Positions 1-64,000 of a stretch of 64,000 bases of DNA are shown here, one piece after another. The position numbers and the translations under genes were made by a program. This DNA comes from a virus. How positions within the stretch are numbered: the stretch's first letter is position 1; each line of letters starts with the position of its first letter. The DNA lies in IMG/VR virus record IMGVR_UViG_3300012950_001127, positions 1-64,000 of that record; one strand, written 5' to 3'. The notes under the pieces are model-generated. The model was not told the origin of the DNA, searched no databases, and saw nothing but the letters and a program-made list of their open reading frames with translations.

Positions 1-33
1 AAGACGAAGATTAAGAGGTTTGCTTTGCAATGA
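1..33 (+). CDS. C-terminal end of an upstream gene (partial)
   Basis: One frame is open from the first base and stops at a TGA (31-33) that overlaps the ATG of the next gene in an ATGA arrangement. Only about ten residues are visible (ending RFALQ), so nothing can be said about function. ATGA overlaps recur through the window, which supports a real, translationally coupled upstream gene. Confidence 0.45.
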   Translation, partial: KTKIKRFALQ

Positions 34-689
34 AGAGGATTGTAATTTCAGATATACATATCGGCAGTCCTAAATATAATTACAAAGAGCTTGTTAACTT
101 TCTTAATACCGCAGAATATGATCAGCTTATTTTGGCTGGAGATATAATAGACTTTATAAAAGTACCGGCATTTTCTTATAGATTTGCAGAAATATTAAAT
201 GCAATAGACTTTTCTAAAGATATAATTTATGTAGTAGGGAATCACGACATTTCCTTTGAGGGGATGGTTGGAGCCAAAGTTGGAGCCATATCCTTTGTGG
301 ATAAATATGACTTTGAAGAGTCTGGTAGGAAATTCAGAGTAATTCATGGACACCAATTTGAAAAGGGGATGGTTAATCTTAAGTTTTTTATGAAGCTTCT
401 CTCCATTATTTATGACTACTTAGAAAGAAGATTCGATTGGGACCTGACTGGATGGTATGTTGGGTATAAAATAAAGAAGAGAAAGCTTAGAAGAATTTGG
501 GATATTTTAAAGTGGAATGATGATGTAGACGTTATTATTATGGGGCATTGTCATCACCCAGAAGCAGTTATATGGGTTGATAAGAATCAAGAAATAAAAA
601 CCTATGTTAATTGCGGAGATTGGGTTGATAATCAGTCTTGGGTTTCCATTTCAAGTGGAGTCGTTAGACTAAAAACTCAAAATGATTGA
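30..689 (+). CDS. Calcineurin-like metallophosphoesterase, LpxH/COG2908-like
   Basis: This is a 219-residue metallophosphoesterase. The family motifs appear in order: SDIHIG with Asp8 and His10, GD at 37-38, GNHD at 70-73, a central HGHQFE, and GHCHHP at 172-177. The C-terminal YVNCGDWVDN resembles the UDP-2,3-diacylglucosamine pyrophosphatase-like group (COG2908), whose members hydrolyse phosphoester or pyrophosphate bonds using two metal ions. The substrate cannot be read from sequence; a lipid A precursor, a nucleotide or a phosphoprotein are all possible. The ATG overlaps the stop of the gene upstream and lies about 11 bases after AGAGG. An AT-rich hairpin follows the gene. Confidence 0.8.
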   Translation: MKRIVISDIHIGSPKYNYKELVNFLNTAEYDQLILAGDIIDFIKVPAFSYRFAEILNAIDFSKDIIYVVGNHDISFEGMVGAKVGAISFVDKYDFEESGRKFRVIHGHQFEKGMVNLKFFMKLLSIIYDYLERRFDWDLTGWYVGYKIKKRKLRRIWDILKWNDDVDVIIMGHCHHPEAVIWVDKNQEIKTYVNCGDWVDNQSWVSISSGVVRLKTQND

Positions 690-722
690 TAATTTTAATA
701 TTGTGAGTAGTATATAGGCTGG

Positions 723-755
723 CTCAAATATATAATTAGTTATATTTGGGTTTTG
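723..755 (+). terminator. AT-rich hairpin with T-tract, possible terminator
   Basis: CAAATATA (725-732) pairs with TATATTTG (741-748), with outer C-G and T-G pairs, and the 3' arm runs into GGGTTTT. It lies between the phosphoesterase and the small membrane protein. The stem is weak because it is almost all A-T, so it could equally be an mRNA-stabilising hairpin. Confidence 0.4.
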
Positions 756-782
756 GTATTATGTTAAATATATGGAGATAAT

Positions 783-1076
783 ATGTTTGGTAAATTAAAA
801 GACTTTCTAGCAAAGCATAAGGTGTCAGTTGTTGTAGTCGGCGGTGTAGTCGTAGTTGCTACTGCGTTTGGAACGTGCTCTTTTGATCCATCAGAAGTAA
901 GTTCTGTTGAGGTTGAGGAAACTAATGGAGTAGAGACTGTCTCTGTCACTGGAGCAGCAGCAGAGGGCACTACTGTAACGACAGCAGAGGGCACTACTGT
1001 AACGACAGCAGAGGGCACTACTGGAACAGCAGCAGAAGCGACAGCAGAAGGCGCTACTGTAACGACAGCAGAGTAA
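783..1076 (+). CDS. Small membrane-anchored protein with Ala/Glu/Thr tandem repeats
   Basis: This 97-residue protein has a short basic N-terminus and one hydrophobic segment (about residues 14-33, Val-rich). A tail follows with tandem AEGTTVTT octapeptides encoded by 24-bp DNA repeats. The topology suggests an inner-membrane anchor with a low-complexity exposed tail. The FGTC near the end of the hydrophobic segment is a poor lipobox, so I favour a transmembrane anchor over a lipoprotein. GGAG sits six bases before the ATG. It lies 20 bp upstream of groEL and is probably cotranscribed with it. No family recognised. Confidence 0.7.
   Translation: MFGKLKDFLAKHKVSVVVVGGVVVVATAFGTCSFDPSEVSSVEVEETNGVETVSVTGAAAEGTTVTTAEGTTVTTAEGTTGTAAEATAEGATVTTAE
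960..1067 (+). repeat. 24-bp tandem repeat inside the small membrane protein gene
   Basis: Units of 24 bp beginning GCAGAGGGCACTACTG occur at 960-983, 984-1007 and 1008-1031 (diverged end). A 12-bp partial unit (1032-1043) and a diverged unit (1044-1067) follow. The first two are identical. The unit length is a multiple of three, so copy-number changes keep the frame. Confidence 0.9.
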
Positions 1077-1096
1077 CCCACTTAATAGGAGATGAT

Positions 1097-2704
1097 ATGG
1101 GCAAAGAGGTTAAGTTTGATTTAGATGCAAGAAATGGGCTGCAAGCCGGTCTTGATATACTGGCAAATGCAGTAAAGATTACTTTGGGTCCGAAGGGTAG
1201 ACACGCTGCAATCGAGAGACGATTTGGGGCACCTTTAGTCACAAAAGATGGTGTAACTGTAGCTAAGTCTATATCGTTAGATGGAAAATTAGAAAATATG
1301 GGTGCACAGCTTGTAAAGGCTGTGGCGTCAGCCACTAATTTCGTGGCAGGGGACGGGACCACAACGGCAACTGTTTTAGCGCAATCTATTTATACAGAGG
1401 GGGCTAAGATGGTTGCCGCTGGTCATAACCCTGTTCTCATAAAGAGGGGCATAGACAAGGCTGTAAAGGTTGTAGTAAACAAATTGCAGGATATTAGCAC
1501 CCCTGTTTCTGATGAACAAGTGATAAAAAATGTAGCAATTATATCTTCAAATAATGATATAGAATTAGGAAAAATTATTGGCGAAGTAATTTCTAATATC
1601 GGAAATGATGGAACAATATCTGTTGAAGACGCTCCCGGTACTGAAACTAATGTTCAGTATACTGAGGGGCTGACACTTGACAGAGGGTATATAACGCCTA
1701 CTTTTGCAACAAATTTGGAGAAGTTAACAGTAGAATTCGATTCGCCATATATATTATGTTATGACGGGGCTATAACTTCTTCATATGATATTTTGCCAAT
1801 GTTAGAATTAGTATCAAAAGATGGTAGGGCACTTCTTATTATTGCTAGAAATGTTGAGTCAGAGGCGTTACAGACCCTTGTTCTTAATAAGGCAAGGGGA
1901 GCTTTAAATGTTTGTGCAGTAAAGGCTCCTGGATTTGGCGATATTAGACGAGATTTGCTTGGCGATATTGCCGCAGTTTGTGGTGCAAGATTTTTTTCAG
2001 AAAATGAATTACAATCTTTAAAAGATATTTCTACAGAAGATCTTGGCGTTGCAAGGAGAGTTGTTGTGACAAGGGGGCAGACAACCATTGTTGATGGAGC
2101 GGGAACAGAAGATGCCACAGAGCTTAGAGTTAGTGGAATTAGAAACCAATTGCAAGATCCTGGGCTTCACGCTTATGAGATTGCTTCGTTAAAGCAAAGG
2201 TTAGCAACACTATCTGGCTCTATAGCGGTATTCAGAGTCGGTGGAATTTCCGAAACTGAAATGAAAGAACGAAAAGACAGAGTAGAGGATGCTATAAACG
2301 CTGTAAAAGCAGCAATAGAAGAAGGCATTGTTCCTGGTGGTGGTGCTGCGCTGCTTCATTGCGTTAAGTCTCTAAATTCCTTAAAGAATGATTCATCGCT
2401 AATAGTTGAAGAAAAGGTTGGAGTTGAAATTGTATCTAAGGCTATCAAGGCCCCATTTGTTCAGATTTTAAAAAATGCCGGAACAGACCATTATTCTTAT
2501 ATGGAAAAAATTATTAATTCCAAAGAAACGCTTAGTGGATATGATGCGTATAAAAACGAGTTTGTAAAGGATATGTTTGAGGTTGGAATAATAGACCCGG
2601 TGAAGGTCGTTAGAACTGCACTTGAAAACGCTGCATCGGCAAGTGGTACGCTGCTTACTACAGAAGTGGCCATTCATGAGCTGGATGTTTTAAGCAAAGA
2701 GTAA
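1097..2704 (+). CDS. groEL: Chaperonin GroEL, first copy
   Basis: A 535-residue group I chaperonin, close to the usual ~540. Diagnostic elements are TLGPKGR near residue 33, TKDGVTVA near 50, GDGTTTATVLA near 85, and RVEDAINAVKAA followed by EEGIVPGGG near 390-415. The aspartates matching E. coli D52, D87 and D398 are all present, so ATP binding and hydrolysis should be intact. The C-terminus lacks the Gly-Gly-Met tail. Its role would be ATP-driven folding of phage or host proteins in a ring chamber. No GroES co-chaperonin is visible in the window, so it may use the host's or one encoded elsewhere. SD TAGGAG precedes the ATG. A second, clearly different GroEL lies at 50461-52113. Confidence 0.96.
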   Translation: MGKEVKFDLDARNGLQAGLDILANAVKITLGPKGRHAAIERRFGAPLVTKDGVTVAKSISLDGKLENMGAQLVKAVASATNFVAGDGTTTATVLAQSIYTEGAKMVAAGHNPVLIKRGIDKAVKVVVNKLQDISTPVSDEQVIKNVAIISSNNDIELGKIIGEVISNIGNDGTISVEDAPGTETNVQYTEGLTLDRGYITPTFATNLEKLTVEFDSPYILCYDGAITSSYDILPMLELVSKDGRALLIIARNVESEALQTLVLNKARGALNVCAVKAPGFGDIRRDLLGDIAAVCGARFFSENELQSLKDISTEDLGVARRVVVTRGQTTIVDGAGTEDATELRVSGIRNQLQDPGLHAYEIASLKQRLATLSGSIAVFRVGGISETEMKERKDRVEDAINAVKAAIEEGIVPGGGAALLHCVKSLNSLKNDSSLIVEEKVGVEIVSKAIKAPFVQILKNAGTDHYSYMEKIINSKETLSGYDAYKNEFVKDMFEVGIIDPVKVVRTALENAASASGTLLTTEVAIHELDVLSKE

Positions 2705-2762
2705 ATAAAATTTAACTTTGTTTTCTTATCGGTTATTATTTATTGAATAGTTAAATTTTATT
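2704..2762 (+). promoter_or_regulatory. 13-bp inverted repeat enclosing a repeated intergenic motif (copy A)
   Basis: AATAAAATTTAAC (2704-2716) is perfectly complementary to GTTAAATTTTATT (2750-2762). The 33-base loop contains TTTCTTATCGGTTA (from 2722), a motif found again at 15418 and, in variant form, at 8870. It sits between groEL and the next gene, just before the SD. It could be a terminator-like hairpin, a promoter or operator, or a leader structure; the sequence alone does not decide. Confidence 0.5.
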
Positions 2763-2776
2763 CTAAGGAGAGAGGT

Positions 2777-3064
2777 ATGTCTGCTGTTCATAACCCACAA
2801 TTGGAAGTCGTAGCTTCGGAAGAAGCCGAGGCAGAAAGGATGAGTGATTCAGAGCTTTTAAATAATTTAATTGCTATGGGAGTAAATTCTTGTACTCGCA
2901 GTTACGATGCAACACAAAAAAGGCTAAAAGAAACATTTGTAGAAATGGAATTATGCAAAATTGCTCCTACTTGGGACTTGCTTAATAATGAAATTAAAAT
3001 TGAAGTGGTTAACACACATTCTGACGAATTTAAAGCGTGGATTTCTGGAGAAAGGCATGAGTGA
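2777..3064 (+). CDS. Hypothetical protein (95 aa)
   Basis: A small acidic protein, mostly predicted helix, with no recognised domain. SD AAGGAGAGAGG precedes the ATG. Its end overlaps the start of the next gene by 8 bases, suggesting translational coupling. It follows groEL after a structured intergenic region. Confidence 0.7.
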   Translation: MSAVHNPQLEVVASEEAEAERMSDSELLNNLIAMGVNSCTRSYDATQKRLKETFVEMELCKIAPTWDLLNNEIKIEVVNTHSDEFKAWISGERHE

Positions 3065-3953
3065 TGATCTGATTCTTTCTGACTTGGCGAAAAGAGGCTT
3101 GTATCATTCCGTGATTAGCTATCGCAATAACGCAACAGATGATGCCAGTTTGCTGAGAGTTGAGGTTGTACGCAATACAGATGCTTCTTTTGATATTATT
3201 AATTCTATTTTAGATCATGTAAATGATGAAGATGATTATTACAATCATTTTGATAAAAATAAATTTATAGATAATCTTTTTAAAATTGCATCAGATAAAG
3301 ATATTAATCTTTACTCTATTCCAGAATGGCGTCAAAAAATAGATCTCTTCTTATCAGCGGCGTATTTAGACAAAGAGCAGGAGGATAGCCGCTTTTCTCC
3401 GTTTTTAGAGAGCTTCTATGATAGAGCTACCTATATACTAAATGCCGCCAACATGGTTCCAGATTATGATTGGACTGACCTATTTGGCAGAATGTATGGG
3501 CTGCAAAGAAACTACAACTATACTAGGTCGGCTTTTCGGTTTGTTTTTAATAAGCTATCGGACACAAAGCCAACGTATTTTAAAGAATTTGCAAAGTCTA
3601 ATATCTTTTGGCCTATAGAAAAGAAGCCTAATTATGCAGTTAGGACCACCTTCTATCAAAAGTATATAGAATTAGGGTTTTTGGATAAGAAAACTGCTAG
3701 AAAGATTAGAAGTGACGGTAGCGAAGATGCTTCAATGTCTGGCTTAAAAGCTTTGATTGAACATGAAGAGTTATATTCAGATTACTTTGATTTGCTTTTG
3801 CAATTTTCAGATTCAAAATATGAAGGAGTCCTTATGATTTTAGCAAAGGAGCTTCCGATTCATTTGCTAACTTCTATTATGGGCACGGAGAGTAATTGGG
3901 TAAAGCAAACGATTGACAAAAGACTTAATCAAGAGGAAGAGAATAATGGATAA
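3057..3953 (+). CDS. Helical protein of unknown function, member of a three-gene set
   Basis: This 298-residue protein looks all-helical, with no recognised domain. I chose the ATG at 3057 because GGAGAAAGG precedes it directly; the frame is open further upstream, inside the previous gene. The C-terminus (proline, spacer, NWVKQTIDKRL) resembles the ends of the proteins at 11355-12092 (NNWIAKALEKRL) and 12095-13027 (HPWLARRLERKI), so these may be distant paralogues or HEAT-like helical repeat proteins. It overlaps the next gene by 8 bases. Confidence 0.7.
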   Translation: MSDDLILSDLAKRGLYHSVISYRNNATDDASLLRVEVVRNTDASFDIINSILDHVNDEDDYYNHFDKNKFIDNLFKIASDKDINLYSIPEWRQKIDLFLSAAYLDKEQEDSRFSPFLESFYDRATYILNAANMVPDYDWTDLFGRMYGLQRNYNYTRSAFRFVFNKLSDTKPTYFKEFAKSNIFWPIEKKPNYAVRTTFYQKYIELGFLDKKTARKIRSDGSEDASMSGLKALIEHEELYSDYFDLLLQFSDSKYEGVLMILAKELPIHLLTSIMGTESNWVKQTIDKRLNQEEENNG

Positions 3954-4215
3954 TTTTGTTTGGCTGGAAGAGCCGGTTCATAAGAATGTTTTTAAAAAGT
4001 TTAAGTTTTACGAGGATGATGCTATTCTGGAGGCACTGAAACTCAGCTTCGATGGATCTATTATGGCGGTGAGCAGAGATAAGGTAGAGTCTCATTATAA
4101 AGACCAAGAGGTTAAAATGATGAAGCTTGGCTTTAAGCCCTATCCTAAAAAGTTTGACGTTTCTGATGAAGAAAGTTTTTATAGATGCTTATCTCATTAT
4201 ATTGATTTAGAATAA
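3946..4215 (+). CDS. Hypothetical protein (89 aa)
   Basis: Small mixed-charge protein with aromatic residues, no recognised family. The start at 3946 is set by AGAGGAAG just upstream; the frame extends a little further 5' without an SD. It is the last gene before a strong rho-independent terminator, so it likely ends the transcription unit containing groEL. Confidence 0.65.
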   Translation: MDNFVWLEEPVHKNVFKKFKFYEDDAILEALKLSFDGSIMAVSRDKVESHYKDQEVKMMKLGFKPYPKKFDVSDEESFYRCLSHYIDLE

Positions 4216-4232
4216 ACAAATTTAATTTGTTA

Positions 4233-4263
4233 AAAACCCGGCCAAAAGGTCGGGTTTTTTTTA
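4233..4263 (+). terminator. Rho-independent terminator
   Basis: AACCCGGCC, a loop of AAAA, then GGTCGGGTT form a stem with one G-U pair, followed directly by an uninterrupted run of T. It lies 18 bases after the stop of the preceding gene and is one of the clearest terminators in the window. Confidence 0.9.
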
Positions 4264-4304
4264 TGCTAATAATGAGTGTTACTTGTGAAGCAAAAAGGTA
4301 TATA

Positions 4305-4730
4305 ATGTCATACTCAATATATAAAAAAGCAGGCCTTGAAGATACAGGCCAGATGGATTCCAAAACGGGGTTGCCTATTCGTGTTTCTACAACAGTAAGA
4401 AAGAAGTATAGAAAATATTGGTCTGGTCAAGAGTTGGGGGCTGGATCATATAGTAGGATGAATTGGGCTTCTCTTGAAAATGATTCTTTAAATAAAATTG
4501 TAGCCCAAGATTTTGACAACAGTGCCGATGGAGTTGTTCATCATTTTAAATCAAATAAGCCGTCTGCCAATGACAATCCGGAATGGATAGAGATAAGAAT
4601 AGTTAGAAGCTATGGAGGCGGAATGAAGATGCCATTTAATATATTTTTATCTGTTATTAGAGATAGCTCTGTAGATATAATTACAGTTACGACAGCTTAT
4701 CGGAAGCCTGGAAAGCCAAGGTTGCTTTGA
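4305..4730 (+). CDS. Hypothetical protein (141 aa)
   Basis: I chose the ATG at 4305 because AAAAGG lies six bases upstream and because earlier in-frame starts fall in or right after the terminator. The protein has a basic N-terminal half and a beta-rich C-terminal half (IEIRIVRSYGGG, DIITVTTAY). No recognised domain. A free-standing promoter would have to lie within about 40 bases, unless transcription reads through the terminator. Confidence 0.65.
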   Translation: MSYSIYKKAGLEDTGQMDSKTGLPIRVSTTVRKKYRKYWSGQELGAGSYSRMNWASLENDSLNKIVAQDFDNSADGVVHHFKSNKPSANDNPEWIEIRIVRSYGGGMKMPFNIFLSVIRDSSVDIITVTTAYRKPGKPRLL

Positions 4731-4798
4731 TTTAAAAAAGATCTATTGGTATTAATATATTAATTAAATATTTATAGATAACATTTTGTTATAGGATT

Positions 4799-5893
4799 AT
4801 GATGTTAAACAAGACTGCACAACCAACTAATTGGCCATTGATAGTATCTGGAATTAGAGGTATTTCAAACTTACCTCAAAATGTCAGACAAATGATTGAT
4901 TCTAACTCTTTTGCTTTTCCGCAATCTTGTCCCGATAAACCAGGGGCTATTGCCTATGTATCTACAGAAGATTTGAATAATGATGGCAATATAGATATTA
5001 TTAATATTGTAGTGCCTGCATTTAATACGGCTTTAAAGCCTGAGCGTTTAACTGGGTTAGACAAAGCAAGTGATGAATATAAAGATATAATGTCTCAAAT
5101 TGCAAGCGTTCTTGTTCATGAGGCAGCACATATTGATGATTATACTCAAGATAGTGGATTTTTAGGAGGCGAGGGAGTTGCCGAGGCCGCAGAAAGAACC
5201 TTTGAGCCTATTTTTGCAAGCAATAACTTATCTATTAATAATAAGGATAAAAATATGATTAATGATTTAATTAAATTAGCCAATCACTTTGATAATATTG
5301 GCGAACAAAGACTAGCGAATTTTGCAGATTCTTTAATTAAAAGTGCTGGAACCGAAGAGGTTGTAAGCAAGATTCAAGATCTGCTGAATGAAAATTTTGG
5401 AGCAACCCTGAGTGTTGATGGTCAGTGGGGCCCTAACACAGAGGCTGCATTTAGTGAAGCTTTGAGCGGAAGAACTGCGCCTAATCCAGCAGAAGCCTTA
5501 AGTATGTTACAGGCAGCCCTTCCGTCAGGCACTCCTATTGAGTTTCTGCCAGAGACGAACTTAGAGTTCGGCATGAATGAAGGTTCTTTTTTAACTGCTC
5601 GCAAGCCAACTGATTTTGAAGTACCCGAAGGAGTTAGGCTATCTGCTCAAAGAATAAATCAAATGTATAATGATATAGGTGAGATATATAATAATGCGGT
5701 ACAAATGGTAGTGGCTGCTAGCGAATCAGCTTATGGAGAAAAAGGGGTGCCTTATCCTCAGTTGCAGGTTCAGATGGCACTAAAAGAAGAGGGTATGCAA
5801 GATGATGCAGTTGCAGCTGTTGACGCATTAGCGTCAGGGAAAACTGCTATTGCTTTTTATAGAAATGAACGATTGAGGAAACTAGGATACTGA
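4799..5893 (+). CDS. Virion-like protein with HEAAH metalloprotease motif and peptidoglycan-binding-like domain
   Basis: A 364-residue protein in three parts. The N-terminal domain carries VLVHEAAHIDDY near residue 103, an HExxH zinc site, followed by EGVAEAAE, which could supply a third ligand. From about residue 152 comes a helical module (DLIKLANHFDNIG through DSLIKSAG) shared with other proteins here. Then IQDLLN and DGQWGPNTEAAF near 195-220 match the peptidoglycan-binding type 1 fold. The N-terminus also has NKTAQ. I infer a virion-associated or lytic cell-wall enzyme; enzymatic activity is not proven. Starts at 4799 or 4802 (ATGATG) are both possible, the second better spaced from AGGA. 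Confidence 0.65.
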   Translation: MMLNKTAQPTNWPLIVSGIRGISNLPQNVRQMIDSNSFAFPQSCPDKPGAIAYVSTEDLNNDGNIDIINIVVPAFNTALKPERLTGLDKASDEYKDIMSQIASVLVHEAAHIDDYTQDSGFLGGEGVAEAAERTFEPIFASNNLSINNKDKNMINDLIKLANHFDNIGEQRLANFADSLIKSAGTEEVVSKIQDLLNENFGATLSVDGQWGPNTEAAFSEALSGRTAPNPAEALSMLQAALPSGTPIEFLPETNLEFGMNEGSFLTARKPTDFEVPEGVRLSAQRINQMYNDIGEIYNNAVQMVVAASESAYGEKGVPYPQLQVQMALKEEGMQDDAVAAVDALASGKTAIAFYRNERLRKLGY

Positions 5894-6005
5894 GAGTATT
5901 TATAAAATTGTGAATACTACTAATATTAAAATTGATAATGATCTTTACAGATCGGTGCTTATTTTTTAACTTTGAATTTAATTAAGGAAATACAGGAGAA
6001 TTAAG

Positions 6006-6998
6006 ATGACAAATAGACGTAATGGGTTGAGCAATGATTTGGTTAAGTTAGCAAATCATTTAGACAACATAGGCCACAATGATCTGGCTAACAGAATTGA
6101 TCATATTATAAGCAAGGAAGCGGGCGCTTGGGACGACGCCTGGAGCGCGGCTAAGAGCGTTGCAAACAATACTTATGAAAATGCTGCTGAAGGCATGTCT
6201 GACGCATGGGAAGGAGCTAAGGATCTTGGCTCTGGAGCATATGAAATAGTGCAGTCTCCACTTGGCGCAGCTTGGGATGTTGCTCAGGGCGCTGGAAATC
6301 TCGGCTCTGCCGCATTAAACGCTTTAACTGGCGACTTTGATGATGCAGGAAGAGATCTTGGTGATGCCTGGGATCAAGTTGGCGACATTGGCGGTGAGAT
6401 ATCCGACTTTGGTGGCGGCGCTTGGGACGCAGCAAAGGGCGTAGGAAATCTTGGTTGGGGTGCCGCACAAGTTGCAGCAGCACCATTCACAGGAGCCGGT
6501 GAAGCAGCATATGACGGAGCAAGCAACTGGTTTAGCGGCAAGTTGGACGATATAGTTCAGTCTAGACTTCCTACTGACCATGTTACACATCCAGAATTAC
6601 AAACATCTCAGACACAGCAGGATGAAGCAACAGCAGCAGCAACAGGTCCAGCGGCTAATCTTGCTCCTAAAGCAAAAAGAAGTTGGGGAGAGGAATACTA
6701 TCCAGCAGCTTCTGATGATGCAAATGTAAGAGCTATTCAGGCAGCTTTGGGTGTAACACCTGACGGACAATTTGGAGAGGATACTATGGGCGCTTGGAAT
6801 CAACAGATGGGGAATGTGGGTATGCCTGCGACTTCTGCTGAAGCGTTGGCCGCTGTTGGCGCTCTAGCTAATGATCATGTAACTGCACGTTACAGAAGAA
6901 ATGGTCTTCGCAAGTCTGCAGGATTGACGGTTCAGGACAAGATTGATCTCTTGGCCAGACAGTTCACTTCTGGTGTGCCATCTAATGTAAGGAGATAG
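6006..6998 (+). CDS. Ala/Gly/Asp-rich virion-like protein with peptidoglycan-binding-like domain
   Basis: A 330-residue protein. It opens with the shared helical module (DLVKLANHLDNIG through SKEAG, about residues 10-39). A long Ala/Gly/Trp/Asp-rich amphipathic region with repeated AWD and GAAWD elements follows (about 40-180). A peptidoglycan-binding-like domain (VRAIQAALGVTPDGQFGEDT, about 235-260) precedes a C-terminal YRRNGLRKSAG. The central repeats resemble pore-forming or tail-tip amphipathic helices, but that is inference. SD ACAGGAG is eight bases before the ATG. It directly precedes another protein of the same class, only two bases downstream. Confidence 0.65.
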   Translation: MTNRRNGLSNDLVKLANHLDNIGHNDLANRIDHIISKEAGAWDDAWSAAKSVANNTYENAAEGMSDAWEGAKDLGSGAYEIVQSPLGAAWDVAQGAGNLGSAALNALTGDFDDAGRDLGDAWDQVGDIGGEISDFGGGAWDAAKGVGNLGWGAAQVAAAPFTGAGEAAYDGASNWFSGKLDDIVQSRLPTDHVTHPELQTSQTQQDEATAAATGPAANLAPKAKRSWGEEYYPAASDDANVRAIQAALGVTPDGQFGEDTMGAWNQQMGNVGMPATSAEALAAVGALANDHVTARYRRNGLRKSAGLTVQDKIDLLARQFTSGVPSNVRR

Positions 6999-7000
6999 GA

Positions 7001-8833
7001 ATGAAGGGCTTACCGCCCAACATTCCCATCTCTCTTCTGATTCCAGAATATGAAGATGGTCCTGTTCTTAAACCTCCGAATCCAAACATTCAAGGGGCTA
7101 TGTATAGTCCCGCTGAAATAGAGGACGACGAGGCGGAACCGGGCAAAAACTTAACAAAATTAAATTATAAGCGTGAGATCGAGAAAAGAGCACTGGGTTT
7201 GACGGGCGTACCTTTTGGGAGCCCGCCCGGTGCTCAACCTCGCTCTGAAGGGTTAGGTCCGCTAGATGAAAGTGACTTTGAAACTCACTCTTTCGGCGGG
7301 CCTTCTTCTATTGATTCTGAGGAGTCTTGGCCTCCAGGGAATATAGAGAGAAGAGACACAGGCAAAACTATTAATAATCCAGCTAAAACTGAACCAGATA
7401 GTTTTTTAAACTCTCTGGATACTGACAAATTAACTAGAACCAGAGAACCGAGGGCGATTGAAGCAATGAGCACCGAAACAAAAGAATTATTAAAATTATC
7501 AGAAGCATTGAGCAGAAGTGGGCACAGAGCTCAGGCTAATGTGGTATATACTTTAACTAAAATGGCAGGTATGGGTGATTTAGTAAACGCCGCAATAGGC
7601 GCAGGGGAAGCTTTTCTGAACAAGGTGAAAGAAGTATCTGCTATGGGGACTAACTGGGGTGATGGCGATGATGATGAGGTAGAGTTGCCTAGATTTGTGG
7701 CATGGTTCCAACCTTGGATACAAGGAAAGATTCAAGGTATTGGCAATAAGACTGAAGGTTGGGCCAGAGTAGATTTGGTGCTTATAGCCTCTAAGCTCAC
7801 AGAGATTATTGCTGATGATCCAGATCATCAAGAAGAATTTATGAATTTAGTAAAGCCTAGTTTAAATGATTTTTCGGCAAAAATGGCGGCAATTGTAACC
7901 GCTAATCAGCCCGCACAACCAAAGCGTAGCAGAAGCGGTCGTTCTGCGGCTGGCGGTGGAGGCTTTGCTTATCCTGCTTCTGATTGTGTAAAACAAATTC
8001 AAGGCATTTTAGGCGTTACGGTAGATGGAAAGTTTGGACCAAACACAAAGGCTGCTTGGGCGGCCAAAACTAGTGCTGTCGCACTTCCGGCAACATGTGC
8101 TTTAGCGCTGGCCGCATTACAGCAAGGTGATTCGGGCGCAACCGGAGGTTCTGTCGCAGGAACAGAGGTTGATACTCAACTTCTAATTAAGTATTTAGCT
8201 TATCCGAATTCTCTTGTGCATAGAGCGGCTCAATTAGTCCCGACTTATCAGGCGGCATCACTGACTGTTTTAGAAAAAGGAGCACTTAGCTGTGAAGATG
8301 CAGCAAAAGTTGTTGCCAGCAGTATGCGCAGCTCTGTAGAGAAAGCTTTTGGAGAAGACGTAGAAGCAAATGCTAGGCTGGTTGATACTTTGAGTATAAT
8401 GCCTCTATGTTCCCCAGAGGATATAGCTGGCTCTGGCAAGACAACAGAGCAAGAAGGAAACTTAGTATTGTATCAGGGGCCAATAAGATCACCTGTAGCT
8501 TCAAATGAATCTATGCACTCAATAGGGTTGGCAAAGAGGCAGGTAGATGGAGATGGTGACGGCGAACCTGATTATGAAGATTTGGTTCCAGTGTTTATTC
8601 ATGGTAGCCAGATATTGCCTATCGAAATGAGGCCGTCCGTTTATCCGGGACACAAGCCTTACTTGACTGCAAGAGAGCAAAGGGCGTTGGCCTCAAATGA
8701 TGGAACGGGAATAGGCGGGAGATTTTTAGGAATACCTCTGCCGGGAGAAAAGGCTAGAAGCGCAAGGAATAGAAGAAGAGAGCTTAAAGATATGCGACAA
8801 GCCATTAGACAGCAAAGGCGGGCACGGCGGTAG
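7001..8833 (+). CDS. Large virion-like protein with peptidoglycan-binding-like domain
   Basis: A 610-residue protein. The proline-rich, acidic N-terminal third looks disordered. A diverged copy of the shared helical module follows (ELLKLSEALSRSG through TLTKMAG, about residues 162-190). Around 325-350 lies VKQIQGILGVTVDGKFGPNT, the peptidoglycan-binding type 1 signature. Later, DGDGDGEPDYEDL looks like a Ca-binding Asp loop, and the C-terminus is very basic (RRELKDMRQ and ending RRARR). I infer a structural or lytic virion component. It is the third consecutive gene with this domain. The start has an SD in GGAGATAGGA, overlapping the previous stop region. Confidence 0.65.
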   Translation: MKGLPPNIPISLLIPEYEDGPVLKPPNPNIQGAMYSPAEIEDDEAEPGKNLTKLNYKREIEKRALGLTGVPFGSPPGAQPRSEGLGPLDESDFETHSFGGPSSIDSEESWPPGNIERRDTGKTINNPAKTEPDSFLNSLDTDKLTRTREPRAIEAMSTETKELLKLSEALSRSGHRAQANVVYTLTKMAGMGDLVNAAIGAGEAFLNKVKEVSAMGTNWGDGDDDEVELPRFVAWFQPWIQGKIQGIGNKTEGWARVDLVLIASKLTEIIADDPDHQEEFMNLVKPSLNDFSAKMAAIVTANQPAQPKRSRSGRSAAGGGGFAYPASDCVKQIQGILGVTVDGKFGPNTKAAWAAKTSAVALPATCALALAALQQGDSGATGGSVAGTEVDTQLLIKYLAYPNSLVHRAAQLVPTYQAASLTVLEKGALSCEDAAKVVASSMRSSVEKAFGEDVEANARLVDTLSIMPLCSPEDIAGSGKTTEQEGNLVLYQGPIRSPVASNESMHSIGLAKRQVDGDGDGEPDYEDLVPVFIHGSQILPIEMRPSVYPGHKPYLTAREQRALASNDGTGIGGRFLGIPLPGEKARSARNRRRELKDMRQAIRQQRRARR

Positions 8834-8853
8834 CAACTAATGGTTGCTTTATA
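8832..8853 (+). terminator. Weak hairpin, possible terminator
   Basis: AGCAAC (8832-8837) pairs with GTTGCT (8843-8848) around a five-base loop, followed by a T/A-rich stretch rather than a clean T-run. It overlaps the stop codon of the preceding gene. Weak, low confidence. Confidence 0.3.
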
Positions 8854-8870
8854 TAAAAAGTAATTCCGCT

Positions 8871-8907
8871 TTCCTATCAGTTACCTCGCTTTGGATAGGA
8901 GCGAGGT
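8871..8907 (+). promoter_or_regulatory. Leader with two mutually exclusive hairpins over the SD (repeated motif, copy C)
   Basis: CCTATC (8873-8878) can pair with GATAGG (8894-8899), or CCTCGCT (8884-8890) can pair with AGCGAGG (8900-8906). The second hairpin hides the GAGG that is the best SD for the ATG at 8913; the first leaves it free. Both at once would need loops too short for a normal pseudoknot, so they look like alternatives. The 5' part (TTTCCTATCAGTTA) is a variant of the motif at 2722 and 15418. A bistable translation switch is plausible but unproven. Confidence 0.45.
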
Positions 8908-8912
8908 TTTCT

Positions 8913-9500
8913 ATGATTAATATCTTTGGTGATAATAAAGCCGCGAAGAAGAGTAGGAAAGTAAGGCGCAAGTCTAAAAGGCTTTCAGCCACAGAAGTAG
9001 CCAAACTTGGACAAGAAAAGCTTGAGCAACTAAACCCTATGGTCATTCCTTTGCTTGCAGTAAAAAGCCAAGAAAGTCCAAATAATGAATTTCTTAAGTC
9101 TAGCATCTCTGTTATAACAGAAAGACCTCACAGCCTAACGAGCAAGTGGATTGGCTCTCTTAATAAGTGGGTAGACTCAATTGTTGCCGGGGTTTTGTTA
9201 GACGAGCCAGAGATTGAAGAGGGGGTTAGGTCAGATTTTGGCCCGCTTGCTGTTTGTAATATCGTAGAAGCAAAAATGACTTCCGAATACCCTATGCCAG
9301 CTATCATATGCGTTGACGAAAGAGGTTGGAAGTGGTATTTCAAAACATCTAAGGCTCATGGATTTGTCGTTGGAGAGACAATTACTTTTACCGCGACTGT
9401 CTCTAGACACAAAGAAGGGATTACTTTTCTTCGTCGCCCAAGTAAAATCAAGAAGGTCATAAATATTATGGCGGAAACCAAAGAGGGTTGTGATGATTGA
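8913..9500 (+). CDS. Basic protein with OB-fold-like C-terminal domain
   Basis: A 195-residue protein. The N-terminus is strongly basic (KKSRKVRRKSKR). The C-terminal half (CVDERGWKWYFKTSKAHGF, then FTATVSRHKEG and FLRRP) resembles an OB-fold nucleic-acid-binding domain often attached to phage replication proteins. I infer nucleic-acid binding. The frame runs 23 codons further upstream to a TTG, but the ATG at 8913 has GAGG six bases before it and lies just after the hairpin leader. It overlaps the PurA-like gene by 8 bases, so the two are probably coupled. Confidence 0.65.
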   Translation: MINIFGDNKAAKKSRKVRRKSKRLSATEVAKLGQEKLEQLNPMVIPLLAVKSQESPNNEFLKSSISVITERPHSLTSKWIGSLNKWVDSIVAGVLLDEPEIEEGVRSDFGPLAVCNIVEAKMTSEYPMPAIICVDERGWKWYFKTSKAHGFVVGETITFTATVSRHKEGITFLRRPSKIKKVINIMAETKEGCDD

Positions 9501-10509
9501 TAGAGCAGATATTGTAGTCGGATTAGCTTGGGGCGACGAAGCGAAAGGAAAGATTACTAGTCAGCTAGCCTCGTCAACGGGAAGTGATGGCTTGCCATAT
9601 TATGATATAGTGGCACGATGGGGTGGTGGGAATAACGCTGGACACACTGTTATTGTAAATGACAAAAAGTATAAAACTCACTTGGTTCCATCTGGTGTTT
9701 TTTATGGAGTAAAGTCTTTAATTGGACCGGGGTGCATCTTGCATCCAGAGTCTTTCTTCAAAGAGCTTGACTATCTTTCCGAGAATGGATTTGATACTTC
9801 ATTGGTCAAAGTTGCTTCAAATTGTCATATTGTATTAGATAAGCATATTGCATTTGATAAAGAAAATTTGTCAAAGAAGCTCGGTACTACGGGGCGTGGA
9901 ATAGGCCCATGCTATGCAGATAAGGCGGCAAGAGCAGGTATTCTTGCAATCGACGTTCTGGATAGTGAGTTTATTTGGGATGGAAAGTTGGAAGGCAATC
10001 TGTTGTGTGAAGGGGCACAGGGCGTATGGTTAGATATAAATTATGGCCTCTACCCTTATGTTACGTCTAGCGTAACTTTGCCGTATGGTGCGTGTAGTAT
10101 TGGGTTTCCGACTCAAAAGATTAAAAAGATTTGGGGAGCCGCAAAGATTTATGATACAAAGAGCGGCGAAGATCCGAGGTTTCCTTCGAGACTTCTTGAA
10201 GACCCGGTGTTAAAGATGCTCGCTGATTTGGGCGAAGAATATGGAGTAACAACGGGTAGGAGAAGAAAGGTAAACTGGCTTAATCTAGATATGCTAATTA
10301 ATGCGATTAGAGTTACAGGCACAACACACCTTGTTGTTAGCAAGTGCGATGTTATTAAAAAGTTAGGGCAGTTTAAGCTTAGTCATGGCGGTAGGTTAAT
10401 TGGGTTTTCTTCTTTAGAAGAAATGATCAACTTCATTGATATTAATGTTCGGAATAGTTCCCCATTGATAGAGGTTATTAAATTTTCATATTCGCCAAAG
10501 GTAATTTAA
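9493..10509 (+). CDS. Adenylosuccinate synthetase family enzyme (PurA/PurZ-like, short form)
   Basis: A 338-residue GTP-dependent synthetase that would join aspartate to a purine 6-oxo group. Family motifs run in order: WGDEAKGK (13-20, with the catalytic-type Asp15), GGGNNAGHT, TTGRGIGPCYADKAAR, GAQGVWLDINYGLYP, TTGRRRK and SKCDV. It is about 90 residues shorter than bacterial PurA and close in length to archaeal PurA and to phage PurZ, which makes 2-aminoadenine precursors from dGMP. As I recall, characterised PurZ proteins replace the catalytic Asp; here it is kept, so canonical IMP use or an intermediate class is possible. I chose the ATG at 9493 (GAGGG upstream) over the GTG at 9490. Confidence 0.88.
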   Translation: MIDRADIVVGLAWGDEAKGKITSQLASSTGSDGLPYYDIVARWGGGNNAGHTVIVNDKKYKTHLVPSGVFYGVKSLIGPGCILHPESFFKELDYLSENGFDTSLVKVASNCHIVLDKHIAFDKENLSKKLGTTGRGIGPCYADKAARAGILAIDVLDSEFIWDGKLEGNLLCEGAQGVWLDINYGLYPYVTSSVTLPYGACSIGFPTQKIKKIWGAAKIYDTKSGEDPRFPSRLLEDPVLKMLADLGEEYGVTTGRRRKVNWLNLDMLINAIRVTGTTHLVVSKCDVIKKLGQFKLSHGGRLIGFSSLEEMINFIDINVRNSSPLIEVIKFSYSPKVI

Positions 10510-10510
10510 A

Positions 10511-11338
10511 ATGCCAAGCAAAATAATGGTTTTATACCACGCAAATTGCCCCGATGGATTCGGAGCAGCATGGTCTTTCTGGAGAAAGTATGGGCTAGAT
10601 GCTGAGTATTTAGCGGTGGCTCATGGCGCAGAAAGACCAAGCGTTAAAGATCGTGATGTTTTTATTGTTGATTTTTCTTATGATAGGGCTATAATGTTAG
10701 AAATGGAAAGTGAAGCTAACAGCCTTATTGTATTAGATCATCATAAGTCTGCCGAAGAAACTTGTGGAGATTTAGACTTTTGCCATTTTGATATGGATCA
10801 CTCTGGAGCATATCTTGCTTGGGCTCATTTGTTTCCACAAGATAATGTTCCCCTGCTGATTAGATATATTGAAGATAGAGATTTGTGGAAGTGGAATCTT
10901 ACTTCTACGGAAGAGATATTATCAGCCGTTGATTCTTTTGAAAAAACATTTGAAAATTGGGATATGATTCATGAATTTTTAGATGCAGTAGAGTCTATTA
11001 GGTGGAAGCGTGTTAAGAATATGGGAGAGGGGATTTTGCAATATAAGAGGAATTTAATTTCTTCTTTAGTAAAGAATTCTTATAGAACAAAGATTGCCGG
11101 AATGGAAGTGCCTATTATTAACGCTCCATTTTTTCAATCTGAAATAGCTAGTTCTTTAGCTGAAAATGAATCATTTGCAGCAGCTTATTACTTTGACGGA
11201 AGTTCATACAAATTTTCTTTAAGATCATCTTCTGATGGAGAAGACGTTTCTAAGATTGCTCAATTGTTTGGTGGAGGCGGCCATAAAAATGCCGCTGGAT
11301 TTTTAATAACTGATTTGTCTGAATTGTCAGATAAATAA
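10511..11338 (+). CDS. DHH/DHHA1 family phosphoesterase
   Basis: A 275-residue protein with the DHH phosphoesterase signature: HANCPDGFGAAW (about 10-21), VDFSYDR, LDHHKSA (about 75-81), DHSGAYLAW, IEDRDLW, and a C-terminal DHHA1-type GGGGHKNAAG near 254. These enzymes use two Mn ions to cleave phosphodiesters in short oligonucleotides, cyclic dinucleotides or 3'-phosphonucleotides (NrnA/RecJ superfamily). In a phage it could recycle nucleotides or destroy a host signal; the substrate is undetermined. It starts one base after the PurA-like stop, so it belongs to the same operon. Confidence 0.85.
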   Translation: MPSKIMVLYHANCPDGFGAAWSFWRKYGLDAEYLAVAHGAERPSVKDRDVFIVDFSYDRAIMLEMESEANSLIVLDHHKSAEETCGDLDFCHFDMDHSGAYLAWAHLFPQDNVPLLIRYIEDRDLWKWNLTSTEEILSAVDSFEKTFENWDMIHEFLDAVESIRWKRVKNMGEGILQYKRNLISSLVKNSYRTKIAGMEVPIINAPFFQSEIASSLAENESFAAAYYFDGSSYKFSLRSSSDGEDVSKIAQLFGGGGHKNAAGFLITDLSELSDK

Positions 11339-11354
11339 CTTAACTGAGAGGCCA

Positions 11355-12092
11355 ATGATGGCAATAGTTATTCCAGAGTATGAAGAATATACAAGTTTAG
11401 ATAGGCTGGTAGAGCAGATTCAAGAGTTAAACTCTCTTCCTTGGAGAGACTTTGATTCTTTCTTCAAAAAGATGCAACCTTCTGTAAAAAAGGATGACTT
11501 TAAAACTCTTTGTATAAATAAAGATATTTTTTATACTGCGTTTAAAGACCTTGAATATAATAATCGTTATTTGGATTATTCTATTAGAAGAGTTTTAGAG
11601 GTTATGCTGCCTAGGTATTCAGATGTAATTGATGAAATTTTGGTTAAAACAGAAATTAATCAAATTAAGGCAATGATTCTTAGGGGCGGATATTACTCTG
11701 ATATTAAGCTTATTGATAATATAGCCCTAACTTCTGACGGAGAAGCGTTAGAAGCTGCCGTTCACTTTTGCTCGATAAAGGCTCTTAGGAAGCTAAAAAA
11801 GGTAAAGAATACCAAAGCGCGAAGGGTTGTTTTGGAAAGATTGGGACCAGTAGAATGTTTAGATGAAATGCTATCTGATAAGAGCAAGGATATAAGATCC
11901 CTTGGCTTGGCGCGAGCGCCATGTAATTATGAAAAGCTAAAGGATATGACTAAAGAGATTGCGCGAGAACCCTTTACTATCTTGATTCAAAAAATTCCAA
12001 GCGATTATTTGCCAATGCTTCTTGCAAATAGAAATATTAAAAATAATTGGATAGCTAAAGCGTTAGAAAAAAGATTAACAATTGGAGAATAA
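11355..12092 (+). CDS. Helical protein of unknown function, member of a three-gene set
   Basis: A 245-residue, predominantly helical protein. The C-terminal half shows short repeated helix pairs (ALRKLKKVKNTKARRVVLER, DKSKDIRSLGLA) suggestive of HEAT-like repeats. It ends with a proline-containing segment and NNWIAKALEKRL, like the proteins at 3057-3953 and 12095-13027. ATG codons at 11355 and 11358 both follow GAGAGG; either could be used. No catalytic motif seen. Confidence 0.7.
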   Translation: MMAIVIPEYEEYTSLDRLVEQIQELNSLPWRDFDSFFKKMQPSVKKDDFKTLCINKDIFYTAFKDLEYNNRYLDYSIRRVLEVMLPRYSDVIDEILVKTEINQIKAMILRGGYYSDIKLIDNIALTSDGEALEAAVHFCSIKALRKLKKVKNTKARRVVLERLGPVECLDEMLSDKSKDIRSLGLARAPCNYEKLKDMTKEIAREPFTILIQKIPSDYLPMLLANRNIKNNWIAKALEKRLTIGE

Positions 12093-12094
12093 TT

Positions 12095-13027
12095 ATGTCT
12101 GATAATATTTTTAATAACCTTAATGTAGACACAGACTTTTCGGTAGACGATGATTTTGTGTCTGTTTTGATTTCTTTTGCGATTCCAAATGCAATTGAAG
12201 ATTTGTCTTATTACTGGAGGAAAGAAGGGAATGGCGCCAAAAAGATTCTTAATGATAAGACTTTTGAATTTATTTGGAGAAGCTTTCCTGAGCATAGGGA
12301 TGCTTTATTCAATTTTGTATTAGAGTCTACCTCAAAGGGCGAGAATGATTCTGGGGCTAATCATTATTTGACAAAAGAGTTTTCTACAACATTTGCAAAT
12401 AAAACGCTTGCCTCAATTGAAGAGAATGATGATTATAAAGACAACCAGTTGAAGGCCAAGATTGTGTCATGTGGTATTCATCCAAAGTTTGATTACCTAA
12501 AGCAGCTTCATAAATTCTCTATAGATCCAACCAAAGATAAACTATATAATCTTTGGGAAAGAACTGGACTAAGAAGCTCTGGAGACTCTGAGTTTTATGA
12601 CTTCCTTCTTGGAAGAGTTAAAAGAGAAAAGGGGGCTACTGACAAAAAGAATGAGATAATATCTCATGCTCTTGAAAATGATTGTCTTTCAAACAAGGCT
12701 TTAAAGCGTGTTGCAAAATCTAGCCCAAAGACCTTAAAGAGAACTGTGGTAAATCACTTGTCAAACAAGTTGAGTGTTGCGAGGCGAAATATGGACCACG
12801 CCGCTAACTCTAATCGCGGCGGTGGCGTAGATGAAGTGATGGTAAAATATTGGAAGAAAAATGTTGACAGGATCGAAGCTAAGGCTATGATGTTTGTAGA
12901 TTGCACCGATAATGAAGTCGTTGGCAATTTGATAGAATGTCTATCTAAGGATAATCTGCCTTGGCTGATGCCGTCTGCTTCACAACACCCGTGGCTTGCA
13001 AGAAGGCTAGAAAGAAAGATTGAATAG
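12095..13027 (+). CDS. Helical protein of unknown function, member of a three-gene set
   Basis: A 310-residue helical protein starting two bases after the previous stop, with TTGGAG upstream. The last quarter (LPWLMPS, then HPWLARRLERKI) matches the C-terminal pattern of the gene before it and of the gene at 3057-3953. No recognised domain. The adjacency with its likely paralogue suggests tandem duplication followed by strong divergence. Confidence 0.7.
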   Translation: MSDNIFNNLNVDTDFSVDDDFVSVLISFAIPNAIEDLSYYWRKEGNGAKKILNDKTFEFIWRSFPEHRDALFNFVLESTSKGENDSGANHYLTKEFSTTFANKTLASIEENDDYKDNQLKAKIVSCGIHPKFDYLKQLHKFSIDPTKDKLYNLWERTGLRSSGDSEFYDFLLGRVKREKGATDKKNEIISHALENDCLSNKALKRVAKSSPKTLKRTVVNHLSNKLSVARRNMDHAANSNRGGGVDEVMVKYWKKNVDRIEAKAMMFVDCTDNEVVGNLIECLSKDNLPWLMPSASQHPWLARRLERKIE

Positions 13028-13062
13028 CGATTAAAGCGATTAAGTTATAAGTTGGAGATACA

Positions 13063-13254
13063 ATGACTAAGAATGAAGTTTACCTTCATGTTAAGGTTAC
13101 AAACACAGAAACTAAAGTTGTCTATGATCATAGACGGATTCCCTTAGAGCATGTAGAAACATTAAAGATGAGCCCAAATTTGAAGGTGGAAATTGTGGGT
13201 CCGTCTAGGGGTCCAGATAATGATAAATACTATAAAGCACGGAGTCGTACTTAG
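13063..13254 (+). CDS. Hypothetical small protein (63 aa)
   Basis: A short protein with beta-strand character (VYLHVKVTNTETKVVYDH) and a basic tail. SD GTTGGAG is upstream of the ATG. Its 3' end overlaps the 5' end of the secreted protein gene by 35 bases. No family recognised. Confidence 0.6.
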   Translation: MTKNEVYLHVKVTNTETKVVYDHRRIPLEHVETLKMSPNLKVEIVGPSRGPDNDKYYKARSRT

Positions 13255-13933
13255 CATATTAAGCATTGGTTGTTTGATGCAATCTGCTTGTGATTTAGAT
13301 AGCCTTGTTGATAGCAGAGAAAGTGATAATTCTGCTGCAACAGGAAATGTAACTTCATACAGAGCCAGCCTTCCCGAGTATACTCCAAAAATTTTGAATG
13401 GAGTTCGTTTGATAGAAGGAGAAAGTGGATCTTTGTCTATTAATGATAATAGAGTTGATTACACTATTATATATCAAACATATGACGGAGAGGTTCCGGC
13501 TCCAAGTTTAATAAGAAGTCACCGTCCTGAATATATAGCGAGTACTTTTGAGTCTGCTTCCTATGGGGTGATTAGCTTCCTTAATATAAAGGGTATCTCC
13601 ACAGAGGATTGCAGAGATAATTCTTTTAATATAAATATCTTTATTGTAAATAAGAGTATTATGCGAGATAGGGATAGATTCGCAAGGGGCTTAAGACTAA
13701 GCCCACAACAGGTTCCTTATGAAGTTTGGGGATTTTATGATTCTACAAGTTTTATTTTAAATAATTCTGCAATAATTACAGGACAGATTGCTATGCAGTA
13801 TAAAGACAGTACCTTGCATCACGAAACAGCTCATTATTGGTGGGATAGGCTTTGTGTTAAAAATAGCTGGAGCGGAACAACTGAAAATTTTGCTACGGAA
13901 TATCAAAGATTTTATGATGCGGGCGGAAGATGA
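13220..13933 (+). CDS. Exported HExxH putative zinc metalloprotease
   Basis: A 237-residue protein with an N-terminal export signal (basic MINTIKH, hydrophobic core, then MQSACD). The SAC cysteine could be a lipidation site, but the residue at -3 is atypical, so lipoprotein is only possible. Near residue 200, LHHETAHYWWD gives an HExxH zinc site, with TTENFATEYQ downstream as a candidate third-ligand region. I infer a secreted or membrane-tethered protease acting in the envelope. The start at 13220 has AGGGG eight bases upstream; an earlier in-frame TTG would precede the signal peptide awkwardly. The stop overlaps the next ATG as ATGA. Confidence 0.7.
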   Translation: MINTIKHGVVLSILSIGCLMQSACDLDSLVDSRESDNSAATGNVTSYRASLPEYTPKILNGVRLIEGESGSLSINDNRVDYTIIYQTYDGEVPAPSLIRSHRPEYIASTFESASYGVISFLNIKGISTEDCRDNSFNINIFIVNKSIMRDRDRFARGLRLSPQQVPYEVWGFYDSTSFILNNSAIITGQIAMQYKDSTLHHETAHYWWDRLCVKNSWSGTTENFATEYQRFYDAGGR

Positions 13934-15051
13934 ATAATGGACTTAATCTTTTGTCGGGAGAAGCTGGGACTCTTAGAGAGCAGCTATCATTTGATGATGT
14001 AGCCTTAGTTCCCCGACACTCTATGGTTAAATCAAGGTTAGACCCAAATATTCAAACCAAACTAGGAAGAGTTACATTAAGCGTTCCTATAATATCTTCT
14101 CCCATGGACACTGTAACTGGTCATAATATGGCGACTTCTTTAGGAAGCCGTGGGGCTATGGGGGTGATACATAGATTCTGCTCTCCTTCTGAACAATCAG
14201 AAGAGTTGATGAAAGTTATTCGGTTTAATGAAACAGACGAGTTTGCTTTAAAAAATGAGTCTTATGCTCCTGTTGTTCCTGCAATTGGAATTGGAGATAG
14301 TGAGCGAGATAGGTTTGAGCTACTATATAATAATTTTTATGGCCGTCTTGATTGGATTGCTATTGATGTAGCAAATGGTCACTCTTCTTCTATGAGGGAA
14401 ATGATTGATTGGGTAAAGAATAAAACAAATGGAGAAATCCCCTTATTGGTAGGGAATGTTGCCACAGGAGAAGGGTTTTCTTTTTTGGCAGATGCTGGTG
14501 CTGATGCAATAAGAGTTGGCATTGGTGGTGGCTCTATATGTAAAACGAGAATTATGACAGGATTCGGAGTTCCTACCTTGGCTTCTGTTTCTGATTGCTA
14601 TAGAGCAAAGCAATCAAGTGTATCATATGAGAATGTGGCAATTATTGCAGATGGTGGAATTAGGTATCCAGCGGATTTAGTAAAGAGTCTCGCGGCAGGT
14701 GCAGATGCAGTAATGGCGGGCCGTATATTCGCAGGTACATTAGAGTCTCCCGGCGAAGTTGTTAATATAAACGGAAAGAAGATGAAGGTATATAGGGGTA
14801 TGGCCTCCAAAGAAGTCCAAGATGATAAGCGCGGGGGTTTAAGGCCAGGGACTTGCGCGGAAGGTGTGTCAACTCACATCCCCCTTAAAGGCAAGGCGTA
14901 TTATATTTTAGAAGAATTTTGTGGCGGTCTTAGGTCTGCCATGACTTATGCTGATGCAACAAATATAGATGAATTAAGAAGTAATGCAATTTTTATCAGG
15001 CTGACTTCTTCTGGGTTAGAAGAATCTCATGCCTTTGGAACAAGAACATAG
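13930..15051 (+). CDS. IMP dehydrogenase / GMP reductase family barrel lacking CBS domains
   Basis: A 373-residue TIM-barrel oxidoreductase. It shows [10 protein letters not shown] at the start, SSPMDTVT, the loop [11 protein letters not shown] (catalytic Cys near residue 204), [29 protein letters not shown], and [12 protein letters not shown]. The C-terminal [11 protein letters not shown] resembles IMPDH more than GMP reductase. The ~120-residue CBS regulatory pair of normal IMPDH is absent, and I do not see the Arg-Tyr dyad of the IMPDH flap, so GMP reductase activity cannot be excluded. IMPDH would drive IMP to XMP; GMPR would return GMP to IMP, the PurA substrate. It starts inside the previous stop (ATGA). 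Confidence 0.88.
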
Positions 15052-15059
15052 GAGGAAAT

Positions 15060-15398
15060 ATGGATGTTTCTAGAAGTGAATGGCACGATTGGACAAGCTC
15101 AGTTTTGTCTAGGTTAGACTCAATAGACGAAAGACTTAGAGCTATTGAGCATCAGTTTAATGAAGCAACTTCTTTTGCAGAAGGGGTCGTTGAAGATGGG
15201 GGTCTTTTTGGCCCTAATGGATTAGAGGGCGTTAAGGGCATGTTAGATAGCATGTTTCCTATGTCTGGAATGTCTGGCGATGAAGGGAGTCCGGAGTCTC
15301 CAGTTGATTTACAAGAATTAATTGGCTCCCTTAAGGATCTTAAGGGGCAACTTACAGGGATATCTAATACTATTTCAGAACCAAGTGAAGAGGGGTAA
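15060..15398 (+). CDS. Small coiled-coil protein (112 aa)
   Basis: The N-terminal 40 residues have a heptad-like pattern (VLSRLDSIDERLRAIEHQF). A Gly/Met/Pro-rich middle and a second short helix (LIGSLKDLKGQL) follow. AGGAGG lies directly before the ATG, eight bases after the guaB-like stop. No family recognised; an oligomerising accessory protein is a guess. Confidence 0.65.
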   Translation: MDVSRSEWHDWTSSVLSRLDSIDERLRAIEHQFNEATSFAEGVVEDGGLFGPNGLEGVKGMLDSMFPMSGMSGDEGSPESPVDLQELIGSLKDLKGQLTGISNTISEPSEEG

Positions 15399-15417
15399 AT
15401 AAATTTTTGTATTCTAG

Positions 15418-15457
15418 TTTCTTATCGGTTACTATACTTTGCGGGGAAAGCCCCGAT
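15418..15457 (+). promoter_or_regulatory. Repeated intergenic motif with GC hairpin (copy B)
   Basis: TTTCTTATCGGTTA (from 15418) is identical over 14 bases to the copy at 2722 and similar to the one at 8870. It is followed by CGGGG-AAAG-CCCCG (15442-15455), a stable hairpin running into a T-rich stretch, so terminator function for the guaB-side genes is possible. ATCGG (15424-15428) can alternatively pair with CCGAT (15453-15457), competing with that hairpin. It precedes the MoxR gene by about 30 bases. Confidence 0.5.
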
Positions 15458-15489
15458 TGTTGTTTTCTTGTTGTAAAAAGGAGTAAAAA

Positions 15490-16563
15490 GTGAATATTAC
15501 ACAAACAAAAGAAGTGCTAAAGACCATGCCGATGGATAAGTCCATCATGCTACATGCAAAACATGGTGTTGGCAAATCTTCTGTTGTCCATCAGGTCGCA
15601 GAAGAATTGGCAGAAGAGACGGGTATTCCACATGGTTTTTGGGATGTGCGTCTTTCTCAATGTGAAGTCGGAGATATTAAAGGCCTTCCTGTAAAGGATG
15701 AGGAACGAGATATTATCAGGTTTCTAAAGCAGGAGTGGTGGCCTCGGGCACAAAATTCAAGAGGAATCTTGTTCTTTGACGAGCTTAATCGAGCATCTAA
15801 AGATGTTTTGCAAGCAGTCTTTGAGATTTGCCTTGACCGCCGATTGGATGGTGAAGACTTGCCCGATGGATGGAGGGTAGTTTCTGCCGTAAACTCTGAT
15901 GATGATTATGATGTTGTAGAGCTTGACCCTGCACTTCATGATAGGTGGTTTCATATTGACTTTGACCCGTCTGCTGATGAATGGATGGAGTGGGCGCGAG
16001 GAAAGAATGTTCACAAGGCTGTGGTTGAGTTTATTAACCGTAACCAGAATTTGCTTGACCCGCCTGTTGGAAACCTTGAAGCTGGAAGGGTTTATCCTTC
16101 CCGTAGAAGCTGGGTTGCTTTTAGCGATAGTCTTTTGGCTATGAATCTTGAAACCCGCGATGATGGGATGCTTACACAGTGTGCTAAAGGCTGGTTGGGT
16201 CGTGAGATTGCAGTAATGTTTCAGAAGTTCATTACTAATGAGTTCTCGCACCTTCGTCCAGAAGAAGTTGTTGATACTTTTGACGCTGTAAAGGACAAGG
16301 TAGAGGCTGCGTGTAATGACATTGAGGTTATTGCCGCTCTTTCAAGGTCTGTTGTTGCGGAGGTTAATGACCGCTCTTTGACTAAGATGAAGGATAAGCA
16401 GCGTAACAATCTTCGTGAGTTCTTTATGATGCTTCCGCATGATGTTGCTTCTCAGGCTTGGGTTGCTATGCTTAGTGGCCCAAAGACGAAGAAGATTGTT
16501 ATGGAATGGCAGTCTGATGAAGAGTTCCGTGAGCATCTTAAGCAGATTTACCTCGCTGGTTAA
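15490..16563 (+). CDS. MoxR-family AAA+ ATPase
   Basis: A 357-residue AAA+ ATPase. Walker A is HGVGKSS near residue 25, Walker B is LFFDELNR near 95, sensor 1 lies in SAVNSDDD near 137, and PALHDRW supplies the arginine-finger region. MoxR ATPases act with VWA-domain partners to remodel or insert cofactors into protein complexes (RavA-ViaA, NorQ-NorD types). Its partner follows immediately. The start is GTG with AAGGAG six bases upstream. Arg codons are mostly CGN, especially CGT, whereas neighbouring genes mostly use AGA/AGG. This suggests either high expression or a different origin. Confidence 0.9.
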   Translation: MNITQTKEVLKTMPMDKSIMLHAKHGVGKSSVVHQVAEELAEETGIPHGFWDVRLSQCEVGDIKGLPVKDEERDIIRFLKQEWWPRAQNSRGILFFDELNRASKDVLQAVFEICLDRRLDGEDLPDGWRVVSAVNSDDDYDVVELDPALHDRWFHIDFDPSADEWMEWARGKNVHKAVVEFINRNQNLLDPPVGNLEAGRVYPSRRSWVAFSDSLLAMNLETRDDGMLTQCAKGWLGREIAVMFQKFITNEFSHLRPEEVVDTFDAVKDKVEAACNDIEVIAALSRSVVAEVNDRSLTKMKDKQRNNLREFFMMLPHDVASQAWVAMLSGPKTKKIVMEWQSDEEFREHLKQIYLAG

Positions 16564-16632
16564 TCAGCAAGAAAGCACCCACAGGGAGGCATAGGGTAAA
16601 CAGGTGTCTCATCACTTTGAAAGGAGAATATA

Positions 16633-17766
16633 ATGGCAGATACAAAAGCAAAAAACAAGCTAGAAGCAGCTATCTCTAAGCTAGTAGCGTTTCAACCCTT
16701 GTACGGAGAGGTTTTTCTTCACCTTAATAAGAAGGAGCGTAAGAGCATCCCTACTCTTGCAGTAGGGGTTATTAGGCGAGTTGATTTGGCTCTTTATTAT
16801 AATCCAGATTTTATTTCAAAGCTGACCCCAACTGAGCTTAGAGGCGTTTTAAAGCATGAGGCGCTTCATGTTTTGTTGCATCATCTTACTCGCGCAAAAC
16901 ACTTTGCCTTTAATTTTCGTGGATATAATATTGCAGCAGATTGCGCTATTAACTGCCACATTGAAGGGCTGCCAGAAGGAGCGTTGTATCCATCTACATT
17001 TCAGTTAGAAGATAATCAATCGTCTGAATGGTATTACGAGAAGCTAAAGAAGGAGTGTGAAGGCGAAGGAAAGGACTTTAGTGACCTTCCTGGAGACACT
17101 CTTGATGACCACTCTATGTGGGAAGAGTTCGATGATGATATTGTAGAGGAAAAGATTAGAAATATCGCAGAAAAGGCAATTAAAGAGCAGGAGAAGAAGG
17201 GCTGGGGGAATATTAGTGGCAATTTGGCACAACAGATTATTGCGGCTAATAAGCCGGTTGTGAATTGGAAAAAAGAGGTTAGGTGGTTTATTAACAAACT
17301 TGTTTTGATGGGCCGAAAGCATACTCGTATGCGCCCAAATAGACGATATGGTATGATTGCGCCGGGTACTAAGAGAAACTATACTAGCAAGCTTTTGGTT
17401 AGCTTTGACACCTCTGGGTCCGTTTCTGACAGTCAGCTTGAATACTTTGCAACAGAATTAAATGGAATGATTGATCATGTCCAAGTAGACTTTGTTCAGT
17501 TTGATACTAGGATTCATGGAAAGCCTGCTCCTTATAGTAAGAAGGCTTCAAAGATTGATATAATTGGGCGTGGTGGAACAAACTTTCATCCGGTTATTGA
17601 ATTGGCCGATGAGCAGAAATATGATGGTCTTATAGTTTTTACAGATGGATATGCTCCATTTCCAGACAGACCTAGAACCAGAGTATTATGGGCAGTCTGT
17701 GAGCAAGACCGTGATGTAGCTTTCCCATATGGGAAAAAGGTAGTTATTGAACAAAAGAAGCGGTAG
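16633..17766 (+). CDS. Putative metallopeptidase with C-terminal VWA-like domain, partner of the MoxR ATPase
   Basis: A 377-residue protein of the DUF2201/COG3864 type. An N-terminal metallopeptidase-like region has KHEALHVLLHH near residue 74 (HExxH). The C-terminal VWA-like domain has a MIDAS motif, DTSGSVSD near 259, then GRGGTNFHP and FTDGYAPFP. Next to a MoxR ATPase this forms a classic two-gene remodelling pair. The natural substrate is unknown; a phage or host complex that needs metal-dependent remodelling is inferred. It shares the CGT-rich Arg codon use of the ATPase gene. SD AAAGGAG precedes the ATG, and a strong terminator follows. Confidence 0.88.
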   Translation: MADTKAKNKLEAAISKLVAFQPLYGEVFLHLNKKERKSIPTLAVGVIRRVDLALYYNPDFISKLTPTELRGVLKHEALHVLLHHLTRAKHFAFNFRGYNIAADCAINCHIEGLPEGALYPSTFQLEDNQSSEWYYEKLKKECEGEGKDFSDLPGDTLDDHSMWEEFDDDIVEEKIRNIAEKAIKEQEKKGWGNISGNLAQQIIAANKPVVNWKKEVRWFINKLVLMGRKHTRMRPNRRYGMIAPGTKRNYTSKLLVSFDTSGSVSDSQLEYFATELNGMIDHVQVDFVQFDTRIHGKPAPYSKKASKIDIIGRGGTNFHPVIELADEQKYDGLIVFTDGYAPFPDRPRTRVLWAVCEQDRDVAFPYGKKVVIEQKKR

Positions 17767-17769
17767 TAT

Positions 17770-17805
17770 AAAGGGTGGAGACATTATGTCTCCACCCTTT
17801 TTTTA
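17770..17805 (+). terminator. Strong rho-independent terminator
   Basis: A 13-bp perfect stem (AAGGGTGGAGACA / TGTCTCCACCCTT) with a three-base loop is followed by a T-run. It ends the MoxR-VWA unit, just before the M16 protease gene. Confidence 0.95.
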
Positions 17806-17822
17806 TCTTTAGTGAGGAGTGT

Positions 17823-19028
17823 ATGATACAAGTAATAGGCAAGACACATAGCAGAATGGCTACAATAATAGTGGCTTTTGGCTCTGGCTCAAGAGTCGAG
17901 TCGAAGAGTGGCTATAATCATGGTGTTGCACATATGCTTGAACACTGCATCTTTAAGGGCACAGAAAAGAGAACTAACTTAGAGATTCAAAAGAATATAG
18001 CATTTTTAGGTGGCTTTTCTAATGCGTTTACTTCGCATGAAATGATAGCTTATTATATAACTGTACCGTATGAGAACTTAGAGCCATGTCTAGACATATT
18101 GTCAGACATGGTTTTTTGTTCTACCTTTCCAGAGGAAGAGTTTTTAAAAGAAAAAGAAGTTGTTAAAGAGGAAGAAGTGTCGTCATTAGACGATACTCCT
18201 TCTTTTATGTGGAGAGAGTTCTCATCCATGTTCTTTGATAATTATTTATCTGATACTGTTATAGGTACACAGGAAAGTATTGATAAATTTTCTAGAAATG
18301 AAGTAGAGAGATTTCATTCTGAATATTGTCAAAGAAAAGATGCAGTCATTTCTTTGTGCTCTAACTTAAGAAAGAAAGACGCAAAGAGCCTGCTTAGAAA
18401 GTATTTTGGCTTACCTAACGGCAAGATCAAAAGGTCTTTAAAGTTTAAAGATTCTAACTATAAAGCCAGCGAATGTTTGGAGGCAATTAGGCCGGGGATA
18501 GAACATACATATGTTTGGATGGGTATGCCGTCATTTAAAACGGCATCTAGCGTAGAGCCAGCGTGTCAGGTCTTAATGACCATTCTTGGCAGGGGAATGG
18601 ACTGTAGACTCTTTACAGAAGTCCGAGAAAATAGAGGGCTAGTTTACGGAATCTCTGCCGGATTTTCAGACTGGCAAAATGCTGGAGTTAGTTTGGTTGA
18701 CTTTTCTACCAGAGATTCTAATGTGGATGATGCACTAGAAATTGTTGACAGAGAGCTTGATCGGATTAAAATGGAATTATGTAGTGACGAGGAAGTGCAG
18801 AGGGCAAAGAACAAATTGAGGTCTTCCTTCTATTCTGCTACAGAAGATAGCTATAGTATTGCGTTTTGGCGCCTTAAGGAAAAGATGTTTAAGCTTCCTA
18901 CTATAGAAGACTATATGTCTAAGATTGAGTCTATAACAAAGAAAGATATAATGGAGGCCGCAAATCTAGTTTTTGACAAAGATAAGCGACTAATGTTAAT
19001 ATGTCGAGGACCAGAAGATTCTGGTTAA
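17823..19028 (+). CDS. M16 (insulinase / mitochondrial processing peptidase) family zinc protease
   Basis: A 401-residue M16 peptidase with the inverted zinc motif HMLEH at about residues 37-41, downstream glutamates in KEEEVSSLDD, and the C-terminal-half motif RLFTEVRENRGLVYGI near 260 that contacts substrate in active dimers. The length fits a single M16B subunit of about 420 residues. It should degrade or process peptides in the cytoplasm or, if exported, the periplasm; no signal peptide is seen. The frame extends upstream through the terminator, but the ATG at 17823 has GAGGAG directly before it. M16 proteases are unusual in phages. Confidence 0.9.
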   Translation: MIQVIGKTHSRMATIIVAFGSGSRVESKSGYNHGVAHMLEHCIFKGTEKRTNLEIQKNIAFLGGFSNAFTSHEMIAYYITVPYENLEPCLDILSDMVFCSTFPEEEFLKEKEVVKEEEVSSLDDTPSFMWREFSSMFFDNYLSDTVIGTQESIDKFSRNEVERFHSEYCQRKDAVISLCSNLRKKDAKSLLRKYFGLPNGKIKRSLKFKDSNYKASECLEAIRPGIEHTYVWMGMPSFKTASSVEPACQVLMTILGRGMDCRLFTEVRENRGLVYGISAGFSDWQNAGVSLVDFSTRDSNVDDALEIVDRELDRIKMELCSDEEVQRAKNKLRSSFYSATEDSYSIAFWRLKEKMFKLPTIEDYMSKIESITKKDIMEAANLVFDKDKRLMLICRGPEDSG

Positions 19029-19045
19029 AAATTACTGGAGTAAGA

Positions 19046-19783
19046 ATGACTGTTCCTGAGAAATCTATTTTGTTATATGAAGATGGAATTGGGCAAGTTG
19101 ATTATGTGCAGCATATGGGCACTGATTTAACTATTGTCAATAGTGCGCGAGTTTCTTTTGGAAAAGAGAAAAAGGAGTTAGACAAGAGAGATATTAAGTT
19201 AATTAATTATTTAGTTAATCCGCCAGAGGGCAAGATGCACTCTTCGGTATTTGAACATAATGTTGTTACCTTTCGCTTCATTGTTCCACTCTTTGTTCGC
19301 TCTCAACATCATAGACACCGGACTTGGTCTTATAATGAAATTAGTCGTCGCTATACTAATGTGAATATTCGATTTTATAATCCTGTCATGCTTAGAGCAC
19401 AGCATGAGTCAAACAGACAAGCAAGTAATCAAAGCGAACTAATTAACCCGCTTGTGTCTTATCCTAAGCATATGTATGCCGCTATGAACGCCTCTACTGC
19501 CATAAGAGAGCATGGAGAGAACAGCCTTTTGCTCTATGAAAGACTGCTTGAAAGCGGAGTTTGCAGAGAGCAGGCCAGAGGGGTGTTGCCTCAAAATATG
19601 TATACAGAGTATTATGGGACTGTAAATCTCAATAACTTATTAAAGTTTATTGGACTTAGATTGCACGAAGGCGCACAATGGGAAATACAGCAAGTGGCAA
19701 AAGCTTGTCTTGATATTGCAACTACTCTGTGGCCTGTTGCGGTAGGTTCTTATAAGAAGTATTGTGAAGCTAATAGTAAATAA
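19046..19783 (+). CDS. thyX: FAD-dependent thymidylate synthase ThyX
   Basis: A 245-residue flavin-dependent thymidylate synthase. The hallmark motif RHRTWSYNEISRRY lies near residues 90-103, preceded by FEHNVVTFRF, which fits the dUMP/FAD site of the family. It methylates dUMP to dTMP with methylenetetrahydrofolate and NADPH, supplying thymidine for an A+T-rich genome. I chose the ATG at 19046 because GGAG precedes it; the frame is open from 19001 inside the M16 gene. Length matches the family norm. Confidence 0.95.
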   Translation: MTVPEKSILLYEDGIGQVDYVQHMGTDLTIVNSARVSFGKEKKELDKRDIKLINYLVNPPEGKMHSSVFEHNVVTFRFIVPLFVRSQHHRHRTWSYNEISRRYTNVNIRFYNPVMLRAQHESNRQASNQSELINPLVSYPKHMYAAMNASTAIREHGENSLLLYERLLESGVCREQARGVLPQNMYTEYYGTVNLNNLLKFIGLRLHEGAQWEIQQVAKACLDIATTLWPVAVGSYKKYCEANSK

Positions 19784-19933
19784 CTCTCTTCTGCCGCCAA
19801 GTCTGGAAGATTTCGGGCAAAAACTTCACAAAATTGAGGGATCTTTTTTAAAAGACGGTAATATGTATATTGTATATGATATAAGTTAGTTGTAATTACT
19901 ATGATTATTAAACATATATAACATTTCGGAGAA

Positions 19934-20269
19934 ATGGTGAGTTTTGTTGATTTTTTAATATTTTTATTTGGCTGTACTGGCCTTACAATAAATTTAGTTT
20001 CCAGCGAAATACTGAGACCACTTAGGGAGTTTGTTCTTTCTAAGTCAGAAAAATTGGGATATCTCTTAAGTTGCCCGATGTGTTCTGGGTTTTGGATTGG
20101 TTTAGTGGCAAGTAGCTTCTTTGAGATCAATCCTGTTTTTGGGGCAGCAACAGCTAGTTTTTCAAGTTGGTTTGCTGCAAACTTTATAGATGCGATATAT
20201 GCAGTTGGTGTTTATTATGATGTACAACTTCAAGATGGAGAATTAGAAGATGAAAGAACTACTGAGTAG
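19934..20269 (+). CDS. Small membrane protein, DUF1360-like
   Basis: A 111-residue protein with two or three hydrophobic segments (about 4-22, 50-65, 70-88) and the motif LLSCPMCSGFWIG between them. The Cys-Pro-x-Cys before a Trp-containing membrane segment is typical of DUF1360-type proteins of unknown function. The C-terminal tail is acidic. SD CGGAG precedes the ATG. The 150-base gap upstream contains no gene that I can support. It overlaps the hsp20 gene by 20 bases. Confidence 0.7.
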   Translation: MVSFVDFLIFLFGCTGLTINLVSSEILRPLREFVLSKSEKLGYLLSCPMCSGFWIGLVASSFFEINPVFGAATASFSSWFAANFIDAIYAVGVYYDVQLQDGELEDERTTE

Positions 20270-20759
20270 AGTTTCCCTTCCGGGAAGAGTTATTGATTTA
20301 ATTTGGTCTGATGATGAATATTACAGAGATATTATTTCTAATAAAAAAGTAACCAGCTCTGGAAAGTTTCCAAGATGTGACCAATGGTGTGATGAAGAGG
20401 GGTTTCATATGGCCTTTGCGCTGGCGGGCTATTCGTCGGAAGACGTAGAGGTGTTTGCCTCATTAAGTGAGATTCACATTCATGGACAAGGATTAAAGAC
20501 TACTTCTGAAGCATCCTCCAAAGTTGTTGAGGAGGGGGAGGCAGAAGATGATTATCCCGCCAAAGAGCCGAGGTTAGGGGTCCAAACAGGCATGATCGTT
20601 AGAGGGATTGCCAGAAGAAATTTTAAAACAAAATATTTTATAAATCAATTCTTTGATACGGCTAAGGCAATTGCGATTATGAACAATGGATTATTAGAAA
20701 TAATTGTTCCAAAGTCTAAAAAACAAAGCCTTGAAAAGATCAAGATACAGGAGAAATAA
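20250..20759 (+). CDS. Hsp20 / alpha-crystallin family small heat shock protein
   Basis: A 169-residue protein with an alpha-crystallin domain. The first strands include FHMAFALAGYSSEDVEVFAS, and the end has FFDTAKAIAIMNNGLLEII followed by VPK, the family's A-x-x-x-N-G-L-L signature and I-x-V/P element. It is a holdase that keeps unfolding proteins soluble for GroEL-type refolding, so it fits the two chaperonins in this window. A charged insertion lies in the middle (VEEGEAEDDYPAKEP). It starts inside the preceding gene. Confidence 0.82.
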   Translation: MKELLSRVSLPGRVIDLIWSDDEYYRDIISNKKVTSSGKFPRCDQWCDEEGFHMAFALAGYSSEDVEVFASLSEIHIHGQGLKTTSEASSKVVEEGEAEDDYPAKEPRLGVQTGMIVRGIARRNFKTKYFINQFFDTAKAIAIMNNGLLEIIVPKSKKQSLEKIKIQEK

Positions 20760-20760
20760 A

Positions 20761-21015
20761 ATGGAAAATATTAATACTTTGATTAAGACAATGGTTGTCA
20801 GTATTGTTGATAATACTGAAGCCGTATTAGTTGAGGAGTCTGCTTCAGAAAAGGGAACTCTTTTTGAAATAAAAGTAGCGAAAGACGATGTTGGAAAGGT
20901 TATTGGGAAGCAGGGAAGAATAGCTAGTGCTCTCAGAACCGTTGCTAAGGCAGCTGGGGCAAAAGCTGGAGTTAGAGTTATGGTCAATGTTTTCAACAAG
21001 CCTTTAGATGTTTAG
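20761..21015 (+). CDS. KH-domain RNA-binding protein, KhpA-like
   Basis: An 84-residue single KH domain with the GxxG loop in VIGKQGRIASALR (about residues 46-58). Length and layout match KhpA/YlqC, a bacterial RNA chaperone that binds many mRNAs and sRNAs. I infer RNA binding, perhaps controlling phage or host transcripts. The ATG at 20761 follows CAGGAG and the stop of hsp20 by one base; the frame is open further upstream within hsp20 but lacks an SD there. KhpA homologues are not common phage genes. Confidence 0.85.
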   Translation: MENINTLIKTMVVSIVDNTEAVLVEESASEKGTLFEIKVAKDDVGKVIGKQGRIASALRTVAKAAGAKAGVRVMVNVFNKPLDV

Positions 21016-21035
21016 ATAAATATACGGAATATGTA

Positions 21036-21419
21036 ATGACTAAAAATTGGAGAGAAAAATGTATTAGTTATCCAAACTTAATGTTTGGAAGAGCCTTAAG
21101 AAGTGCTAAAAATAGAGCTATAAAGCGCAAAATTCCTTTTGATTTAACCAGAGAGTATTTAATAGACTTATTTGAAGGTCAGAATGGATTATGTTATTAT
21201 TCAGAAATTCCTCTCAATATAGTTAAAGAGAAGGAAAACAGAACACATGATCCATTTAAAATGTCTTTAGATTGTGTTGACCCAGACAAGGGTTATGTTC
21301 CGGGGAATGTTGTTTGGTGCGCATATTGTATTAATGCTTTAAAGCTAAAAATGTCTACTAACAAAATGGTAGATATATGCAGGCACGTGGTAAAGGTTGC
21401 AGGTGTAAAGGGCTGGTAG
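21036..21419 (+). CDS. HNH-family endonuclease-like protein
   Basis: A 127-residue protein whose C-terminal half follows the HNH layout: GLCYYSEIPLN, then SLDCVDPDKGYVPGNVVWC and AYCINALK. The usual SLDRID has Cys in place of Arg, and CYY...CAYC could bind a structural zinc. The family nicks or cleaves DNA, often as a free-standing homing endonuclease. No split gene is apparent next to it. The ATG has no strong SD. Confidence 0.75.
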   Translation: MTKNWREKCISYPNLMFGRALRSAKNRAIKRKIPFDLTREYLIDLFEGQNGLCYYSEIPLNIVKEKENRTHDPFKMSLDCVDPDKGYVPGNVVWCAYCINALKLKMSTNKMVDICRHVVKVAGVKGW

Positions 21420-21429
21420 TGAGGTTGGT

Positions 21430-21630
21430 ATGCTAGAAACAGAAGTAGAAAAGATTAAGAAGAAGGTTAATAGGATATATGAAAATTATGGCCTTGAGGT
21501 TGATGGTATGGCAGAAGAAGAAATGAGCAGAGTTTATAGATATTATATAGACGAAAAAAAACAATTGGAAAAAGATCTAAAAGACTCTGAAAAACATGCA
21601 ACTTCTGTTGATAATGATAAGGCTTTATAG
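21430..21630 (+). CDS. Small coiled-coil protein (66 aa)
   Basis: A highly charged helical protein (KIKKKVNRIYENYG, DEKKQLEKDLKDSEK) likely to form a coiled coil. GAGGTTGGT precedes the ATG, ten bases after the HNH stop. No family recognised. Confidence 0.6.
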   Translation: MLETEVEKIKKKVNRIYENYGLEVDGMAEEEMSRVYRYYIDEKKQLEKDLKDSEKHATSVDNDKAL

Positions 21631-21703
21631 GATGTACTATTAATATTTATATTTTTATCGTAGGATGCACGCACACACATGTTTGCACTTGAAGGAATAG
21701 ACG

Positions 21704-21988
21704 ATGGTAAACAAGAGAGAACTAGCAAAACGAGTCGCACAAAAAACATTATTATCTCAGAAGGAGGCTCTTCAGGTTGTTGAGGAGCTATTCTCTTCTA
21801 TTTTAGAATCTTTAGAAGAAGACGAAGAAGTATCAATAGTAGGGTTTGGAAAGTTTTATTTATATACTCATTCTTCAAGACCAGTAAGGAATCCCAAGAC
21901 TCAAGAAGAAATGATGCTAGAGCCATATAAGTCAGTTAAGTTTAAATCTAGCGATAAAGTTAAAAAGCATTTTAAGAAAAAGTCTTAA
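21704..21988 (+). CDS. HU/IHF-family histone-like DNA-binding protein
   Basis: A 94-residue HU-type protein. It begins VNKRELAKRVAQKT and has VSIVGFGKFYL near 45-55. The DNA-binding arm is modified: RPVRNPKTQEEMML replaces the usual RxGRNPxTGEEI. It would bend and package phage DNA or help replication and recombination complexes. GAAGGAA precedes the ATG. It lies nine bases upstream of the long fibre-like gene. Confidence 0.93.
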   Translation: MVNKRELAKRVAQKTLLSQKEALQVVEELFSSILESLEEDEEVSIVGFGKFYLYTHSSRPVRNPKTQEEMMLEPYKSVKFKSSDKVKKHFKKKS

Positions 21989-21997
21989 GGGGATCGA

Positions 21998-24900
21998 ATG
22001 GCGGTTGATAGCAAAGCAAAGTCTACTGAGTTTACTAGCGCAGTAACAATTGTAACGGCAGAATGGGCGAATTCCCATTTTATTACAGAGATTGAAGAAG
22101 GTCATTACGGGCACGTTCACGATGGTGAGCTAACGGACGGACACGCGGGGAAGGTTAATTTAACTGCTGGCGCGCACGTGCGCGGTCAGTTGCGTCATGC
22201 AAACTTGGCTGATGTTGCTGTACAAAAAAGAAATGTTCAAACATATCCGATAGGCCAAATATATAACGCCATTCCTGTATATGAAATAGATAGTGAAGGG
22301 AATAAACAATACTATCTAGACCTAAGCTTGTTTGAGCCTGCCGGTGATGATAAAAATATACAATATAATCATAACGGTGTTCTCGGCGCAGAGTCTGGAT
22401 TCTCTTGGGACTATACAAATAATAGGTTAGGGCTGGGATATGACAACCCCATGGCAAGAATTCATGTAGTAGGCACAGATAATAGCAACGATTCCGTCCT
22501 TTTTTTCACAGAGACACACGATGGCGACGGGGGCGGGAATCTAGTTTTTAGAAAAGCTAGAGGCGGAGTTGCAAATCCGACTGGTACAGGCTACCTTGGC
22601 GTCACAAGTGGTGATTTTATTGGCACTATTCGGTTCGATGGGTACGATTCAGATAATAGTGATCCAAGCTCCACTGGATATACGAAAGCTGCATCTATTC
22701 ATGCTAAAGTTGATGGCGCCCCTGTTGCCGGATCGGTCCCAGGAAAAATTATATTTAAAACGGTTCCGGTGAGCGGCACCAGTCTGATAGAAAGAGTAAC
22801 CATTAAGAATGATGGAAAGGTTGGCATAGGAATCGAGGAGCCAACAGCTCTTCTTCATGTAGATGGTGGAGCAATAATTGAAGGTGATTTAACTGTAAAT
22901 GGAACAATGACCACTCTTAATACTACAGAGATGACAGTTGACGATCCAAATATTGAGTTAAATGCCATTGGCTCTTCTGCTACAGATACACTTGCAGATG
23001 GAGGAGGAATTACCCTTCATGGAAGCGGATCTTCTGTTTATACAATCGCTTGGGCTAACGCAACTAATCGTTGGCACTTTAACCAAGGCATAGAGATTGA
23101 TGGGACTGATACAAACTTAATCGTAGGAGGGGACAGCCCTGGAGCCGGAAGCAATCAGATAGGACTCAGAACAGACAGTCCTGCGTTTCCATTCCATATG
23201 CAGAACAGTGATCAGCTTATTGCGCATAATGAGCCAGCGAATGCTGATTGCAAGTCTATTCAGTTTAGAAAGAGTAAGGGAGCTACGGGGGCATACACAG
23301 ATTATACGAAAGTAACTACTGATGATGCCCTTGGGGCCATTAGATTTTTTGGAGCAGATGGAGCAAAGTATGTGCAAGCAGCAAATATTGTTAGCTTTGT
23401 TGATGAAGACGCCCTCGGGGTCGATGTGGACGATATGCCCGGAATGCTTGTGTTCGGAACTACAAGTGATGGAGACAATTCTGTTACAGAAAGAGTAAGG
23501 ATTTCAAGCAAAGGTCATGTAGGAATTGGACTTGTAGAGGGTGGAGGGACAGAGGTTCTTAGAAGGCTTGATGTTAAAGGTGCCGCTGGAGCTAATACAT
23601 CCCCCGTAAGAATTAGAGAAATTACCGAAGGTATGGGGAAGGTTTTAGTTTGGGATAAAGACGGAGACATGGGATCGGCCCCCAATAATTTAGCTGGCGA
23701 TGTATATTGGGCTCCTATAGAGTTTTTCGAATCAACTGAAGAGAATCCAGCTACGGTAGAGGTTTCAGGGCCTGAAAATGAAGACACTGCGGTTGTTGTA
23801 AACCCTCCATCAGGAGGGTATGATGCCGATGGCATTGAGCTGATGTTTTATTCTGTTAATCCGAGTAATAATCGTATTCCCTTTAATATAAATCAGCATG
23901 GACATATGGGAGTTGGGAAGATTAATGCTGGACAAACTTATAGAATTGACGCCGATGGAGTTGTAAATGCAACCGGATTTGCTATTGGTGGAGTTGCGTT
24001 AACAGCGTCTATTGGGCAGCTTAATGATGCTGGAGGCCAAACGCCAGCGGCAGGTGGCACAGCAGAGGCTAACAAGGCTGTTGTTTTAGACGCCAATAAA
24101 GATATAGTTGGCCTTAGAGATCAGAAGCTTGAGGGGGATATACATTTTACAAATGACACAAAGGGATTTAAGGACGCTAACGGAAATTATCAAGCTAAAT
24201 TCAATCAAGTTGCTGACGCTGTAAATAATTTAGCGATTTCTAATGCTGCAACAGGAGGAGCTCCAGTTCTTGCGGCCTCTGGATCAGATGCTAACGTTGG
24301 ATTAACTTTCAGCACACAAGGGACGGGAGCGCATGTTCTTAGACACGCCAACCAAGACACTTTGGCTATAAGAAATGATTCTGGAGATGCTATTTATCAG
24401 CAGCAGGTGGCCGGGAAAGATCATGTATTTAAAGCTCAAGATGGGGTCGAAGCGTTAAGAATTAAGAGCGATGGTAACGTCGGCATCGGAATTGCCTCTC
24501 CTAATGATTACGTAGATGAAAAGAGAAATCTTGTACTTGGATCAACAACAGCCCACACGGGAATGACTATTGTTTCCGGGCCTACCCATATGGGCACGAT
24601 TCAATTCAGAAGTGATACCGCCGTTAACAATATAGAAGGCTGGGTGGACTATAGCCAGAATTCAAAGGCAATGCGCTTTGGAACTAATGGCCTTAACACT
24701 CGTATGGTTATTGACTCATCTGGCAACGTCGGTATTGGAACGATTAACCCGGTTCATACGCTGGATGTAACGGGAGACATAAACTTAACTGGGGATTTTT
24801 CTTTTGATGCATCTGCAGCAGTTGTCAGTGCCATTTTAGATGAAGATGCAATGGGGTCAAATAGCGCAACAGCATTGGCAACCCAACAGTCTATTAAGGC

Positions 24901-27499
24901 ATATGTTGATTCGCAAGTGACGGCTCAAGATTTAGACTTTCAAGGCGATACTGGCGGCGCTTTCTCTATTGATTTAGACTCAGAGACTTTAATTGTTGCA
25001 GGTGGTACGGGAATAGATTCTGTAGGTTCTAGTAACACAGTTACTCTAAATATAGATGCAACGGTTGCTACATTAGAAGGATCACAAGCGCTTACAAATA
25101 AAACGTTAACCAGCCCTGTGTTAAACACAGGTGTTAGTGGTAGTGCCATATTAGACGAAGACGATCTGTCTTCTGATAGCGACACGAAGCTTGCCACACA
25201 GCAGTCTATTAAAGCATATGTTGATTCGCAAGGCGGCGGGGTGACCCTAGCAGGGAATGTAGACAACAGATTAGTAACCGCTACTGGCTCCGGGTTAAGT
25301 GGTGAGGCTGGACTTACATATGATGGAACAGTTGTTATAGCTCAAGATAGTGATGTTCTCATCCAGACTAATAACACTTCTGATTCAGCACATAAGAGAA
25401 TTACATTTGCAAAGAGCGCGAACGCAACCGCTGGGCTTCATGGTTTGGTTGCAAATAACGAAGATCTTGGTGCCTTGGAATGGCAGGCGTCAGATGGAAC
25501 CGACTATGGCGTCTCTGCGCTTATTAAAGCACAGATAGATGCACCCCCAGGAGATAATGATACTCCGGGCAGATTAACCTTCTGGACAACTTCAGATGAT
25601 GCCGATACTGCCACTGAAAGAATGAGGATAGATAGCGCTGGAAATATCGGCATAAATGGTTGCACTGATCCCAAGAGAGCCTTGCAGACTCATAATGGTG
25701 ATATTGCAATAAGAATGAACCCAGGAAACTCTAGCGTCCCAAAGGCTCTTATTTTTCAGTCTGGTAGAGACGGTTCTGTGAATGGCCAAACGATAGTGGA
25801 GGATAATGATGTTCTTGGTTATTTAAGGTGGGACGGCGCTGATGGTGACCAAGATATTGTTGCGGCAAGTATTCATGCTACGGTAACAGGCTCTCCTGGC
25901 AATAATAATATGCCTGCCTCTATTTGTTTTTCAACCAATTCGGGGGCTGCAGCCACGACGGAGAAGATGATTCTTACGCCCACTGGAGATCTTGAGCTTT
26001 TGCTTGGCGGAGAACTTAGATGGCACGATGATGATAGCACGCGTTATGTTGGCTTTAAATCCCCGTCAGTTGTTAGCAACAATGTAATGTGGACGCTGCC
26101 TGCTGCTGACGGAAGTGATGGTGATGTCCTCACTACCGATAGCAACGGAACCCTAAGCTGGGCCGCTGCAAGTGGAGGCTTAGATGCCTCAAACGGCTCA
26201 AGCGACAGAATAGCCACATTTTCTGATAGCGATAGCTTGTATGGAGAGGCAGATCTAGAGTTTGACTCTCAAGCTTTAAAAGTAACAGCTCATGATGTAG
26301 CTATAAATTCTGTAGGAGCCAATCTAACCGCTCAGGTTCTTGCCTTCTTTAAGGACAAGGCCGGCGAGATTGTGACTTATCTAGATGGAAATAATGCAAA
26401 TGATACAGCATTGGGGCACATTGAGTTTCAAGGTTTTGATGGAAGCAATCAAAGAATTGGCGCAAGAATATCATCATATGTTGACGCCACTCCTGGGTCT
26501 TCAGATATGCCCTCGCGCCTTGTTTTTTGGACTACGCCAAACGGCACTGCAACTCCAGTGGAGAGGTTGAGAATAACACAAGCGGGGAATGTGGGGATCG
26601 GAGCAACTAATCCGACAAACCCACTTCATGTAAATGGAAATATTGCTGTAGGCGGAAGTAATAATGAATTAAGATTTTATGATGGGCCAAACTATGTAGG
26701 ATTTGAGGCTCCAGACTTGTCTTCCAGTCAAATTTGGGTACTGCCTGCTGCTGACGGAAGTGATGGTGATGTCCTCACTACCGATAGCAACGGAATCCTA
26801 AGCTGGGCCGCTGGCGGAAGCGGGGCTGTTGCAACCTATTCCAATACCGGAAACAATAGAATCATAACATCAGTTAATTCCAGCACCATAAACGGAGAGG
26901 CAAACCTCACATTTGACGGAAATGAATTTATAGTAGAGTCAACCACTAATGCAGTCAAGATTGCTTATGACGGCTCAAGTCATACAGTGTTAGATACAAG
27001 TTCCGCAGGGCAATTCAATATTCAGCCATCGAGCGGGTCAGCCGTTGTTCATGGAAGCCTATCTGCAGGAAGAGCGGTTTTGCAAGCAACAGATGCAGAC
27101 ATAACGTTGTCGGACACAGAATCTGGGGCGCTTGTTATATTTAATTCTACAACAGCAAGAACCATTACTCTGCCTAATGCAACAGCTTCAACTGTAGGAG
27201 CATGGTTTACAATCATGGTAGGGAAAGCGCCGAGCCTCAATGAGCATGTTATTTCAATAGCAGCTAATTCGAGTGATTACATCGGCGGCGGTGTTCTTAT
27301 GTACAAGGACAATGATGACAGTACCTTTCGGGGCGCTGGAGCCCTTAAGGTAAAAATTGAAACAGGAACAGACGCGCTTGGGCAGGTTGATTCTATATTT
27401 ACATTGCTATGTACTGGCGATAATACCTGGACGTGTATGCCTAATGACTCATTTGTAATTTTTACTGCTGAAAATCCAGGCCAGCCATTTTCTACCTGA
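21998..27499 (+). CDS. Very large repetitive tail-fibre-like virion protein
   Basis: A 1833-residue protein built of beta-rich repeats such as DSSGNVGIGTINPVHTLDV, AGNVGIGATNPTNPLHV and KSDGNVGIGIASP, plus LYGEADLEFDSQAL-like and NGEANLTFDGNEF-like units. This GIG-x-x-x-P-x-x-x-L-x-V pattern is typical of long phage tail fibres, and of some large exported bacterial proteins, that fold as triple-stranded beta structures. The C-terminal ~120 residues look globular (TITLPNA, TFTLLCTGDNTWTC-like) and may be the receptor tip. There is no chaperone domain. AGGGGAT precedes the ATG. Internal DNA repeats would favour recombination. Confidence 0.75.
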   Translation: MAVDSKAKSTEFTSAVTIVTAEWANSHFITEIEEGHYGHVHDGELTDGHAGKVNLTAGAHVRGQLRHANLADVAVQKRNVQTYPIGQIYNAIPVYEIDSEGNKQYYLDLSLFEPAGDDKNIQYNHNGVLGAESGFSWDYTNNRLGLGYDNPMARIHVVGTDNSNDSVLFFTETHDGDGGGNLVFRKARGGVANPTGTGYLGVTSGDFIGTIRFDGYDSDNSDPSSTGYTKAASIHAKVDGAPVAGSVPGKIIFKTVPVSGTSLIERVTIKNDGKVGIGIEEPTALLHVDGGAIIEGDLTVNGTMTTLNTTEMTVDDPNIELNAIGSSATDTLADGGGITLHGSGSSVYTIAWANATNRWHFNQGIEIDGTDTNLIVGGDSPGAGSNQIGLRTDSPAFPFHMQNSDQLIAHNEPANADCKSIQFRKSKGATGAYTDYTKVTTDDALGAIRFFGADGAKYVQAANIVSFVDEDALGVDVDDMPGMLVFGTTSDGDNSVTERVRISSKGHVGIGLVEGGGTEVLRRLDVKGAAGANTSPVRIREITEGMGKVLVWDKDGDMGSAPNNLAGDVYWAPIEFFESTEENPATVEVSGPENEDTAVVVNPPSGGYDADGIELMFYSVNPSNNRIPFNINQHGHMGVGKINAGQTYRIDADGVVNATGFAIGGVALTASIGQLNDAGGQTPAAGGTAEANKAVVLDANKDIVGLRDQKLEGDIHFTNDTKGFKDANGNYQAKFNQVADAVNNLAISNAATGGAPVLAASGSDANVGLTFSTQGTGAHVLRHANQDTLAIRNDSGDAIYQQQVAGKDHVFKAQDGVEALRIKSDGNVGIGIASPNDYVDEKRNLVLGSTTAHTGMTIVSGPTHMGTIQFRSDTAVNNIEGWVDYSQNSKAMRFGTNGLNTRMVIDSSGNVGIGTINPVHTLDVTGDINLTGDFSFDASAAVVSAILDEDAMGSNSATALATQQSIKAYVDSQVTAQDLDFQGDTGGAFSIDLDSETLIVAGGTGIDSVGSSNTVTLNIDATVATLEGSQALTNKTLTSPVLNTGVSGSAILDEDDLSSDSDTKLATQQSIKAYVDSQGGGVTLAGNVDNRLVTATGSGLSGEAGLTYDGTVVIAQDSDVLIQTNNTSDSAHKRITFAKSANATAGLHGLVANNEDLGALEWQASDGTDYGVSALIKAQIDAPPGDNDTPGRLTFWTTSDDADTATERMRIDSAGNIGINGCTDPKRALQTHNGDIAIRMNPGNSSVPKALIFQSGRDGSVNGQTIVEDNDVLGYLRWDGADGDQDIVAASIHATVTGSPGNNNMPASICFSTNSGAAATTEKMILTPTGDLELLLGGELRWHDDDSTRYVGFKSPSVVSNNVMWTLPAADGSDGDVLTTDSNGTLSWAAASGGLDASNGSSDRIATFSDSDSLYGEADLEFDSQALKVTAHDVAINSVGANLTAQVLAFFKDKAGEIVTYLDGNNANDTALGHIEFQGFDGSNQRIGARISSYVDATPGSSDMPSRLVFWTTPNGTATPVERLRITQAGNVGIGATNPTNPLHVNGNIAVGGSNNELRFYDGPNYVGFEAPDLSSSQIWVLPAADGSDGDVLTTDSNGILSWAAGGSGAVATYSNTGNNRIITSVNSSTINGEANLTFDGNEFIVESTTNAVKIAYDGSSHTVLDTSSAGQFNIQPSSGSAVVHGSLSAGRAVLQATDADITLSDTESGALVIFNSTTARTITLPNATASTVGAWFTIMVGKAPSLNEHVISIAANSSDYIGGGVLMYKDNDDSTFRGAGALKVKIETGTDALGQVDSIFTLLCTGDNTWTCMPNDSFVIFTAENPGQPFST
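26096..26813 (+). repeat. 73-bp direct repeat pair inside the fibre-like gene
   Basis: Segments 26096-26168 and 26741-26813 are 73 bp long and differ at only one position that I can see. They encode the same peptide (LPAADGSDGDVLTTDSNG and flanks). A shorter pair, around 24882-24917 and 25198-25232, encodes QQSIKAYVDSQ twice. High DNA identity against a diverged protein background suggests recent duplication or gene conversion. Confidence 0.85.
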
Positions 27500-27585
27500 T
27501 ACCTTCGGCCAATATTATGTTCAAATGCTTTTGTGCATATTTCGTATAATACATACAAAGATTTGTACAGTCTAAGGAGTTTACT

Positions 27586-27915
27586 TTGCAGGCCTATATT
27601 GTTTTAAGTTGTAATGGGCATGTTGATTTGGATGGATTTTTATATTGCAATTCTATTTCAAATCCAATTATTGATTTATCAAAAGTAAAAAAAGAAGAAA
27701 GAGAAAAAGTTTTTCACTTTTTAGACAATGCATGTGGATTATTTGATTCTACATGTTATGACTATAATAAATGCATTAATATAGTAACATTCTTGTATAG
27801 GAATTTTAATTTAATTAGTGAAGAAAATTTACGAAAAATTCAAGCATTTTTAAAAATGCATAAAGTTTGCGGAGTATATATAATGTTAGTGTTAAAAGAG
27901 GATTACAATGTCTGA
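27586..27915 (+). CDS. Hypothetical protein (109 aa), TTG start
   Basis: A Cys-containing (seven Cys) small protein with no recognised family. The TTG at 27586 is supported by AAGGAG seven bases upstream and by overlap of its end with the next gene. The 86-base gap before it contains a TATAAT (27545-27550) without a good -35, and an imperfect palindrome TACAAAGATTTGTA, either of which might be regulatory. Confidence 0.6.
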   Translation: MQAYIVLSCNGHVDLDGFLYCNSISNPIIDLSKVKKEEREKVFHFLDNACGLFDSTCYDYNKCINIVTFLYRNFNLISEENLRKIQAFLKMHKVCGVYIMLVLKEDYNV

Positions 27916-28264
27916 TTTGAAAGTGCCACAAAATAATAAATATTTAGAGTCAAAAACAAAGGGAGTTAGAAATAAAGTAGAGGAAGCTTTCAATGATTTT
28001 AAGCTGCTGTTGTCAGACAAAACTCATCCAGACAATCAAACTCCTGGATTTCATAACCGAGTCGTAGGTATTTTAAATAATTTGCTTGTAGCCGCAGATG
28101 ATCTTGACTCTACAAACCCTGGAGAGGGTATTTTTGGTTTAATTATATTAGCCTTAAGATCTAATTTAAAACTTAAAGATGATAGAGTTAAATTAGAAGT
28201 AGAAGTTAGAGAGTTGAGAAGAGAAATAGAAAAGCTTAAAAAGAATCAAAAGATAAAGAGATGA
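27908..28264 (+). CDS. Hypothetical protein with C-terminal coiled coil (118 aa)
   Basis: Helical protein; the last ~35 residues (KLEVEVRELRREIEKLKK) form a clear coiled coil. AAGAGGA precedes the ATG, inside the previous gene. The end overlaps the next start as ATGA. No family recognised. Confidence 0.65.
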   Translation: MSDLKVPQNNKYLESKTKGVRNKVEEAFNDFKLLLSDKTHPDNQTPGFHNRVVGILNNLLVAADDLDSTNPGEGIFGLIILALRSNLKLKDDRVKLEVEVRELRREIEKLKKNQKIKR

Positions 28265-28479
28265 CGTTTAAGAGCAAAGCTATAAAGCTTTTAACGGATA
28301 AAGCTTCTAATGTAAGTAAAGAGATTAGAAAAATAGAGGACGATGCCAAAAAATTTTCCGTTGACTGCTCCTCCGACCGTGTCTACAATGCTCTTGTGGG
28401 CTACCGTGAAGGCCTTAGAGATGTTCTGCAGGAACTAAGGAGTTTGAATGAAGGCGTCAGAGGTAATAGGGATATTTGA
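28261..28479 (+). CDS. Small helical protein (72 aa)
   Basis: Charged helical protein lying between a coiled-coil protein and the FtsK-like ATPase, overlapping both (ATGA at its start, 32 bases at its end). It may be a small partner of the ATPase; this rests on position alone. Confidence 0.55.
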   Translation: MTFKSKAIKLLTDKASNVSKEIRKIEDDAKKFSVDCSSDRVYNALVGYREGLRDVLQELRSLNEGVRGNRDI

Positions 28480-29542
28480 GCAAAAAAAGGAAGAAAAGAT
28501 TTTCAGCCTTTTGAAGTCATTTGGGATAAAGACGGAGTATGTAAAGATTGATAAAAAGAGATTTTTTGATATTTATGATATAAAATTATCTAATGGAATC
28601 AGATCTTCTAAGTTAGATCGAGTTCTTGTAGATATAGGTTTAGCAATGTCTTCTCATTCCCACCCTAAAGGATATCCTGTTATGAGGGATGGGGTATATA
28701 GGATTGAAATTCAAAGAGAAGAGATAGAGTCTCCTACTTTTCAGTCTGTATATAATTCTTTTGCTAAAAATCATTATGCGCCTATAGCGGTAGGCGTAGA
28801 CACTTTGGGGGAATTTTTCAGTATAGATTTAAATAAGCTGCCAAATTTATTGGTAGCAGGGACTACTGGCTCTGGCAAAAGCATGTTGCTTCATAGCTTT
28901 GTATTATCTCTTTTGGGCTCTGATGCGCTTGTGCACCTTGTTGACCCGAAGATGGTAGAGTTTGGTATTTATGAAAACTTTAAAGCAATAAGATCTATTT
29001 CTCACTCTGTTGAGGAGACAGAGGCGATGATAGAGGGTGTTCGTGAACTCATGGAGTCTAGATTTGGATGCCTAAAGAGTCATGGAGCAAGAGACGCGTC
29101 AGAATATAATAAAAAAGTAGATCAGAAGAATAAAATGCGTCCAGTAGTTGTGATTGTAGACGAGTGGGCAGATATTGTATTACAAGATAAGGATATACAA
29201 AAGGTATTATGCTTTGTTGCACAAAAAGGCAGAGCGGCTGGTATTTCTATAATTCTTGCGACACAAAGACCATCTGCCAGAGTAATATCTGGATTAGTTA
29301 AAGCGAATTTTTCCGGCAGAGTGTCTTTGAAAGTTGCGTCGGCTGTTGATAGTAGGATTGTTTTAGATTGCAATGGAGCAGAAAAAATAACAGACGTAGG
29401 TACTGGCCTATATTTAGATGGCACATTGTCTAAACCAAAAATGTTTAGAGCGCCAAATATTCTTGATATTCAAGAAGAATTAAATATTATAAGCCCAATC
29501 GCTAAGGCGCGTCCAAGTTTTTGGAGCAGGTTTAAATTTTGA
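28448..29542 (+). CDS. FtsK/SpoIIIE-family DNA translocase
   Basis: A 364-residue FtsK-type RecA-fold motor. Walker A is AGTTGSGKSML near residue 137, VDPKMVEF follows near 160, Walker B is VVIVDEWADI near 235, and the C-terminal LATQRPSARVISGLVKANFS, DSRIVLD and GAEKI are typical of the family. The membrane domain and the gamma winged helix of host FtsK are absent, leaving a bare motor. It could pump or strip proteins from DNA during phage replication, segregation or packaging. AAGGAG precedes the ATG. It heads the primase-SbcDC cluster. Confidence 0.9.
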   Translation: MKASEVIGIFEQKKEEKIFSLLKSFGIKTEYVKIDKKRFFDIYDIKLSNGIRSSKLDRVLVDIGLAMSSHSHPKGYPVMRDGVYRIEIQREEIESPTFQSVYNSFAKNHYAPIAVGVDTLGEFFSIDLNKLPNLLVAGTTGSGKSMLLHSFVLSLLGSDALVHLVDPKMVEFGIYENFKAIRSISHSVEETEAMIEGVRELMESRFGCLKSHGARDASEYNKKVDQKNKMRPVVVIVDEWADIVLQDKDIQKVLCFVAQKGRAAGISIILATQRPSARVISGLVKANFSGRVSLKVASAVDSRIVLDCNGAEKITDVGTGLYLDGTLSKPKMFRAPNILDIQEELNIISPIAKARPSFWSRFKF

Positions 29543-30078
29543 TTAGATATTCGAAAGAGCAGATATTAAATAGTGTAAATATCGCAAGTATAGCAGATAA
29601 ATTTAATATAGGGTTGGAGCAGGTTAATACTGGCAACTTTACACACAGGTGCAAGTGCCCATCGGCAGAGCATAAGAATGGCTCAGAAAGAACAGGCTCT
29701 CTTTATATAGATGAGATAAACAATAATTTTTATTGCTTTGGTTGTGGAGCATCTAACAATGTTATAGACTTTTATATGTTATGTGCTGAAAAAGATTTTT
29801 CAGAATCTATTTTTGATCTATCCGAATATGTAGATGCAGATAAAGTTAAGAATATTAAAGTAATAAAAAAAGCAAGTAACTTTCAATATTTAATAATGAT
29901 TTCTAATGAATTTAGAAAATTACAGAGATTTCACTCAGAAGATATGGAGTGGATCGAGAAGTTTATCAAACATACGGATAAGCGCTTGTGTTCTATAGAT
30001 AGATGTGATGTTGGTGCGGCAAAGAAAATTTTAAATAAAATAAAGCTTATTATAAATAGGAGGTATCAAAACAAATGA
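29539..30078 (+). CDS. DnaG-type primase zinc-binding domain protein (N-terminal half of a split primase)
   Basis: A 179-residue protein with the CHC2 zinc finger of DnaG primases: TGNFTHRCKCPSAEHKNG, then SLYIDEINNNFYCFGCG near residues 50-75. The zinc module recognises template and initiates primers. The catalytic TOPRIM part is absent here and is found instead at 53633-54391, so the primase is split into two genes about 24 kb apart. The start is TTG, overlapping the previous stop as TTGA. It overlaps the SbcD-like start as well. Confidence 0.85.
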   Translation: MIRYSKEQILNSVNIASIADKFNIGLEQVNTGNFTHRCKCPSAEHKNGSERTGSLYIDEINNNFYCFGCGASNNVIDFYMLCAEKDFSESIFDLSEYVDADKVKNIKVIKKASNFQYLIMISNEFRKLQRFHSEDMEWIEKFIKHTDKRLCSIDRCDVGAAKKILNKIKLIINRRYQNK

Positions 30079-31244
30079 GAATGATTATCTGTGGAGATAC
30101 GCATATAGGTGCCATTTTTGGCCTTGGAAGGCCAAATGGCAAGGGCAGTAATACGCGAGTTGATGACTATGAAAATACTTTTAACTCTATTGTTGATCAC
30201 GCCATAAACACAAAGGCTGATATTTTTATTCAAACTGGAGATATATTTGAAAGCAGAAATCCTTCGGTTGAACATATGAAGGTTGTAGATAAGGCTCTTA
30301 GGCGCTTGTCTAATGAAAATATAGCAACGTTTGTGATAATGGGGAATCATGATTATAAAAAAAGCGGCCCATCATTTACTAGCTCTATAACTTCATTGGC
30401 TTCTGCAGATTATCCAAACGTAAGAATGCTAATAGAGCCTGAGATTATTCAGGTTTGTAACTCAAGCAATGAAAAAGTTAATATTCTTCTCCTGCCTTAT
30501 AGGGACAGGAAGATGTATAAGGGGAAATCTGTCAAGGAGCAATCAGATGGATATAATAATGAAATTATAAATTTAGTATCTTCCGCAGCCTCAGACATAC
30601 CTCTGGTCGCGGTTGGACATAATTTCTTTTATGAAGGAAGTTATAATGATTATGGCGGAACAGAAATTCTAACGAGCCCCCAGGCCTTTAAGGGCGCAGA
30701 CTTAGTTGTTATGGGGCACTTGCATCAGTTTAGAGTATTGCGCAAGCGCGCACCCGTATGTGTGTATTCTGGCTCCATGGAGAAGACAAACTTTGGAGAT
30801 TCAAGCGTAGACAAGTATTATATAGATTATAATATTTTAAATAAAAAGATAAAGTTTTGTAAAACTAAAACGAGAGAGCTTGTTGATGACTCCTTTGATT
30901 TAACTGGGGTTGGCTTTGCAGATGTTCAAAACAGAATAGAGGAAGAATTAGAGGCCTCTTCTCTTGAAGACAAGATAGTTAGATTGAAGCTGGTTGTTGA
31001 TGAAAAAGTTTTGCCAGTATTAGACGTGTCGAGGGTTGAAACGGCCATATATAGCCATGGAGCGTTTTATGTATCCAAAGTAATTATAGAGCCTATTGCA
31101 CAAAGGATTGTTAGAGATAATGCCATTCTAGGCTACGAAGATGATTACGAAATGTTTGAAGCCTTTCTTAAGTCACAGAATATAGATTTAGATTCTAAAG
31201 AGTTGCTGTTGACCGAAGCAAAGGAAATTATGGGGAAAATATGA
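30075..31244 (+). CDS. SbcD/Mre11-like nuclease (T4 gp47-like)
   Basis: A 389-residue metallophosphoesterase nuclease. Motifs are CGDTHIG (6-12), TGDIFESRNPS (about 54-64), MGNHD (about 92-96), VAVGHN and VVMGHLHQFR (about 214-223), then YSGSMEKTNFGD. With the SbcC/Rad50-like partner it forms the Mre11-Rad50 complex, which opens and resects DNA ends for recombination-dependent replication. AGGAGG lies upstream, and the ATG overlaps the previous TGA. Its stop overlaps the partner's ATG. Confidence 0.94.
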   Translation: MRMIICGDTHIGAIFGLGRPNGKGSNTRVDDYENTFNSIVDHAINTKADIFIQTGDIFESRNPSVEHMKVVDKALRRLSNENIATFVIMGNHDYKKSGPSFTSSITSLASADYPNVRMLIEPEIIQVCNSSNEKVNILLLPYRDRKMYKGKSVKEQSDGYNNEIINLVSSAASDIPLVAVGHNFFYEGSYNDYGGTEILTSPQAFKGADLVVMGHLHQFRVLRKRAPVCVYSGSMEKTNFGDSSVDKYYIDYNILNKKIKFCKTKTRELVDDSFDLTGVGFADVQNRIEEELEASSLEDKIVRLKLVVDEKVLPVLDVSRVETAIYSHGAFYVSKVIIEPIAQRIVRDNAILGYEDDYEMFEAFLKSQNIDLDSKELLLTEAKEIMGKI

Positions 31245-33346
31245 TTCCAACAAAAGTTGAATTAGAAAACTTTTTTTCACACAAAAATAGCACTGTTGAT
31301 TTTTCAGATTTTTCTTCTGCATTGCTCATAGGCAATACAGAGGGCGATTACGGAAAGTCTAATGGCTCTGGGAAAAGTGCCATATTTGAATCAATTTTAT
31401 GGTGCCTTTTTAACAAATCAAGAGTCTCTATGATGGATGATATAATCATGTGGGGATCTGCCACATGCTTTGTAGAGTTAGAGTTTAATCATGATAATAA
31501 TTTATATAAGGTAAGAAGGTCCAGATCAAGGATGAACTCAACATCATCTGTTGAATTTTGTATATCTGATCCAGTGGAAGGCTGGCAAGACTTATCTTGT
31601 TCTACTGCGGGAGATACAAATAAGTTAATCGAAGAAATTACAGGTCTCAATTATAAAACTTTTATAAACTCTGTCTATTTTAGACAGAATGATATATCTG
31701 AGTTTGCAGAAGCAGAAGCTTCCAGAAAGAAAGAGATTTTAAAATCTATTGTAGATATATCCAGATGGGACGACTACGATAAGGAGGCTAGGAAAAAGGC
31801 TAGAGATATCAAAATAGAGTGCAAAGTGTTGCAGGCATCTGTAGATGGATATAAAGATTTGGTTGAAGAGCTTGCGAAAACAGAGGGGGAGTTAGGATTA
31901 TTAAAAGACAGCATAGAGAAGCTGGCGGCTAAGAAAGCCTCAGTTGTGGGACAGCTTGATTTGCTGAGTGGCGAATATTCTTTGATAAAAGAATCTTTGG
32001 ATACAGAGACATACGATAAAATTATTGAAAAAATTTCTTCTTTAAAGAAAGACAAAGAGCGTGCCGCTAACCTCTTAGGCGAAGAAACCGCTTTGATAGT
32101 TAAATATGAAAAAGATAAGAAGGCAATAGAGAATGATATTGACAATCTTTCAATATCAATAAAAAATCTTCTTGAAGAAGAGGTGCCTACAGGAATTGTT
32201 GATTCGCTTCGCAGTGAGCTAACGACGCATAAGTCTAGCGTAGCTTCTTCTAAACTAATTTTAAGTAATTTAAACAAGATTGATCTAAGCAGCGGTGCAT
32301 GTCATGTGTGTGAGCAGAATATTCCTGAAACTCTTAGCCAAAAGTTATCAAAAGAATATAGAGAAAGAATTGATGGTCACAAGAAAAGCGTCGGAGTTTG
32401 CAAAGAAAGCATTGTAAAGATTGAGGGCAAAATAGAAAAGTGGCTTGAGAAAGAGAAGGGCAATTCTAAGATAAAAGAGGCAAATGCTAGCATTGAGCCG
32501 TTAGAATACAAGCTAAGCCTTGTAAAAGAAACTCTAGATAAACATGTAAAGGAAAAAAAGGTTCAATCTAATAAGCTAGACAATATTAAGTCTGAATTAA
32601 AAACAAATATAGAAATATTAGAATCAATTAAAAATGAAAATTTTCAGAATATAAGATCAAATATTCAAATCTTAAAGGATGAAAAAGAAGTTTTGTTAAA
32701 ATCCATTGCTGAAGAAAATAAAAAGATTGGAAGGCTGCAGGAAAGAGAAAGCTCTTTGAGCTCTAAGAAGGATGCTATGGAAGATAATAAGAAAAAATTA
32801 AATGAGAAGCTAAAGAGCGTTGCATTGTTTGACAAATTGGCAAGAATGTTTGGCAAAAACGGAATACAAACAATTCTTTTAGATGCTGTGATTGAAGATT
32901 TGGAGAAAACTTCTAATAAAACTCTTTCGTCAATTTGCAACGAACCTGCAGTTATAACGCTAGAAACACAGCGTCCTGGTGCAGATGGAACGTCTATCGT
33001 TGAAACTTTGGACTTAAAAGTACGTAAAGATGGGTGTTTGCAAAACTTTAAATCTCTTAGTGGCGGAGAAAAGTTTAGAATTTCCTTGGCGTTGCGGATA
33101 GCCCTTAGTGAAATATCCTCAAGATATGGCGGATCTTCGTTAGAATTTTTGTTGTTAGATGAAGTAAATTCGCCCTTAGACAGATTTGGCGTTGAAACTC
33201 TTTTTATAAATGTAATAAAGTCATTAGAGGACAAATATAAAATACTGGTTATTACTCACGATGAAGGGCTGAAAGAAAGATTTGATAACGTTATAGATGT
33301 AACAAAGGTTAATGGGGAAAGCCAAATAGAATTTATAGTTAGATAG
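31241..33346 (+). CDS. SbcC/Rad50-like ATPase (T4 gp46-like)
   Basis: A 701-residue SMC-like protein. The N-terminal Walker A is KSNGSGKSAIFES near residue 42. Two long coiled coils flank a zinc hook, ACHVCEQ near 352, that dimerises the arms. The C-terminal signature is SLSGGEKFRISLALR near 605, and Walker B is LLLDEVNSPLD near 637. It is longer than T4 gp46 (~560) and shorter than E. coli SbcC. It works with the adjacent nuclease at DNA ends. The ATGA overlap implies coupled, stoichiometric translation. Confidence 0.94.
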   Translation: MIPTKVELENFFSHKNSTVDFSDFSSALLIGNTEGDYGKSNGSGKSAIFESILWCLFNKSRVSMMDDIIMWGSATCFVELEFNHDNNLYKVRRSRSRMNSTSSVEFCISDPVEGWQDLSCSTAGDTNKLIEEITGLNYKTFINSVYFRQNDISEFAEAEASRKKEILKSIVDISRWDDYDKEARKKARDIKIECKVLQASVDGYKDLVEELAKTEGELGLLKDSIEKLAAKKASVVGQLDLLSGEYSLIKESLDTETYDKIIEKISSLKKDKERAANLLGEETALIVKYEKDKKAIENDIDNLSISIKNLLEEEVPTGIVDSLRSELTTHKSSVASSKLILSNLNKIDLSSGACHVCEQNIPETLSQKLSKEYRERIDGHKKSVGVCKESIVKIEGKIEKWLEKEKGNSKIKEANASIEPLEYKLSLVKETLDKHVKEKKVQSNKLDNIKSELKTNIEILESIKNENFQNIRSNIQILKDEKEVLLKSIAEENKKIGRLQERESSLSSKKDAMEDNKKKLNEKLKSVALFDKLARMFGKNGIQTILLDAVIEDLEKTSNKTLSSICNEPAVITLETQRPGADGTSIVETLDLKVRKDGCLQNFKSLSGGEKFRISLALRIALSEISSRYGGSSLEFLLLDEVNSPLDRFGVETLFINVIKSLEDKYKILVITHDEGLKERFDNVIDVTKVNGESQIEFIVR

Positions 33347-33401
33347 TTAGATCCGTTTTAATATGGTATGCTAATTATCGCAGATAAGTTATGGAGAGAT
33401 C

Positions 33402-34277
33402 ATGATAGTATTAACTATGACAGAGAGTTCGGTTGAGCTTATTTCTGGCAGCCCAGAGTATGTTGCCTTTTCCTCTAGCGAGCCAGCTAGCATCTACTAT
33501 ACCCTCGACGGATCTGCGCCCACGGAAGAATCCCTGATTGCTGTGGGAAGAGTATACCTGCCTTCAGGTGGGGTAGCTTTTTCTATTAAGGCTGTTGCTA
33601 TATCGGCAAGTGATAGTTCGGCAGTTTTAGAGCAAGAATACTCTCCAGACTCTACGGATTTAAATGGGCCAAGGCATATTGGGGAAGAGGGCGTTTTGGT
33701 TATGCCTTATGGAGAGGACGCTGTTGATAGTCTGTCTTACGATGCGAGTGGAGATCCGGCTCAAGAGGTTGCAAAGAGCTTTGATGATTTAGATATAAAG
33801 GTCTCCAGGGTTAATCGCGGTGGAGTTATGCTAGATAAATACAAAACCTCTGTATCTTTTGTTAACTTTGCAGAAATTTCCTCTAAAGCAAAAGAGACAA
33901 TAACAAGCACTCCAAATAATAATGTTGACTTTGATCCTACGGCTAGAGTTATTGTGATAGACGGCTCCACGGACGAAAAAAAGCAAGAACAAGTTGTCAA
34001 GATAGTAAATCGTCCCTATAATAATCTTGACCCAGTTAGCAAATTTTACGATGAGCAAATTGGGAATTCAGAACAAGTTATTACAGGAAACTATGTTAGA
34101 AGCTTTTATAATCCCAGCACTGGAATATATACATCTTTTTATTGGGAAAGTAGAGAATCTAGGTGGTTAAAATCTATTCAGAGAATAGAGCACAAGCCCT
34201 TGGCTGTATCTTTTTCGTCTGAAAAAATGTTTGTATATAGATGGATTCAAGATAGAGCTATGAGTCAAATTTTTTAG
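33402..34277 (+). CDS. Virion-like protein with chitobiase C-terminal-type domain
   Basis: A 291-residue protein. The first ~85 residues contain ASIYYTLDGSAPTEES, the signature of the chitobiase/beta-hexosaminidase C-terminal (CHB_HEX) beta-sandwich that often decorates phage structural proteins. The remainder is beta-rich with no recognised family (DSLSYDASGDPAQEV and SVSFVNFAEISSK are typical stretches). I infer a decoration or baseplate-associated protein. GGAGAG precedes the ATG. Its place inside a DNA-metabolism block is unusual. Confidence 0.6.
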   Translation: MIVLTMTESSVELISGSPEYVAFSSSEPASIYYTLDGSAPTEESLIAVGRVYLPSGGVAFSIKAVAISASDSSAVLEQEYSPDSTDLNGPRHIGEEGVLVMPYGEDAVDSLSYDASGDPAQEVAKSFDDLDIKVSRVNRGGVMLDKYKTSVSFVNFAEISSKAKETITSTPNNNVDFDPTARVIVIDGSTDEKKQEQVVKIVNRPYNNLDPVSKFYDEQIGNSEQVITGNYVRSFYNPSTGIYTSFYWESRESRWLKSIQRIEHKPLAVSFSSEKMFVYRWIQDRAMSQIF

Positions 34278-34303
34278 TTTTCCTGCTACAAAAGGAGTTA
34301 GTT

Positions 34304-35077
34304 TTGTTAAAGCTTTCTGTGTCCTCTATGGACACTTATAATAAATGTCCAAAAAAATACCATTATAGGTATATAGAAAAGCCAGATGTAGAGAGGGCTA
34401 AGTGGGGGTTCACTGAGTTTGGCTCATGCGCCCATAGAATTCTCGAATTATTTCATAAAGAAATAATAAGAACAAAATCTGGAGAAAGTCATTATTCAGA
34501 CATAATGAAGACTGCTTTTAAAAAGGCAGTAAAAGAATTTGATCTTGCCATATTAGAACAGCCAGTGTGGACTCCGAATGGAGACGCTCCTGGCCTCTTA
34601 TATTTAAGAGAAATAATGCAAGATTATTTAAATTTATTAAAAAATAAAGGAATGCCAAATGTAATTGGCATTGAGGCCCCATATAACTTTAAGCTCCTAG
34701 CTGACGGAAAAGAGATTTTAGTAAGGGGCATTATAGACAGAATTGATAAAATTGGAGATCGAGAATATAGAGTTCTTGATTATAAAACCAGTAAGAATCA
34801 AAAATATTTAACCAGCTTTCAGCTGCTGGTTTATGCCGAAGCAGTTAGGCAAAAGTATCCAGATGCAGAAACTGTGCATGGTTCATATATGCTTTTGAAA
34901 CACGGTTGCAAAACTGTTGATTGGACCTTCGCTGGATCTGAAATAGATGGCTGCAAGCAGTCTATAATAAAAACTGCAACATATATTGAAGATGATGATT
35001 CTTGGGTAAAAAAGCCATCGCTTTTGTGCAGGTGGTGCGATTATAAACCAATATGCCAAGATGCATGGACAGAGTAG
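34304..35077 (+). CDS. PD-(D/E)XK nuclease with Fe-S cluster cysteines (RecB/Cas4-like)
   Basis: A 257-residue nuclease of the PDDEXK_1 type. KCPKKYHYRYI near 15-25 carries the first cluster Cys. GSCAHRILE gives the catalytic His, VRGIIDRID the Asp, and YRVLDYKTSK the D-x-K of the active site. CRWCDYKPIC at the C-terminus supplies three more Cys for a 4Fe-4S cluster. Relatives trim DNA ends in recombination (AddB, Cas4). It probably works with the SbcDC-like pair upstream. The start is TTG with AAAGGAG eight bases before it. Confidence 0.9.
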   Translation: MLKLSVSSMDTYNKCPKKYHYRYIEKPDVERAKWGFTEFGSCAHRILELFHKEIIRTKSGESHYSDIMKTAFKKAVKEFDLAILEQPVWTPNGDAPGLLYLREIMQDYLNLLKNKGMPNVIGIEAPYNFKLLADGKEILVRGIIDRIDKIGDREYRVLDYKTSKNQKYLTSFQLLVYAEAVRQKYPDAETVHGSYMLLKHGCKTVDWTFAGSEIDGCKQSIIKTATYIEDDDSWVKKPSLLCRWCDYKPICQDAWTE

Positions 35078-35085
35078 GGGATAAG

Positions 35086-35865
35086 ATGTTTGAAGGTATA
35101 GTTAGAATGTATGATGAAGACGTGCATATAAATACAGATACAAAAGAAGGATATGCGCGAGTTATAGAGAGAATAGACCCGCTATTATGTAAAATGGCCT
35201 CAAAAACATATATGCCTGGATATAATTTTGATGACATCAAGCAAGAGTTGATAGTAATTGCGATGGAAGGAGTTGATGCATTTGATCCGAAAAAGAATGT
35301 AAAGTTAAGTACCTTTCTGCATATTCATCTTAGAAATAAGTTGATTTCAAAAATAAAGAGCGTTAATAAACTTTCTAATGATGCGTTTTCATTGTCTGAA
35401 AATATGCAGAAAAACCCTATATGTAGTTGTGGTGGCAAAATTATTTCAGACGAATACATAGAGGAAGAGACTGGCAAAGTAAAGTGCGGACATAGCTGTG
35501 AAGTATGTAGCAAAAATTATTCTTATCCTCATAGGAGGTCCAGAGAAGAGCTTATATTTAGTGGAATGCCGCGAGTTAACCCGAATGACGGTGAAGAGTA
35601 TGCGGATTTTCAAAGTTCTTTATCAAACTCTAGTGGGCTTTATTCTGACGATAGAACATCATATGATGATGTTGAATTAGAGCTTTTGATAGATAAGCTT
35701 TCAGAGGCGATTGACGAAAAGACTTCAATCATATTAAGGAAAGTTTGCCTGGAAGGATTTTCAATTAAAGATGCTGCAGAAAGTGTAGGCTTGACCGGGT
35801 GGGCGGCAAGCATGAGGCTTAAGAAGCTTGATCGCTTTAAAATATTAAAAGACTTGCTTGATTAA
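35086..35865 (+). CDS. Phage sigma-70-family factor with inserted zinc ribbon
   Basis: A 259-residue protein with a sigma region 2-like N-terminal half (IDPLLCKMASK, FDDIKQELIVIAMEGVDAF, LSTFLHIHLRNKLI, about residues 30-90) and a region 4-like C-terminal helix-turn-helix (AIDEKTSIILRKV, FSIKDAAESVGLT, about 205-255). Between them lies CSCGGK plus CGHSCEVC, a zinc ribbon of four or five Cys not usual for sigma factors. I infer that it redirects host RNA polymerase to phage promoters, like T4 gp55. I chose the ATG at 35086 (AGGGG upstream) over one at 35053 that has no SD. Confidence 0.78.
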   Translation: MFEGIVRMYDEDVHINTDTKEGYARVIERIDPLLCKMASKTYMPGYNFDDIKQELIVIAMEGVDAFDPKKNVKLSTFLHIHLRNKLISKIKSVNKLSNDAFSLSENMQKNPICSCGGKIISDEYIEEETGKVKCGHSCEVCSKNYSYPHRRSREELIFSGMPRVNPNDGEEYADFQSSLSNSSGLYSDDRTSYDDVELELLIDKLSEAIDEKTSIILRKVCLEGFSIKDAAESVGLTGWAASMRLKKLDRFKILKDLLD

Positions 35866-35872
35866 AAATAGT

Positions 35873-37192
35873 ATGAGGGATGAAATCTTAAAACATATTA
35901 AAGATGAGAAGGATGTATCTAGGTATAAAATATTTGTTTTAAAAAAAAGAGCAAAAAATAAAGCCTACAAGCATAGACTTATTTCTATCGAAAAGGATTT
36001 TGTAGAATATCCAATCGAAAAGATTGAATTTAAAACCCTGGCAGAGGCTCGTGAGGCTATAGCTTTGTTTAAAGTTTCTAGATCAGAGTTTGTTGCCAAA
36101 TATGGGCAAGGCAGGCCTAAAGAAAGGGCTAAAATTAATGCCAAAGAGCGCGGGCTTCTTGATGATAAAGTTTCTTTTTATGAAAATAAATATAAAAATC
36201 TTTTAGAGGAAGGAATAAAGAAATTAAATATATTAGAAGATGATTTTTTTGCTTCTCAGGTAAATTCGCTAAATAATTTAGATAAATCTGTTGGTCCAGA
36301 TACCCTAATGAGGGTCGAGGGGGCCTCTCTCGGCAAAAAAAGAGCCAGGGCTCAGATTTTGCTGTATTGTTTTTCTAGATTTTTATATTATAAAGTTAAG
36401 AGGATAAAGAGATCTATCGAGAAGGACGAGATAAGCGCTGAAGAGTTTAGAGATTTAAATTTTACATTAGATAATTTTTTAAATAATTATGAATATGGAT
36501 TGTTTAATTATTATAATGATGGAATAAAAGAGGTTCCGTTGATTATAAATGGAACTTTGGGACATAATAATTATATTCATGCGCTATATCCCCTTACCAA
36601 TTTATTCGAGAAGTATGAATATGATTTTTGTATCGAAAAAGTATTAGACGAAAATAAAAAAATTTTTAATGAGACAAGCCTTTTGCCATCTAATAAAAAA
36701 TTTGCAAAAAGAGGATATGCTGTAATAACTCCTATGCAGCGGGTTGGCAATGAGGCAGTAAAACTTTTATTTTTAGATTTATGGTCTAAAAGCGGGGTGT
36801 GTTTGAACGAAATCTTTACTAAAGATTTTTATAATCAGATCGTTGATGATATATATTATAAGGCGATTTCCACAGTTCCTATTTGGACTACCGGCGAAGA
36901 GCTTAATAAAAACAAGTTTCTTTTTAGAATTATTGCATCATTGCTTGGCCTTGAACATGTGCCGATGATAGATGAAATTAACTTCAAAGATGCTTCTATA
37001 ATAACTAGGATAAATAATTATTACGATGGCAATATAGAAATATGCTCAAAGTCTAGTAAAATTTTAGTTCCAACTACGCGTTCTGAAGCAGATCATATAA
37101 AAACTTCTTTGGCACGGTTTGACTTACTAATAAAAGAAATAAGAGAAGAGTATATTTCTTTGTTTTTAAAAGATAATCAATATGTCGTATAA
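35873..37192 (+). CDS. Hypothetical protein (about 439 aa)
   Basis: A lysine-rich, mostly helical protein with no recognised family. Notable stretches are GQGRPKERAKINAKERG near 85-100 and GASLGKKRARAQILLYC near 145-160. The second could contact nucleic acid. No SD is visible. The ATG at 35873 lies eight bases after the sigma stop, which fits reinitiation; a TTG at 35858 overlapping that stop is the alternative. It precedes the giant protein and may be its partner. Confidence 0.6.
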   Translation: MRDEILKHIKDEKDVSRYKIFVLKKRAKNKAYKHRLISIEKDFVEYPIEKIEFKTLAEAREAIALFKVSRSEFVAKYGQGRPKERAKINAKERGLLDDKVSFYENKYKNLLEEGIKKLNILEDDFFASQVNSLNNLDKSVGPDTLMRVEGASLGKKRARAQILLYCFSRFLYYKVKRIKRSIEKDEISAEEFRDLNFTLDNFLNNYEYGLFNYYNDGIKEVPLIINGTLGHNNYIHALYPLTNLFEKYEYDFCIEKVLDENKKIFNETSLLPSNKKFAKRGYAVITPMQRVGNEAVKLLFLDLWSKSGVCLNEIFTKDFYNQIVDDIYYKAISTVPIWTTGEELNKNKFLFRIIASLLGLEHVPMIDEINFKDASIITRINNYYDGNIEICSKSSKILVPTTRSEADHIKTSLARFDLLIKEIREEYISLFLKDNQYVV

Positions 37193-37216
37193 CGTTAGTT
37201 AAAATTGGAAAGTTTA

Positions 37217-40200
37217 ATGGATTTTGTCAAATTAAAGCAAGTTCTTGCAGATGTATCTGCCGATTCTTTCGGTGATTTTGTAACAATATTAAGTGAATTC
37301 CACACGAAGATACAAAACATAATAGATATTCATGAGGCATTGGCCGATGATAATCCGCAGGCACGCGACGAGTTTTTGCCAAGACTTATAGGCGCATTTG
37401 AGGAAGGTGGGCTTATAGAACTTTTGGGTGTTTTAGCCCAAGCCTATGAGGGCGCGGACATTACTTTAGACAATTTAAGCCCATTTGCTAATAAAGCGGA
37501 AGAGTTTGTAGAGGCATATGGCATTGGTGAATTTTTGGCGCAAGATTTTGCCAATATAATTGACAATGTAAACTCCCTGGAGGAAGCGGGGCAAGACGAG
37601 GTTCGGGTCGATGAGCCTCTCGATCCCGAGCCTCTCGATCCTGAGCCTCCCGGTCCCGAGCCTACAATAACCGTAGATGATTTGCTTTCTGGGCAAGTCA
37701 GGAAGAGTCGGGGTGGTGAAGCTCAGCCGAGCGAAGAAGAGGGAGACCCCGAAGAAGAAGAGCCAATTTCTCAAAAGAAAGTAAAAATTTTAGAAAGGCT
37801 AACTGTTGAAGAAAATGTAATTTTAAATTTAGATGTCTCTGGAACTTTCTTTTCAAAAAGAATAAATAAGGAAGATTACAGATTGTCCTTGGCGGCGGCC
37901 CGCCAATCTTCGCAAGATTTGGATGAACTAAATTTTCACGATGCGTTTTCTGGGCTCCCTGCGCTATATGCGATAGATGATGAGCAGCACAAGGTTATAT
38001 TTGATCTTAATGCTGCAAATCTTACAGAAAAAGCAGCAATTGATTTTATTGCGCTTTTAAATCGCGAATATTCCAGATTATCTGGAGAGAATATTAGTTA
38101 TTCTAAAATTCATATACTTCAAGTAAAAAGAAAGAAGTTGGCAGAAAAGTTAGATGATTTTGTTGCCGCAATAAAGATTAGAGATTTGAAGATTAAAGAT
38201 CTTCTGTCTAAATTCCATCACATGGGGTATGCGATGGAAGGTTATAACGAAATTAAATTTAGTTTAACTAAACTTATAAAAGATCCGAATACCGCGCTTA
38301 GTAAAGAATTAAATAATTTAATTATGAATGTGGTGTTTATTGATATACGAAGCGAGATTGTTAAGTACAAATTCTCTAGAGCAGCTAAAGCAAATAAGGC
38401 CCTTTTAGAAGAGGTCATGCAAGCTTTTACTCCTATATTTGAAGAGCGACTATTGCAAGCAATTGTATCGTTCTTTTCTCCAAGTATTGCGCTTAATAGT
38501 GAAGTTATTTTTGATCAAGAGCAATTTTCTCAAGTATCAAGGACTAATGAGTTTTCTATAGCAGCATTTTTATCTTCACATGGAAGCTTGGGTCGGCAGC
38601 TTGTTCAGCAATTTGCATACGAACAAACTGTTATGAGCAAAAAAAGAGGGTGGAGTTACATGTCTTGCCCGACTTGTAATAAAGAAATATATACAGCTCC
38701 TTTTACAGGCTCTTACAAAGGCTCGGGCAGAGGGGCAGAGATTCATCCGAGAGAGCATTCTGATTACGAAGAAGAAAGATATAGCCTGCTTAGAAAAGAT
38801 GGAACAATAATTACTCTTGATCAATTAAATCAACATGGAGAGTTTCCTCCTCCAGAGGGTTATTTAGAGGGAGCTACATGGTTAGAGATAGAGTCTATGG
38901 TGGCCTCTCCACGCAGATCAAAGCATATAGAGGGAGTGGCGCGGCGCTCTCTAGCATTAAGCGCCATGGGCGGAATCCCTGTGCATAGCAGCAAGCAGGG
39001 TGGTTATATTGCAAATTATAAGTACCTTTGTCCTTATGGAGACACTTCTGCGCCAAGAGCCGGCTTAGAAACAATGCAAGCAGGAAAGCCGGCAAGATTT
39101 CAGTGCGGTCTTTCTTTGGACCCAACCCCCCTGTTGAGCGGTGATCAAAATATTAGACCAGAACACTTGCAGGCCACAGGGGCATCTTTGGGATATTCTA
39201 TTGAGCAATATTCTGCCACTTTAGACGAGGTGGCGCAAAGTGGCACAATAAGTGAGGAACAAAAGCAAGATTTTCTTGATGAGTTAAATCGACGGCGAGG
39301 TGGTGGGTGGAAATTTTCTAACACTTACTTTAGATGCCCTTGCAAAGTTGATATACCAGAAGAGCATTATGGAAAAGAAAATTTTGATATTTCTGATTAT
39401 GAACGCTATTCGTATATAGCCTCTCCAATTTCCGGCCCCATAACAGAGGCGGCCGTAGCAAGTAATGATGTTTATCTGCCAAGAAGCGCAGACGGATCAA
39501 TTGCCCCTATTCAAGAAGGCTCTATGAGCTATTTGATCTGCGGAGCTTTAACTTCATTATCTGCTTTTATAAGAAGTCCGAGTGATCTTAATTCTCTTTC
39601 GGCTATATTAACAGAGCTAATAAGCAAGGCTTCTGCTGAGCCAGATGGTTTGGCAGCGAATAAAGTTTTGGCAGACTTTATAAATACTTTAATTTATTTA
39701 GGAGTTGATGTTTCAGATATTCTTCCGCTAATGTCTAGAAACGTTAGAGTTGCAGCGGATATGTTTGAAGCAGAAAGATTTAAAAAAATAGCCCATTTGT
39801 TTGCAGTGGCTATGGCCTCTCCCCAGAATTTGTCTGGGTTGTCTAAAATAACTGAATCTTCTACAATAGATATTATTAAAAACATTGGCCTTCGATGCAA
39901 ATACGGTCATAACTTTACAGTTGGGGACTCTGTATTTTTCGGAAGAACACATACTGGCATAAATATGCAAAATGTAAAGAAGAATGTTTACTCTTGGAGA
40001 GACGTAATAGATTCCGGGATATTGTTTTCTGAAGGATTAGAGAATTTTAAAAATACATTGAAGTTGCGCACAGCAGGCAAGGGTCAGGGTAATCCGTATA
40101 TTTTACAGGGTAATCGAAGCGGTTCTTCTCCTACAGATTATGAAGGCTGGGGCGGCAGAAGTATATATGACATTTATTTCTTACACCCAGAGACAGGGGC

Positions 40201-43200
40201 CGAATTAGCATTTCATCATCCTTCAAGAACTTATATATGGGGATCTGAGGGCGGAAAGCCATATACATCTGCACGAGTTAGAGAAACAAGAGATAGAGAC
40301 TCAGTAATAGAGACCCACTTAAATTCTCGAAAAGATATTGAGGGCGGAAGGGAAGACGGAGCGCAGGCAGGAGCGGATAAGATGGGCAGAGCGGCTGCTC
40401 AAGCAGGAGCGGCAGATAGCACTGTTTCTAGTATTATGGAAATGGCAAAAGACAGTCTTGGAAAGCTGTCAACACCAGCGTCCCCAAATAAGGGAGTTAA
40501 TCAACTAACGGTCCCCTTAGGAAGCATGTTAAAGTCTTATTTGACATGCGTACATGACTGGCTAGACCTCGCTACCTCTTTGGACGCCGAGGGCGTTATA
40601 GCCGGGAAGTCAGAGGTTTTGGGTACAGATGAAGAAAAGATGGCGAAACTTTTAGATGAGTCAAGAAATGTAATGTTATCTGTAATTGAATATGCTGAGG
40701 GGGAGATTACTCCTTTTGCCAACACTGTTATAGATATGTCTTTACAAAGATTTAAAGAAAGCTATTTAAATAGAGTATTTAAATTAGACTTAAGATTTTT
40801 AAATCAATTTGGTCTAATAAATACTGAAAATATAATACATAATATTATTTATTCTATGTTAAATACTTTATATGATGCTAGAAAAAATGAAAACTTGGGA
40901 GCGGATGAGAAGTCTGGAGCAAAAGAGTGGTACGCTAATTATAGAGGAGACCTACTGTTAAGCAATATGCAGATAAACTTTAATACTTTAGTTGACGCTG
41001 GAGTTGATCTCAATTCTTTAACAGATAATTTTAGAGAAATTCTCGCCCCCACTGCTTTGACGGCAAGAGAGATAGAGGGTATATATTCTCCTATTTCTGA
41101 AGAAGGGTATAGTTTAAAAGTCACAAAGATGAAAGGGAAAGAGTTCATGGGCATGATTATGCTGGCATCCTCTGCTCTTTATATTGCTGATTCTATTTCA
41201 AGGATTTATAATTTGTATATGAAGTATCCCAACACAAGTAACTACATAGGGTATGATATCGGATTAGATTTATCTTCTATAGATAAAGTTCTAGCCTTAG
41301 ACAAAGAAAGTGTTGAGAGAATAAATATAGGATTTGATAATTTAGAATTAGAGGGAAGCCCGCATTATAATCCCATAGAATTTATAGAAGATTATTTTGA
41401 TAATATACTTAATTGTATAAAAGCTTTAGAAGGCGACTTAGTTAGAGTAAAGGCCGCATGTGTATCTTACAAGTATATACAGCGTGCTTCTGATATTATA
41501 AGAGAACGATTAAATAATATAATTGTTTCTGAGCCAGAATCAGAAGAGTCTATTAAGGCGAGTCGCATAATAAACAGTGTCATGGTAAACTTGCCAGTTA
41601 CAACTATTGACTTGAATAGTGGAGGAAAATACGCCAATTATTATTCAAGCTCTGCAGAGGCAGGGGGAGTTCCGCATGGATTAATTCCATTGTTTGGAGC
41701 AATGCTGGTGACGCATAAAGATAAGCAGTTGGCCAATGTATATTATCCCGTGTATATATTAACAACAGTCAAGGGTGTACATCATAATTTTAATATAGAC
41801 ATCCCTTTGCCTGCGTCTAAAAAGTATATGTATGTTTTAAGCAGCAAGGCTCTTCCCGGCTCTAATGAGCTCGCAGATATTTCAAACACTCTGCCAGAAG
41901 TTTATAAGGATAATGGATGGGCGGCTTATGAGGTTTTGGCGTCAGAATGGAATTTTAAAGATTCGAGGTCAAATGCTGGACTCTCTGAAGGGGTTAGCTA
42001 CATATACCATCCTGGCACAATTCAGAATTTTGATGAAAATAATAATGTCTCTTCTTATTCTAATATAGAGTCCGGGTTAGATACGAGTCTCGGGATGTTC
42101 TTGGGATCGTTATGTCCCAAGGAGGGTCGCGGCCTTTGCTTTCCTCCCGTTCCTTTGATGCCTAATAACATTGGCGTGCCAATTCCATTTGGCTATGTTG
42201 ACAGAATGAAAGAGCCTGCAACGAGAAAGGCCGCCTTCCCTATTTTAGACGTAAGAATTCCAGTTCCAATTAAGATAGGAGATTATATAGAGAATATTGA
42301 CGTATCTGACTTTTTGTTAAGAGAGCCCCATGAGGTTGCGCTATCTTTGATAAAAGAAATTATGAAAAATTACAAGTTATATCAAAAAGATCTAAGCTCA
42401 ATTAACATTAGAACTCCAGAGGGACGAAAGCAGAAAGAGAGAGTAAAGGCGCAATATAAAGAAATTATTTCAAAATTAAATTATATGTATAGATCTTTGC
42501 CGTTTGCTACAGAAAATAAGCGAAGCGCTACGGCGAGAGCAAGGCAGAATATAGTTCAGTTTGAAGAAGGAACACAACACTCAGAGCGCTTTGGAGCAAG
42601 AGCTTCTGTATATATGCCTATGATTGATTGGGTTATTATGCACAAGATGATAACCTCTCCTGCATTTGGCCCAGAATTCGGAGGGCATAATCTTTGGAGT
42701 GTTAGCGAAGGAAGCGCAGAGGGAGACACAGAGGTTGCGATAAGAGCTGTTAAAAGCGGATTAGAAAGATTTTTAATTGAATTAAATGGATTAGAGCGGT
42801 TAGCAGAATTATTAAGTGCAAGGCTTAATACAGATATAAGTCCAGAGGATTTGCTAGATCCGCAGAAAAGACTATTTAACTCAGGAAAGATAACGAAAAA
42901 ACAATGTAAAGAATTATTTGGATATGATTTCAGTTATACTGATACTTCTGTAGAATCTAGTGTTATGATGGGGGCCCATGAAGATGAATTTGGATCAGAG
43001 TTGTTTTGGATTAGAAGCAATACGGGAGAGGCTTTAGAGGAAGTTCAGGTGGTTTCTGATTCTGAAATCTCTAAGGCTGGTACTACTAATATATTTAGAA
43101 ATTTTCGCTCTTGGGCAATGTCCCCAGGAAGGTACTACCCTATAGGCGTTGAGCGGAATGTAAGCTCTAGAACTGGAGACCCCGCTGCTAGAATAAAGAT

Positions 43201-43582
43201 ATTAAATACTATATTTCCAAGTCAAGATTATGCATCTAGATTGGCAGACGTGCAAGATTTAAGCTCTGAAGCTCTATTGGATATAGAGCAATTATATGCG
43301 TATGAGGTGTTACTTGGAAATCCTAGAAAGCAAACATTTTATCCGCCACCAGCTACGGACAGGGTATCGCATATATCTATTGTAAGACAGGCGGAGGCAA
43401 TTAGTGATTATTTGAGAGAGTATCATCAAGCGGAGATGACTAGATCTTGGGATATAAAAAAGTTAAGTTTTTATAAAAATAATCTTATAAAAAAATCTAA
43501 AATTGACAAGATGGCTTTTGATGTTAATGGTATAATGATAGGTACAAGGCTTATGGCCCTGTGGAATTATTTAACACGTTAA
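37217..43582 (+). CDS. Giant protein of unknown function (about 2,121 aa)
   Basis: The largest gene in the window and unrecognised. After a helical N-terminus comes a Pro/Glu-rich linker with LDPEP repeats (about 130-150) and an acidic stretch. Several Cys pairs suggest zinc ribbons: YMSCPTCNKEIY near 484, LCPYG near 600, FQCG, FRCPCKVD near 710, and LRCKYGHNF near 895. The C-terminal 1,000 residues are mostly helical with Tyr/Ser-rich loops. There is no signal peptide, ATPase or polymerase motif that I can see. Zinc motifs and position among replication genes argue against a simple fibre; a virion-injected protein is possible. The ATG at 37217 follows TTGGAAAG; an upstream TTG at 37205 is less likely. 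Confidence 0.75.
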   Translation: MDFVKLKQVLADVSADSFGDFVTILSEFHTKIQNIIDIHEALADDNPQARDEFLPRLIGAFEEGGLIELLGVLAQAYEGADITLDNLSPFANKAEEFVEAYGIGEFLAQDFANIIDNVNSLEEAGQDEVRVDEPLDPEPLDPEPPGPEPTITVDDLLSGQVRKSRGGEAQPSEEEGDPEEEEPISQKKVKILERLTVEENVILNLDVSGTFFSKRINKEDYRLSLAAARQSSQDLDELNFHDAFSGLPALYAIDDEQHKVIFDLNAANLTEKAAIDFIALLNREYSRLSGENISYSKIHILQVKRKKLAEKLDDFVAAIKIRDLKIKDLLSKFHHMGYAMEGYNEIKFSLTKLIKDPNTALSKELNNLIMNVVFIDIRSEIVKYKFSRAAKANKALLEEVMQAFTPIFEERLLQAIVSFFSPSIALNSEVIFDQEQFSQVSRTNEFSIAAFLSSHGSLGRQLVQQFAYEQTVMSKKRGWSYMSCPTCNKEIYTAPFTGSYKGSGRGAEIHPREHSDYEEERYSLLRKDGTIITLDQLNQHGEFPPPEGYLEGATWLEIESMVASPRRSKHIEGVARRSLALSAMGGIPVHSSKQGGYIANYKYLCPYGDTSAPRAGLETMQAGKPARFQCGLSLDPTPLLSGDQNIRPEHLQATGASLGYSIEQYSATLDEVAQSGTISEEQKQDFLDELNRRRGGGWKFSNTYFRCPCKVDIPEEHYGKENFDISDYERYSYIASPISGPITEAAVASNDVYLPRSADGSIAPIQEGSMSYLICGALTSLSAFIRSPSDLNSLSAILTELISKASAEPDGLAANKVLADFINTLIYLGVDVSDILPLMSRNVRVAADMFEAERFKKIAHLFAVAMASPQNLSGLSKITESSTIDIIKNIGLRCKYGHNFTVGDSVFFGRTHTGINMQNVKKNVYSWRDVIDSGILFSEGLENFKNTLKLRTAGKGQGNPYILQGNRSGSSPTDYEGWGGRSIYDIYFLHPETGAELAFHHPSRTYIWGSEGGKPYTSARVRETRDRDSVIETHLNSRKDIEGGREDGAQAGADKMGRAAAQAGAADSTVSSIMEMAKDSLGKLSTPASPNKGVNQLTVPLGSMLKSYLTCVHDWLDLATSLDAEGVIAGKSEVLGTDEEKMAKLLDESRNVMLSVIEYAEGEITPFANTVIDMSLQRFKESYLNRVFKLDLRFLNQFGLINTENIIHNIIYSMLNTLYDARKNENLGADEKSGAKEWYANYRGDLLLSNMQINFNTLVDAGVDLNSLTDNFREILAPTALTAREIEGIYSPISEEGYSLKVTKMKGKEFMGMIMLASSALYIADSISRIYNLYMKYPNTSNYIGYDIGLDLSSIDKVLALDKESVERINIGFDNLELEGSPHYNPIEFIEDYFDNILNCIKALEGDLVRVKAACVSYKYIQRASDIIRERLNNIIVSEPESEESIKASRIINSVMVNLPVTTIDLNSGGKYANYYSSSAEAGGVPHGLIPLFGAMLVTHKDKQLANVYYPVYILTTVKGVHHNFNIDIPLPASKKYMYVLSSKALPGSNELADISNTLPEVYKDNGWAAYEVLASEWNFKDSRSNAGLSEGVSYIYHPGTIQNFDENNNVSSYSNIESGLDTSLGMFLGSLCPKEGRGLCFPPVPLMPNNIGVPIPFGYVDRMKEPATRKAAFPILDVRIPVPIKIGDYIENIDVSDFLLREPHEVALSLIKEIMKNYKLYQKDLSSINIRTPEGRKQKERVKAQYKEIISKLNYMYRSLPFATENKRSATARARQNIVQFEEGTQHSERFGARASVYMPMIDWVIMHKMITSPAFGPEFGGHNLWSVSEGSAEGDTEVAIRAVKSGLERFLIELNGLERLAELLSARLNTDISPEDLLDPQKRLFNSGKITKKQCKELFGYDFSYTDTSVESSVMMGAHEDEFGSELFWIRSNTGEALEEVQVVSDSEISKAGTTNIFRNFRSWAMSPGRYYPIGVERNVSSRTGDPAARIKILNTIFPSQDYASRLADVQDLSSEALLDIEQLYAYEVLLGNPRKQTFYPPPATDRVSHISIVRQAEAISDYLREYHQAEMTRSWDIKKLSFYKNNLIKKSKIDKMAFDVNGIMIGTRLMALWNYLTR
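37613..37663 (+). repeat. 15-bp tandem repeat in the giant protein gene
   Basis: GAGCCTCTCGATCC-type units of 15 bp occur three times with small changes, plus a final GAGCCT. They encode LDPEP, LDPEP and PGPEP, forming a rigid linker. Confidence 0.85.
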
Positions 43583-43606
43583 TTTGAACAATAAGTTGGA
43601 GGCAGC

Positions 43607-43882
43607 ATGAGTGTGGTTAAGATTTTTAATGAAGATAATGGTCAGTCTGAAAATACTACGTGGAATATTGATGACGTAAAAGAATATGTTAAACAATATC
43701 TTGTATATGAATTGCAGATAAAAGATCTGCAAGAGTCTAGAAGAGAATGGTCTAATGATTTTTTAAAAGCGAAGAGTCTTCCAAAGAAAGAGCTTACGCA
43801 GGCCTTGGGGTCAGCAAAGAAAGACATTGATATGGAAGTGGTAAATGAGATATATGATAACATAATAGGAATGTTTGAATGA
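43607..43882 (+). CDS. Hypothetical protein (91 aa)
   Basis: A small acidic-basic helical protein (DVKEYVKQYLVYELQIKDLQ, KKELTQALGSAKKDID). TTGGAGG precedes the ATG. The stop overlaps the next start as ATGA. No family recognised. Confidence 0.65.
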   Translation: MSVVKIFNEDNGQSENTTWNIDDVKEYVKQYLVYELQIKDLQESRREWSNDFLKAKSLPKKELTQALGSAKKDIDMEVVNEIYDNIIGMFE

Positions 43883-44364
43883 TGATATTTGCCCTGCATT
43901 TTTTGCTTGGCTATACATACGGTCTTTTCGCAGAGTGGTTTATTCATAAAGAAATTTTACACAGATACGGCAAAGGAAAAAATGCTATTTTTAAATTTCA
44001 TTGGAGTTCACATCACAGTGATGCCAGAAGATTTGAGTTTATAGATCCTTCCTATAATGAGAGTTTGCTTGCATGGAACGCAGCAACGAAAGAGTTGCTC
44101 TCTTTATTATTTTTAGTTGCAATCCATACTCCTGTTTTATTTTTCGCCCCAGGAGCCTATGCTGCTCTTATTTTTTCAGTAATTGAATATTACTTTAAAC
44201 ACAGAAAGGCGCATAAAAATCCAGAGTGGGCAAAAGAAAAATTAGTGTGGCATTTTGACCATCACATGGGTAAAATACAGGATATGAACTGGGGTGTTCG
44301 CAGGGATATTGTCGATAGGCTTTTGGGAACAAGAGTAAAATACACGACAAAAAATAATTATTAA
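43879..44364 (+). CDS. Membrane di-iron hydroxylase, fatty-acid-hydroxylase-like
   Basis: A 161-residue membrane protein with the histidine boxes of the fatty acid hydroxylase/sterol desaturase superfamily: HKEILH (23-28), HWSSHH (41-46), HRKAH (108-112) and HFDHH (125-129). Hydrophobic segments are about residues 3-20 and 74-104. The family uses two irons and O2 to hydroxylate lipid acyl chains, carotenoids or sterols in membranes. Here it could alter host lipids or a lipid receptor. At 161 residues it is compact but keeps all four boxes. Its ATG overlaps the previous TGA; it sits just upstream of the polymerase gene. Confidence 0.82.
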   Translation: MMIFALHFLLGYTYGLFAEWFIHKEILHRYGKGKNAIFKFHWSSHHSDARRFEFIDPSYNESLLAWNAATKELLSLLFLVAIHTPVLFFAPGAYAALIFSVIEYYFKHRKAHKNPEWAKEKLVWHFDHHMGKIQDMNWGVRRDIVDRLLGTRVKYTTKNNY

Positions 44365-44385
44365 TATTTAAAATTGGAGCTTTAC

Positions 44386-47300
44386 ATGGCCTCTGGACCT
44401 TTTGTTTCTTTACATAATCATACAGAGCTTGGCAGCCCACTTGACGGAATGAATGATGTTCGTGATCTTTTTAGAAGAGCGAAAGAAGTAAATCATCCAG
44501 GGGTTGCGGTAACTGACCATGGAACGCTCACTGCTCTGTATGACTCTTGGAAGGCTAGCCAAGAATTTGGGGTAAAATTAATCCCTGGAATAGAGGCTTA
44601 TTTTGCTGATGACTTAAACATAAAGAAGTCATATCACTTAGTTCTTCTCGCTAAAAATTCTATAGGATATAAAAATATTTTAAAGTTAAATTATTTAGCT
44701 TTCCAGAATCAAGTTTCTGGATACATGGGAAAGAAGACGCCTAGAATTTCTTGGGAACATATTGAGAATTATAACGAGGGAATAATTGCCTTAACGGCTT
44801 GTTCTAATGGTCTTGTTGCCAAAACTTTAATAACTGATAATGATGAAGAAAAAGCTTTATGTCATATATCTAGATTGAATGAAATATTCTATAATAGATT
44901 ATTTTTAGAGTTACAGCCACATGCCTTATATGATGTTAATAAGCATGGAAAGGAAGTAAATCAGCAAAAATTAAATGAATCGCTTATTAGAATATCTCAC
45001 GATATGAAGATTCCTTATGTTATAACTTGTGATGCTCATTATAGGGATAAAGAGGCTGCAAAATATCATGACTTTATGCTTGCAATAAAAGATAAAAAAG
45101 CAGTTGACGATCCAGATCGCTTTAGATATGGAGTCCAAGATATGTACCTAAAGACACATGAAGAAATTATAGATTTTTTTGGGAAAGATATTGCTACAGT
45201 TGGTATGGAAAATTCCATTAAAATAATGAATGCTTGTGATGAGCCGAGCTATATAAAGCCACGAGGAGCTATGCTTCCTGTTTTCTCTGTTTCTGAAGAA
45301 TTAGATTATAAAGAGTTTAAAGAGTGGAAGGGTGAAGTTGGATCTAATATAGCGGAAGATAAAGCATATCTTCGGTTCAAGTGCATTGAGGGGTTCAAGA
45401 ATAAGCTAACACACTTAGATAAGGGAGATAGAGACGAATACTGGGAAAGGGTGAAAACTGAATTAGCTGTATTAGAGGAGAAAAATTTTTCGTCTTATAT
45501 GTTAATTGTTGCAGATTATGTTAATTGGGCTAAAGAAAGAATGCCGGTAGGGCCAGCGCGTGGTTCTGCGGCGGGGTCATTAGTAGCCTACTTGACAGGC
45601 ATAACAAGCGTTGACCCCATAGAGTATGATTTAATCTTTGAAAGATTTCATAATAATCAAAAGAAATCTTTTCCAGATATTGATTCTGATTTTTCTGATC
45701 CAAGTATAGTTAAAGATTATATTAAAGATAAGTATGGATCAGATCGGGTTGCTTCCATTTCTAATTGGAGCACTCTATCGCCACGCGTTGTTATAAAGGA
45801 TGTAGCAAGAAGTTTAAGGTTAGGTGGAGATAAGTCTTCTGCTTTTAAAATAGCAAACGCTATAACCTCTATCATGCCAGATGCAGACACCCTTAGCGAG
45901 GCAATGTCGAGTAGTCGCCAATTATCTGATTATATGAAGCAATACCCAGAGTTATATAAGTATGCTTCTAAGTTGCAAAATCTTACCAGAAACTGGTCCA
46001 TGCATGCCGCAGGAGTCGTTATTGGAGAGGATGCCCTATATGAGTCCATTCCCTTGAGAATAGACAAGGAAGGACACATTATAACGCAATGGGAAAAAAC
46101 AAGGTGTGAAGAGAATGGTCTTATAAAGATGGATCTATTGGGACTTAAAACTCTTACTGTTATAGATAATGCTTTTAAATTAATTCACGAATCTACAGGG
46201 GAAAGCTTATCTGTAAATGATATAGATATGAAGGATCAAAGGGTTTATGAGATGATCGGGAAAGGCAAGACTATCGGGCTGTTTCAATTAGAATCTTCTC
46301 TTACTCCATTTTGCATACGGCTTAAGCCAAAAAATATAGAAGATATATCTGCAATAAATGCTATAGGCAGACCTTCGTGTAAGCCGGCAGAGAGAAGGAG
46401 ATATGCTAAGCGTAGGCTCGGGGCAGAAAAAACAGTATATGATCATCCAAGTTTAAAAAGAGCATTAGAAAAAACTTATGGAGTTTTGGTTTATGAGGAG
46501 CAAGCTATGATCATTGCACAAGATTGTGCTGGATGGGATCTTAATCAGGCAGATGCTTTAAGAAAGATTAGTAAATTAAAAGGAAAAGATCAAGAGCTTG
46601 TTTTGCGTACAGAGGCAAATTTTACAAAAGATTGTATAGAATATAGCGGCATGTCATATGAAGTAGCGTGCAAGATTTGGAAAACATACATAGAACCTCT
46701 TGGGGGGTACGCTTTTAATAAATCTCACTCTATATCTTATTCTATAATATCTTTTTATACTGCTTGGTTAAAATATCATTACCCTTCTGAGTTCATGTGC
46801 GCTTTATTAAACTCAGAAGACCCAAATAGCGATAAGGCTCAAGAGTATTTGAGTGAATGCAGATCTATGAAGATTCAAATTAAACCTCCAAATGTTAATG
46901 ATAGTGTTGGGCCTTATGGCGTGCTAAAATCAGGAGAGATTGTCACAGGACTTTCTGCCATTAAGGGCGTGGGCGAAAAAGCTATTAGCTCTATAGTTGC
47001 TAATCAGCCTTATGTTGATTATCCTAATTTTTTAATGTTAAATGAAAGTAGAACCGTTGGGAAGACTGTTATTCAGTCTTTGTCCAAAGCTGGTGCTTTG
47101 GATTGTTTTTCTGGCGTAAGAAAAGATATGCATGATAATTATCAAAAATATAGATCTAAGGCCAAGGCGGTTTTCAAAAAGGCAATAGAGTCAAAAATAT
47201 TTTTACAACACCCCTCTTTGAAGAAAGTTCCAAGTGATCGCAAAGAAGAATTGTTTAAAGAATTTGGCATAGTAAATAATTCTACTGAGTATCATAAGAT

Positions 47301-47757
47301 AATGAGCTCTATTGAATTTTCTAAATCTGAAGAAGATTGGGATAGAAAGAAAAGGCTTTTGTTTGAAAAAGAGTCTCTGGGCAGACCTATAAGCGGAAGT
47401 TTGCACGAGGTATTTAAAGGATTCTTCTCTGGAGGCTCTCTTGTGACGCCATTATCTCATGTAAATACTTTAGAGGCATCCTCTAAGGTTAAAATTGAAG
47501 TAATTATATCAACAAAGCTTAAAGAGTTTAAAATAAAAAATGGCAAAAACATAGGTAGAAAGTTTGCTAAATATTTGGTCGAAGATATAAACGGGGATAC
47601 TTGCGGATTAACCGTATGGGCTGATGACTATGATAGATATAGAGCCATATTGAAAGACGGAGTTCCAATAAAAGCAATATGTAGAGTTAATGAGTATATG
47701 GATCAGAAAGATTTAGCGCTTTCTGCGTTAGAAAGAGTTTATGGGAGAGAAAGATGA
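44386..47757 (+). CDS. dnaE: DNA polymerase III alpha subunit (family C replicative polymerase)
   Basis: A 1123-residue family C polymerase, close to E. coli DnaE (1160). The N-terminal PHP domain has SLHNHTE (about 8-14), VTDHGT, GIEAYF, LTACSNG and ITCDAHYRD, apparently a full metal site. The palm has GPARGSAAGSLVAYL near 388, KSFPDIDSDFSD near 427 with the two catalytic Asp, and IKMDLLGLKTL near 583 for the third. A helix-hairpin-helix region (IKGVGEKA) and a C-terminal OB fold (KVKIEVIIS to the end) follow. It is the phage replicative polymerase. The ATG at 44386 follows TTGGAGC. It overlaps the next gene by ATGA. Confidence 0.97.
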   Translation: MASGPFVSLHNHTELGSPLDGMNDVRDLFRRAKEVNHPGVAVTDHGTLTALYDSWKASQEFGVKLIPGIEAYFADDLNIKKSYHLVLLAKNSIGYKNILKLNYLAFQNQVSGYMGKKTPRISWEHIENYNEGIIALTACSNGLVAKTLITDNDEEKALCHISRLNEIFYNRLFLELQPHALYDVNKHGKEVNQQKLNESLIRISHDMKIPYVITCDAHYRDKEAAKYHDFMLAIKDKKAVDDPDRFRYGVQDMYLKTHEEIIDFFGKDIATVGMENSIKIMNACDEPSYIKPRGAMLPVFSVSEELDYKEFKEWKGEVGSNIAEDKAYLRFKCIEGFKNKLTHLDKGDRDEYWERVKTELAVLEEKNFSSYMLIVADYVNWAKERMPVGPARGSAAGSLVAYLTGITSVDPIEYDLIFERFHNNQKKSFPDIDSDFSDPSIVKDYIKDKYGSDRVASISNWSTLSPRVVIKDVARSLRLGGDKSSAFKIANAITSIMPDADTLSEAMSSSRQLSDYMKQYPELYKYASKLQNLTRNWSMHAAGVVIGEDALYESIPLRIDKEGHIITQWEKTRCEENGLIKMDLLGLKTLTVIDNAFKLIHESTGESLSVNDIDMKDQRVYEMIGKGKTIGLFQLESSLTPFCIRLKPKNIEDISAINAIGRPSCKPAERRRYAKRRLGAEKTVYDHPSLKRALEKTYGVLVYEEQAMIIAQDCAGWDLNQADALRKISKLKGKDQELVLRTEANFTKDCIEYSGMSYEVACKIWKTYIEPLGGYAFNKSHSISYSIISFYTAWLKYHYPSEFMCALLNSEDPNSDKAQEYLSECRSMKIQIKPPNVNDSVGPYGVLKSGEIVTGLSAIKGVGEKAISSIVANQPYVDYPNFLMLNESRTVGKTVIQSLSKAGALDCFSGVRKDMHDNYQKYRSKAKAVFKKAIESKIFLQHPSLKKVPSDRKEELFKEFGIVNNSTEYHKIMSSIEFSKSEEDWDRKKRLLFEKESLGRPISGSLHEVFKGFFSGGSLVTPLSHVNTLEASSKVKIEVIISTKLKEFKIKNGKNIGRKFAKYLVEDINGDTCGLTVWADDYDRYRAILKDGVPIKAICRVNEYMDQKDLALSALERVYGRER

Positions 47758-48263
47758 TAGCGTGTAAAGTTTGTGAATTTGAAGTTAACAATTCTATGAG
47801 ACATAGTTTGGTTAAAAATATATGCCCAGCTTGTGGGGCTGCACTTTTCGGTGATTTTCATATGCGAAGACTTAATCTTTTGAAGCAAAAGATTTTAGAG
47901 CAAGAATTTTCCGAAGCGTTGGATGAAAGCAGTCTTTTTGACATTTGTTTATTCATTCTTACTGAGTTTTTTGTTAGCAAGCCAGGAATAGTAAACACAA
48001 AATTAGATCAAGGTAATATGCTCGATATTAGTATGGACGAACAAGGTTTGGAAGAAGGCGAGTTGATTGATTTTAGCGAAGCCGAGCCTGACCAGTCTTA
48101 TGATGAAATTAGAGATGAAATTAGAAAAGAGGTCCTAGCAGATGTTGATGAGGAGCTTGTTGAGGCGGAGGAAGATTTGCGAATCGCAAGACTCAAAAGA
48201 ATAGCGAAAGAATCGCCTACGAATAAAAACCCAGGCGCTATAGTTAGGCGGGTAACGGATTGA
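47754..48263 (+). CDS. Zinc-ribbon protein with acidic region (169 aa)
   Basis: An N-terminal zinc ribbon (C4, C7, C24, C27) is followed by a helix and a long acidic coiled coil (DEIRDEIRKEVLADVDEELV). Overlap with the polymerase stop (ATGA) suggests coupled expression and perhaps a physical partner of the replisome; that is positional inference. No family recognised. Confidence 0.65.
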   Translation: MIACKVCEFEVNNSMRHSLVKNICPACGAALFGDFHMRRLNLLKQKILEQEFSEALDESSLFDICLFILTEFFVSKPGIVNTKLDQGNMLDISMDEQGLEEGELIDFSEAEPDQSYDEIRDEIRKEVLADVDEELVEAEEDLRIARLKRIAKESPTNKNPGAIVRRVTD

Positions 48264-48610
48264 TTAGAGCGGTTGCAAATAAAAGGCTTGACCTTAATGA
48301 TAATGAGTATGATTATTTTTTAGATCTAAAAAATCAGTTTGGCGAAGATGATTTTCGACAAATTTTTGATACTGATAAAAACGGAATAATAACTGCTATT
48401 AGCCCTCCAGTAGATAGGTCAGTATCTTTGGGCATTCTTTTTTTTATGCTAAACATTATGATGAACCAAAGACTTAGAATGCTCGATGACAAGATAACAA
48501 AAATTTTAGTTTTTGAGAAAAATATTGACATGTTGGGCATGGTGCCTAATATAGTTGAAAGATTAGAGAAAATAGAGAAATTAACAAGCCCGGAGGAGAA
48601 TAATGGCTAA
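48260..48610 (+). CDS. Hypothetical protein (116 aa), TTG start
   Basis: Small protein with a possible short hydrophobic helix (LGILFFMLNIMMNQRLRML) and a C-terminal helix. The TTG at 48260 overlaps the previous TGA as TTGA, with GGCGGG upstream; no good ATG exists further in. The end overlaps the next gene by 8 bases. No family recognised. Confidence 0.6.
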   Translation: MIRAVANKRLDLNDNEYDYFLDLKNQFGEDDFRQIFDTDKNGIITAISPPVDRSVSLGILFFMLNIMMNQRLRMLDDKITKILVFEKNIDMLGMVPNIVERLEKIEKLTSPEENNG

Positions 48611-49157
48611 GCTATTTGAAAAGGTTTCAATAAATGGATTTTCTATTGAAGATATAGATATAACTCCAGTAGAGGAGTTGAGTAATCTTTTGCCAAAAAA
48701 TGGTGTTATTGATATAAACATTGCAGAAAAGGGCTTAGTATATACTTTGGAAGGACAGAACTTTTGCCAAGAAAAAGTAGCACAATTAGATAGATGGATA
48801 GGCTTTTTAGAGTCAGAAAAAAACAAGGCATGGTCAGATGCTGCCCTAAATAAGGCAAAGCAGGCAGGACATAAGACGGTAAAAGACAAAGAGTGGTATG
48901 CACAGTCAGATGATGATTACGTTAATGCGTATAATTCTTTGGCTTTAGCGAAAGCTTGTAAAAAATGGCTAGAGAATAAAACGGCCTATTTTTCAGGTTG
49001 GCATTATGCATTAAAAACTTTCCTGCGTAGAGATTATGCTATTGAAAATGCCAGCGGCACAAAGTATAATGCAGGAACAGATTATAATCCATTCCCTACA
49101 GATGTAGGGAAAGAAGATGATTTCGCAGATGGCGAAAACGACATAGAGTGGAAATAA
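48603..49157 (+). CDS. Possible recombination mediator (UvsY-like position and layout)
   Basis: A 184-residue protein with a helical core: VAQLDRWIGFLESEKNKAW, a Tyr-rich spacer (EWYAQSDDDYVNAYNS), then LAKACKKWLENKTAYFSGWH and LRRDYAIENASG. The order of a long helix, a spacer, a second helix and a terminal R-x-[YF]-A-I-x-N element resembles UvsY-type mediators, which load RecA/UvsX on SSB-coated DNA. It directly precedes the SSB gene. Identity with UvsY is not obvious, so this is a tentative call. CCGGAGG precedes the ATG. Confidence 0.5.
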   Translation: MAKLFEKVSINGFSIEDIDITPVEELSNLLPKNGVIDINIAEKGLVYTLEGQNFCQEKVAQLDRWIGFLESEKNKAWSDAALNKAKQAGHKTVKDKEWYAQSDDDYVNAYNSLALAKACKKWLENKTAYFSGWHYALKTFLRRDYAIENASGTKYNAGTDYNPFPTDVGKEDDFADGENDIEWK

Positions 49158-49167
49158 ACTTTAGACT

Positions 49168-49218
49168 TTAGCATAAATCCGCAATGTTGCGGTTAAGCTA
49201 CAAACGTGACAATGTCAC
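49168..49218 (+). promoter_or_regulatory. Structured leader of the SSB gene (two hairpins)
   Basis: TAGC (49169-49172) and GCTA (49197-49200) enclose a strong hairpin CCGCA/TGCGG (49079-style arms at 49179-49183 and 49188-49192). A second hairpin, GTGAC-AAT-GTCAC, follows at 49206-49218. Both lie between the preceding stop and the SD of the SSB gene. T4 gp32 represses its own translation by binding a structured leader, so an autoregulatory site is a reasonable idea; the structures here are only predicted by eye. Confidence 0.45.
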
Positions 49219-49237
49219 ATATAAATAAGGAGAAAAA

Positions 49238-49861
49238 ATGTCAACAATGGTATTTGGAGAAGTAGATTGGAATTCGGCAGACTCTGGCGGAACTAAGTCA
49301 GACTTTATACGACTTGAAGAAGGCGAGAACACAGTTCGTGTTATGGGTAATCCGGTGCAATTTTATATTCACTGGGTAGTAAAGCCAGACGGAAGTCGTC
49401 AAAAGGTAAATAGTCCGGTAGAACATCCCGAACTTGTTCGCAGATTAGAGGATTCTGGATTTAGGCGTCAAGCGCGATGGCTAATAAAGGTCTTGGACCG
49501 AACCGACAACCAGTTCAGACTGCTTGAGGTCGGCCCGCAGATTTATAATGGAGTTAAGGCTCTGTACAATAATAGTCGCTGGGGCAAGGTGACTGCTTAT
49601 GATATTACTATCTGCAAGGGGCCTAAGGGACAGCAGCCTTTATATAGCGTTACCCCTAATCCAAAAGATGCACTAGATTCTGATTTAAAGACTACCTTTG
49701 TAGAATTTAATGATCGAATCAATATAGAGCGTTTAATCACTCCTTCTGGAGCTATGGACGTGTGCGAGCACATGGGTTGGGATCCAAGCACGTATATGAC
49801 TGAGGACTCTGGAGAGGGAACCTCGGCTGGAGATGATGATTTCGATTTCGATTTCGAATAA
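49238..49861 (+). CDS. Single-stranded DNA-binding protein (gp32-like)
   Basis: A 207-residue protein with an OB-like core (DFIRLEEGENTVRVMGNP, ARWLIKVLDR) and a strongly acidic C-terminal tip (DDDFDFDFE), typical of phage and bacterial SSBs whose tails recruit partners. It would coat ssDNA during replication and recombination with the neighbouring polymerase, mediator and RecA. A structured leader and AAGGAG precede the ATG, and a strong terminator follows. Arg codons are mostly CGN, like the MoxR/VWA genes, which fits high expression. Confidence 0.82.
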   Translation: MSTMVFGEVDWNSADSGGTKSDFIRLEEGENTVRVMGNPVQFYIHWVVKPDGSRQKVNSPVEHPELVRRLEDSGFRRQARWLIKVLDRTDNQFRLLEVGPQIYNGVKALYNNSRWGKVTAYDITICKGPKGQQPLYSVTPNPKDALDSDLKTTFVEFNDRINIERLITPSGAMDVCEHMGWDPSTYMTEDSGEGTSAGDDDFDFDFE

Positions 49862-49889
49862 AAATTTCTAATTAATTTAGAAAATATTA

Positions 49890-49924
49890 AGCGCATAAAG
49901 TAACATCTTTATGCGCTTTTTATT
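49890..49924 (+). terminator. Strong rho-independent terminator
   Basis: AGCGCATAAAG pairs with CTTTATGCGCT around a six-base loop, followed by TTTT. It ends the SSB transcript and abuts the RuvC-like start codon directly. A second weaker palindrome, TTTCTAATTAATTTAGAAA, lies just upstream at about 49865-49883. Confidence 0.93.
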
Positions 49925-50461
49925 ATGATAAGAATAATTGGTTTAGACATATCTTCTGCCGTTATAGGCTGGGCTTTACTGGAATATGATGACAAGTCTG
50001 TTCATTTGATTGAACATGGCTGCATTAAGCCTCCAAAGAGCTCTAAGGGAACCCTTACATACAGGGTCAATGACGCTTATGATGAAATATATGATTTTTT
50101 TAAATTAAAAGCCCCAGATATTGTTGCATCTGAGGCATATGTGAATAAATTCACAAGAGGGAGAAGCACGGCAAGGACAATAATTGTATTGTCAGTATTT
50201 AATGAGATTTCATCACTTGCGTGTTTGCGTGCGCTTGAATACGAGCCATATAAATATGCAGTTATGACAATCCGATCTAAGTTATCAAAACTTGCTGGAT
50301 ATAGGATAATATCCAAAGATGACTGCTTTGAATTTGTAAAGAAATATTTCCCATCATTTAAAGTAAAAACAAACAGAAATGGTAAAATAGCAAAAGAGAG
50401 TTATGACGAAGCTGACGCGATTGCGGTTGCTTTAACTCATATAATTAAGAAGAGGGAATAA
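49925..50461 (+). CDS. RuvC-like Holliday junction resolvase
   Basis: A 178-residue RNase H-fold nuclease. The acidic active-site residues lie in IIGLDISSAVIGWA (Asp7), IVASEAYVNKF (Glu near 68), and YDEADAIAVAL near 160. RuvC-type enzymes cut Holliday junctions made by RecA-driven recombination, and this gene sits just before RecA. No SD is visible, and the start codon immediately follows the terminator T-run, so expression may be low or rely on readthrough. The start cannot move downstream without losing Asp7. The stop overlaps the next ATG by one base. Confidence 0.85.
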   Translation: MIRIIGLDISSAVIGWALLEYDDKSVHLIEHGCIKPPKSSKGTLTYRVNDAYDEIYDFFKLKAPDIVASEAYVNKFTRGRSTARTIIVLSVFNEISSLACLRALEYEPYKYAVMTIRSKLSKLAGYRIISKDDCFEFVKKYFPSFKVKTNRNGKIAKESYDEADAIAVALTHIIKKRE

Positions 50462-52113
50462 TGAGTAAAGATTTGACTTTTGGAAAAGATGCACGAAATA
50501 AGATTTTCTCAGGCGTTGAGAAGCTGGCCTCAACTGTTGCCGTAACAATGGGGCCTCAGGGAAAGAATGTTATATTTGGAATATATGGAGGAGCTGCAGC
50601 TCCATTGATAACAAAAGATGGGGTATCTGTCGCAAGACAGGTTACTTTGCATGATCCGGTTGAAGAATTGGGGTGTCAATTGGTAAAAGAGGTGGCTGCA
50701 AGAACTGCGGCTGTAGCCGGAGACGGCACTACAACAGCGACCGTTTTGACACACGCAATTTTAAAAGCAGGTAATGAGTTAATCACAAACAATTATAGCC
50801 CCCTTCTGTTTAGGCGGGGTATTGAATGGGCTACAAGCGAAGTGGTTAAGGTTTTAAACCAAATGGCAACAGAGGCTGATAGTCTTGAGACTATTAAAAA
50901 CATTGCAACAATTTCTGCAAATAATGACGAAGAGATGGGAAGGAATATAGCAGAAGCGTTTAACGCGGTCGGGCTTGACGGAACTGTTGCGGCAGAAGCA
51001 CATCCTGGAGCGGCAACCTCTGTGCGATACACAGATGGTATAGAGCTTAAGTCAGGATATATTACAACTGCTTTTTTAACGGAGGCTGGGCAGACAGAGA
51101 TTTGTCTTGAATCATGCAGAGTCTTAATATGCAATCAAGAGATAACCAACCTAATAGGATGGCTAGACTTATTAAATGAAGTTTCTGACAAAGGGGTGCC
51201 GTTGTTAATTTTGTCTAAGACATTAAAGCAGGAAGCTTTGACGACCATTGTTACAAATAATAAGCTTGGCAGAATAAAGGCAGTTGCTGTTGAGATTCCT
51301 GCCTTTGGGGCGAAGCAAGATGAATGGCTAGAGGATTTGGCCTCATTGGTTGACACGGTTGTTTGTGGCGATAAGACGGGCCACTCTATCAGGGAATTGA
51401 AGCTTGATGATCTTGGATTCGCAGAGAAAGTCATTGTGGGCAAATACGCTACTAAAATAATTGGAAGCAGAAAAAACAAAGAGAGAATAAGCGAGAGGCT
51501 TAGCTTTTATTCGGAAGACGCTCAAAAGCTCTTGGGAGAAAACGAGCGCCGAGATATACAGAAAAGAATTTCTTTTTTAAATAACAAAGCTGCAGTTATA
51601 TCGGTCGGATACTCAACGGAAGTAGAGCTTAGAGAGAAGGGGGATAGGCTCGATGATGCCTTGAGTGCCACCAGGGCCGCCATAGAAGAGGGGGTTGTTG
51701 CAGGAGGGGGAGTGGCACTTCTGAGAGCCTCTAATATGGTTGATTTATCAAAGATAGATGAGAATCTTTTGCCAGCTGTGCAGGTTTTGCTCGGAGCCTG
51801 CAAGGCTCCTATGGCGCAAATTGTTACAAATGCATATGAGGATCCAGACAAAATAATGAAAAAAGTATTAAAATCAAATAATTTAAATTTTGGCTATAAT
51901 GCTGCAACTGGTAGCTTTGAAGACCTTTTAGATTCTGGAGTTATAGACCCCAAAAAGGTAACTAGAATTGCATTGGAAAATGCAGTGAGCGTATCTTTGC
52001 TTCTTATTAATACCGAAGCTGTAATTTCTGATTCGCCAGAAGATCCCTCTGCATGGCAAGCCCCCGGAGGTTGGAGGCCGCCATCAAAAAGTGGATTAAA
52101 TCACGATTATTAA
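50461..52113 (+). CDS. groEL: Chaperonin GroEL, second copy
   Basis: A 550-residue group I chaperonin: TMGPQGKNVIF near 30, TKDGVSVARQ near 51, GDGTTTATVLTHAI near 85, and DRLDDALSATRAA with EEGVVAGGG near 398-420. The three aspartates matching E. coli D52, D87 and D398 are present. The apical and equatorial sequences differ widely from the first copy (1097-2704), so this is an old paralogue rather than a recent duplicate. The C-terminus (WQAPGGWRPPSKSGLNHDY) has no Gly-Gly-Met tail. GAGGG lies upstream within the RuvC-like gene. Confidence 0.96.
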   Translation: MSKDLTFGKDARNKIFSGVEKLASTVAVTMGPQGKNVIFGIYGGAAAPLITKDGVSVARQVTLHDPVEELGCQLVKEVAARTAAVAGDGTTTATVLTHAILKAGNELITNNYSPLLFRRGIEWATSEVVKVLNQMATEADSLETIKNIATISANNDEEMGRNIAEAFNAVGLDGTVAAEAHPGAATSVRYTDGIELKSGYITTAFLTEAGQTEICLESCRVLICNQEITNLIGWLDLLNEVSDKGVPLLILSKTLKQEALTTIVTNNKLGRIKAVAVEIPAFGAKQDEWLEDLASLVDTVVCGDKTGHSIRELKLDDLGFAEKVIVGKYATKIIGSRKNKERISERLSFYSEDAQKLLGENERRDIQKRISFLNNKAAVISVGYSTEVELREKGDRLDDALSATRAAIEEGVVAGGGVALLRASNMVDLSKIDENLLPAVQVLLGACKAPMAQIVTNAYEDPDKIMKKVLKSNNLNFGYNAATGSFEDLLDSGVIDPKKVTRIALENAVSVSLLLINTEAVISDSPEDPSAWQAPGGWRPPSKSGLNHDY

Positions 52114-52123
52114 GGAGTATATA

Positions 52124-53266
52124 ATGACAAGAAAACTATCAATGTCAGAAGCTGAAAAGGAAGTAATTAAGTTTTTTGGAGAAGACACAGTATTTTTTGA
52201 CGGAAATATCAGCACTAGATATGAAGCAATAAGTACTGGCAGCCCAAAGCTAGATGAAGCTATAGGTATAGGGGGAATTCCTATGGGCAGAATTACGCAA
52301 TTTGCAGGCCAGGAAAGTTCTGGAAAGACTATGCTTGCACTCTCTTGCATTAAGAGTTATTTAGATGCAAATCCCAATAATACAGCGCTTTTTATTGATG
52401 CGGAATATACTTATGATCCAGAGTGGGCCCAGAGTCAGGGTGTTGATATATCTAGAGTCATGGTCATAAAAACTAATGATGCAAAAGCAATTTTTGAAGG
52501 ATTAATCGGCACTATGAAGACTAATTCTAAAACTAAAAAAGTTTCAAAAAATATGAAAGGCATTTTAGATTACGTAATAGAAGGAGAGGATCCAAGATTT
52601 AAAGATCTTGGGATAATTGTTCTTGATTCAATTGCGGTATTAAATACTCCGCTGGAGATTTCTGCAGATATTGGCAAAGCAAATATGGCGCCAATCCCTA
52701 GATTTCTATCTACAGAATTAAAAAAGCTTACTCCGATTGTTGCACAAGCAAATGTTGTATTTATTGGCATTAATCAAGTTCGTGTAAATTTAGGTCAGAT
52801 GTTTGGAGATCCAACGACTTCTCCGGGCGGAAAGGCACTCAAGCACGCGTGCAGTTTGATGATAAATATGGCTCCAGTTTTTAGTGCTGATTCTGTTATA
52901 AAGAATAATGCTGGAGATAAGATTGGACATACTGTGCGAGCAAAGATTCAAAAAAATAAAGTTGGCGCTCCTTACAGGCAGGCGGAGTATAAAGTAAAAT
53001 ACAAGAAAGGTATAGTAAATATTGAAGAAGAAGTTTTTGATCTAGCTGTAAAGTACGGGATTATCGAAAGGCCAAGTAGTCAAAGTTATCTCATAGATGG
53101 TGAAAAAATTCGTGGACGAGAGAGTGCTATAAGCGCCTTTTCAAGCAATGATTCTGTAGTAAAAAGTTATAACGAATCAATTAGAGATTTATATATTGGT
53201 GGCACAACTCCTGACACTGCAAAGGAAGAGTTGCAAGAAAATAGTTTAATTAGCGCAATAGAGTAG
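52124..53266 (+). CDS. recA: RecA/UvsX recombinase
   Basis: A 380-residue strand-exchange protein. Walker A is GQESSGKTMLALS near residue 62, Walker B is LGIIVLDSIAVL near 162, the L1-L2 DNA-binding region includes VFIGINQVRVNLGQMFGDPT and TSPGGKALKHACS near 212-245, and VRAKIQKNKVG follows. It forms filaments on ssDNA for recombination-dependent replication and repair. The spelled-out L2 and P-x-G-G-x-A-L-K are closer to bacterial RecA than to T4 UvsX. AAGGAG precedes the ATG. Confidence 0.96.
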   Translation: MTRKLSMSEAEKEVIKFFGEDTVFFDGNISTRYEAISTGSPKLDEAIGIGGIPMGRITQFAGQESSGKTMLALSCIKSYLDANPNNTALFIDAEYTYDPEWAQSQGVDISRVMVIKTNDAKAIFEGLIGTMKTNSKTKKVSKNMKGILDYVIEGEDPRFKDLGIIVLDSIAVLNTPLEISADIGKANMAPIPRFLSTELKKLTPIVAQANVVFIGINQVRVNLGQMFGDPTTSPGGKALKHACSLMINMAPVFSADSVIKNNAGDKIGHTVRAKIQKNKVGAPYRQAEYKVKYKKGIVNIEEEVFDLAVKYGIIERPSSQSYLIDGEKIRGRESAISAFSSNDSVVKSYNESIRDLYIGGTTPDTAKEELQENSLISAIE

Positions 53267-53274
53267 GAGATATA

Positions 53275-53646
53275 ATGATAGTAAGATGTAATGTTGGATG
53301 CAGATTGACAGACGGGATCACAGATGCCTCGCTTGATTTGGATACAAATAATGCCATGTGCAATGAGTGCGGAGAGGTGCTGACCGATGTGTCTGAATAT
53401 TCAAAGCTTTCTATGAAGACTAATGGTGATATATTAAGAACAAAAAAGAAAAAAGCTTTTGTATTTCCATGTCAAACATGCAATGAGGACGTTGAGACAG
53501 AGTTTGTTTCAAGCAGACTTGTAGGGAAAGCTTGTCCGAATAATCAAGATGGGTGCAAGATAGATATAACTCAACATATGGTAAAAGCAATTGAGGAGAC
53601 AAAAATAATTAGCGATAAGATAAAGGAACATGATGCAAGCGAATGA
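53275..53646 (+). CDS. Zinc-ribbon protein (123 aa)
   Basis: Cys5, Cys9, Cys29 and Cys32 form one likely zinc site; FPCQTC and ACPNNQDGC form a second. The two ribbons are joined by a basic stretch (RTKKKKAF). It could bind nucleic acid or RNA polymerase. It lies between recA and the primase catalytic gene and overlaps the latter. TAGGAG precedes the ATG. Confidence 0.65.
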   Translation: MIVRCNVGCRLTDGITDASLDLDTNNAMCNECGEVLTDVSEYSKLSMKTNGDILRTKKKKAFVFPCQTCNEDVETEFVSSRLVGKACPNNQDGCKIDITQHMVKAIEETKIISDKIKEHDASE

Positions 53647-54391
53647 AATAAATAAACTTATTTCCATATGCCATAGTAATCTTAAAAATTCAAAAAAGTG
53701 TTTAAAGTATTTGATAAAAGATAGATTTTTGGATAAAGAAAGTATTTTGAAATATAAAATAGGATTCTTTCCGCAAAATATCTCTATGCTAAAAGAACAT
53801 GTATCAGAAGATGTTTTAACTAAGGCAAGTATTTTAGATTATTATAACAATAGTAGTGATTTTTCTAATTATTTTTATTTAATATTCCCAATTTTTTCTG
53901 AATTTAATGATCCAATAGGTATAAGCGGCAGATCACTTATGCCTGATGAAGAGAGGGCGGTATTAGGCATTCCTAAATATAAAAATTCGTCATATAAAAA
54001 AGCTAATATTTTATACGGATTAAACTTTTCTAAAGACAAGATATTGAAATCTAATAATGTTTATATTTTAGAAGGATACTTTGATCACCTGTCTCTAAAC
54101 AAATCTGGCATTTATAACTCTGTTGCAATATGTGGAACTGCTTTTTCTCAAAAGCATTTTTTGAAACTTGCAAGATATTCTGATAAAATGACGTTTATAC
54201 TTGATGCAGATTCGGCTGGTCAAAAAACGGCAGAGAGAATTTTTAACAAATATTCTAATAAGGGGATAAAGTTGCGCTTTTTAAGGGTTCCGGAACCATA
54301 CAAAGATATAGATGAGTATTTTTCTGACCCAATTAATAGTAAGGCTACATTTTTTAAAGATTTTAAACAATTTATTCCAAACACATGGTAG
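53633..54391 (+). CDS. DnaG-type primase catalytic (TOPRIM) domain protein
   Basis: About 252 residues covering the primase core without the zinc finger: LIFPIFSEFNDPIGISGRSL near 85-105, PKYKNSSYKKANILYGL near 122-138, then the TOPRIM Glu in YILEGYFDHLS near 152 and DADSAGQKTAERI near 193. It makes RNA primers for the Pol III-type polymerase, presumably with the separate zinc-finger protein at 29539-30078. The C-terminal helicase-binding domain is missing. ATG codons at 53630 and 53633 are both possible; the second is better spaced from AAGGAA. Confidence 0.88.
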   Translation: MQANEINKLISICHSNLKNSKKCLKYLIKDRFLDKESILKYKIGFFPQNISMLKEHVSEDVLTKASILDYYNNSSDFSNYFYLIFPIFSEFNDPIGISGRSLMPDEERAVLGIPKYKNSSYKKANILYGLNFSKDKILKSNNVYILEGYFDHLSLNKSGIYNSVAICGTAFSQKHFLKLARYSDKMTFILDADSAGQKTAERIFNKYSNKGIKLRFLRVPEPYKDIDEYFSDPINSKATFFKDFKQFIPNTW

Positions 54392-54397
54392 GGTTAT

Positions 54398-54856
54398 ATG
54401 GCGAAAAAAAGTAGCTCATATCAATATAAAATTGTTGAGATTTCATTTGATCAAGCAAAGTTAAATAATTTTTCATCAGAGCGAGGCATAAGCAACGTGC
54501 TGATGGAAAACTCATGTGATGAGCGAATATCGGATTTAAAAGAAGAATTATTAGATCAGTTATATGAAATAATAAATGGAGATTATTTAACTGGGCATCA
54601 GAAGAAAATATTATTTATGAGATTAATGGGGAAGACTCAGAACCAAATAGCTGAACATTTAGGCATAACGCAATCTGCTGTACATAAAGCTATGCATGGA
54701 AATATTGACTATAAAAATCATAAAAAGAGATATGGCGGGATAATAAAGAAGCTTAAGAAGATATGCAAGAATAAACCTGAAATTTTAAAGACATTAGAGC
54801 AAATTTCAAAAGTAAAAAATGGAGACTCTGATTCACCTACTAATTTAAAAGAATAG
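54398..54856 (+). CDS. Sigma region 4-like helix-turn-helix protein
   Basis: A 152-residue protein with a sigma-4/LuxR-style helix-turn-helix: LTGHQKKILFMRLMGKTQNQ then IAEHLGITQSAVHKAMHGN (about residues 65-105). There is no region 2, so it is a transcription accessory or repressor rather than a full sigma factor. It may work with the sigma factor at 35086-35865. TAGGG precedes the ATG, seven bases after the primase stop. Confidence 0.75.
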   Translation: MAKKSSSYQYKIVEISFDQAKLNNFSSERGISNVLMENSCDERISDLKEELLDQLYEIINGDYLTGHQKKILFMRLMGKTQNQIAEHLGITQSAVHKAMHGNIDYKNHKKRYGGIIKKLKKICKNKPEILKTLEQISKVKNGDSDSPTNLKE

Positions 54857-54942
54857 CATTAAGTTTTGTAGGTTTGAGGCAAATATAAGTTGGAAATTAT
54901 TTCTATTAATAAACTTAAGTTTTACAGCAGGGAGTATATCTA

Positions 54943-55425
54943 ATGTCTGAAATAGACGAAGTGCTTATTAAATTATTTCGCGAACAGTCTTCTGACCCTT
55001 CCGATAAAAACGTATTACCTTTAGATGGTGGCGTTAAAATAAAAAAGATTGCGTTTGATATGTTTAAGGTGTTGGACGACAAACATGAAGACTTGTGGAA
55101 AGTAGAGAGCATCGATGGGGCTGATTTTTTAGTTAGATGCACAGACACTCCTTCGTTGCAAGTCAAGGAGAGTGGAGATTGGTCTGCAGTTGCTAATTAC
55201 GATTGCGACAATGTAACTCTTTCATATAAGAGTGTTCCAATTTGCGCTTTTTCGTCCGACGAGTATGAGTTCGATAAGAATAGTATTTTTTCATTTAAAT
55301 CGGCTCTTTTAGATATTGTGGAGGAAGATAGCCACTTTGTTAAGAATGTTATTGCTAGTCAGCCAAGTGCAAAAATTGAAGTTTTAAGTAATATTTTCCC
55401 CGAAATAAAAGAAATAATAAAGTAG
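54943..55425 (+). CDS. Hypothetical protein (160 aa)
   Basis: Beta-rich protein (DLWKVESIDGADFLVRC, VTLSYKSVPICAF) with helical ends and no recognised domain. CAGGGAG precedes the ATG. The 86-base gap upstream holds two near-identical TTAAGTTTT elements (starting near 54860 and 54912) and no gene. Confidence 0.65.
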   Translation: MSEIDEVLIKLFREQSSDPSDKNVLPLDGGVKIKKIAFDMFKVLDDKHEDLWKVESIDGADFLVRCTDTPSLQVKESGDWSAVANYDCDNVTLSYKSVPICAFSSDEYEFDKNSIFSFKSALLDIVEEDSHFVKNVIASQPSAKIEVLSNIFPEIKEIIK

Positions 55426-55434
55426 GAAATTTAA

Positions 55435-56994
55435 ATGAAAGAAATAAATAGAATGGCAATGGAAGCACAGAGAGCTTTGGATAGACTTTCTAATGGAAAA
55501 ACATATACAACGGCTTATGTCGCAAATAGATTGCAAAAGTCAGCGTATCTTAACTCAAGAGACGCCCTAATATGCCATATGCGGGATGTTATAGCGAAAA
55601 GAGCTACCGAGCATAAGTTTACAACTCAAAAGGATATCGGACAATTATATGACAACCTGTATGGAATGTCCGGTGGACGATCTAAGTTTAGAGAGGTTTT
55701 GGGTGATTTGTTGCCTCATAAGCATGCGGCTTTGAATTTAGCGCCACAGGGCGCAGAGGCGGCGAGAATCCCGTGCGAAAATAAATTAGAACCATTATTC
55801 GGAGAAAGCAAACTATCTGAAGAATTGTCTGGCATATTTTCACTAAACAAGAAAGCTGTTTTTTCCACATATTCTGACAATACTATTAGAAAGGCAGAAA
55901 AGTTTGCTAAGCTACAATTAGAATCATTGGGATGGGTGCCGTTATCTGTAAAGGCCATCAGGTCCAATGAACATTTTGTTCTTTGCACAGCATCTATTGA
56001 TACCTCTGATTATACTCAGGTGAATATACCAATTCCGGTTCAGGTTACGAACGGCCTTCCCGCCCTTCCTAGGCACTTTGTGGCAGATGATAATCTAGTA
56101 ACCCTCAATAAGGAAAATGTATTTTTGTTTGTAAAAGATGCAAATAATCATCAAAAGAAGAGTGCTGTTAATAAATATGCTGCCCAAAGAGATATTCGAG
56201 AGCTGCGTGTAGATCAAGTGGTGGTTCCTGCTGCATTAGAGATGTATGCAGATCTTGAAGACAGCCTTATGGTTGCTGCATCTCACTTTAATAAAAACCA
56301 GATGGCAAAGGCAACTAATATTGTTGCCGCAGAGCTGTCTGGATGTGGGGTTCAAAATCCACAGATTAAAATTGCATCTTCAACGCCAAGAGGGCTAGTT
56401 TTGACTGCTAGTGTTCCAACGGCTATGGGAAGGGTTGATATAAATGTGCCCGTTGATATGCCGAACGGAACTCCAATTATCCCCAGAGCTTTTGTGATTG
56501 GAAATAAAACTTGCAAGTTAAACTCTGCCTCGATTCAAAGCTTGATTAGTATTGCTAATTCTAATAAGAATCTAAATAAGATATCTAGAGAAACTTTAGA
56601 AATGGGCAGACTTACTTATCATCAGCTTTTAGATACGATGATTGACGGAGTTTCGCGTGGTGATTATAAACAGGCAGAGAGCGCTTTGAGTGCGATTGAT
56701 TCAAAATTCGGTGGGCAGCAATATACATTTGCTCTAGATAAGTTTTCAAAGCTGTTAAAGCATTCATCCGCTGATTCAGATAGAGACCTTATGATTAAGA
56801 AGGCTCTTGAATCTGGAGATTTAATTTGGGTCACAACATCGGTTGAGCCATATTGTCCAAAGCTTGGTCTGCCTGCCAGCAAGGTTGATTTCGATGGCAA
56901 GGGTCGCCCTTATCCAATTAGAAGAAATTCTCAGACGAACAATCTGGGAGAGACTGGGGCGATGATTTCTACATCAAGAGTCGCATTATCATAA
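55435..56994 (+). CDS. Virion-like protein with internal duplication (519 aa)
   Basis: Two copies of a ~75-residue unit are visible: one near residues 165-235 (VNIPIPVQVTNGLPALPRHF) and one near 300-370 (VDINVPVDMPNGTPIIPRAF). The N-terminus has ANRLQKSAY, resembling the K-x-A elements of other virion-like proteins here. The C-terminus is Gly/Ser/Arg-rich. I infer a structural protein, perhaps of baseplate or capsid; no family recognised. TAGGAAA precedes the ATG. It opens the block of virion-like genes that runs to the window end. Confidence 0.6.
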   Translation: MKEINRMAMEAQRALDRLSNGKTYTTAYVANRLQKSAYLNSRDALICHMRDVIAKRATEHKFTTQKDIGQLYDNLYGMSGGRSKFREVLGDLLPHKHAALNLAPQGAEAARIPCENKLEPLFGESKLSEELSGIFSLNKKAVFSTYSDNTIRKAEKFAKLQLESLGWVPLSVKAIRSNEHFVLCTASIDTSDYTQVNIPIPVQVTNGLPALPRHFVADDNLVTLNKENVFLFVKDANNHQKKSAVNKYAAQRDIRELRVDQVVVPAALEMYADLEDSLMVAASHFNKNQMAKATNIVAAELSGCGVQNPQIKIASSTPRGLVLTASVPTAMGRVDINVPVDMPNGTPIIPRAFVIGNKTCKLNSASIQSLISIANSNKNLNKISRETLEMGRLTYHQLLDTMIDGVSRGDYKQAESALSAIDSKFGGQQYTFALDKFSKLLKHSSADSDRDLMIKKALESGDLIWVTTSVEPYCPKLGLPASKVDFDGKGRPYPIRRNSQTNNLGETGAMISTSRVALS

Positions 56995-57009
56995 AAACTG
57001 GAGTTTATA

Positions 57010-58296
57010 ATGAGCGGTAAGTTCGACAGAGGTTACAGAAAAAATAAATTAAAGAATATTACAAAGTTGGCCCTAGGGGATCAGCATGGAATATTTCAGC
57101 ATTTTCAGTCTGATGTGACTGATTACCCCTCTCGTGAACGCTATTTGTCAATGAGAGGTGGAGAGTCTACATCGAGAGATAGACTGTACGGGATAGGTCC
57201 AGAGCATGAAGACTCATATGTTCCGTTGGAACATACGGCTCGCTCTTTATCTACTCGTTACTCCCCAAATCGGTGCGGAGTGCAGGCCATGAGGGTTCCT
57301 GGGTCTAATGGCGGTGTATTTCAAGACCCGTATACCAAGAAGATTTACGATTATAACGAGGGATTTACCTTGGAGGATGGAACGTCATTTCCTGGAGGCA
57401 GCCCCGCTCTGCAGACCAGTTTGATGGGCTTTGCAAATCATTTGGACGAGTTGGGTTTATATAAAGAAGCAAATTATTTAGACAGTTTGATAAAAAGAGC
57501 GGGCGATCCAGCTGATGCGCTGTCAACAGAAGAGATCGTCAAGCTGGTGAGCTTTCTTAAGGCTCAAAAGCGACCCATAAGTGACTTAGCCAATGTTGAT
57601 AGCAAGACCCCATGGGTTATGGATGCGTTAAATCCGGTTTCTGAAGAAGAAAGTTTAGATCCATTTGACATGATAACTGGCGAGCATAGCGCATCACCAT
57701 CACCCGAGGGGCCTCTTGCAAGCGAAGATGGTATTATGTCAAAGCTTATTGCGGTAATGCCCGGGATGCAAGGCCGGGAAGCAGCCGATAAGATGAGGCA
57801 CTTAGAGGCTATAAAGGAAAAGCTTCAATCAGATTCTGAAAAAGATATGGAAAGCGCAGGTTGGATGGCTCATCATATGTTACAGGGCGTGACCAGAACA
57901 GGCGGAGAAAGGCTAAACGCTTTTATGCTTATGCTTAAATTATTTTCAATGTGGGGAGGAGAGTTGGCTCATGACTTTTTTAAATCTAGAACAGAAGATA
58001 TTGAGGCAGAGTTTCAAGAAGAGGGCAGATCTTGGTTCAAGAAGAGCGAAGGTCTTTCTAAAAACGTATTAGAGCATATGATAAAATTTGCTAATTATTT
58101 AGATTTTCACGGGCTTCGCAATGAAGCTAATTATTTAGATTTGCTTCTGAAGAAAAACGCACAAGAAGAGGCGGAGCCTCAGCATTATTTGACAGATGTC
58201 GCAAATTCTTTAGACAACAGAGGTCTTTATAGAGAAGCTGACTTTTTGGATGCCTCAATCAAGAGGGCTCAGGCAGCAGCCAGTTTATCTTCATAA
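57010..58296 (+). CDS. Virion-like protein with three copies of the shared helical module
   Basis: A 428-residue protein. Three helical modules are visible: FANHLDELGLYKEANYLDSL plus IKRAG (about 140-165), FANYLDFHGLRNEANYLDLL plus LKKNAQ (about 360-385) and VANSLDNRGLYREADFLDAS plus IKRAQ (about 400-425). The N-terminal 120 residues are Arg/Tyr/Gly-rich. The same module appears in the genes at 4799, 6006, 7001 and 59306. I infer a structural protein with processing or assembly signals. CTGGAG precedes the ATG, and a terminator follows. Confidence 0.65.
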   Translation: MSGKFDRGYRKNKLKNITKLALGDQHGIFQHFQSDVTDYPSRERYLSMRGGESTSRDRLYGIGPEHEDSYVPLEHTARSLSTRYSPNRCGVQAMRVPGSNGGVFQDPYTKKIYDYNEGFTLEDGTSFPGGSPALQTSLMGFANHLDELGLYKEANYLDSLIKRAGDPADALSTEEIVKLVSFLKAQKRPISDLANVDSKTPWVMDALNPVSEEESLDPFDMITGEHSASPSPEGPLASEDGIMSKLIAVMPGMQGREAADKMRHLEAIKEKLQSDSEKDMESAGWMAHHMLQGVTRTGGERLNAFMLMLKLFSMWGGELAHDFFKSRTEDIEAEFQEEGRSWFKKSEGLSKNVLEHMIKFANYLDFHGLRNEANYLDLLLKKNAQEEAEPQHYLTDVANSLDNRGLYREADFLDASIKRAQAAASLSS

Positions 58297-58317
58297 ATAA
58301 AGTTTTAATTCTTAAAG

Positions 58318-58355
58318 AGTCCTGGCCTAGTAAAATAAGGCTAGGACTTTTTATT
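58318..58355 (+). terminator. Rho-independent terminator
   Basis: AGTCCTGGCCT pairs with AGGCTAGGACT (one G-U pair) around a short A/T loop, followed by a T-rich run. It separates the structural gene upstream from the small-terminase-like gene. Confidence 0.9.
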
Positions 58356-58366
58356 TTGAGGTAAAT

Positions 58367-59053
58367 ATGAGTAAGAAAATTTTAAATCATCCCGAAAAGG
58401 AAGAGATAATAAAAAAGCTTTTATCTGGAGACTCTGTAAAAGAGGTTGAACGATGGCTTAAAGAAAAGCATCCAAGGACAAAAAGGCTTCATATTTCCTA
58501 TATGACTCTTCAGAAGTTTAGATCAGAAAATTTAAATTTAAAAGGCGAAGTTCTTGAGGATATAAAAGATAAAAGAACAGAGATTGATCAAGAGTCAAAA
58601 GAAGCAGAGGCTAGAATGATCATAACAAGCTCTTCTGCATATCAGCAAAAAATAGAAGAAATAGCTTCTTCTGAATTAGACGTTTCAAAAAGACTTCTTG
58701 AGATGGACTCACTAATTAATTCTAGAATAGAATACTATTTTAACTTATTGCAACAAGGCGGCTCTTTGCGCGAAGATAAGATTTTCATTGAGTATGTTAA
58801 TACTATGAAGTCTATTATGCAAGACTGGAAGAAATATATTGAAGGATTTGCGGATAAAAAAATAGAACATAATATTAATATTAGTGTAGTAAATGAACAG
58901 GCGAAAATTTTGAAAGAAGTTGTTATGGATGTATTGCAGGAATTAAGTCCAAATCTTATTCCTATATTTGTAGATAAGCTGGATTACAAGATGAAAAAAG
59001 CAAATAATGATGATATAAGCTTAATTGAAGGAGAGGTAATAGATGTTGATTGA
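58367..59053 (+). CDS. Possible small terminase subunit / HTH DNA-binding protein
   Basis: A 228-residue protein. The N-terminal 60 residues look like a helix-turn-helix (EEIIKKLLSGDSVKEVERWL, HISYMTLQKFRSE). Long helices follow, including a central coiled coil and an oligomerisation-like segment (SRIEYYFNLLQQGG). The plan of N-terminal HTH plus helical oligomer fits small terminases that recognise phage DNA for packaging. No large terminase gene is adjacent, so a different DNA-binding role remains open. The start follows GAGGTAAAT. Confidence 0.5.
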   Translation: MSKKILNHPEKEEIIKKLLSGDSVKEVERWLKEKHPRTKRLHISYMTLQKFRSENLNLKGEVLEDIKDKRTEIDQESKEAEARMIITSSSAYQQKIEEIASSELDVSKRLLEMDSLINSRIEYYFNLLQQGGSLREDKIFIEYVNTMKSIMQDWKKYIEGFADKKIEHNINISVVNEQAKILKEVVMDVLQELSPNLIPIFVDKLDYKMKKANNDDISLIEGEVIDVD

Positions 59054-59306
59054 AGGAAGACAATATCAGGTTTTAAACCTTGATGACATTAATAGCCTTG
59101 TATCTTTGGAGGCTTGGGTCAAAAGGAATCTTTCTCTTTTTGATGAAGAGGCGAGTGTTTCTTCTGGAAAAATAGAAATTTTTCTAAATTATATTAAAGA
59201 AATAGTTAAATCTCAAAAGCCAGCAGACAAGTCGGAGTGGTTAGAGAAATTAGACGGCTTAGAAGAAAGATTGATAGAAAAAAGAGATCGAGCCGCAGGG
59301 GGCTAA
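59043..59306 (+). CDS. Hypothetical protein (87 aa)
   Basis: Small helical protein (LVSLEAWVKRNLSLF, EIVKSQKPADKSEWLEKLDG). It overlaps the gene before by 11 bases and the next by one base (TAATG), suggesting tight coupling. No family recognised. Confidence 0.6.
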   Translation: MLIEGRQYQVLNLDDINSLVSLEAWVKRNLSLFDEEASVSSGKIEIFLNYIKEIVKSQKPADKSEWLEKLDGLEERLIEKRDRAAGG

Positions 59307-60868
59307 TGATGGGAAATATAAATAAATATTTATCAATGAAACTGTCTGCTCTTATGACCTCTTCTGACTTGGGCGGCTATAAAGCTTTAACTAAAAGAGC
59401 AGAGGCATTATCAACTATTGGAATAGATAGTAATGAAAAATTTATAAAGTATTTATTTTTAAAAAAAGCAAGTAGAAATTTGGGGCTTAGTGTTGAATCA
59501 TTTGATATATCAAAGCTATTATCTTATAATATTAAGAATATAAATGATGCTTACTATTATCTGCTAAAAAACAGAATTAAGGGTACTATGAAAAAGGTTG
59601 CTTATCCAAACTTTGATCCAAATATTTATGACAGAATAGAAGATGAGTTTGATTTAAATAAATGGTTAGACGTAACTCATCTTGTTTTTGATGCTGTTTC
59701 AAAAAATGAAATGACAAAAGAGAACGCCCTAGACTATTATAGTAATTTTTTAGATATAGAAAGAGATGAGGATCTTAATTTTAAAAAATGGTTTGAATAT
59801 TATAGCAAGGGCGAGCATTTAAAATATAGTTCAGAGGAAAATAAGCAAATGAAAAAGAAAGCACTTTATACTGCAGATTTGGGGCAAGGAAATAACCCAT
59901 ATTATGGCGGAAGCGGAAGTTCGTATTTAAATAGATCAACTGGTTTTAATATGCCCGGCGATAGTTTTGGCGAGTCTTTATTTGGGGAAGAATCAGAAGA
60001 AGAGCAAACAGAGGGCTCTTCGGAAGGCTGTGGCGCCGGCTCAGGAGATGAGTTTTCAGGATGGAAGAGAAAATTGCATTCTGCATGTAGGCGTATAGAC
60101 AGGCTTATAAGAAATGATAAGTTTCTAAATTCAGAAGATTATAAAGCATTGGCAGAATTATTGCTGAATTTAAGCTTGCAGGTTCAAATGTTAAAGCTCG
60201 CCTCTACTGCCTCTGATGTAACTCATAGGGCTGCTAACAAACTAAATAAGATGGGCTACCTTGGTGAGGCAAGTATACTTAAGAAAATTGCACAAGAAGT
60301 CCCCGCCAATCCCCCCGTTGCCGAAGAGCAGGTTGCTCAAGACCCTGCTTTTGCGAACGCAGCACCAGTGGTTCCGGGGATGCCTGCTGGTGCCCCGGCC
60401 GAAGAGCCTCCACGGGCTCCGACTATAAAAGACATGATTCCAAATCCAGGAGATGTTGATGCAGCATCTTTAAAAGATATTGTTCCTATTCCTGGAGCGA
60501 GACCCGGAGAGTACGAAGAGCTTGCTGGAGAAGTTAACGTTGAAGATGCGGCAGTAAAATTAGACGAAATTGCGGGCATGCTATCCGACAGAAGGATCAT
60601 TAGGCGCTTGGCAGAGTTTGATATTATGCTGGACAAAATAGGAATTGCCTCAATGTTCCCTGAGCTTGCAGAGTCTCAAAGTAAATTAATTGATTCATTT
60701 TCTTACGCTTTAACTAGAGTGACAAAGATGATGGGGCAGCTATCTAACGCCAAGACAGTTATTGAGGCTCAGCCAAACTTTGTCCCTGGAGCAGTTCAGG
60801 CTCCAGAGCAGGAGGCTCCAGAGCAGGAGGCTCCAGAACAAGGCCAGGGGTTTCCTCCGGCCATATAA
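59306..60868 (+). CDS. Virion-like protein with shared helical module and Pro/Glu tail (520 aa)
   Basis: The N-terminal half is helical and contains KALTKRAEAL and MKKVAYPN. A Gly/Ser/Asn-rich stretch lies near 200-235 (ADLGQGNNPYYGGSG). The shared module comes near 310-335 (RAANKLNKMGYLGEASILKK then IAQ). A long Pro/Ala/Glu region and a helix pair follow, ending in EAPEQ repeats. I infer a structural protein. The frame extends upstream, but AGGGGG followed by ATGATG at 59306-59311 marks the start. Confidence 0.6.
   Translation: MMGNINKYLSMKLSALMTSSDLGGYKALTKRAEALSTIGIDSNEKFIKYLFLKKASRNLGLSVESFDISKLLSYNIKNINDAYYYLLKNRIKGTMKKVAYPNFDPNIYDRIEDEFDLNKWLDVTHLVFDAVSKNEMTKENALDYYSNFLDIERDEDLNFKKWFEYYSKGEHLKYSSEENKQMKKKALYTADLGQGNNPYYGGSGSSYLNRSTGFNMPGDSFGESLFGEESEEEQTEGSSEGCGAGSGDEFSGWKRKLHSACRRIDRLIRNDKFLNSEDYKALAELLLNLSLQVQMLKLASTASDVTHRAANKLNKMGYLGEASILKKIAQEVPANPPVAEEQVAQDPAFANAAPVVPGMPAGAPAEEPPRAPTIKDMIPNPGDVDAASLKDIVPIPGARPGEYEELAGEVNVEDAAVKLDEIAGMLSDRRIIRRLAEFDIMLDKIGIASMFPELAESQSKLIDSFSYALTRVTKMMGQLSNAKTVIEAQPNFVPGAVQAPEQEAPEQEAPEQGQGFPPAI
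60800..60844 (+). repeat. 15-bp tandem repeat encoding EAPEQ
   Basis: GCTCCAGAGCAGGAG occurs twice exactly (60800-60814, 60815-60829) and a third time with changes (60830-60844), near the 3' end of the preceding structural gene. Confidence 0.9.
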
Positions 60869-60898
60869 TGCTATAATTAAACACTTAGAGGCTTAGCG

Positions 60899-61747
60899 AT
60901 GAATAAAGATGAAATATATAATATTATTTTAAAAATAAGTAAAGAAAATTATATTTCAGAGCCATTTGTTGTAGGGGGAACTCCCCGGGATATTTACCGA
61001 GGCGAAGAAGATTCCAATCCAGATATAGACATTACTACGAATGATGCAGATATATTGAGGTTGGCAATTTTAGCTGCCGATAGCCTAAAGCTTAGGTTTC
61101 ATTTGTTTAATGATGGGCATGTTTCTGTGTATGTTGCAGAGCCAGAAGAGTCATATGCTTTAGACTTTTCAAGCAACTTTGTTTCAAAAGATGCAATCGC
61201 TTATATAGATAGAGAGCTTAGGCATGTAGCTAATTCGCCAAAATTATATGAAGTATATAGCAGAGATTTTACGATGAATACGCTTCATAAAAGATTACTT
61301 AGTGACGAAATTATTGATCCAACCAATATGGGTATGAAAGATATAGATAATAAAATTATAAGAACGGTTGTTCCGCCAAATATTACGTTCTATGATGATA
61401 AGCGAAGATTGTGGAGAGCAATTCGATTTGCTGCAAAATTTAATTTTAAAATTGATGATAAAATAATAGATTACGTAAAAAGCGTTAGAGATGAATTCAC
61501 AGGAGAAGGAAAGTGGGGAAAGGCCGGACCCGGAAGAAAAGTTAGTGACCAATTTGTTTCAACATCTGTGGGTGAAGCGCTTAAGTATAATCCAGAGCTA
61601 ACAATGCATTATATAAATGAAATGGATTTACTTCCTGCGGTTCCATTGTCTGGAAGATTTAAAGAAGAAATAATAAATAGAAAGTTAGTAAATAAATATT
61701 TAGATGATGTTATTAATTTGAGCGAATATGAATTAAGTGTTTTGTAA
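60899..61747 (+). CDS. Poly(A) polymerase / tRNA CCA nucleotidyltransferase-like enzyme
   Basis: A 282-residue class II nucleotidyltransferase. The head has FVVGGTPRDIYRG near 23-35 and PDIDITTND near 42-50 with the D-x-D metal site. YSRDFTMNTLH and DPTNMGMKDIDNKIIRTV follow, then DDKRRLWRAIRFAAKF near 165-180, the family's RNA/nucleotide-binding helix. It would add nucleotides to RNA 3' ends, most simply CCA to tRNAs, but no tRNA gene lies in this window. It is shorter than cellular enzymes (about 400), with a reduced C-terminal tail domain. AGAGG is upstream. Confidence 0.9.
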   Translation: MNKDEIYNIILKISKENYISEPFVVGGTPRDIYRGEEDSNPDIDITTNDADILRLAILAADSLKLRFHLFNDGHVSVYVAEPEESYALDFSSNFVSKDAIAYIDRELRHVANSPKLYEVYSRDFTMNTLHKRLLSDEIIDPTNMGMKDIDNKIIRTVVPPNITFYDDKRRLWRAIRFAAKFNFKIDDKIIDYVKSVRDEFTGEGKWGKAGPGRKVSDQFVSTSVGEALKYNPELTMHYINEMDLLPAVPLSGRFKEEIINRKLVNKYLDDVINLSEYELSVL

Positions 61748-61816
61748 TATAGTATTATATATCATGTCATTTATTCAAAATTTACTAATATTTTTCTCAT
61801 TTATAGAGAAGGATGC

Positions 61817-62251
61817 ATGATCAGAGGTAAAAGCCACAAATGTCCATTTGGACTTTCAATAACAGATGGGTGTAAAACTGCCGGCGGAATTATAGAAGGA
61901 ACAAAGATGATGGCCATATCTGAGATGCAACCACTTGATATTTTTGAAAAAAAAGAGGACGCTAAAGAAGCTATGAATGATAATTTAGATATAATGATTA
62001 TGGTTGGAGAGCCTATGCGCTGCCCCTTTGCCGACTTAGTATTAGAAGAGAGGAATGCTGTTGACTGCAAATATGATCCAGAGCATTCGTCAGTGCCTGC
62101 GGGAAATGTTGGATTAACCGGCAGCCCGCTCTACCCACACACGTTTGTTGGTAATATGTCTGAGGCCCAATACGGGTACCCATTAGAATATTATTCTGAT
62201 AATAATGAAAGTAGAGACGTATATTATGGACTTTATAGTTTAATAGGATAA
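61817..62251 (+). CDS. Hypothetical protein with two Cys-Pro-Phe motifs (144 aa)
   Basis: HKCPFGLSITDGCK near residues 7-20 and MRCPFADLVLEERNAVDCK near 67-85 look like two related Cys-containing elements, possibly binding one metal. The C-terminus is Tyr/Asn-rich (AQYGYPLEYYSDNNES) and resembles virion proteins. No family recognised. GAAGGATGC precedes the ATG. Confidence 0.65.
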   Translation: MIRGKSHKCPFGLSITDGCKTAGGIIEGTKMMAISEMQPLDIFEKKEDAKEAMNDNLDIMIMVGEPMRCPFADLVLEERNAVDCKYDPEHSSVPAGNVGLTGSPLYPHTFVGNMSEAQYGYPLEYYSDNNESRDVYYGLYSLIG

Positions 62252-62256
62252 ATAAA

Positions 62257-63939
62257 ATGAATAAAAAATTTACAACATCATCAGTTTACAGAGAGCCTCA
62301 AAGTTCTGATTCAACGATTTATATCGAAAAAGAAGCTCAGTGGCAAAGACAGGTAGGCGAAGCGGCCGGCCGGTTCGGGGAAGCCCTTAGGGGCTCTGAG
62401 GGCAGGGAGCAAAGGACTAGAGCTAGATGGAATCGGCAAGACGAGAGCACATCTGGTAGGCGCGACCGGCGAGACCAAAGAGAGGCGGGTTCTGACCAAA
62501 GAAGAGAAAATAGACGGGAAAGACAAGATCTGTCTAGAGAACAAGGAAGGTCTTATAGCCCTTGGAATCAAAATGATGCTCGTGTAGATCGTAAGCGTGA
62601 GCGCCAAGATGCTGGCGAGGCGGCTTCTGACCAAAGAAGAGAAGATAGACGAGAAAGACAAGATCTATCTAGAGATCATTCTAGAGAAGAATACGCCCAA
62701 AGGCAAGGATGGGGCGATTACGGCCAGGCCTCGGACGCAGCAGCAGGAGGCGCAGCCGAGATGGCAGAGTCACCATTGGGTCAACTGGCTTCGGATCGTC
62801 CACCCACCGTTAATAACCCAGAGTCTATGCAGGCCTTAGAAGAGGCTGCCGCCGCTGATACTGCGGCGGACTCACAATGGCCCACCACCGTTAATAACCC
62901 AGAGTCTATGCAGGCCTTAGAAGAGGCTGCCGCAGCAGATGCTGCGAGCTCTAACGCGAATGATGGCGTAGTTTATGTAGAGGGAGTAAATAACGCAGCA
63001 GATTATATGTTAGATGATGCTTTAGGCCTGGGCGGAGGTGACGTTGTCTTCGTGGAAGAAGTGTCAGAGAATATTCCCCTTCCTCTTGAAGAAGTTACTT
63101 TTCAAGAAGGTCCGACCTCGGGGCATGAAATGAAAGATTTAAGCTTAGGAGACGTTGTAGATGGCCTAGCAGATGTTTTAGATGACGCAGGAGACCTCGG
63201 AGAAGAGTTTGAGAAGCTAAAGAAGTATGTTCCTGGAACTCAAATGGACGAAGATGAATTAGATGACGCGCCAAAGGCAGAGACAAATTATTTAGATGAC
63301 GGAGATTTGTCTAAGTTTTTGGGACATATTACAGAGCAGTATCCGGCAAACATACCTCAACATGACGGCAGAAGTCAGTTGGGCTGCGAAAGAGCTGTTA
63401 GCTGGCTTGAAAGACTTAATAGTGAAATTTCTAAAAATATTCGTTTAGACACAGACAATTCTTTAGACTCAGATATACATAAGCTTGAAGAAATTCGTGT
63501 AAATGTTATGCGAGATATTCTTGTTCTCAAAAATCACTTAGCTAAATTAAAGAAGAGATTTAAAGAAGAAAACAAGAAGAGCGCATCTTTGGATATAGAC
63601 GGAATACCAAGCTGGACAAGCTCTGGCGGAGATGAGGTGGAATATTCCGACCTAAAAAAGGAGGCCTCTACGCCAAGAAAGATGGTTATTGCAGTGCCCC
63701 CATTTCAGAGGGCTATAACGGGAATTCTAATCAACGCGCATATCTCTGGAGGCCATCCAATGGAAGATGTTTATGAGTTTTTGTCAAAGAAGTATTCCAT
63801 AGAGCCACGTGAAGAACTTGCAATAATGCAGGTGTGCATGGATAGTGGGTTCCCCATCTTTAAAGACAGAGGAACTTACTCTGGAGGATCAAAAGATTCT
63901 AACAAGGCCATGGATTTTGTAAGGAATTATTTTGCATAG
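62257..63939 (+). CDS. Repeat-rich virion-like protein (560 aa)
   Basis: An Arg/Gln/Asp-rich N-terminal region (about 40-150) has two copies of RRERQDLSRE-type units. An Ala/Glu region with two copies of TVNNPESMQALEEAAAAD follows, then an acidic Val/Asp region, a coiled coil near 430 and a compact C-terminal domain (FQRAITGILINAHISGGHPM near 500). TIYIEKEAQ near the N-terminus and LKKEAS near 470 are further K-x-A-type sites. I infer a structural or scaffold-like protein. The weak SD is GGAT. Confidence 0.6.
   Translation: MNKKFTTSSVYREPQSSDSTIYIEKEAQWQRQVGEAAGRFGEALRGSEGREQRTRARWNRQDESTSGRRDRRDQREAGSDQRRENRRERQDLSREQGRSYSPWNQNDARVDRKRERQDAGEAASDQRREDRRERQDLSRDHSREEYAQRQGWGDYGQASDAAAGGAAEMAESPLGQLASDRPPTVNNPESMQALEEAAAADTAADSQWPTTVNNPESMQALEEAAAADAASSNANDGVVYVEGVNNAADYMLDDALGLGGGDVVFVEEVSENIPLPLEEVTFQEGPTSGHEMKDLSLGDVVDGLADVLDDAGDLGEEFEKLKKYVPGTQMDEDELDDAPKAETNYLDDGDLSKFLGHITEQYPANIPQHDGRSQLGCERAVSWLERLNSEISKNIRLDTDNSLDSDIHKLEEIRVNVMRDILVLKNHLAKLKKRFKEENKKSASLDIDGIPSWTSSGGDEVEYSDLKKEASTPRKMVIAVPPFQRAITGILINAHISGGHPMEDVYEFLSKKYSIEPREELAIMQVCMDSGFPIFKDRGTYSGGSKDSNKAMDFVRNYFA
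62490..62672 (+). repeat. Direct repeat pair (~50 bp) encoding Arg-rich units
   Basis: 62490-62540 and 62625-62672 share TTCTGACCAAAGAAGAGAA and most of the following bases, with a few substitutions. They encode SDQRRENRRERQDLSRE and SDQRREDRRERQDLSRD. Confidence 0.85.
62804..62933 (+). repeat. 49-bp perfect direct repeat pair
   Basis: 62804-62852 and 62885-62933 are identical over 49 bp and encode the same Asn/Ala/Glu peptide twice. The complete DNA identity indicates a recent in-frame duplication. Confidence 0.9.
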
Positions 63940-63948
63940 AGAACTAGT

Positions 63949-64000
63949 ATGAAAGTAAAAAGACAAAATATTAGCGAAGAATATAATACAACGGTTGATT
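63949..64000 (+). CDS. Start of a gene running off the window (partial)
   Basis: An ATG ten bases after the preceding stop opens a frame with no stop to the window end (17 codons, MKVKRQNISEEYN at the start). The SD is weak (GAGAA). Too short to identify. Confidence 0.5.
   Translation, partial: MKVKRQNISEEYNTTVD

Follow-up and report, generated by a model that had tools for sequence, protein, structure and literature searches.

Three consecutive genes on the plus strand of the analysed window, a stretch of 64,000 nucleotides from the 82.8-kb IMG/VR record IMGVR_UViG_3300012950_001127, encode proteins in which a diverged peptidoglycan (PG)-binding-like domain is joined to a two-helix hairpin of about 27 residues: gene 1 (4799-5893, 364 aa), gene 2 (6006-6998, 330 aa) and gene 3 (7001-8833, 610 aa). 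We propose that the three products are particle-associated, wall-binding cargo with a common docking hairpin, and put the probability of this reading slightly below one half (about 0.48); virion location, binding partner, wall binding and peptidase activity are those we infer from the sequences.

The sequence-only reading had reported IQ/DGxxGPNT-type strings in all three products, and these are indeed present, together with an HEAAH in gene 1: VSKIQDLLNENFGATLSVDGQWGPNT in gene 1 (DG at aa 207), VRAIQAALGVTPDGQFGEDT in gene 2 (aa 253) and VKQIQGILGVTVDGKFGPNT in gene 3 (aa 342). Their occurrence exceeds chance, since a profile built from the domains of seven relatives, without the window sequence, and run on 75 ORFs picked greedily from the record placed genes 1, 3 and 2 at the top (35.9, 24.3 and 21.4 bits, respectively), with another PG gene fourth (7.9 bits), and the best score in 20 shuffles was 3.5 bits. 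When a profile of the three window domains was searched against the whole PDB, the two best matches were 4xxt (E = 3e-4), a Zn amidase/peptidase fusion, and 1lbu (E = 3.7e-4), a muramoyl-pentapeptide carboxypeptidase; the endolysin 7rum and SleB were also among the profile matches. The domains (aa 185-243 of gene 1, 5351-5527; aa 238-292 of gene 2, 6717-6881; aa 327-377 of gene 3, 7979-8131) share the helix - DGxxGxxT - helix core of the PG_binding_1 (PF01471) and PG_binding_3 (PF09374) domains of endolysins and cortex-lytic enzymes. They differ from these in two respects: good profile matching is limited to the first half (helix - DGxxG - helix), the second DGxxG half being replaced by a PxTxxxALxxL helix, and the attached partner is the hairpin rather than a recognised hydrolase. 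They fall below Pfam cut-offs, with no match of genes 1-3 to PF01471 at E<=1 and 13.4-14 bits in a second scan (cut-off 23).

Fold prediction gave nothing at odds with a PG_binding_1-like domain, and the gene 3 model is three-helical in this region (helices 327-337, 347-357 and 366-375, pLDDT 71-78). The earlier assignment is upheld by the sequence profile, while the three-helix arrangement was recovered in the gene 3 model only, with moderate confidence; the PG region of the gene 1 model lies mostly at pLDDT <50, and Foldseek searches with the whole gene 1 and gene 3 models returned no match at E<=0.001. We regard the three domains as diverged PG-binding-like domains that are predicted to bind peptidoglycan. 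Identity is 31-47% among them and 24-39% to the domains of relatives, a divergence compatible with their proposed origin as old duplicates and also with repeated domain transfer.

Gene 1 (type A; 4799-5893) adds an N-terminal domain carrying the HEAAH motif (aa 107-111, 5117-5131) to its hairpin (aa 156-184, 5264-5350; DLIKLANHFDNIGEQRLANFADSLIKSAG) and PG-binding-like domain. In the alignment of gene A homologs, H107, E108, H111, D114, G123, G124, E125, A128 and E129 are invariant in all 13, and D114, E125 and E129 are candidate third metal ligands, so that gene 1 has the HExxH and conserved downstream candidate ligands of a zincin. VIA-align with aa 5-137 recurrently listed the zincins 3e11, 1eb6, BlaR1 and VgrG2b, at low Z (3.7-4.6) and with unrelated folds alongside. 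Ferritins and further helical proteins also appeared in the gene 1 lists from VIA-align and Foldseek, where they matched the hairpin range. Against the PDB the gene A profile gave chance-level matches only, and in bacterial and archaeal genomes it found 84 pattern stretches and no relatives. The N-terminal domain of gene 1 is, judging by its conserved residues, zincin-like, with a putative peptidase activity and target. Jumbo phages are reported to carry zincin-like peptidases and MoxR-vWA-metallopeptidase pairs (PMC7824862). The window likewise has a zincin-like domain and a MoxR-like/vWA pair (15490-17766, the vWA protein bearing HEALH); gene 1 differs from the reported peptidases in forming a separate family, with HExxHxxD...FxGGExxAE and a hairpin.

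The combination of HExxH and a PG-binding architecture might suggest a split lysis system, where gene 1 would be a PG-anchored zinc endopeptidase endolysin, genes 2 and 3 would supply accessory wall binders, and all three products would be set free at lysis. The PHROGs endolysin family phrog_2649 does match gene 1 (aa 167-220, 1.8e-4), and the scanned ORFs include no other recognised endolysin. However, this match covers the hairpin motif and PG region only, the HExxH domain itself matched no lysis family in the Pfam and PHROGs scans, and the Pfam scan found no lysis domain in genes 1-3. Moreover, the PG-like string occurs in only three of the 13 gene A proteins (the window's, L132 and L152), the hairpin is to our knowledge no feature of endolysins, and the record is incomplete, so that an endolysin may lie outside it. 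We therefore hold a split lysis system to be quite unlikely. Nor was a single endolysin retained as the main reading: four proteins of the record share the PG-like domain between them, and among the 13 gene A proteins only those three have it.

Gene 2 (type B) comprises an N-terminal hairpin (aa 11-39, 6036-6122), a Gly/Ala-rich amphipathic stretch, the PG-binding-like domain and a conserved C-tail (VQDKIDLLARQFTSGVPSNVRR, 6930-6995) also present in relatives' type A and type B proteins. Gene 3 is a fusion of a type C N-terminus with a type D protein, the latter consisting of a diverged hairpin (aa 162-190, 7484-7570), the PG-binding-like domain and an Arg-rich C-terminus. The Gly/Ala-rich middle of gene 2 has weak PHROGs tape-measure matches (1.6e-4 to 1.3e-3), probably compositional; these and the wall-binding-like domains are what speaks for a wall-degrading device of the tail tip or baseplate. 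No tail gene was recognised nearby in the window or in the fetched relatives, and the core users of the hairpin sit in the head module, which makes such a device very improbable. The tail-tip placement offered by the sequence-only reading finds no support here, as genes 1-3 are flanked by GroEL and PurZ and do not belong to a tail module.

The hairpin is what would connect the three genes to the particle. Searches with it gave eight matches in this virus's record (G000), 10 in G003 and seven in G004, against none in three shuffles and the reversed sequences. Relatives were collected via the terminase (142 found, 80 loci kept), and the pooled loci contained 125 hairpin motifs in 113 ORFs, with none in the reversed control. 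The seven hairpin matches of G004 are confined to two regions, its head module (126-139 kb) and the locus homologous to genes 1-3 (190-193 kb). Three core proteins of the head module carry the motif: the product of g57010 (57010-58296, plus strand), which has three copies (aa 137-165, 356-384 and 393-421) and homologs upstream of terminase and portal in relatives; the portal-neighbour protein, encoded at 69532-70092 of the record between the portal and protease genes; and the product of gene 4. A search of the phage collection with the portal-neighbour protein gave chance matches only.

Gene 4, located outside the window, has a true PG_binding_1 domain (51.2 bits, 1.4e-13, above the Pfam cut-off). 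Its homologs occur in 15 of 21 records, its own included, and it directly follows the head protease in both records checked; a gene for the head maturation protease was identified by its match to phrog_18299 (1.8e-11). The middle of the gene 4 product consists in this virus of PG_binding_1 and hairpin copies, and in relatives of a short linker. From this comparison, the gene 4 product is conserved in the group, and its PG_binding_1 domain has been inserted in this virus. Together, this domain and the hairpins of the head-module core proteins lend indirect support to the earlier suggestion that the three products are particle-borne rather than a single endolysin.

On accessory proteins the hairpin forms an N-terminal tag, and elsewhere it is internal, repeated or C-terminal. 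One accessory protein with a near-start hairpin has LysM and Hydrolase_2 (E = 1.7e-4, below the cut-off), another has a LysM match just under the cut-off, and some tagged proteins bear PilZ or DUF5591 domains. A G003 protein (39725-40723) had looked kinase-like, a resemblance dropped when the 240-residue piece scanned gave no Pfam match. Neither the hairpin consensus nor genes 1 and 3 had a tblastn match in 50,697 phage records, and a protein scan of viral_contigs found no close relatives of genes 1 and 3. In the open-library literature no title or opening abstract concerned the hairpin motif, and its letter strings appeared in no paper.

In genes 1-3 this virus has its own form of a conserved locus with four parts, A (the HExxH protein), B, C and D, that belongs to a large group of uncultured jumbo phages. 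The locus is placed outside the structural module, with the terminase about 55 kb away and GroEL and PurZ on either side; both neighbours flank it in eight of the 12 fetched loci. By regular expression, the PG-like string is present at the locus in seven of 13 relatives and absent in six, hence the PG-like domain is not a constant part of it. The putative wall-binding domain moves, as these comparisons indicate, among the genes of a conserved locus. Alternatively, the hairpin could serve the assembly or oligomerisation of intracellular proteins, in which the PG-like fold has been reused for a target other than peptidoglycan. The recurrent GroEL and PurZ flanks agree with it, as do the nearby MoxR-vWA-peptidase pair and other chaperone-like genes, the lack of a second DGxxG half in the PG-like domain and its absence from the locus in those six relatives; the PilZ and DUF5591 domains on tagged proteins also suit an intracellular role just as well. 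Against this stand the same hairpin in head-module core proteins and the LysM or PG_binding_1 wall-binding domains on other tagged proteins, and we consider the alternative rather unlikely.

Under the preferred reading of particle-associated cargo, the hairpin would be a short docking or sorting element of virion proteins, joined to variable functional parts. During particle assembly the hairpins would all attach to one partner, which is probably in the head module since the core proteins there use the same hairpin, and products 1-3 would be built or loaded into the virion by this docking. On infection, the PG-binding parts may tether the proteins, or anything that leaves the virion together with them, to the cell wall, and the zinc-peptidase-like domain of gene 1 could cut wall peptide or a protein partner. 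More tentatively, a single hairpin could label cargo in general: it would be displayed by the core proteins of the head, and accessory proteins unrelated to each other, dozens in number, among them wall binders, hydrolases, peptidase-like and signalling-domain proteins, would be tagged at the N-terminus or after an internal start, sorted into the particle and delivered. If the hairpin is such a sorting label, the particle-borne proteins of a widespread group of uncultured jumbo phages could be read from sequence alone, and wall-directed and host-directed proteins would be delivered along with the genome. Regardless of this, a predicted wall-binding domain has changed places between genes within one conserved locus and has entered a core protein of the head module.

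The T4 capsid-targeting sequence is a short N-terminal element on accessory head proteins. Like it and the head propeptides of SPN3US and phiKZ, the hairpin is a short element found N-terminally on unrelated accessory proteins of a large phage with a head protease; in contrast to them, it is a hairpin of about 27 residues, can also be internal, repeated or C-terminal, and is known from sequence alone. The propeptides of SPN3US head proteins span 20-254 residues (PMC10052503).

A second, shorter product may be made from gene 1, and perhaps from gene 3, by internal initiation directly ahead of the hairpin. In gene 1 an in-frame ATG at aa 153 (5255-5257), four codons ahead of the hairpin, is preceded by a Shine-Dalgarno-like AAGGA (5243-5247) and is a candidate nested start. 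In gene 3 the in-frame ATG at aa 156 (7466-7468) is where the separate type D genes of relatives begin. An internal ATG with a Shine-Dalgarno-like string four to seven codons ahead of the hairpin was found in 11 of 13 gene A homologs and in six of seven C/D fusions, a count that includes the closely related, and hence not independent, L129, L130 and L149; the comparison rate across three records was 275 of 2493 internal ATGs. In phage lambda, C and Nu3 are nested in-frame genes, with an N-terminal peptidase and a shorter product from an internal start. Gene 1 would resemble this arrangement in its N-terminal peptidase-like domain and possible internal start, but is metallopeptidase-like, not a serine peptidase, and this virus has a separate head protease. 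If the cargo-label reading is true, nested starts would give enzyme-bearing and enzyme-free tagged forms from one gene.

As for transcription signals, the T4 late promoter TATAAATA was set aside (13 matches against 8.1 expected). A CTAYTAAT box occurs in 18 of 155 gaps in the forward orientation and in five when reversed. In a looser form it precedes genes 1 and 2, but only two of 11 gene A matches in relatives; it is at best a weak candidate for a shared late promoter.

The window (bases 1-64,000) belongs to a linear virus record of 82,821 bases, and the record past the window encodes a large terminase (phrog_675, 7.8e-62), a portal (phrog_16240, 2e-46) and a head maturation protease (phrog_18299, 1.8e-11). 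Bacillus phage G was the best named phage among the matches listed (31.6% identity for the portal, 31.5% for the protease). With the terminase, 142 related IMG/VR stretches were found, on contigs reaching 395 kb, and 80 loci were retained from them. These are large phages, and the collections searched contain no closely related isolate of the group.

Genes 1, 2 and 3 (4799-5893, 6006-6998 and 7001-8833, all forward) are present with their DGxxG strings as the sequence-only reading had described them, and the peptidoglycan (PG)-binding-like domains that it had assigned to their products are supported by pooled profile evidence, not by Pfam alone. When the genes were searched singly, PF01471 gave no match at E<=1, and PF09374 only E values of 0.32 (gene 2) and 0.057 (gene 3). 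A profile made from the domains of seven relatives placed genes 1, 3 and 2 at the top of the record's 75 ORFs, far above shuffles, and the two best PDB matches of a profile of the three window domains alone were PG-binding proteins. An 11-domain profile, tilted towards a PG-binding answer because it includes the canonical domain of the head-module protein gene 4, retrieved the endolysin 7rum (3.8e-6) and 1lbu (2.2e-5). The AlphaFold model of gene 3 has three helices at aa 327-375 (pLDDT 71-78); the domain of gene 1 was poorly modelled, and Foldseek returned no significant match with the whole gene 1 and gene 3 models.

Relatives keep the gene order GroEL - g2777 - g2961 - g3913 - g4227 - A - B - C - D - g8844 - PurZ - DHH (genes numbered by window start), apart from losses and record ends. 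The HExxH gene, window gene 1, is A. B (gene 2) encodes a small protein that has a hairpin at its N-terminus and whose C-tail ends in xRR; C starts with a sequence resembling LSLLDLIxYYExGPVLKERTPD; and D starts with one resembling MNTEQRELTKLAKAL and in many cases also has a PG-like domain and an end rich in Arg. In gene 3, C and D are joined in a single frame. A regular expression for the PG-like string matched 7 of the 13 loci from relatives, where the string lies in C or C/D (L128, L135), in D (L131, L132, L134, L152), in A (L132, L152) or in a D-like gene (L137); it had no match in L129, L130, L136, L138/L157, L145 and L149. This count leaves out L133 (a near copy of L132), L139 (no C/D seen), L146-L148, L150, L151 and L153-L156 (from records already represented by another locus) and L158 (no ORF in range listed). 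Since its position varies among relatives in this way, the PG-like domain is not bound to any particular gene; the window virus has it in all three. A second common element, a C-tail of about 24 residues (DRIxKLAxLxSxEFTxxVPxxxRR), occurs in gene 2 (6930-6995) and at the C-termini of relatives' A and B; a weak match (E 0.01) also ends one hairpin-tagged protein that is encoded away from the locus (33283-34053 of the relative G003).

In an alignment of 13 gene 1 homologs, gene 1 included, HExxHxxD and FxGGExxAE are invariant. Zincins recur among the VIA-align rows for aa 5-137 (3e11, deuterolysin 1eb6, BlaR1 and VgrG2b; Z 3.7-4.6), low scores that are consistent with, and no proof of, a zincin-like domain.

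The products of genes 1-3 also share a motif of about 27 residues, modelled by AlphaFold as a helical hairpin in gene 1 (aa 148-167 and 170-183, pLDDT about 67-69) and gene 3 (aa 158-172 and from 176, pLDDT 81-87). Its profile has 8 matches in the virus's own record and, in two relatives scanned (nearly) whole, 10 (G003) and 7 (G004); neither three shuffles nor the reversed sequences gave a match at that threshold. Pooled loci yielded 125 copies in 113 ORFs at E<0.01 (97 ORFs without near copies; reversed, none), counts that are biased by neighbourhood because the pool was partly collected around terminases. In G004 the matches are confined to the head module and the A-D locus; six of the G003 matches fall in small genes at 33-42 kb, at the N-terminus of the product (aa 4-30). 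Accessory proteins have the hairpin as an N-terminal tag; in A and C/D it is internal, g57010 (57010-58296, forward) has it repeated, and a protein between portal and protease has a single copy. Related hairpins lie C-terminally in gene 4.

Gene 4 (77224-78273 of the record) lies directly behind the head protease and has a clear PG_binding_1 domain (51.2 bits against a Pfam cut-off of 23). Homologs occur in 15 of 21 records, its own counted, and adjoin the protease downstream in both G003 and G004. In three aligned relatives' proteins (170-281 aa; ORFs matched at 3 of 7 loci tried, one strand read), the N-terminus and C-terminal hairpins are retained, and a linker stands in place of the PG_binding_1 domain and two extra hairpins. 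It follows that this lineage has gained a wall-binding domain within a conserved protein of the head module. This gain is the best argument, an indirect one, that PG-binding-type domains may ride in the particle.

We favour a reading in which the products of genes 1-3 would be particle-associated cargo docking by the hairpin, with the PG-like domain holding the docked cargo to the wall and gene 1 contributing a peptidase-like part. Passages of four papers (PMC10052503, PMC7824862, PMC9123017, PMC13282480) describe, for other jumbo phages, proteins packaged in the head as well as propeptides, along with zincin-like peptidases with a presumed role in maturation; neither these passages nor the open literature searched yielded a description of the hairpin. 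Pfam was run on 33 proteins, 30 picked by the motif and 3 for a PG domain, and most had no match. Two have LysM, in one with a Hydrolase_2 match below the family cut-off and in the other just under the LysM cut-off; PilZ and DUF5591 were further function-bearing matches, and one protein picked for its PG domain combines PG_binding_1 with a GDSL domain. This mix would fit, without proving, wall-directed and host-directed cargo. Two proteins of one relative have motif-like N-termini and PG_binding_1, with a GDSL domain (L140:5536-6525) or, by eye, an SGNH-like look (L140:10298-11548).

Of 13 gene A homologs, 11 have an in-frame ATG that is 4-7 codons ahead of the hairpin and is preceded, at a distance of 4-16 bases, by an SD-like string. 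Six of seven C/D fusions have an equivalent; the homologs are not independent. Across three records, such a string precedes 275 of 2493 internal ATGs (11%) and 221 of 442 longest-ORF starts (50%). Because it falls in varying codon phases and encodes different residues, selection on the DNA can be argued. Where C and D are separate, D begins at the Met matching the candidate internal start.

Inspection of translations by eye indicated two different GroEL-like genes (1097-2704 and 50461-52113) and four peptidase-like genes, at 4799 (HEAAH), 13193 (HETAH), 16633 (HEALH) and 17775 (M16-like, HxxEH). The second of these (13193-13933), a second HExxH protein, has a lipoprotein-like start (LSIGCLMQSAC) and is possibly exported. 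At 15490-17766, again by eye, a MoxR-like AAA+ ATPase precedes a vWA-like protein that has HEALH in its N-terminal part, resembling the MoxR-vWA-metallopeptidase chaperone pair that PMC7824862 describes for jumbo phages. A short ORF with tandem AEGTTVTT-like repeats (783-1076) lies directly upstream of GroEL. A CTAYTAAT box, a candidate phage promoter element, is enriched in intergenic gaps (forward in 18 and reversed in 5 of 155, three records), for example at 5894-6005, 21420-21703 and 54857-54942, and a different common string, TTCTTATCGGTTAYTAT, occurs upstream of 2777 and 15490.
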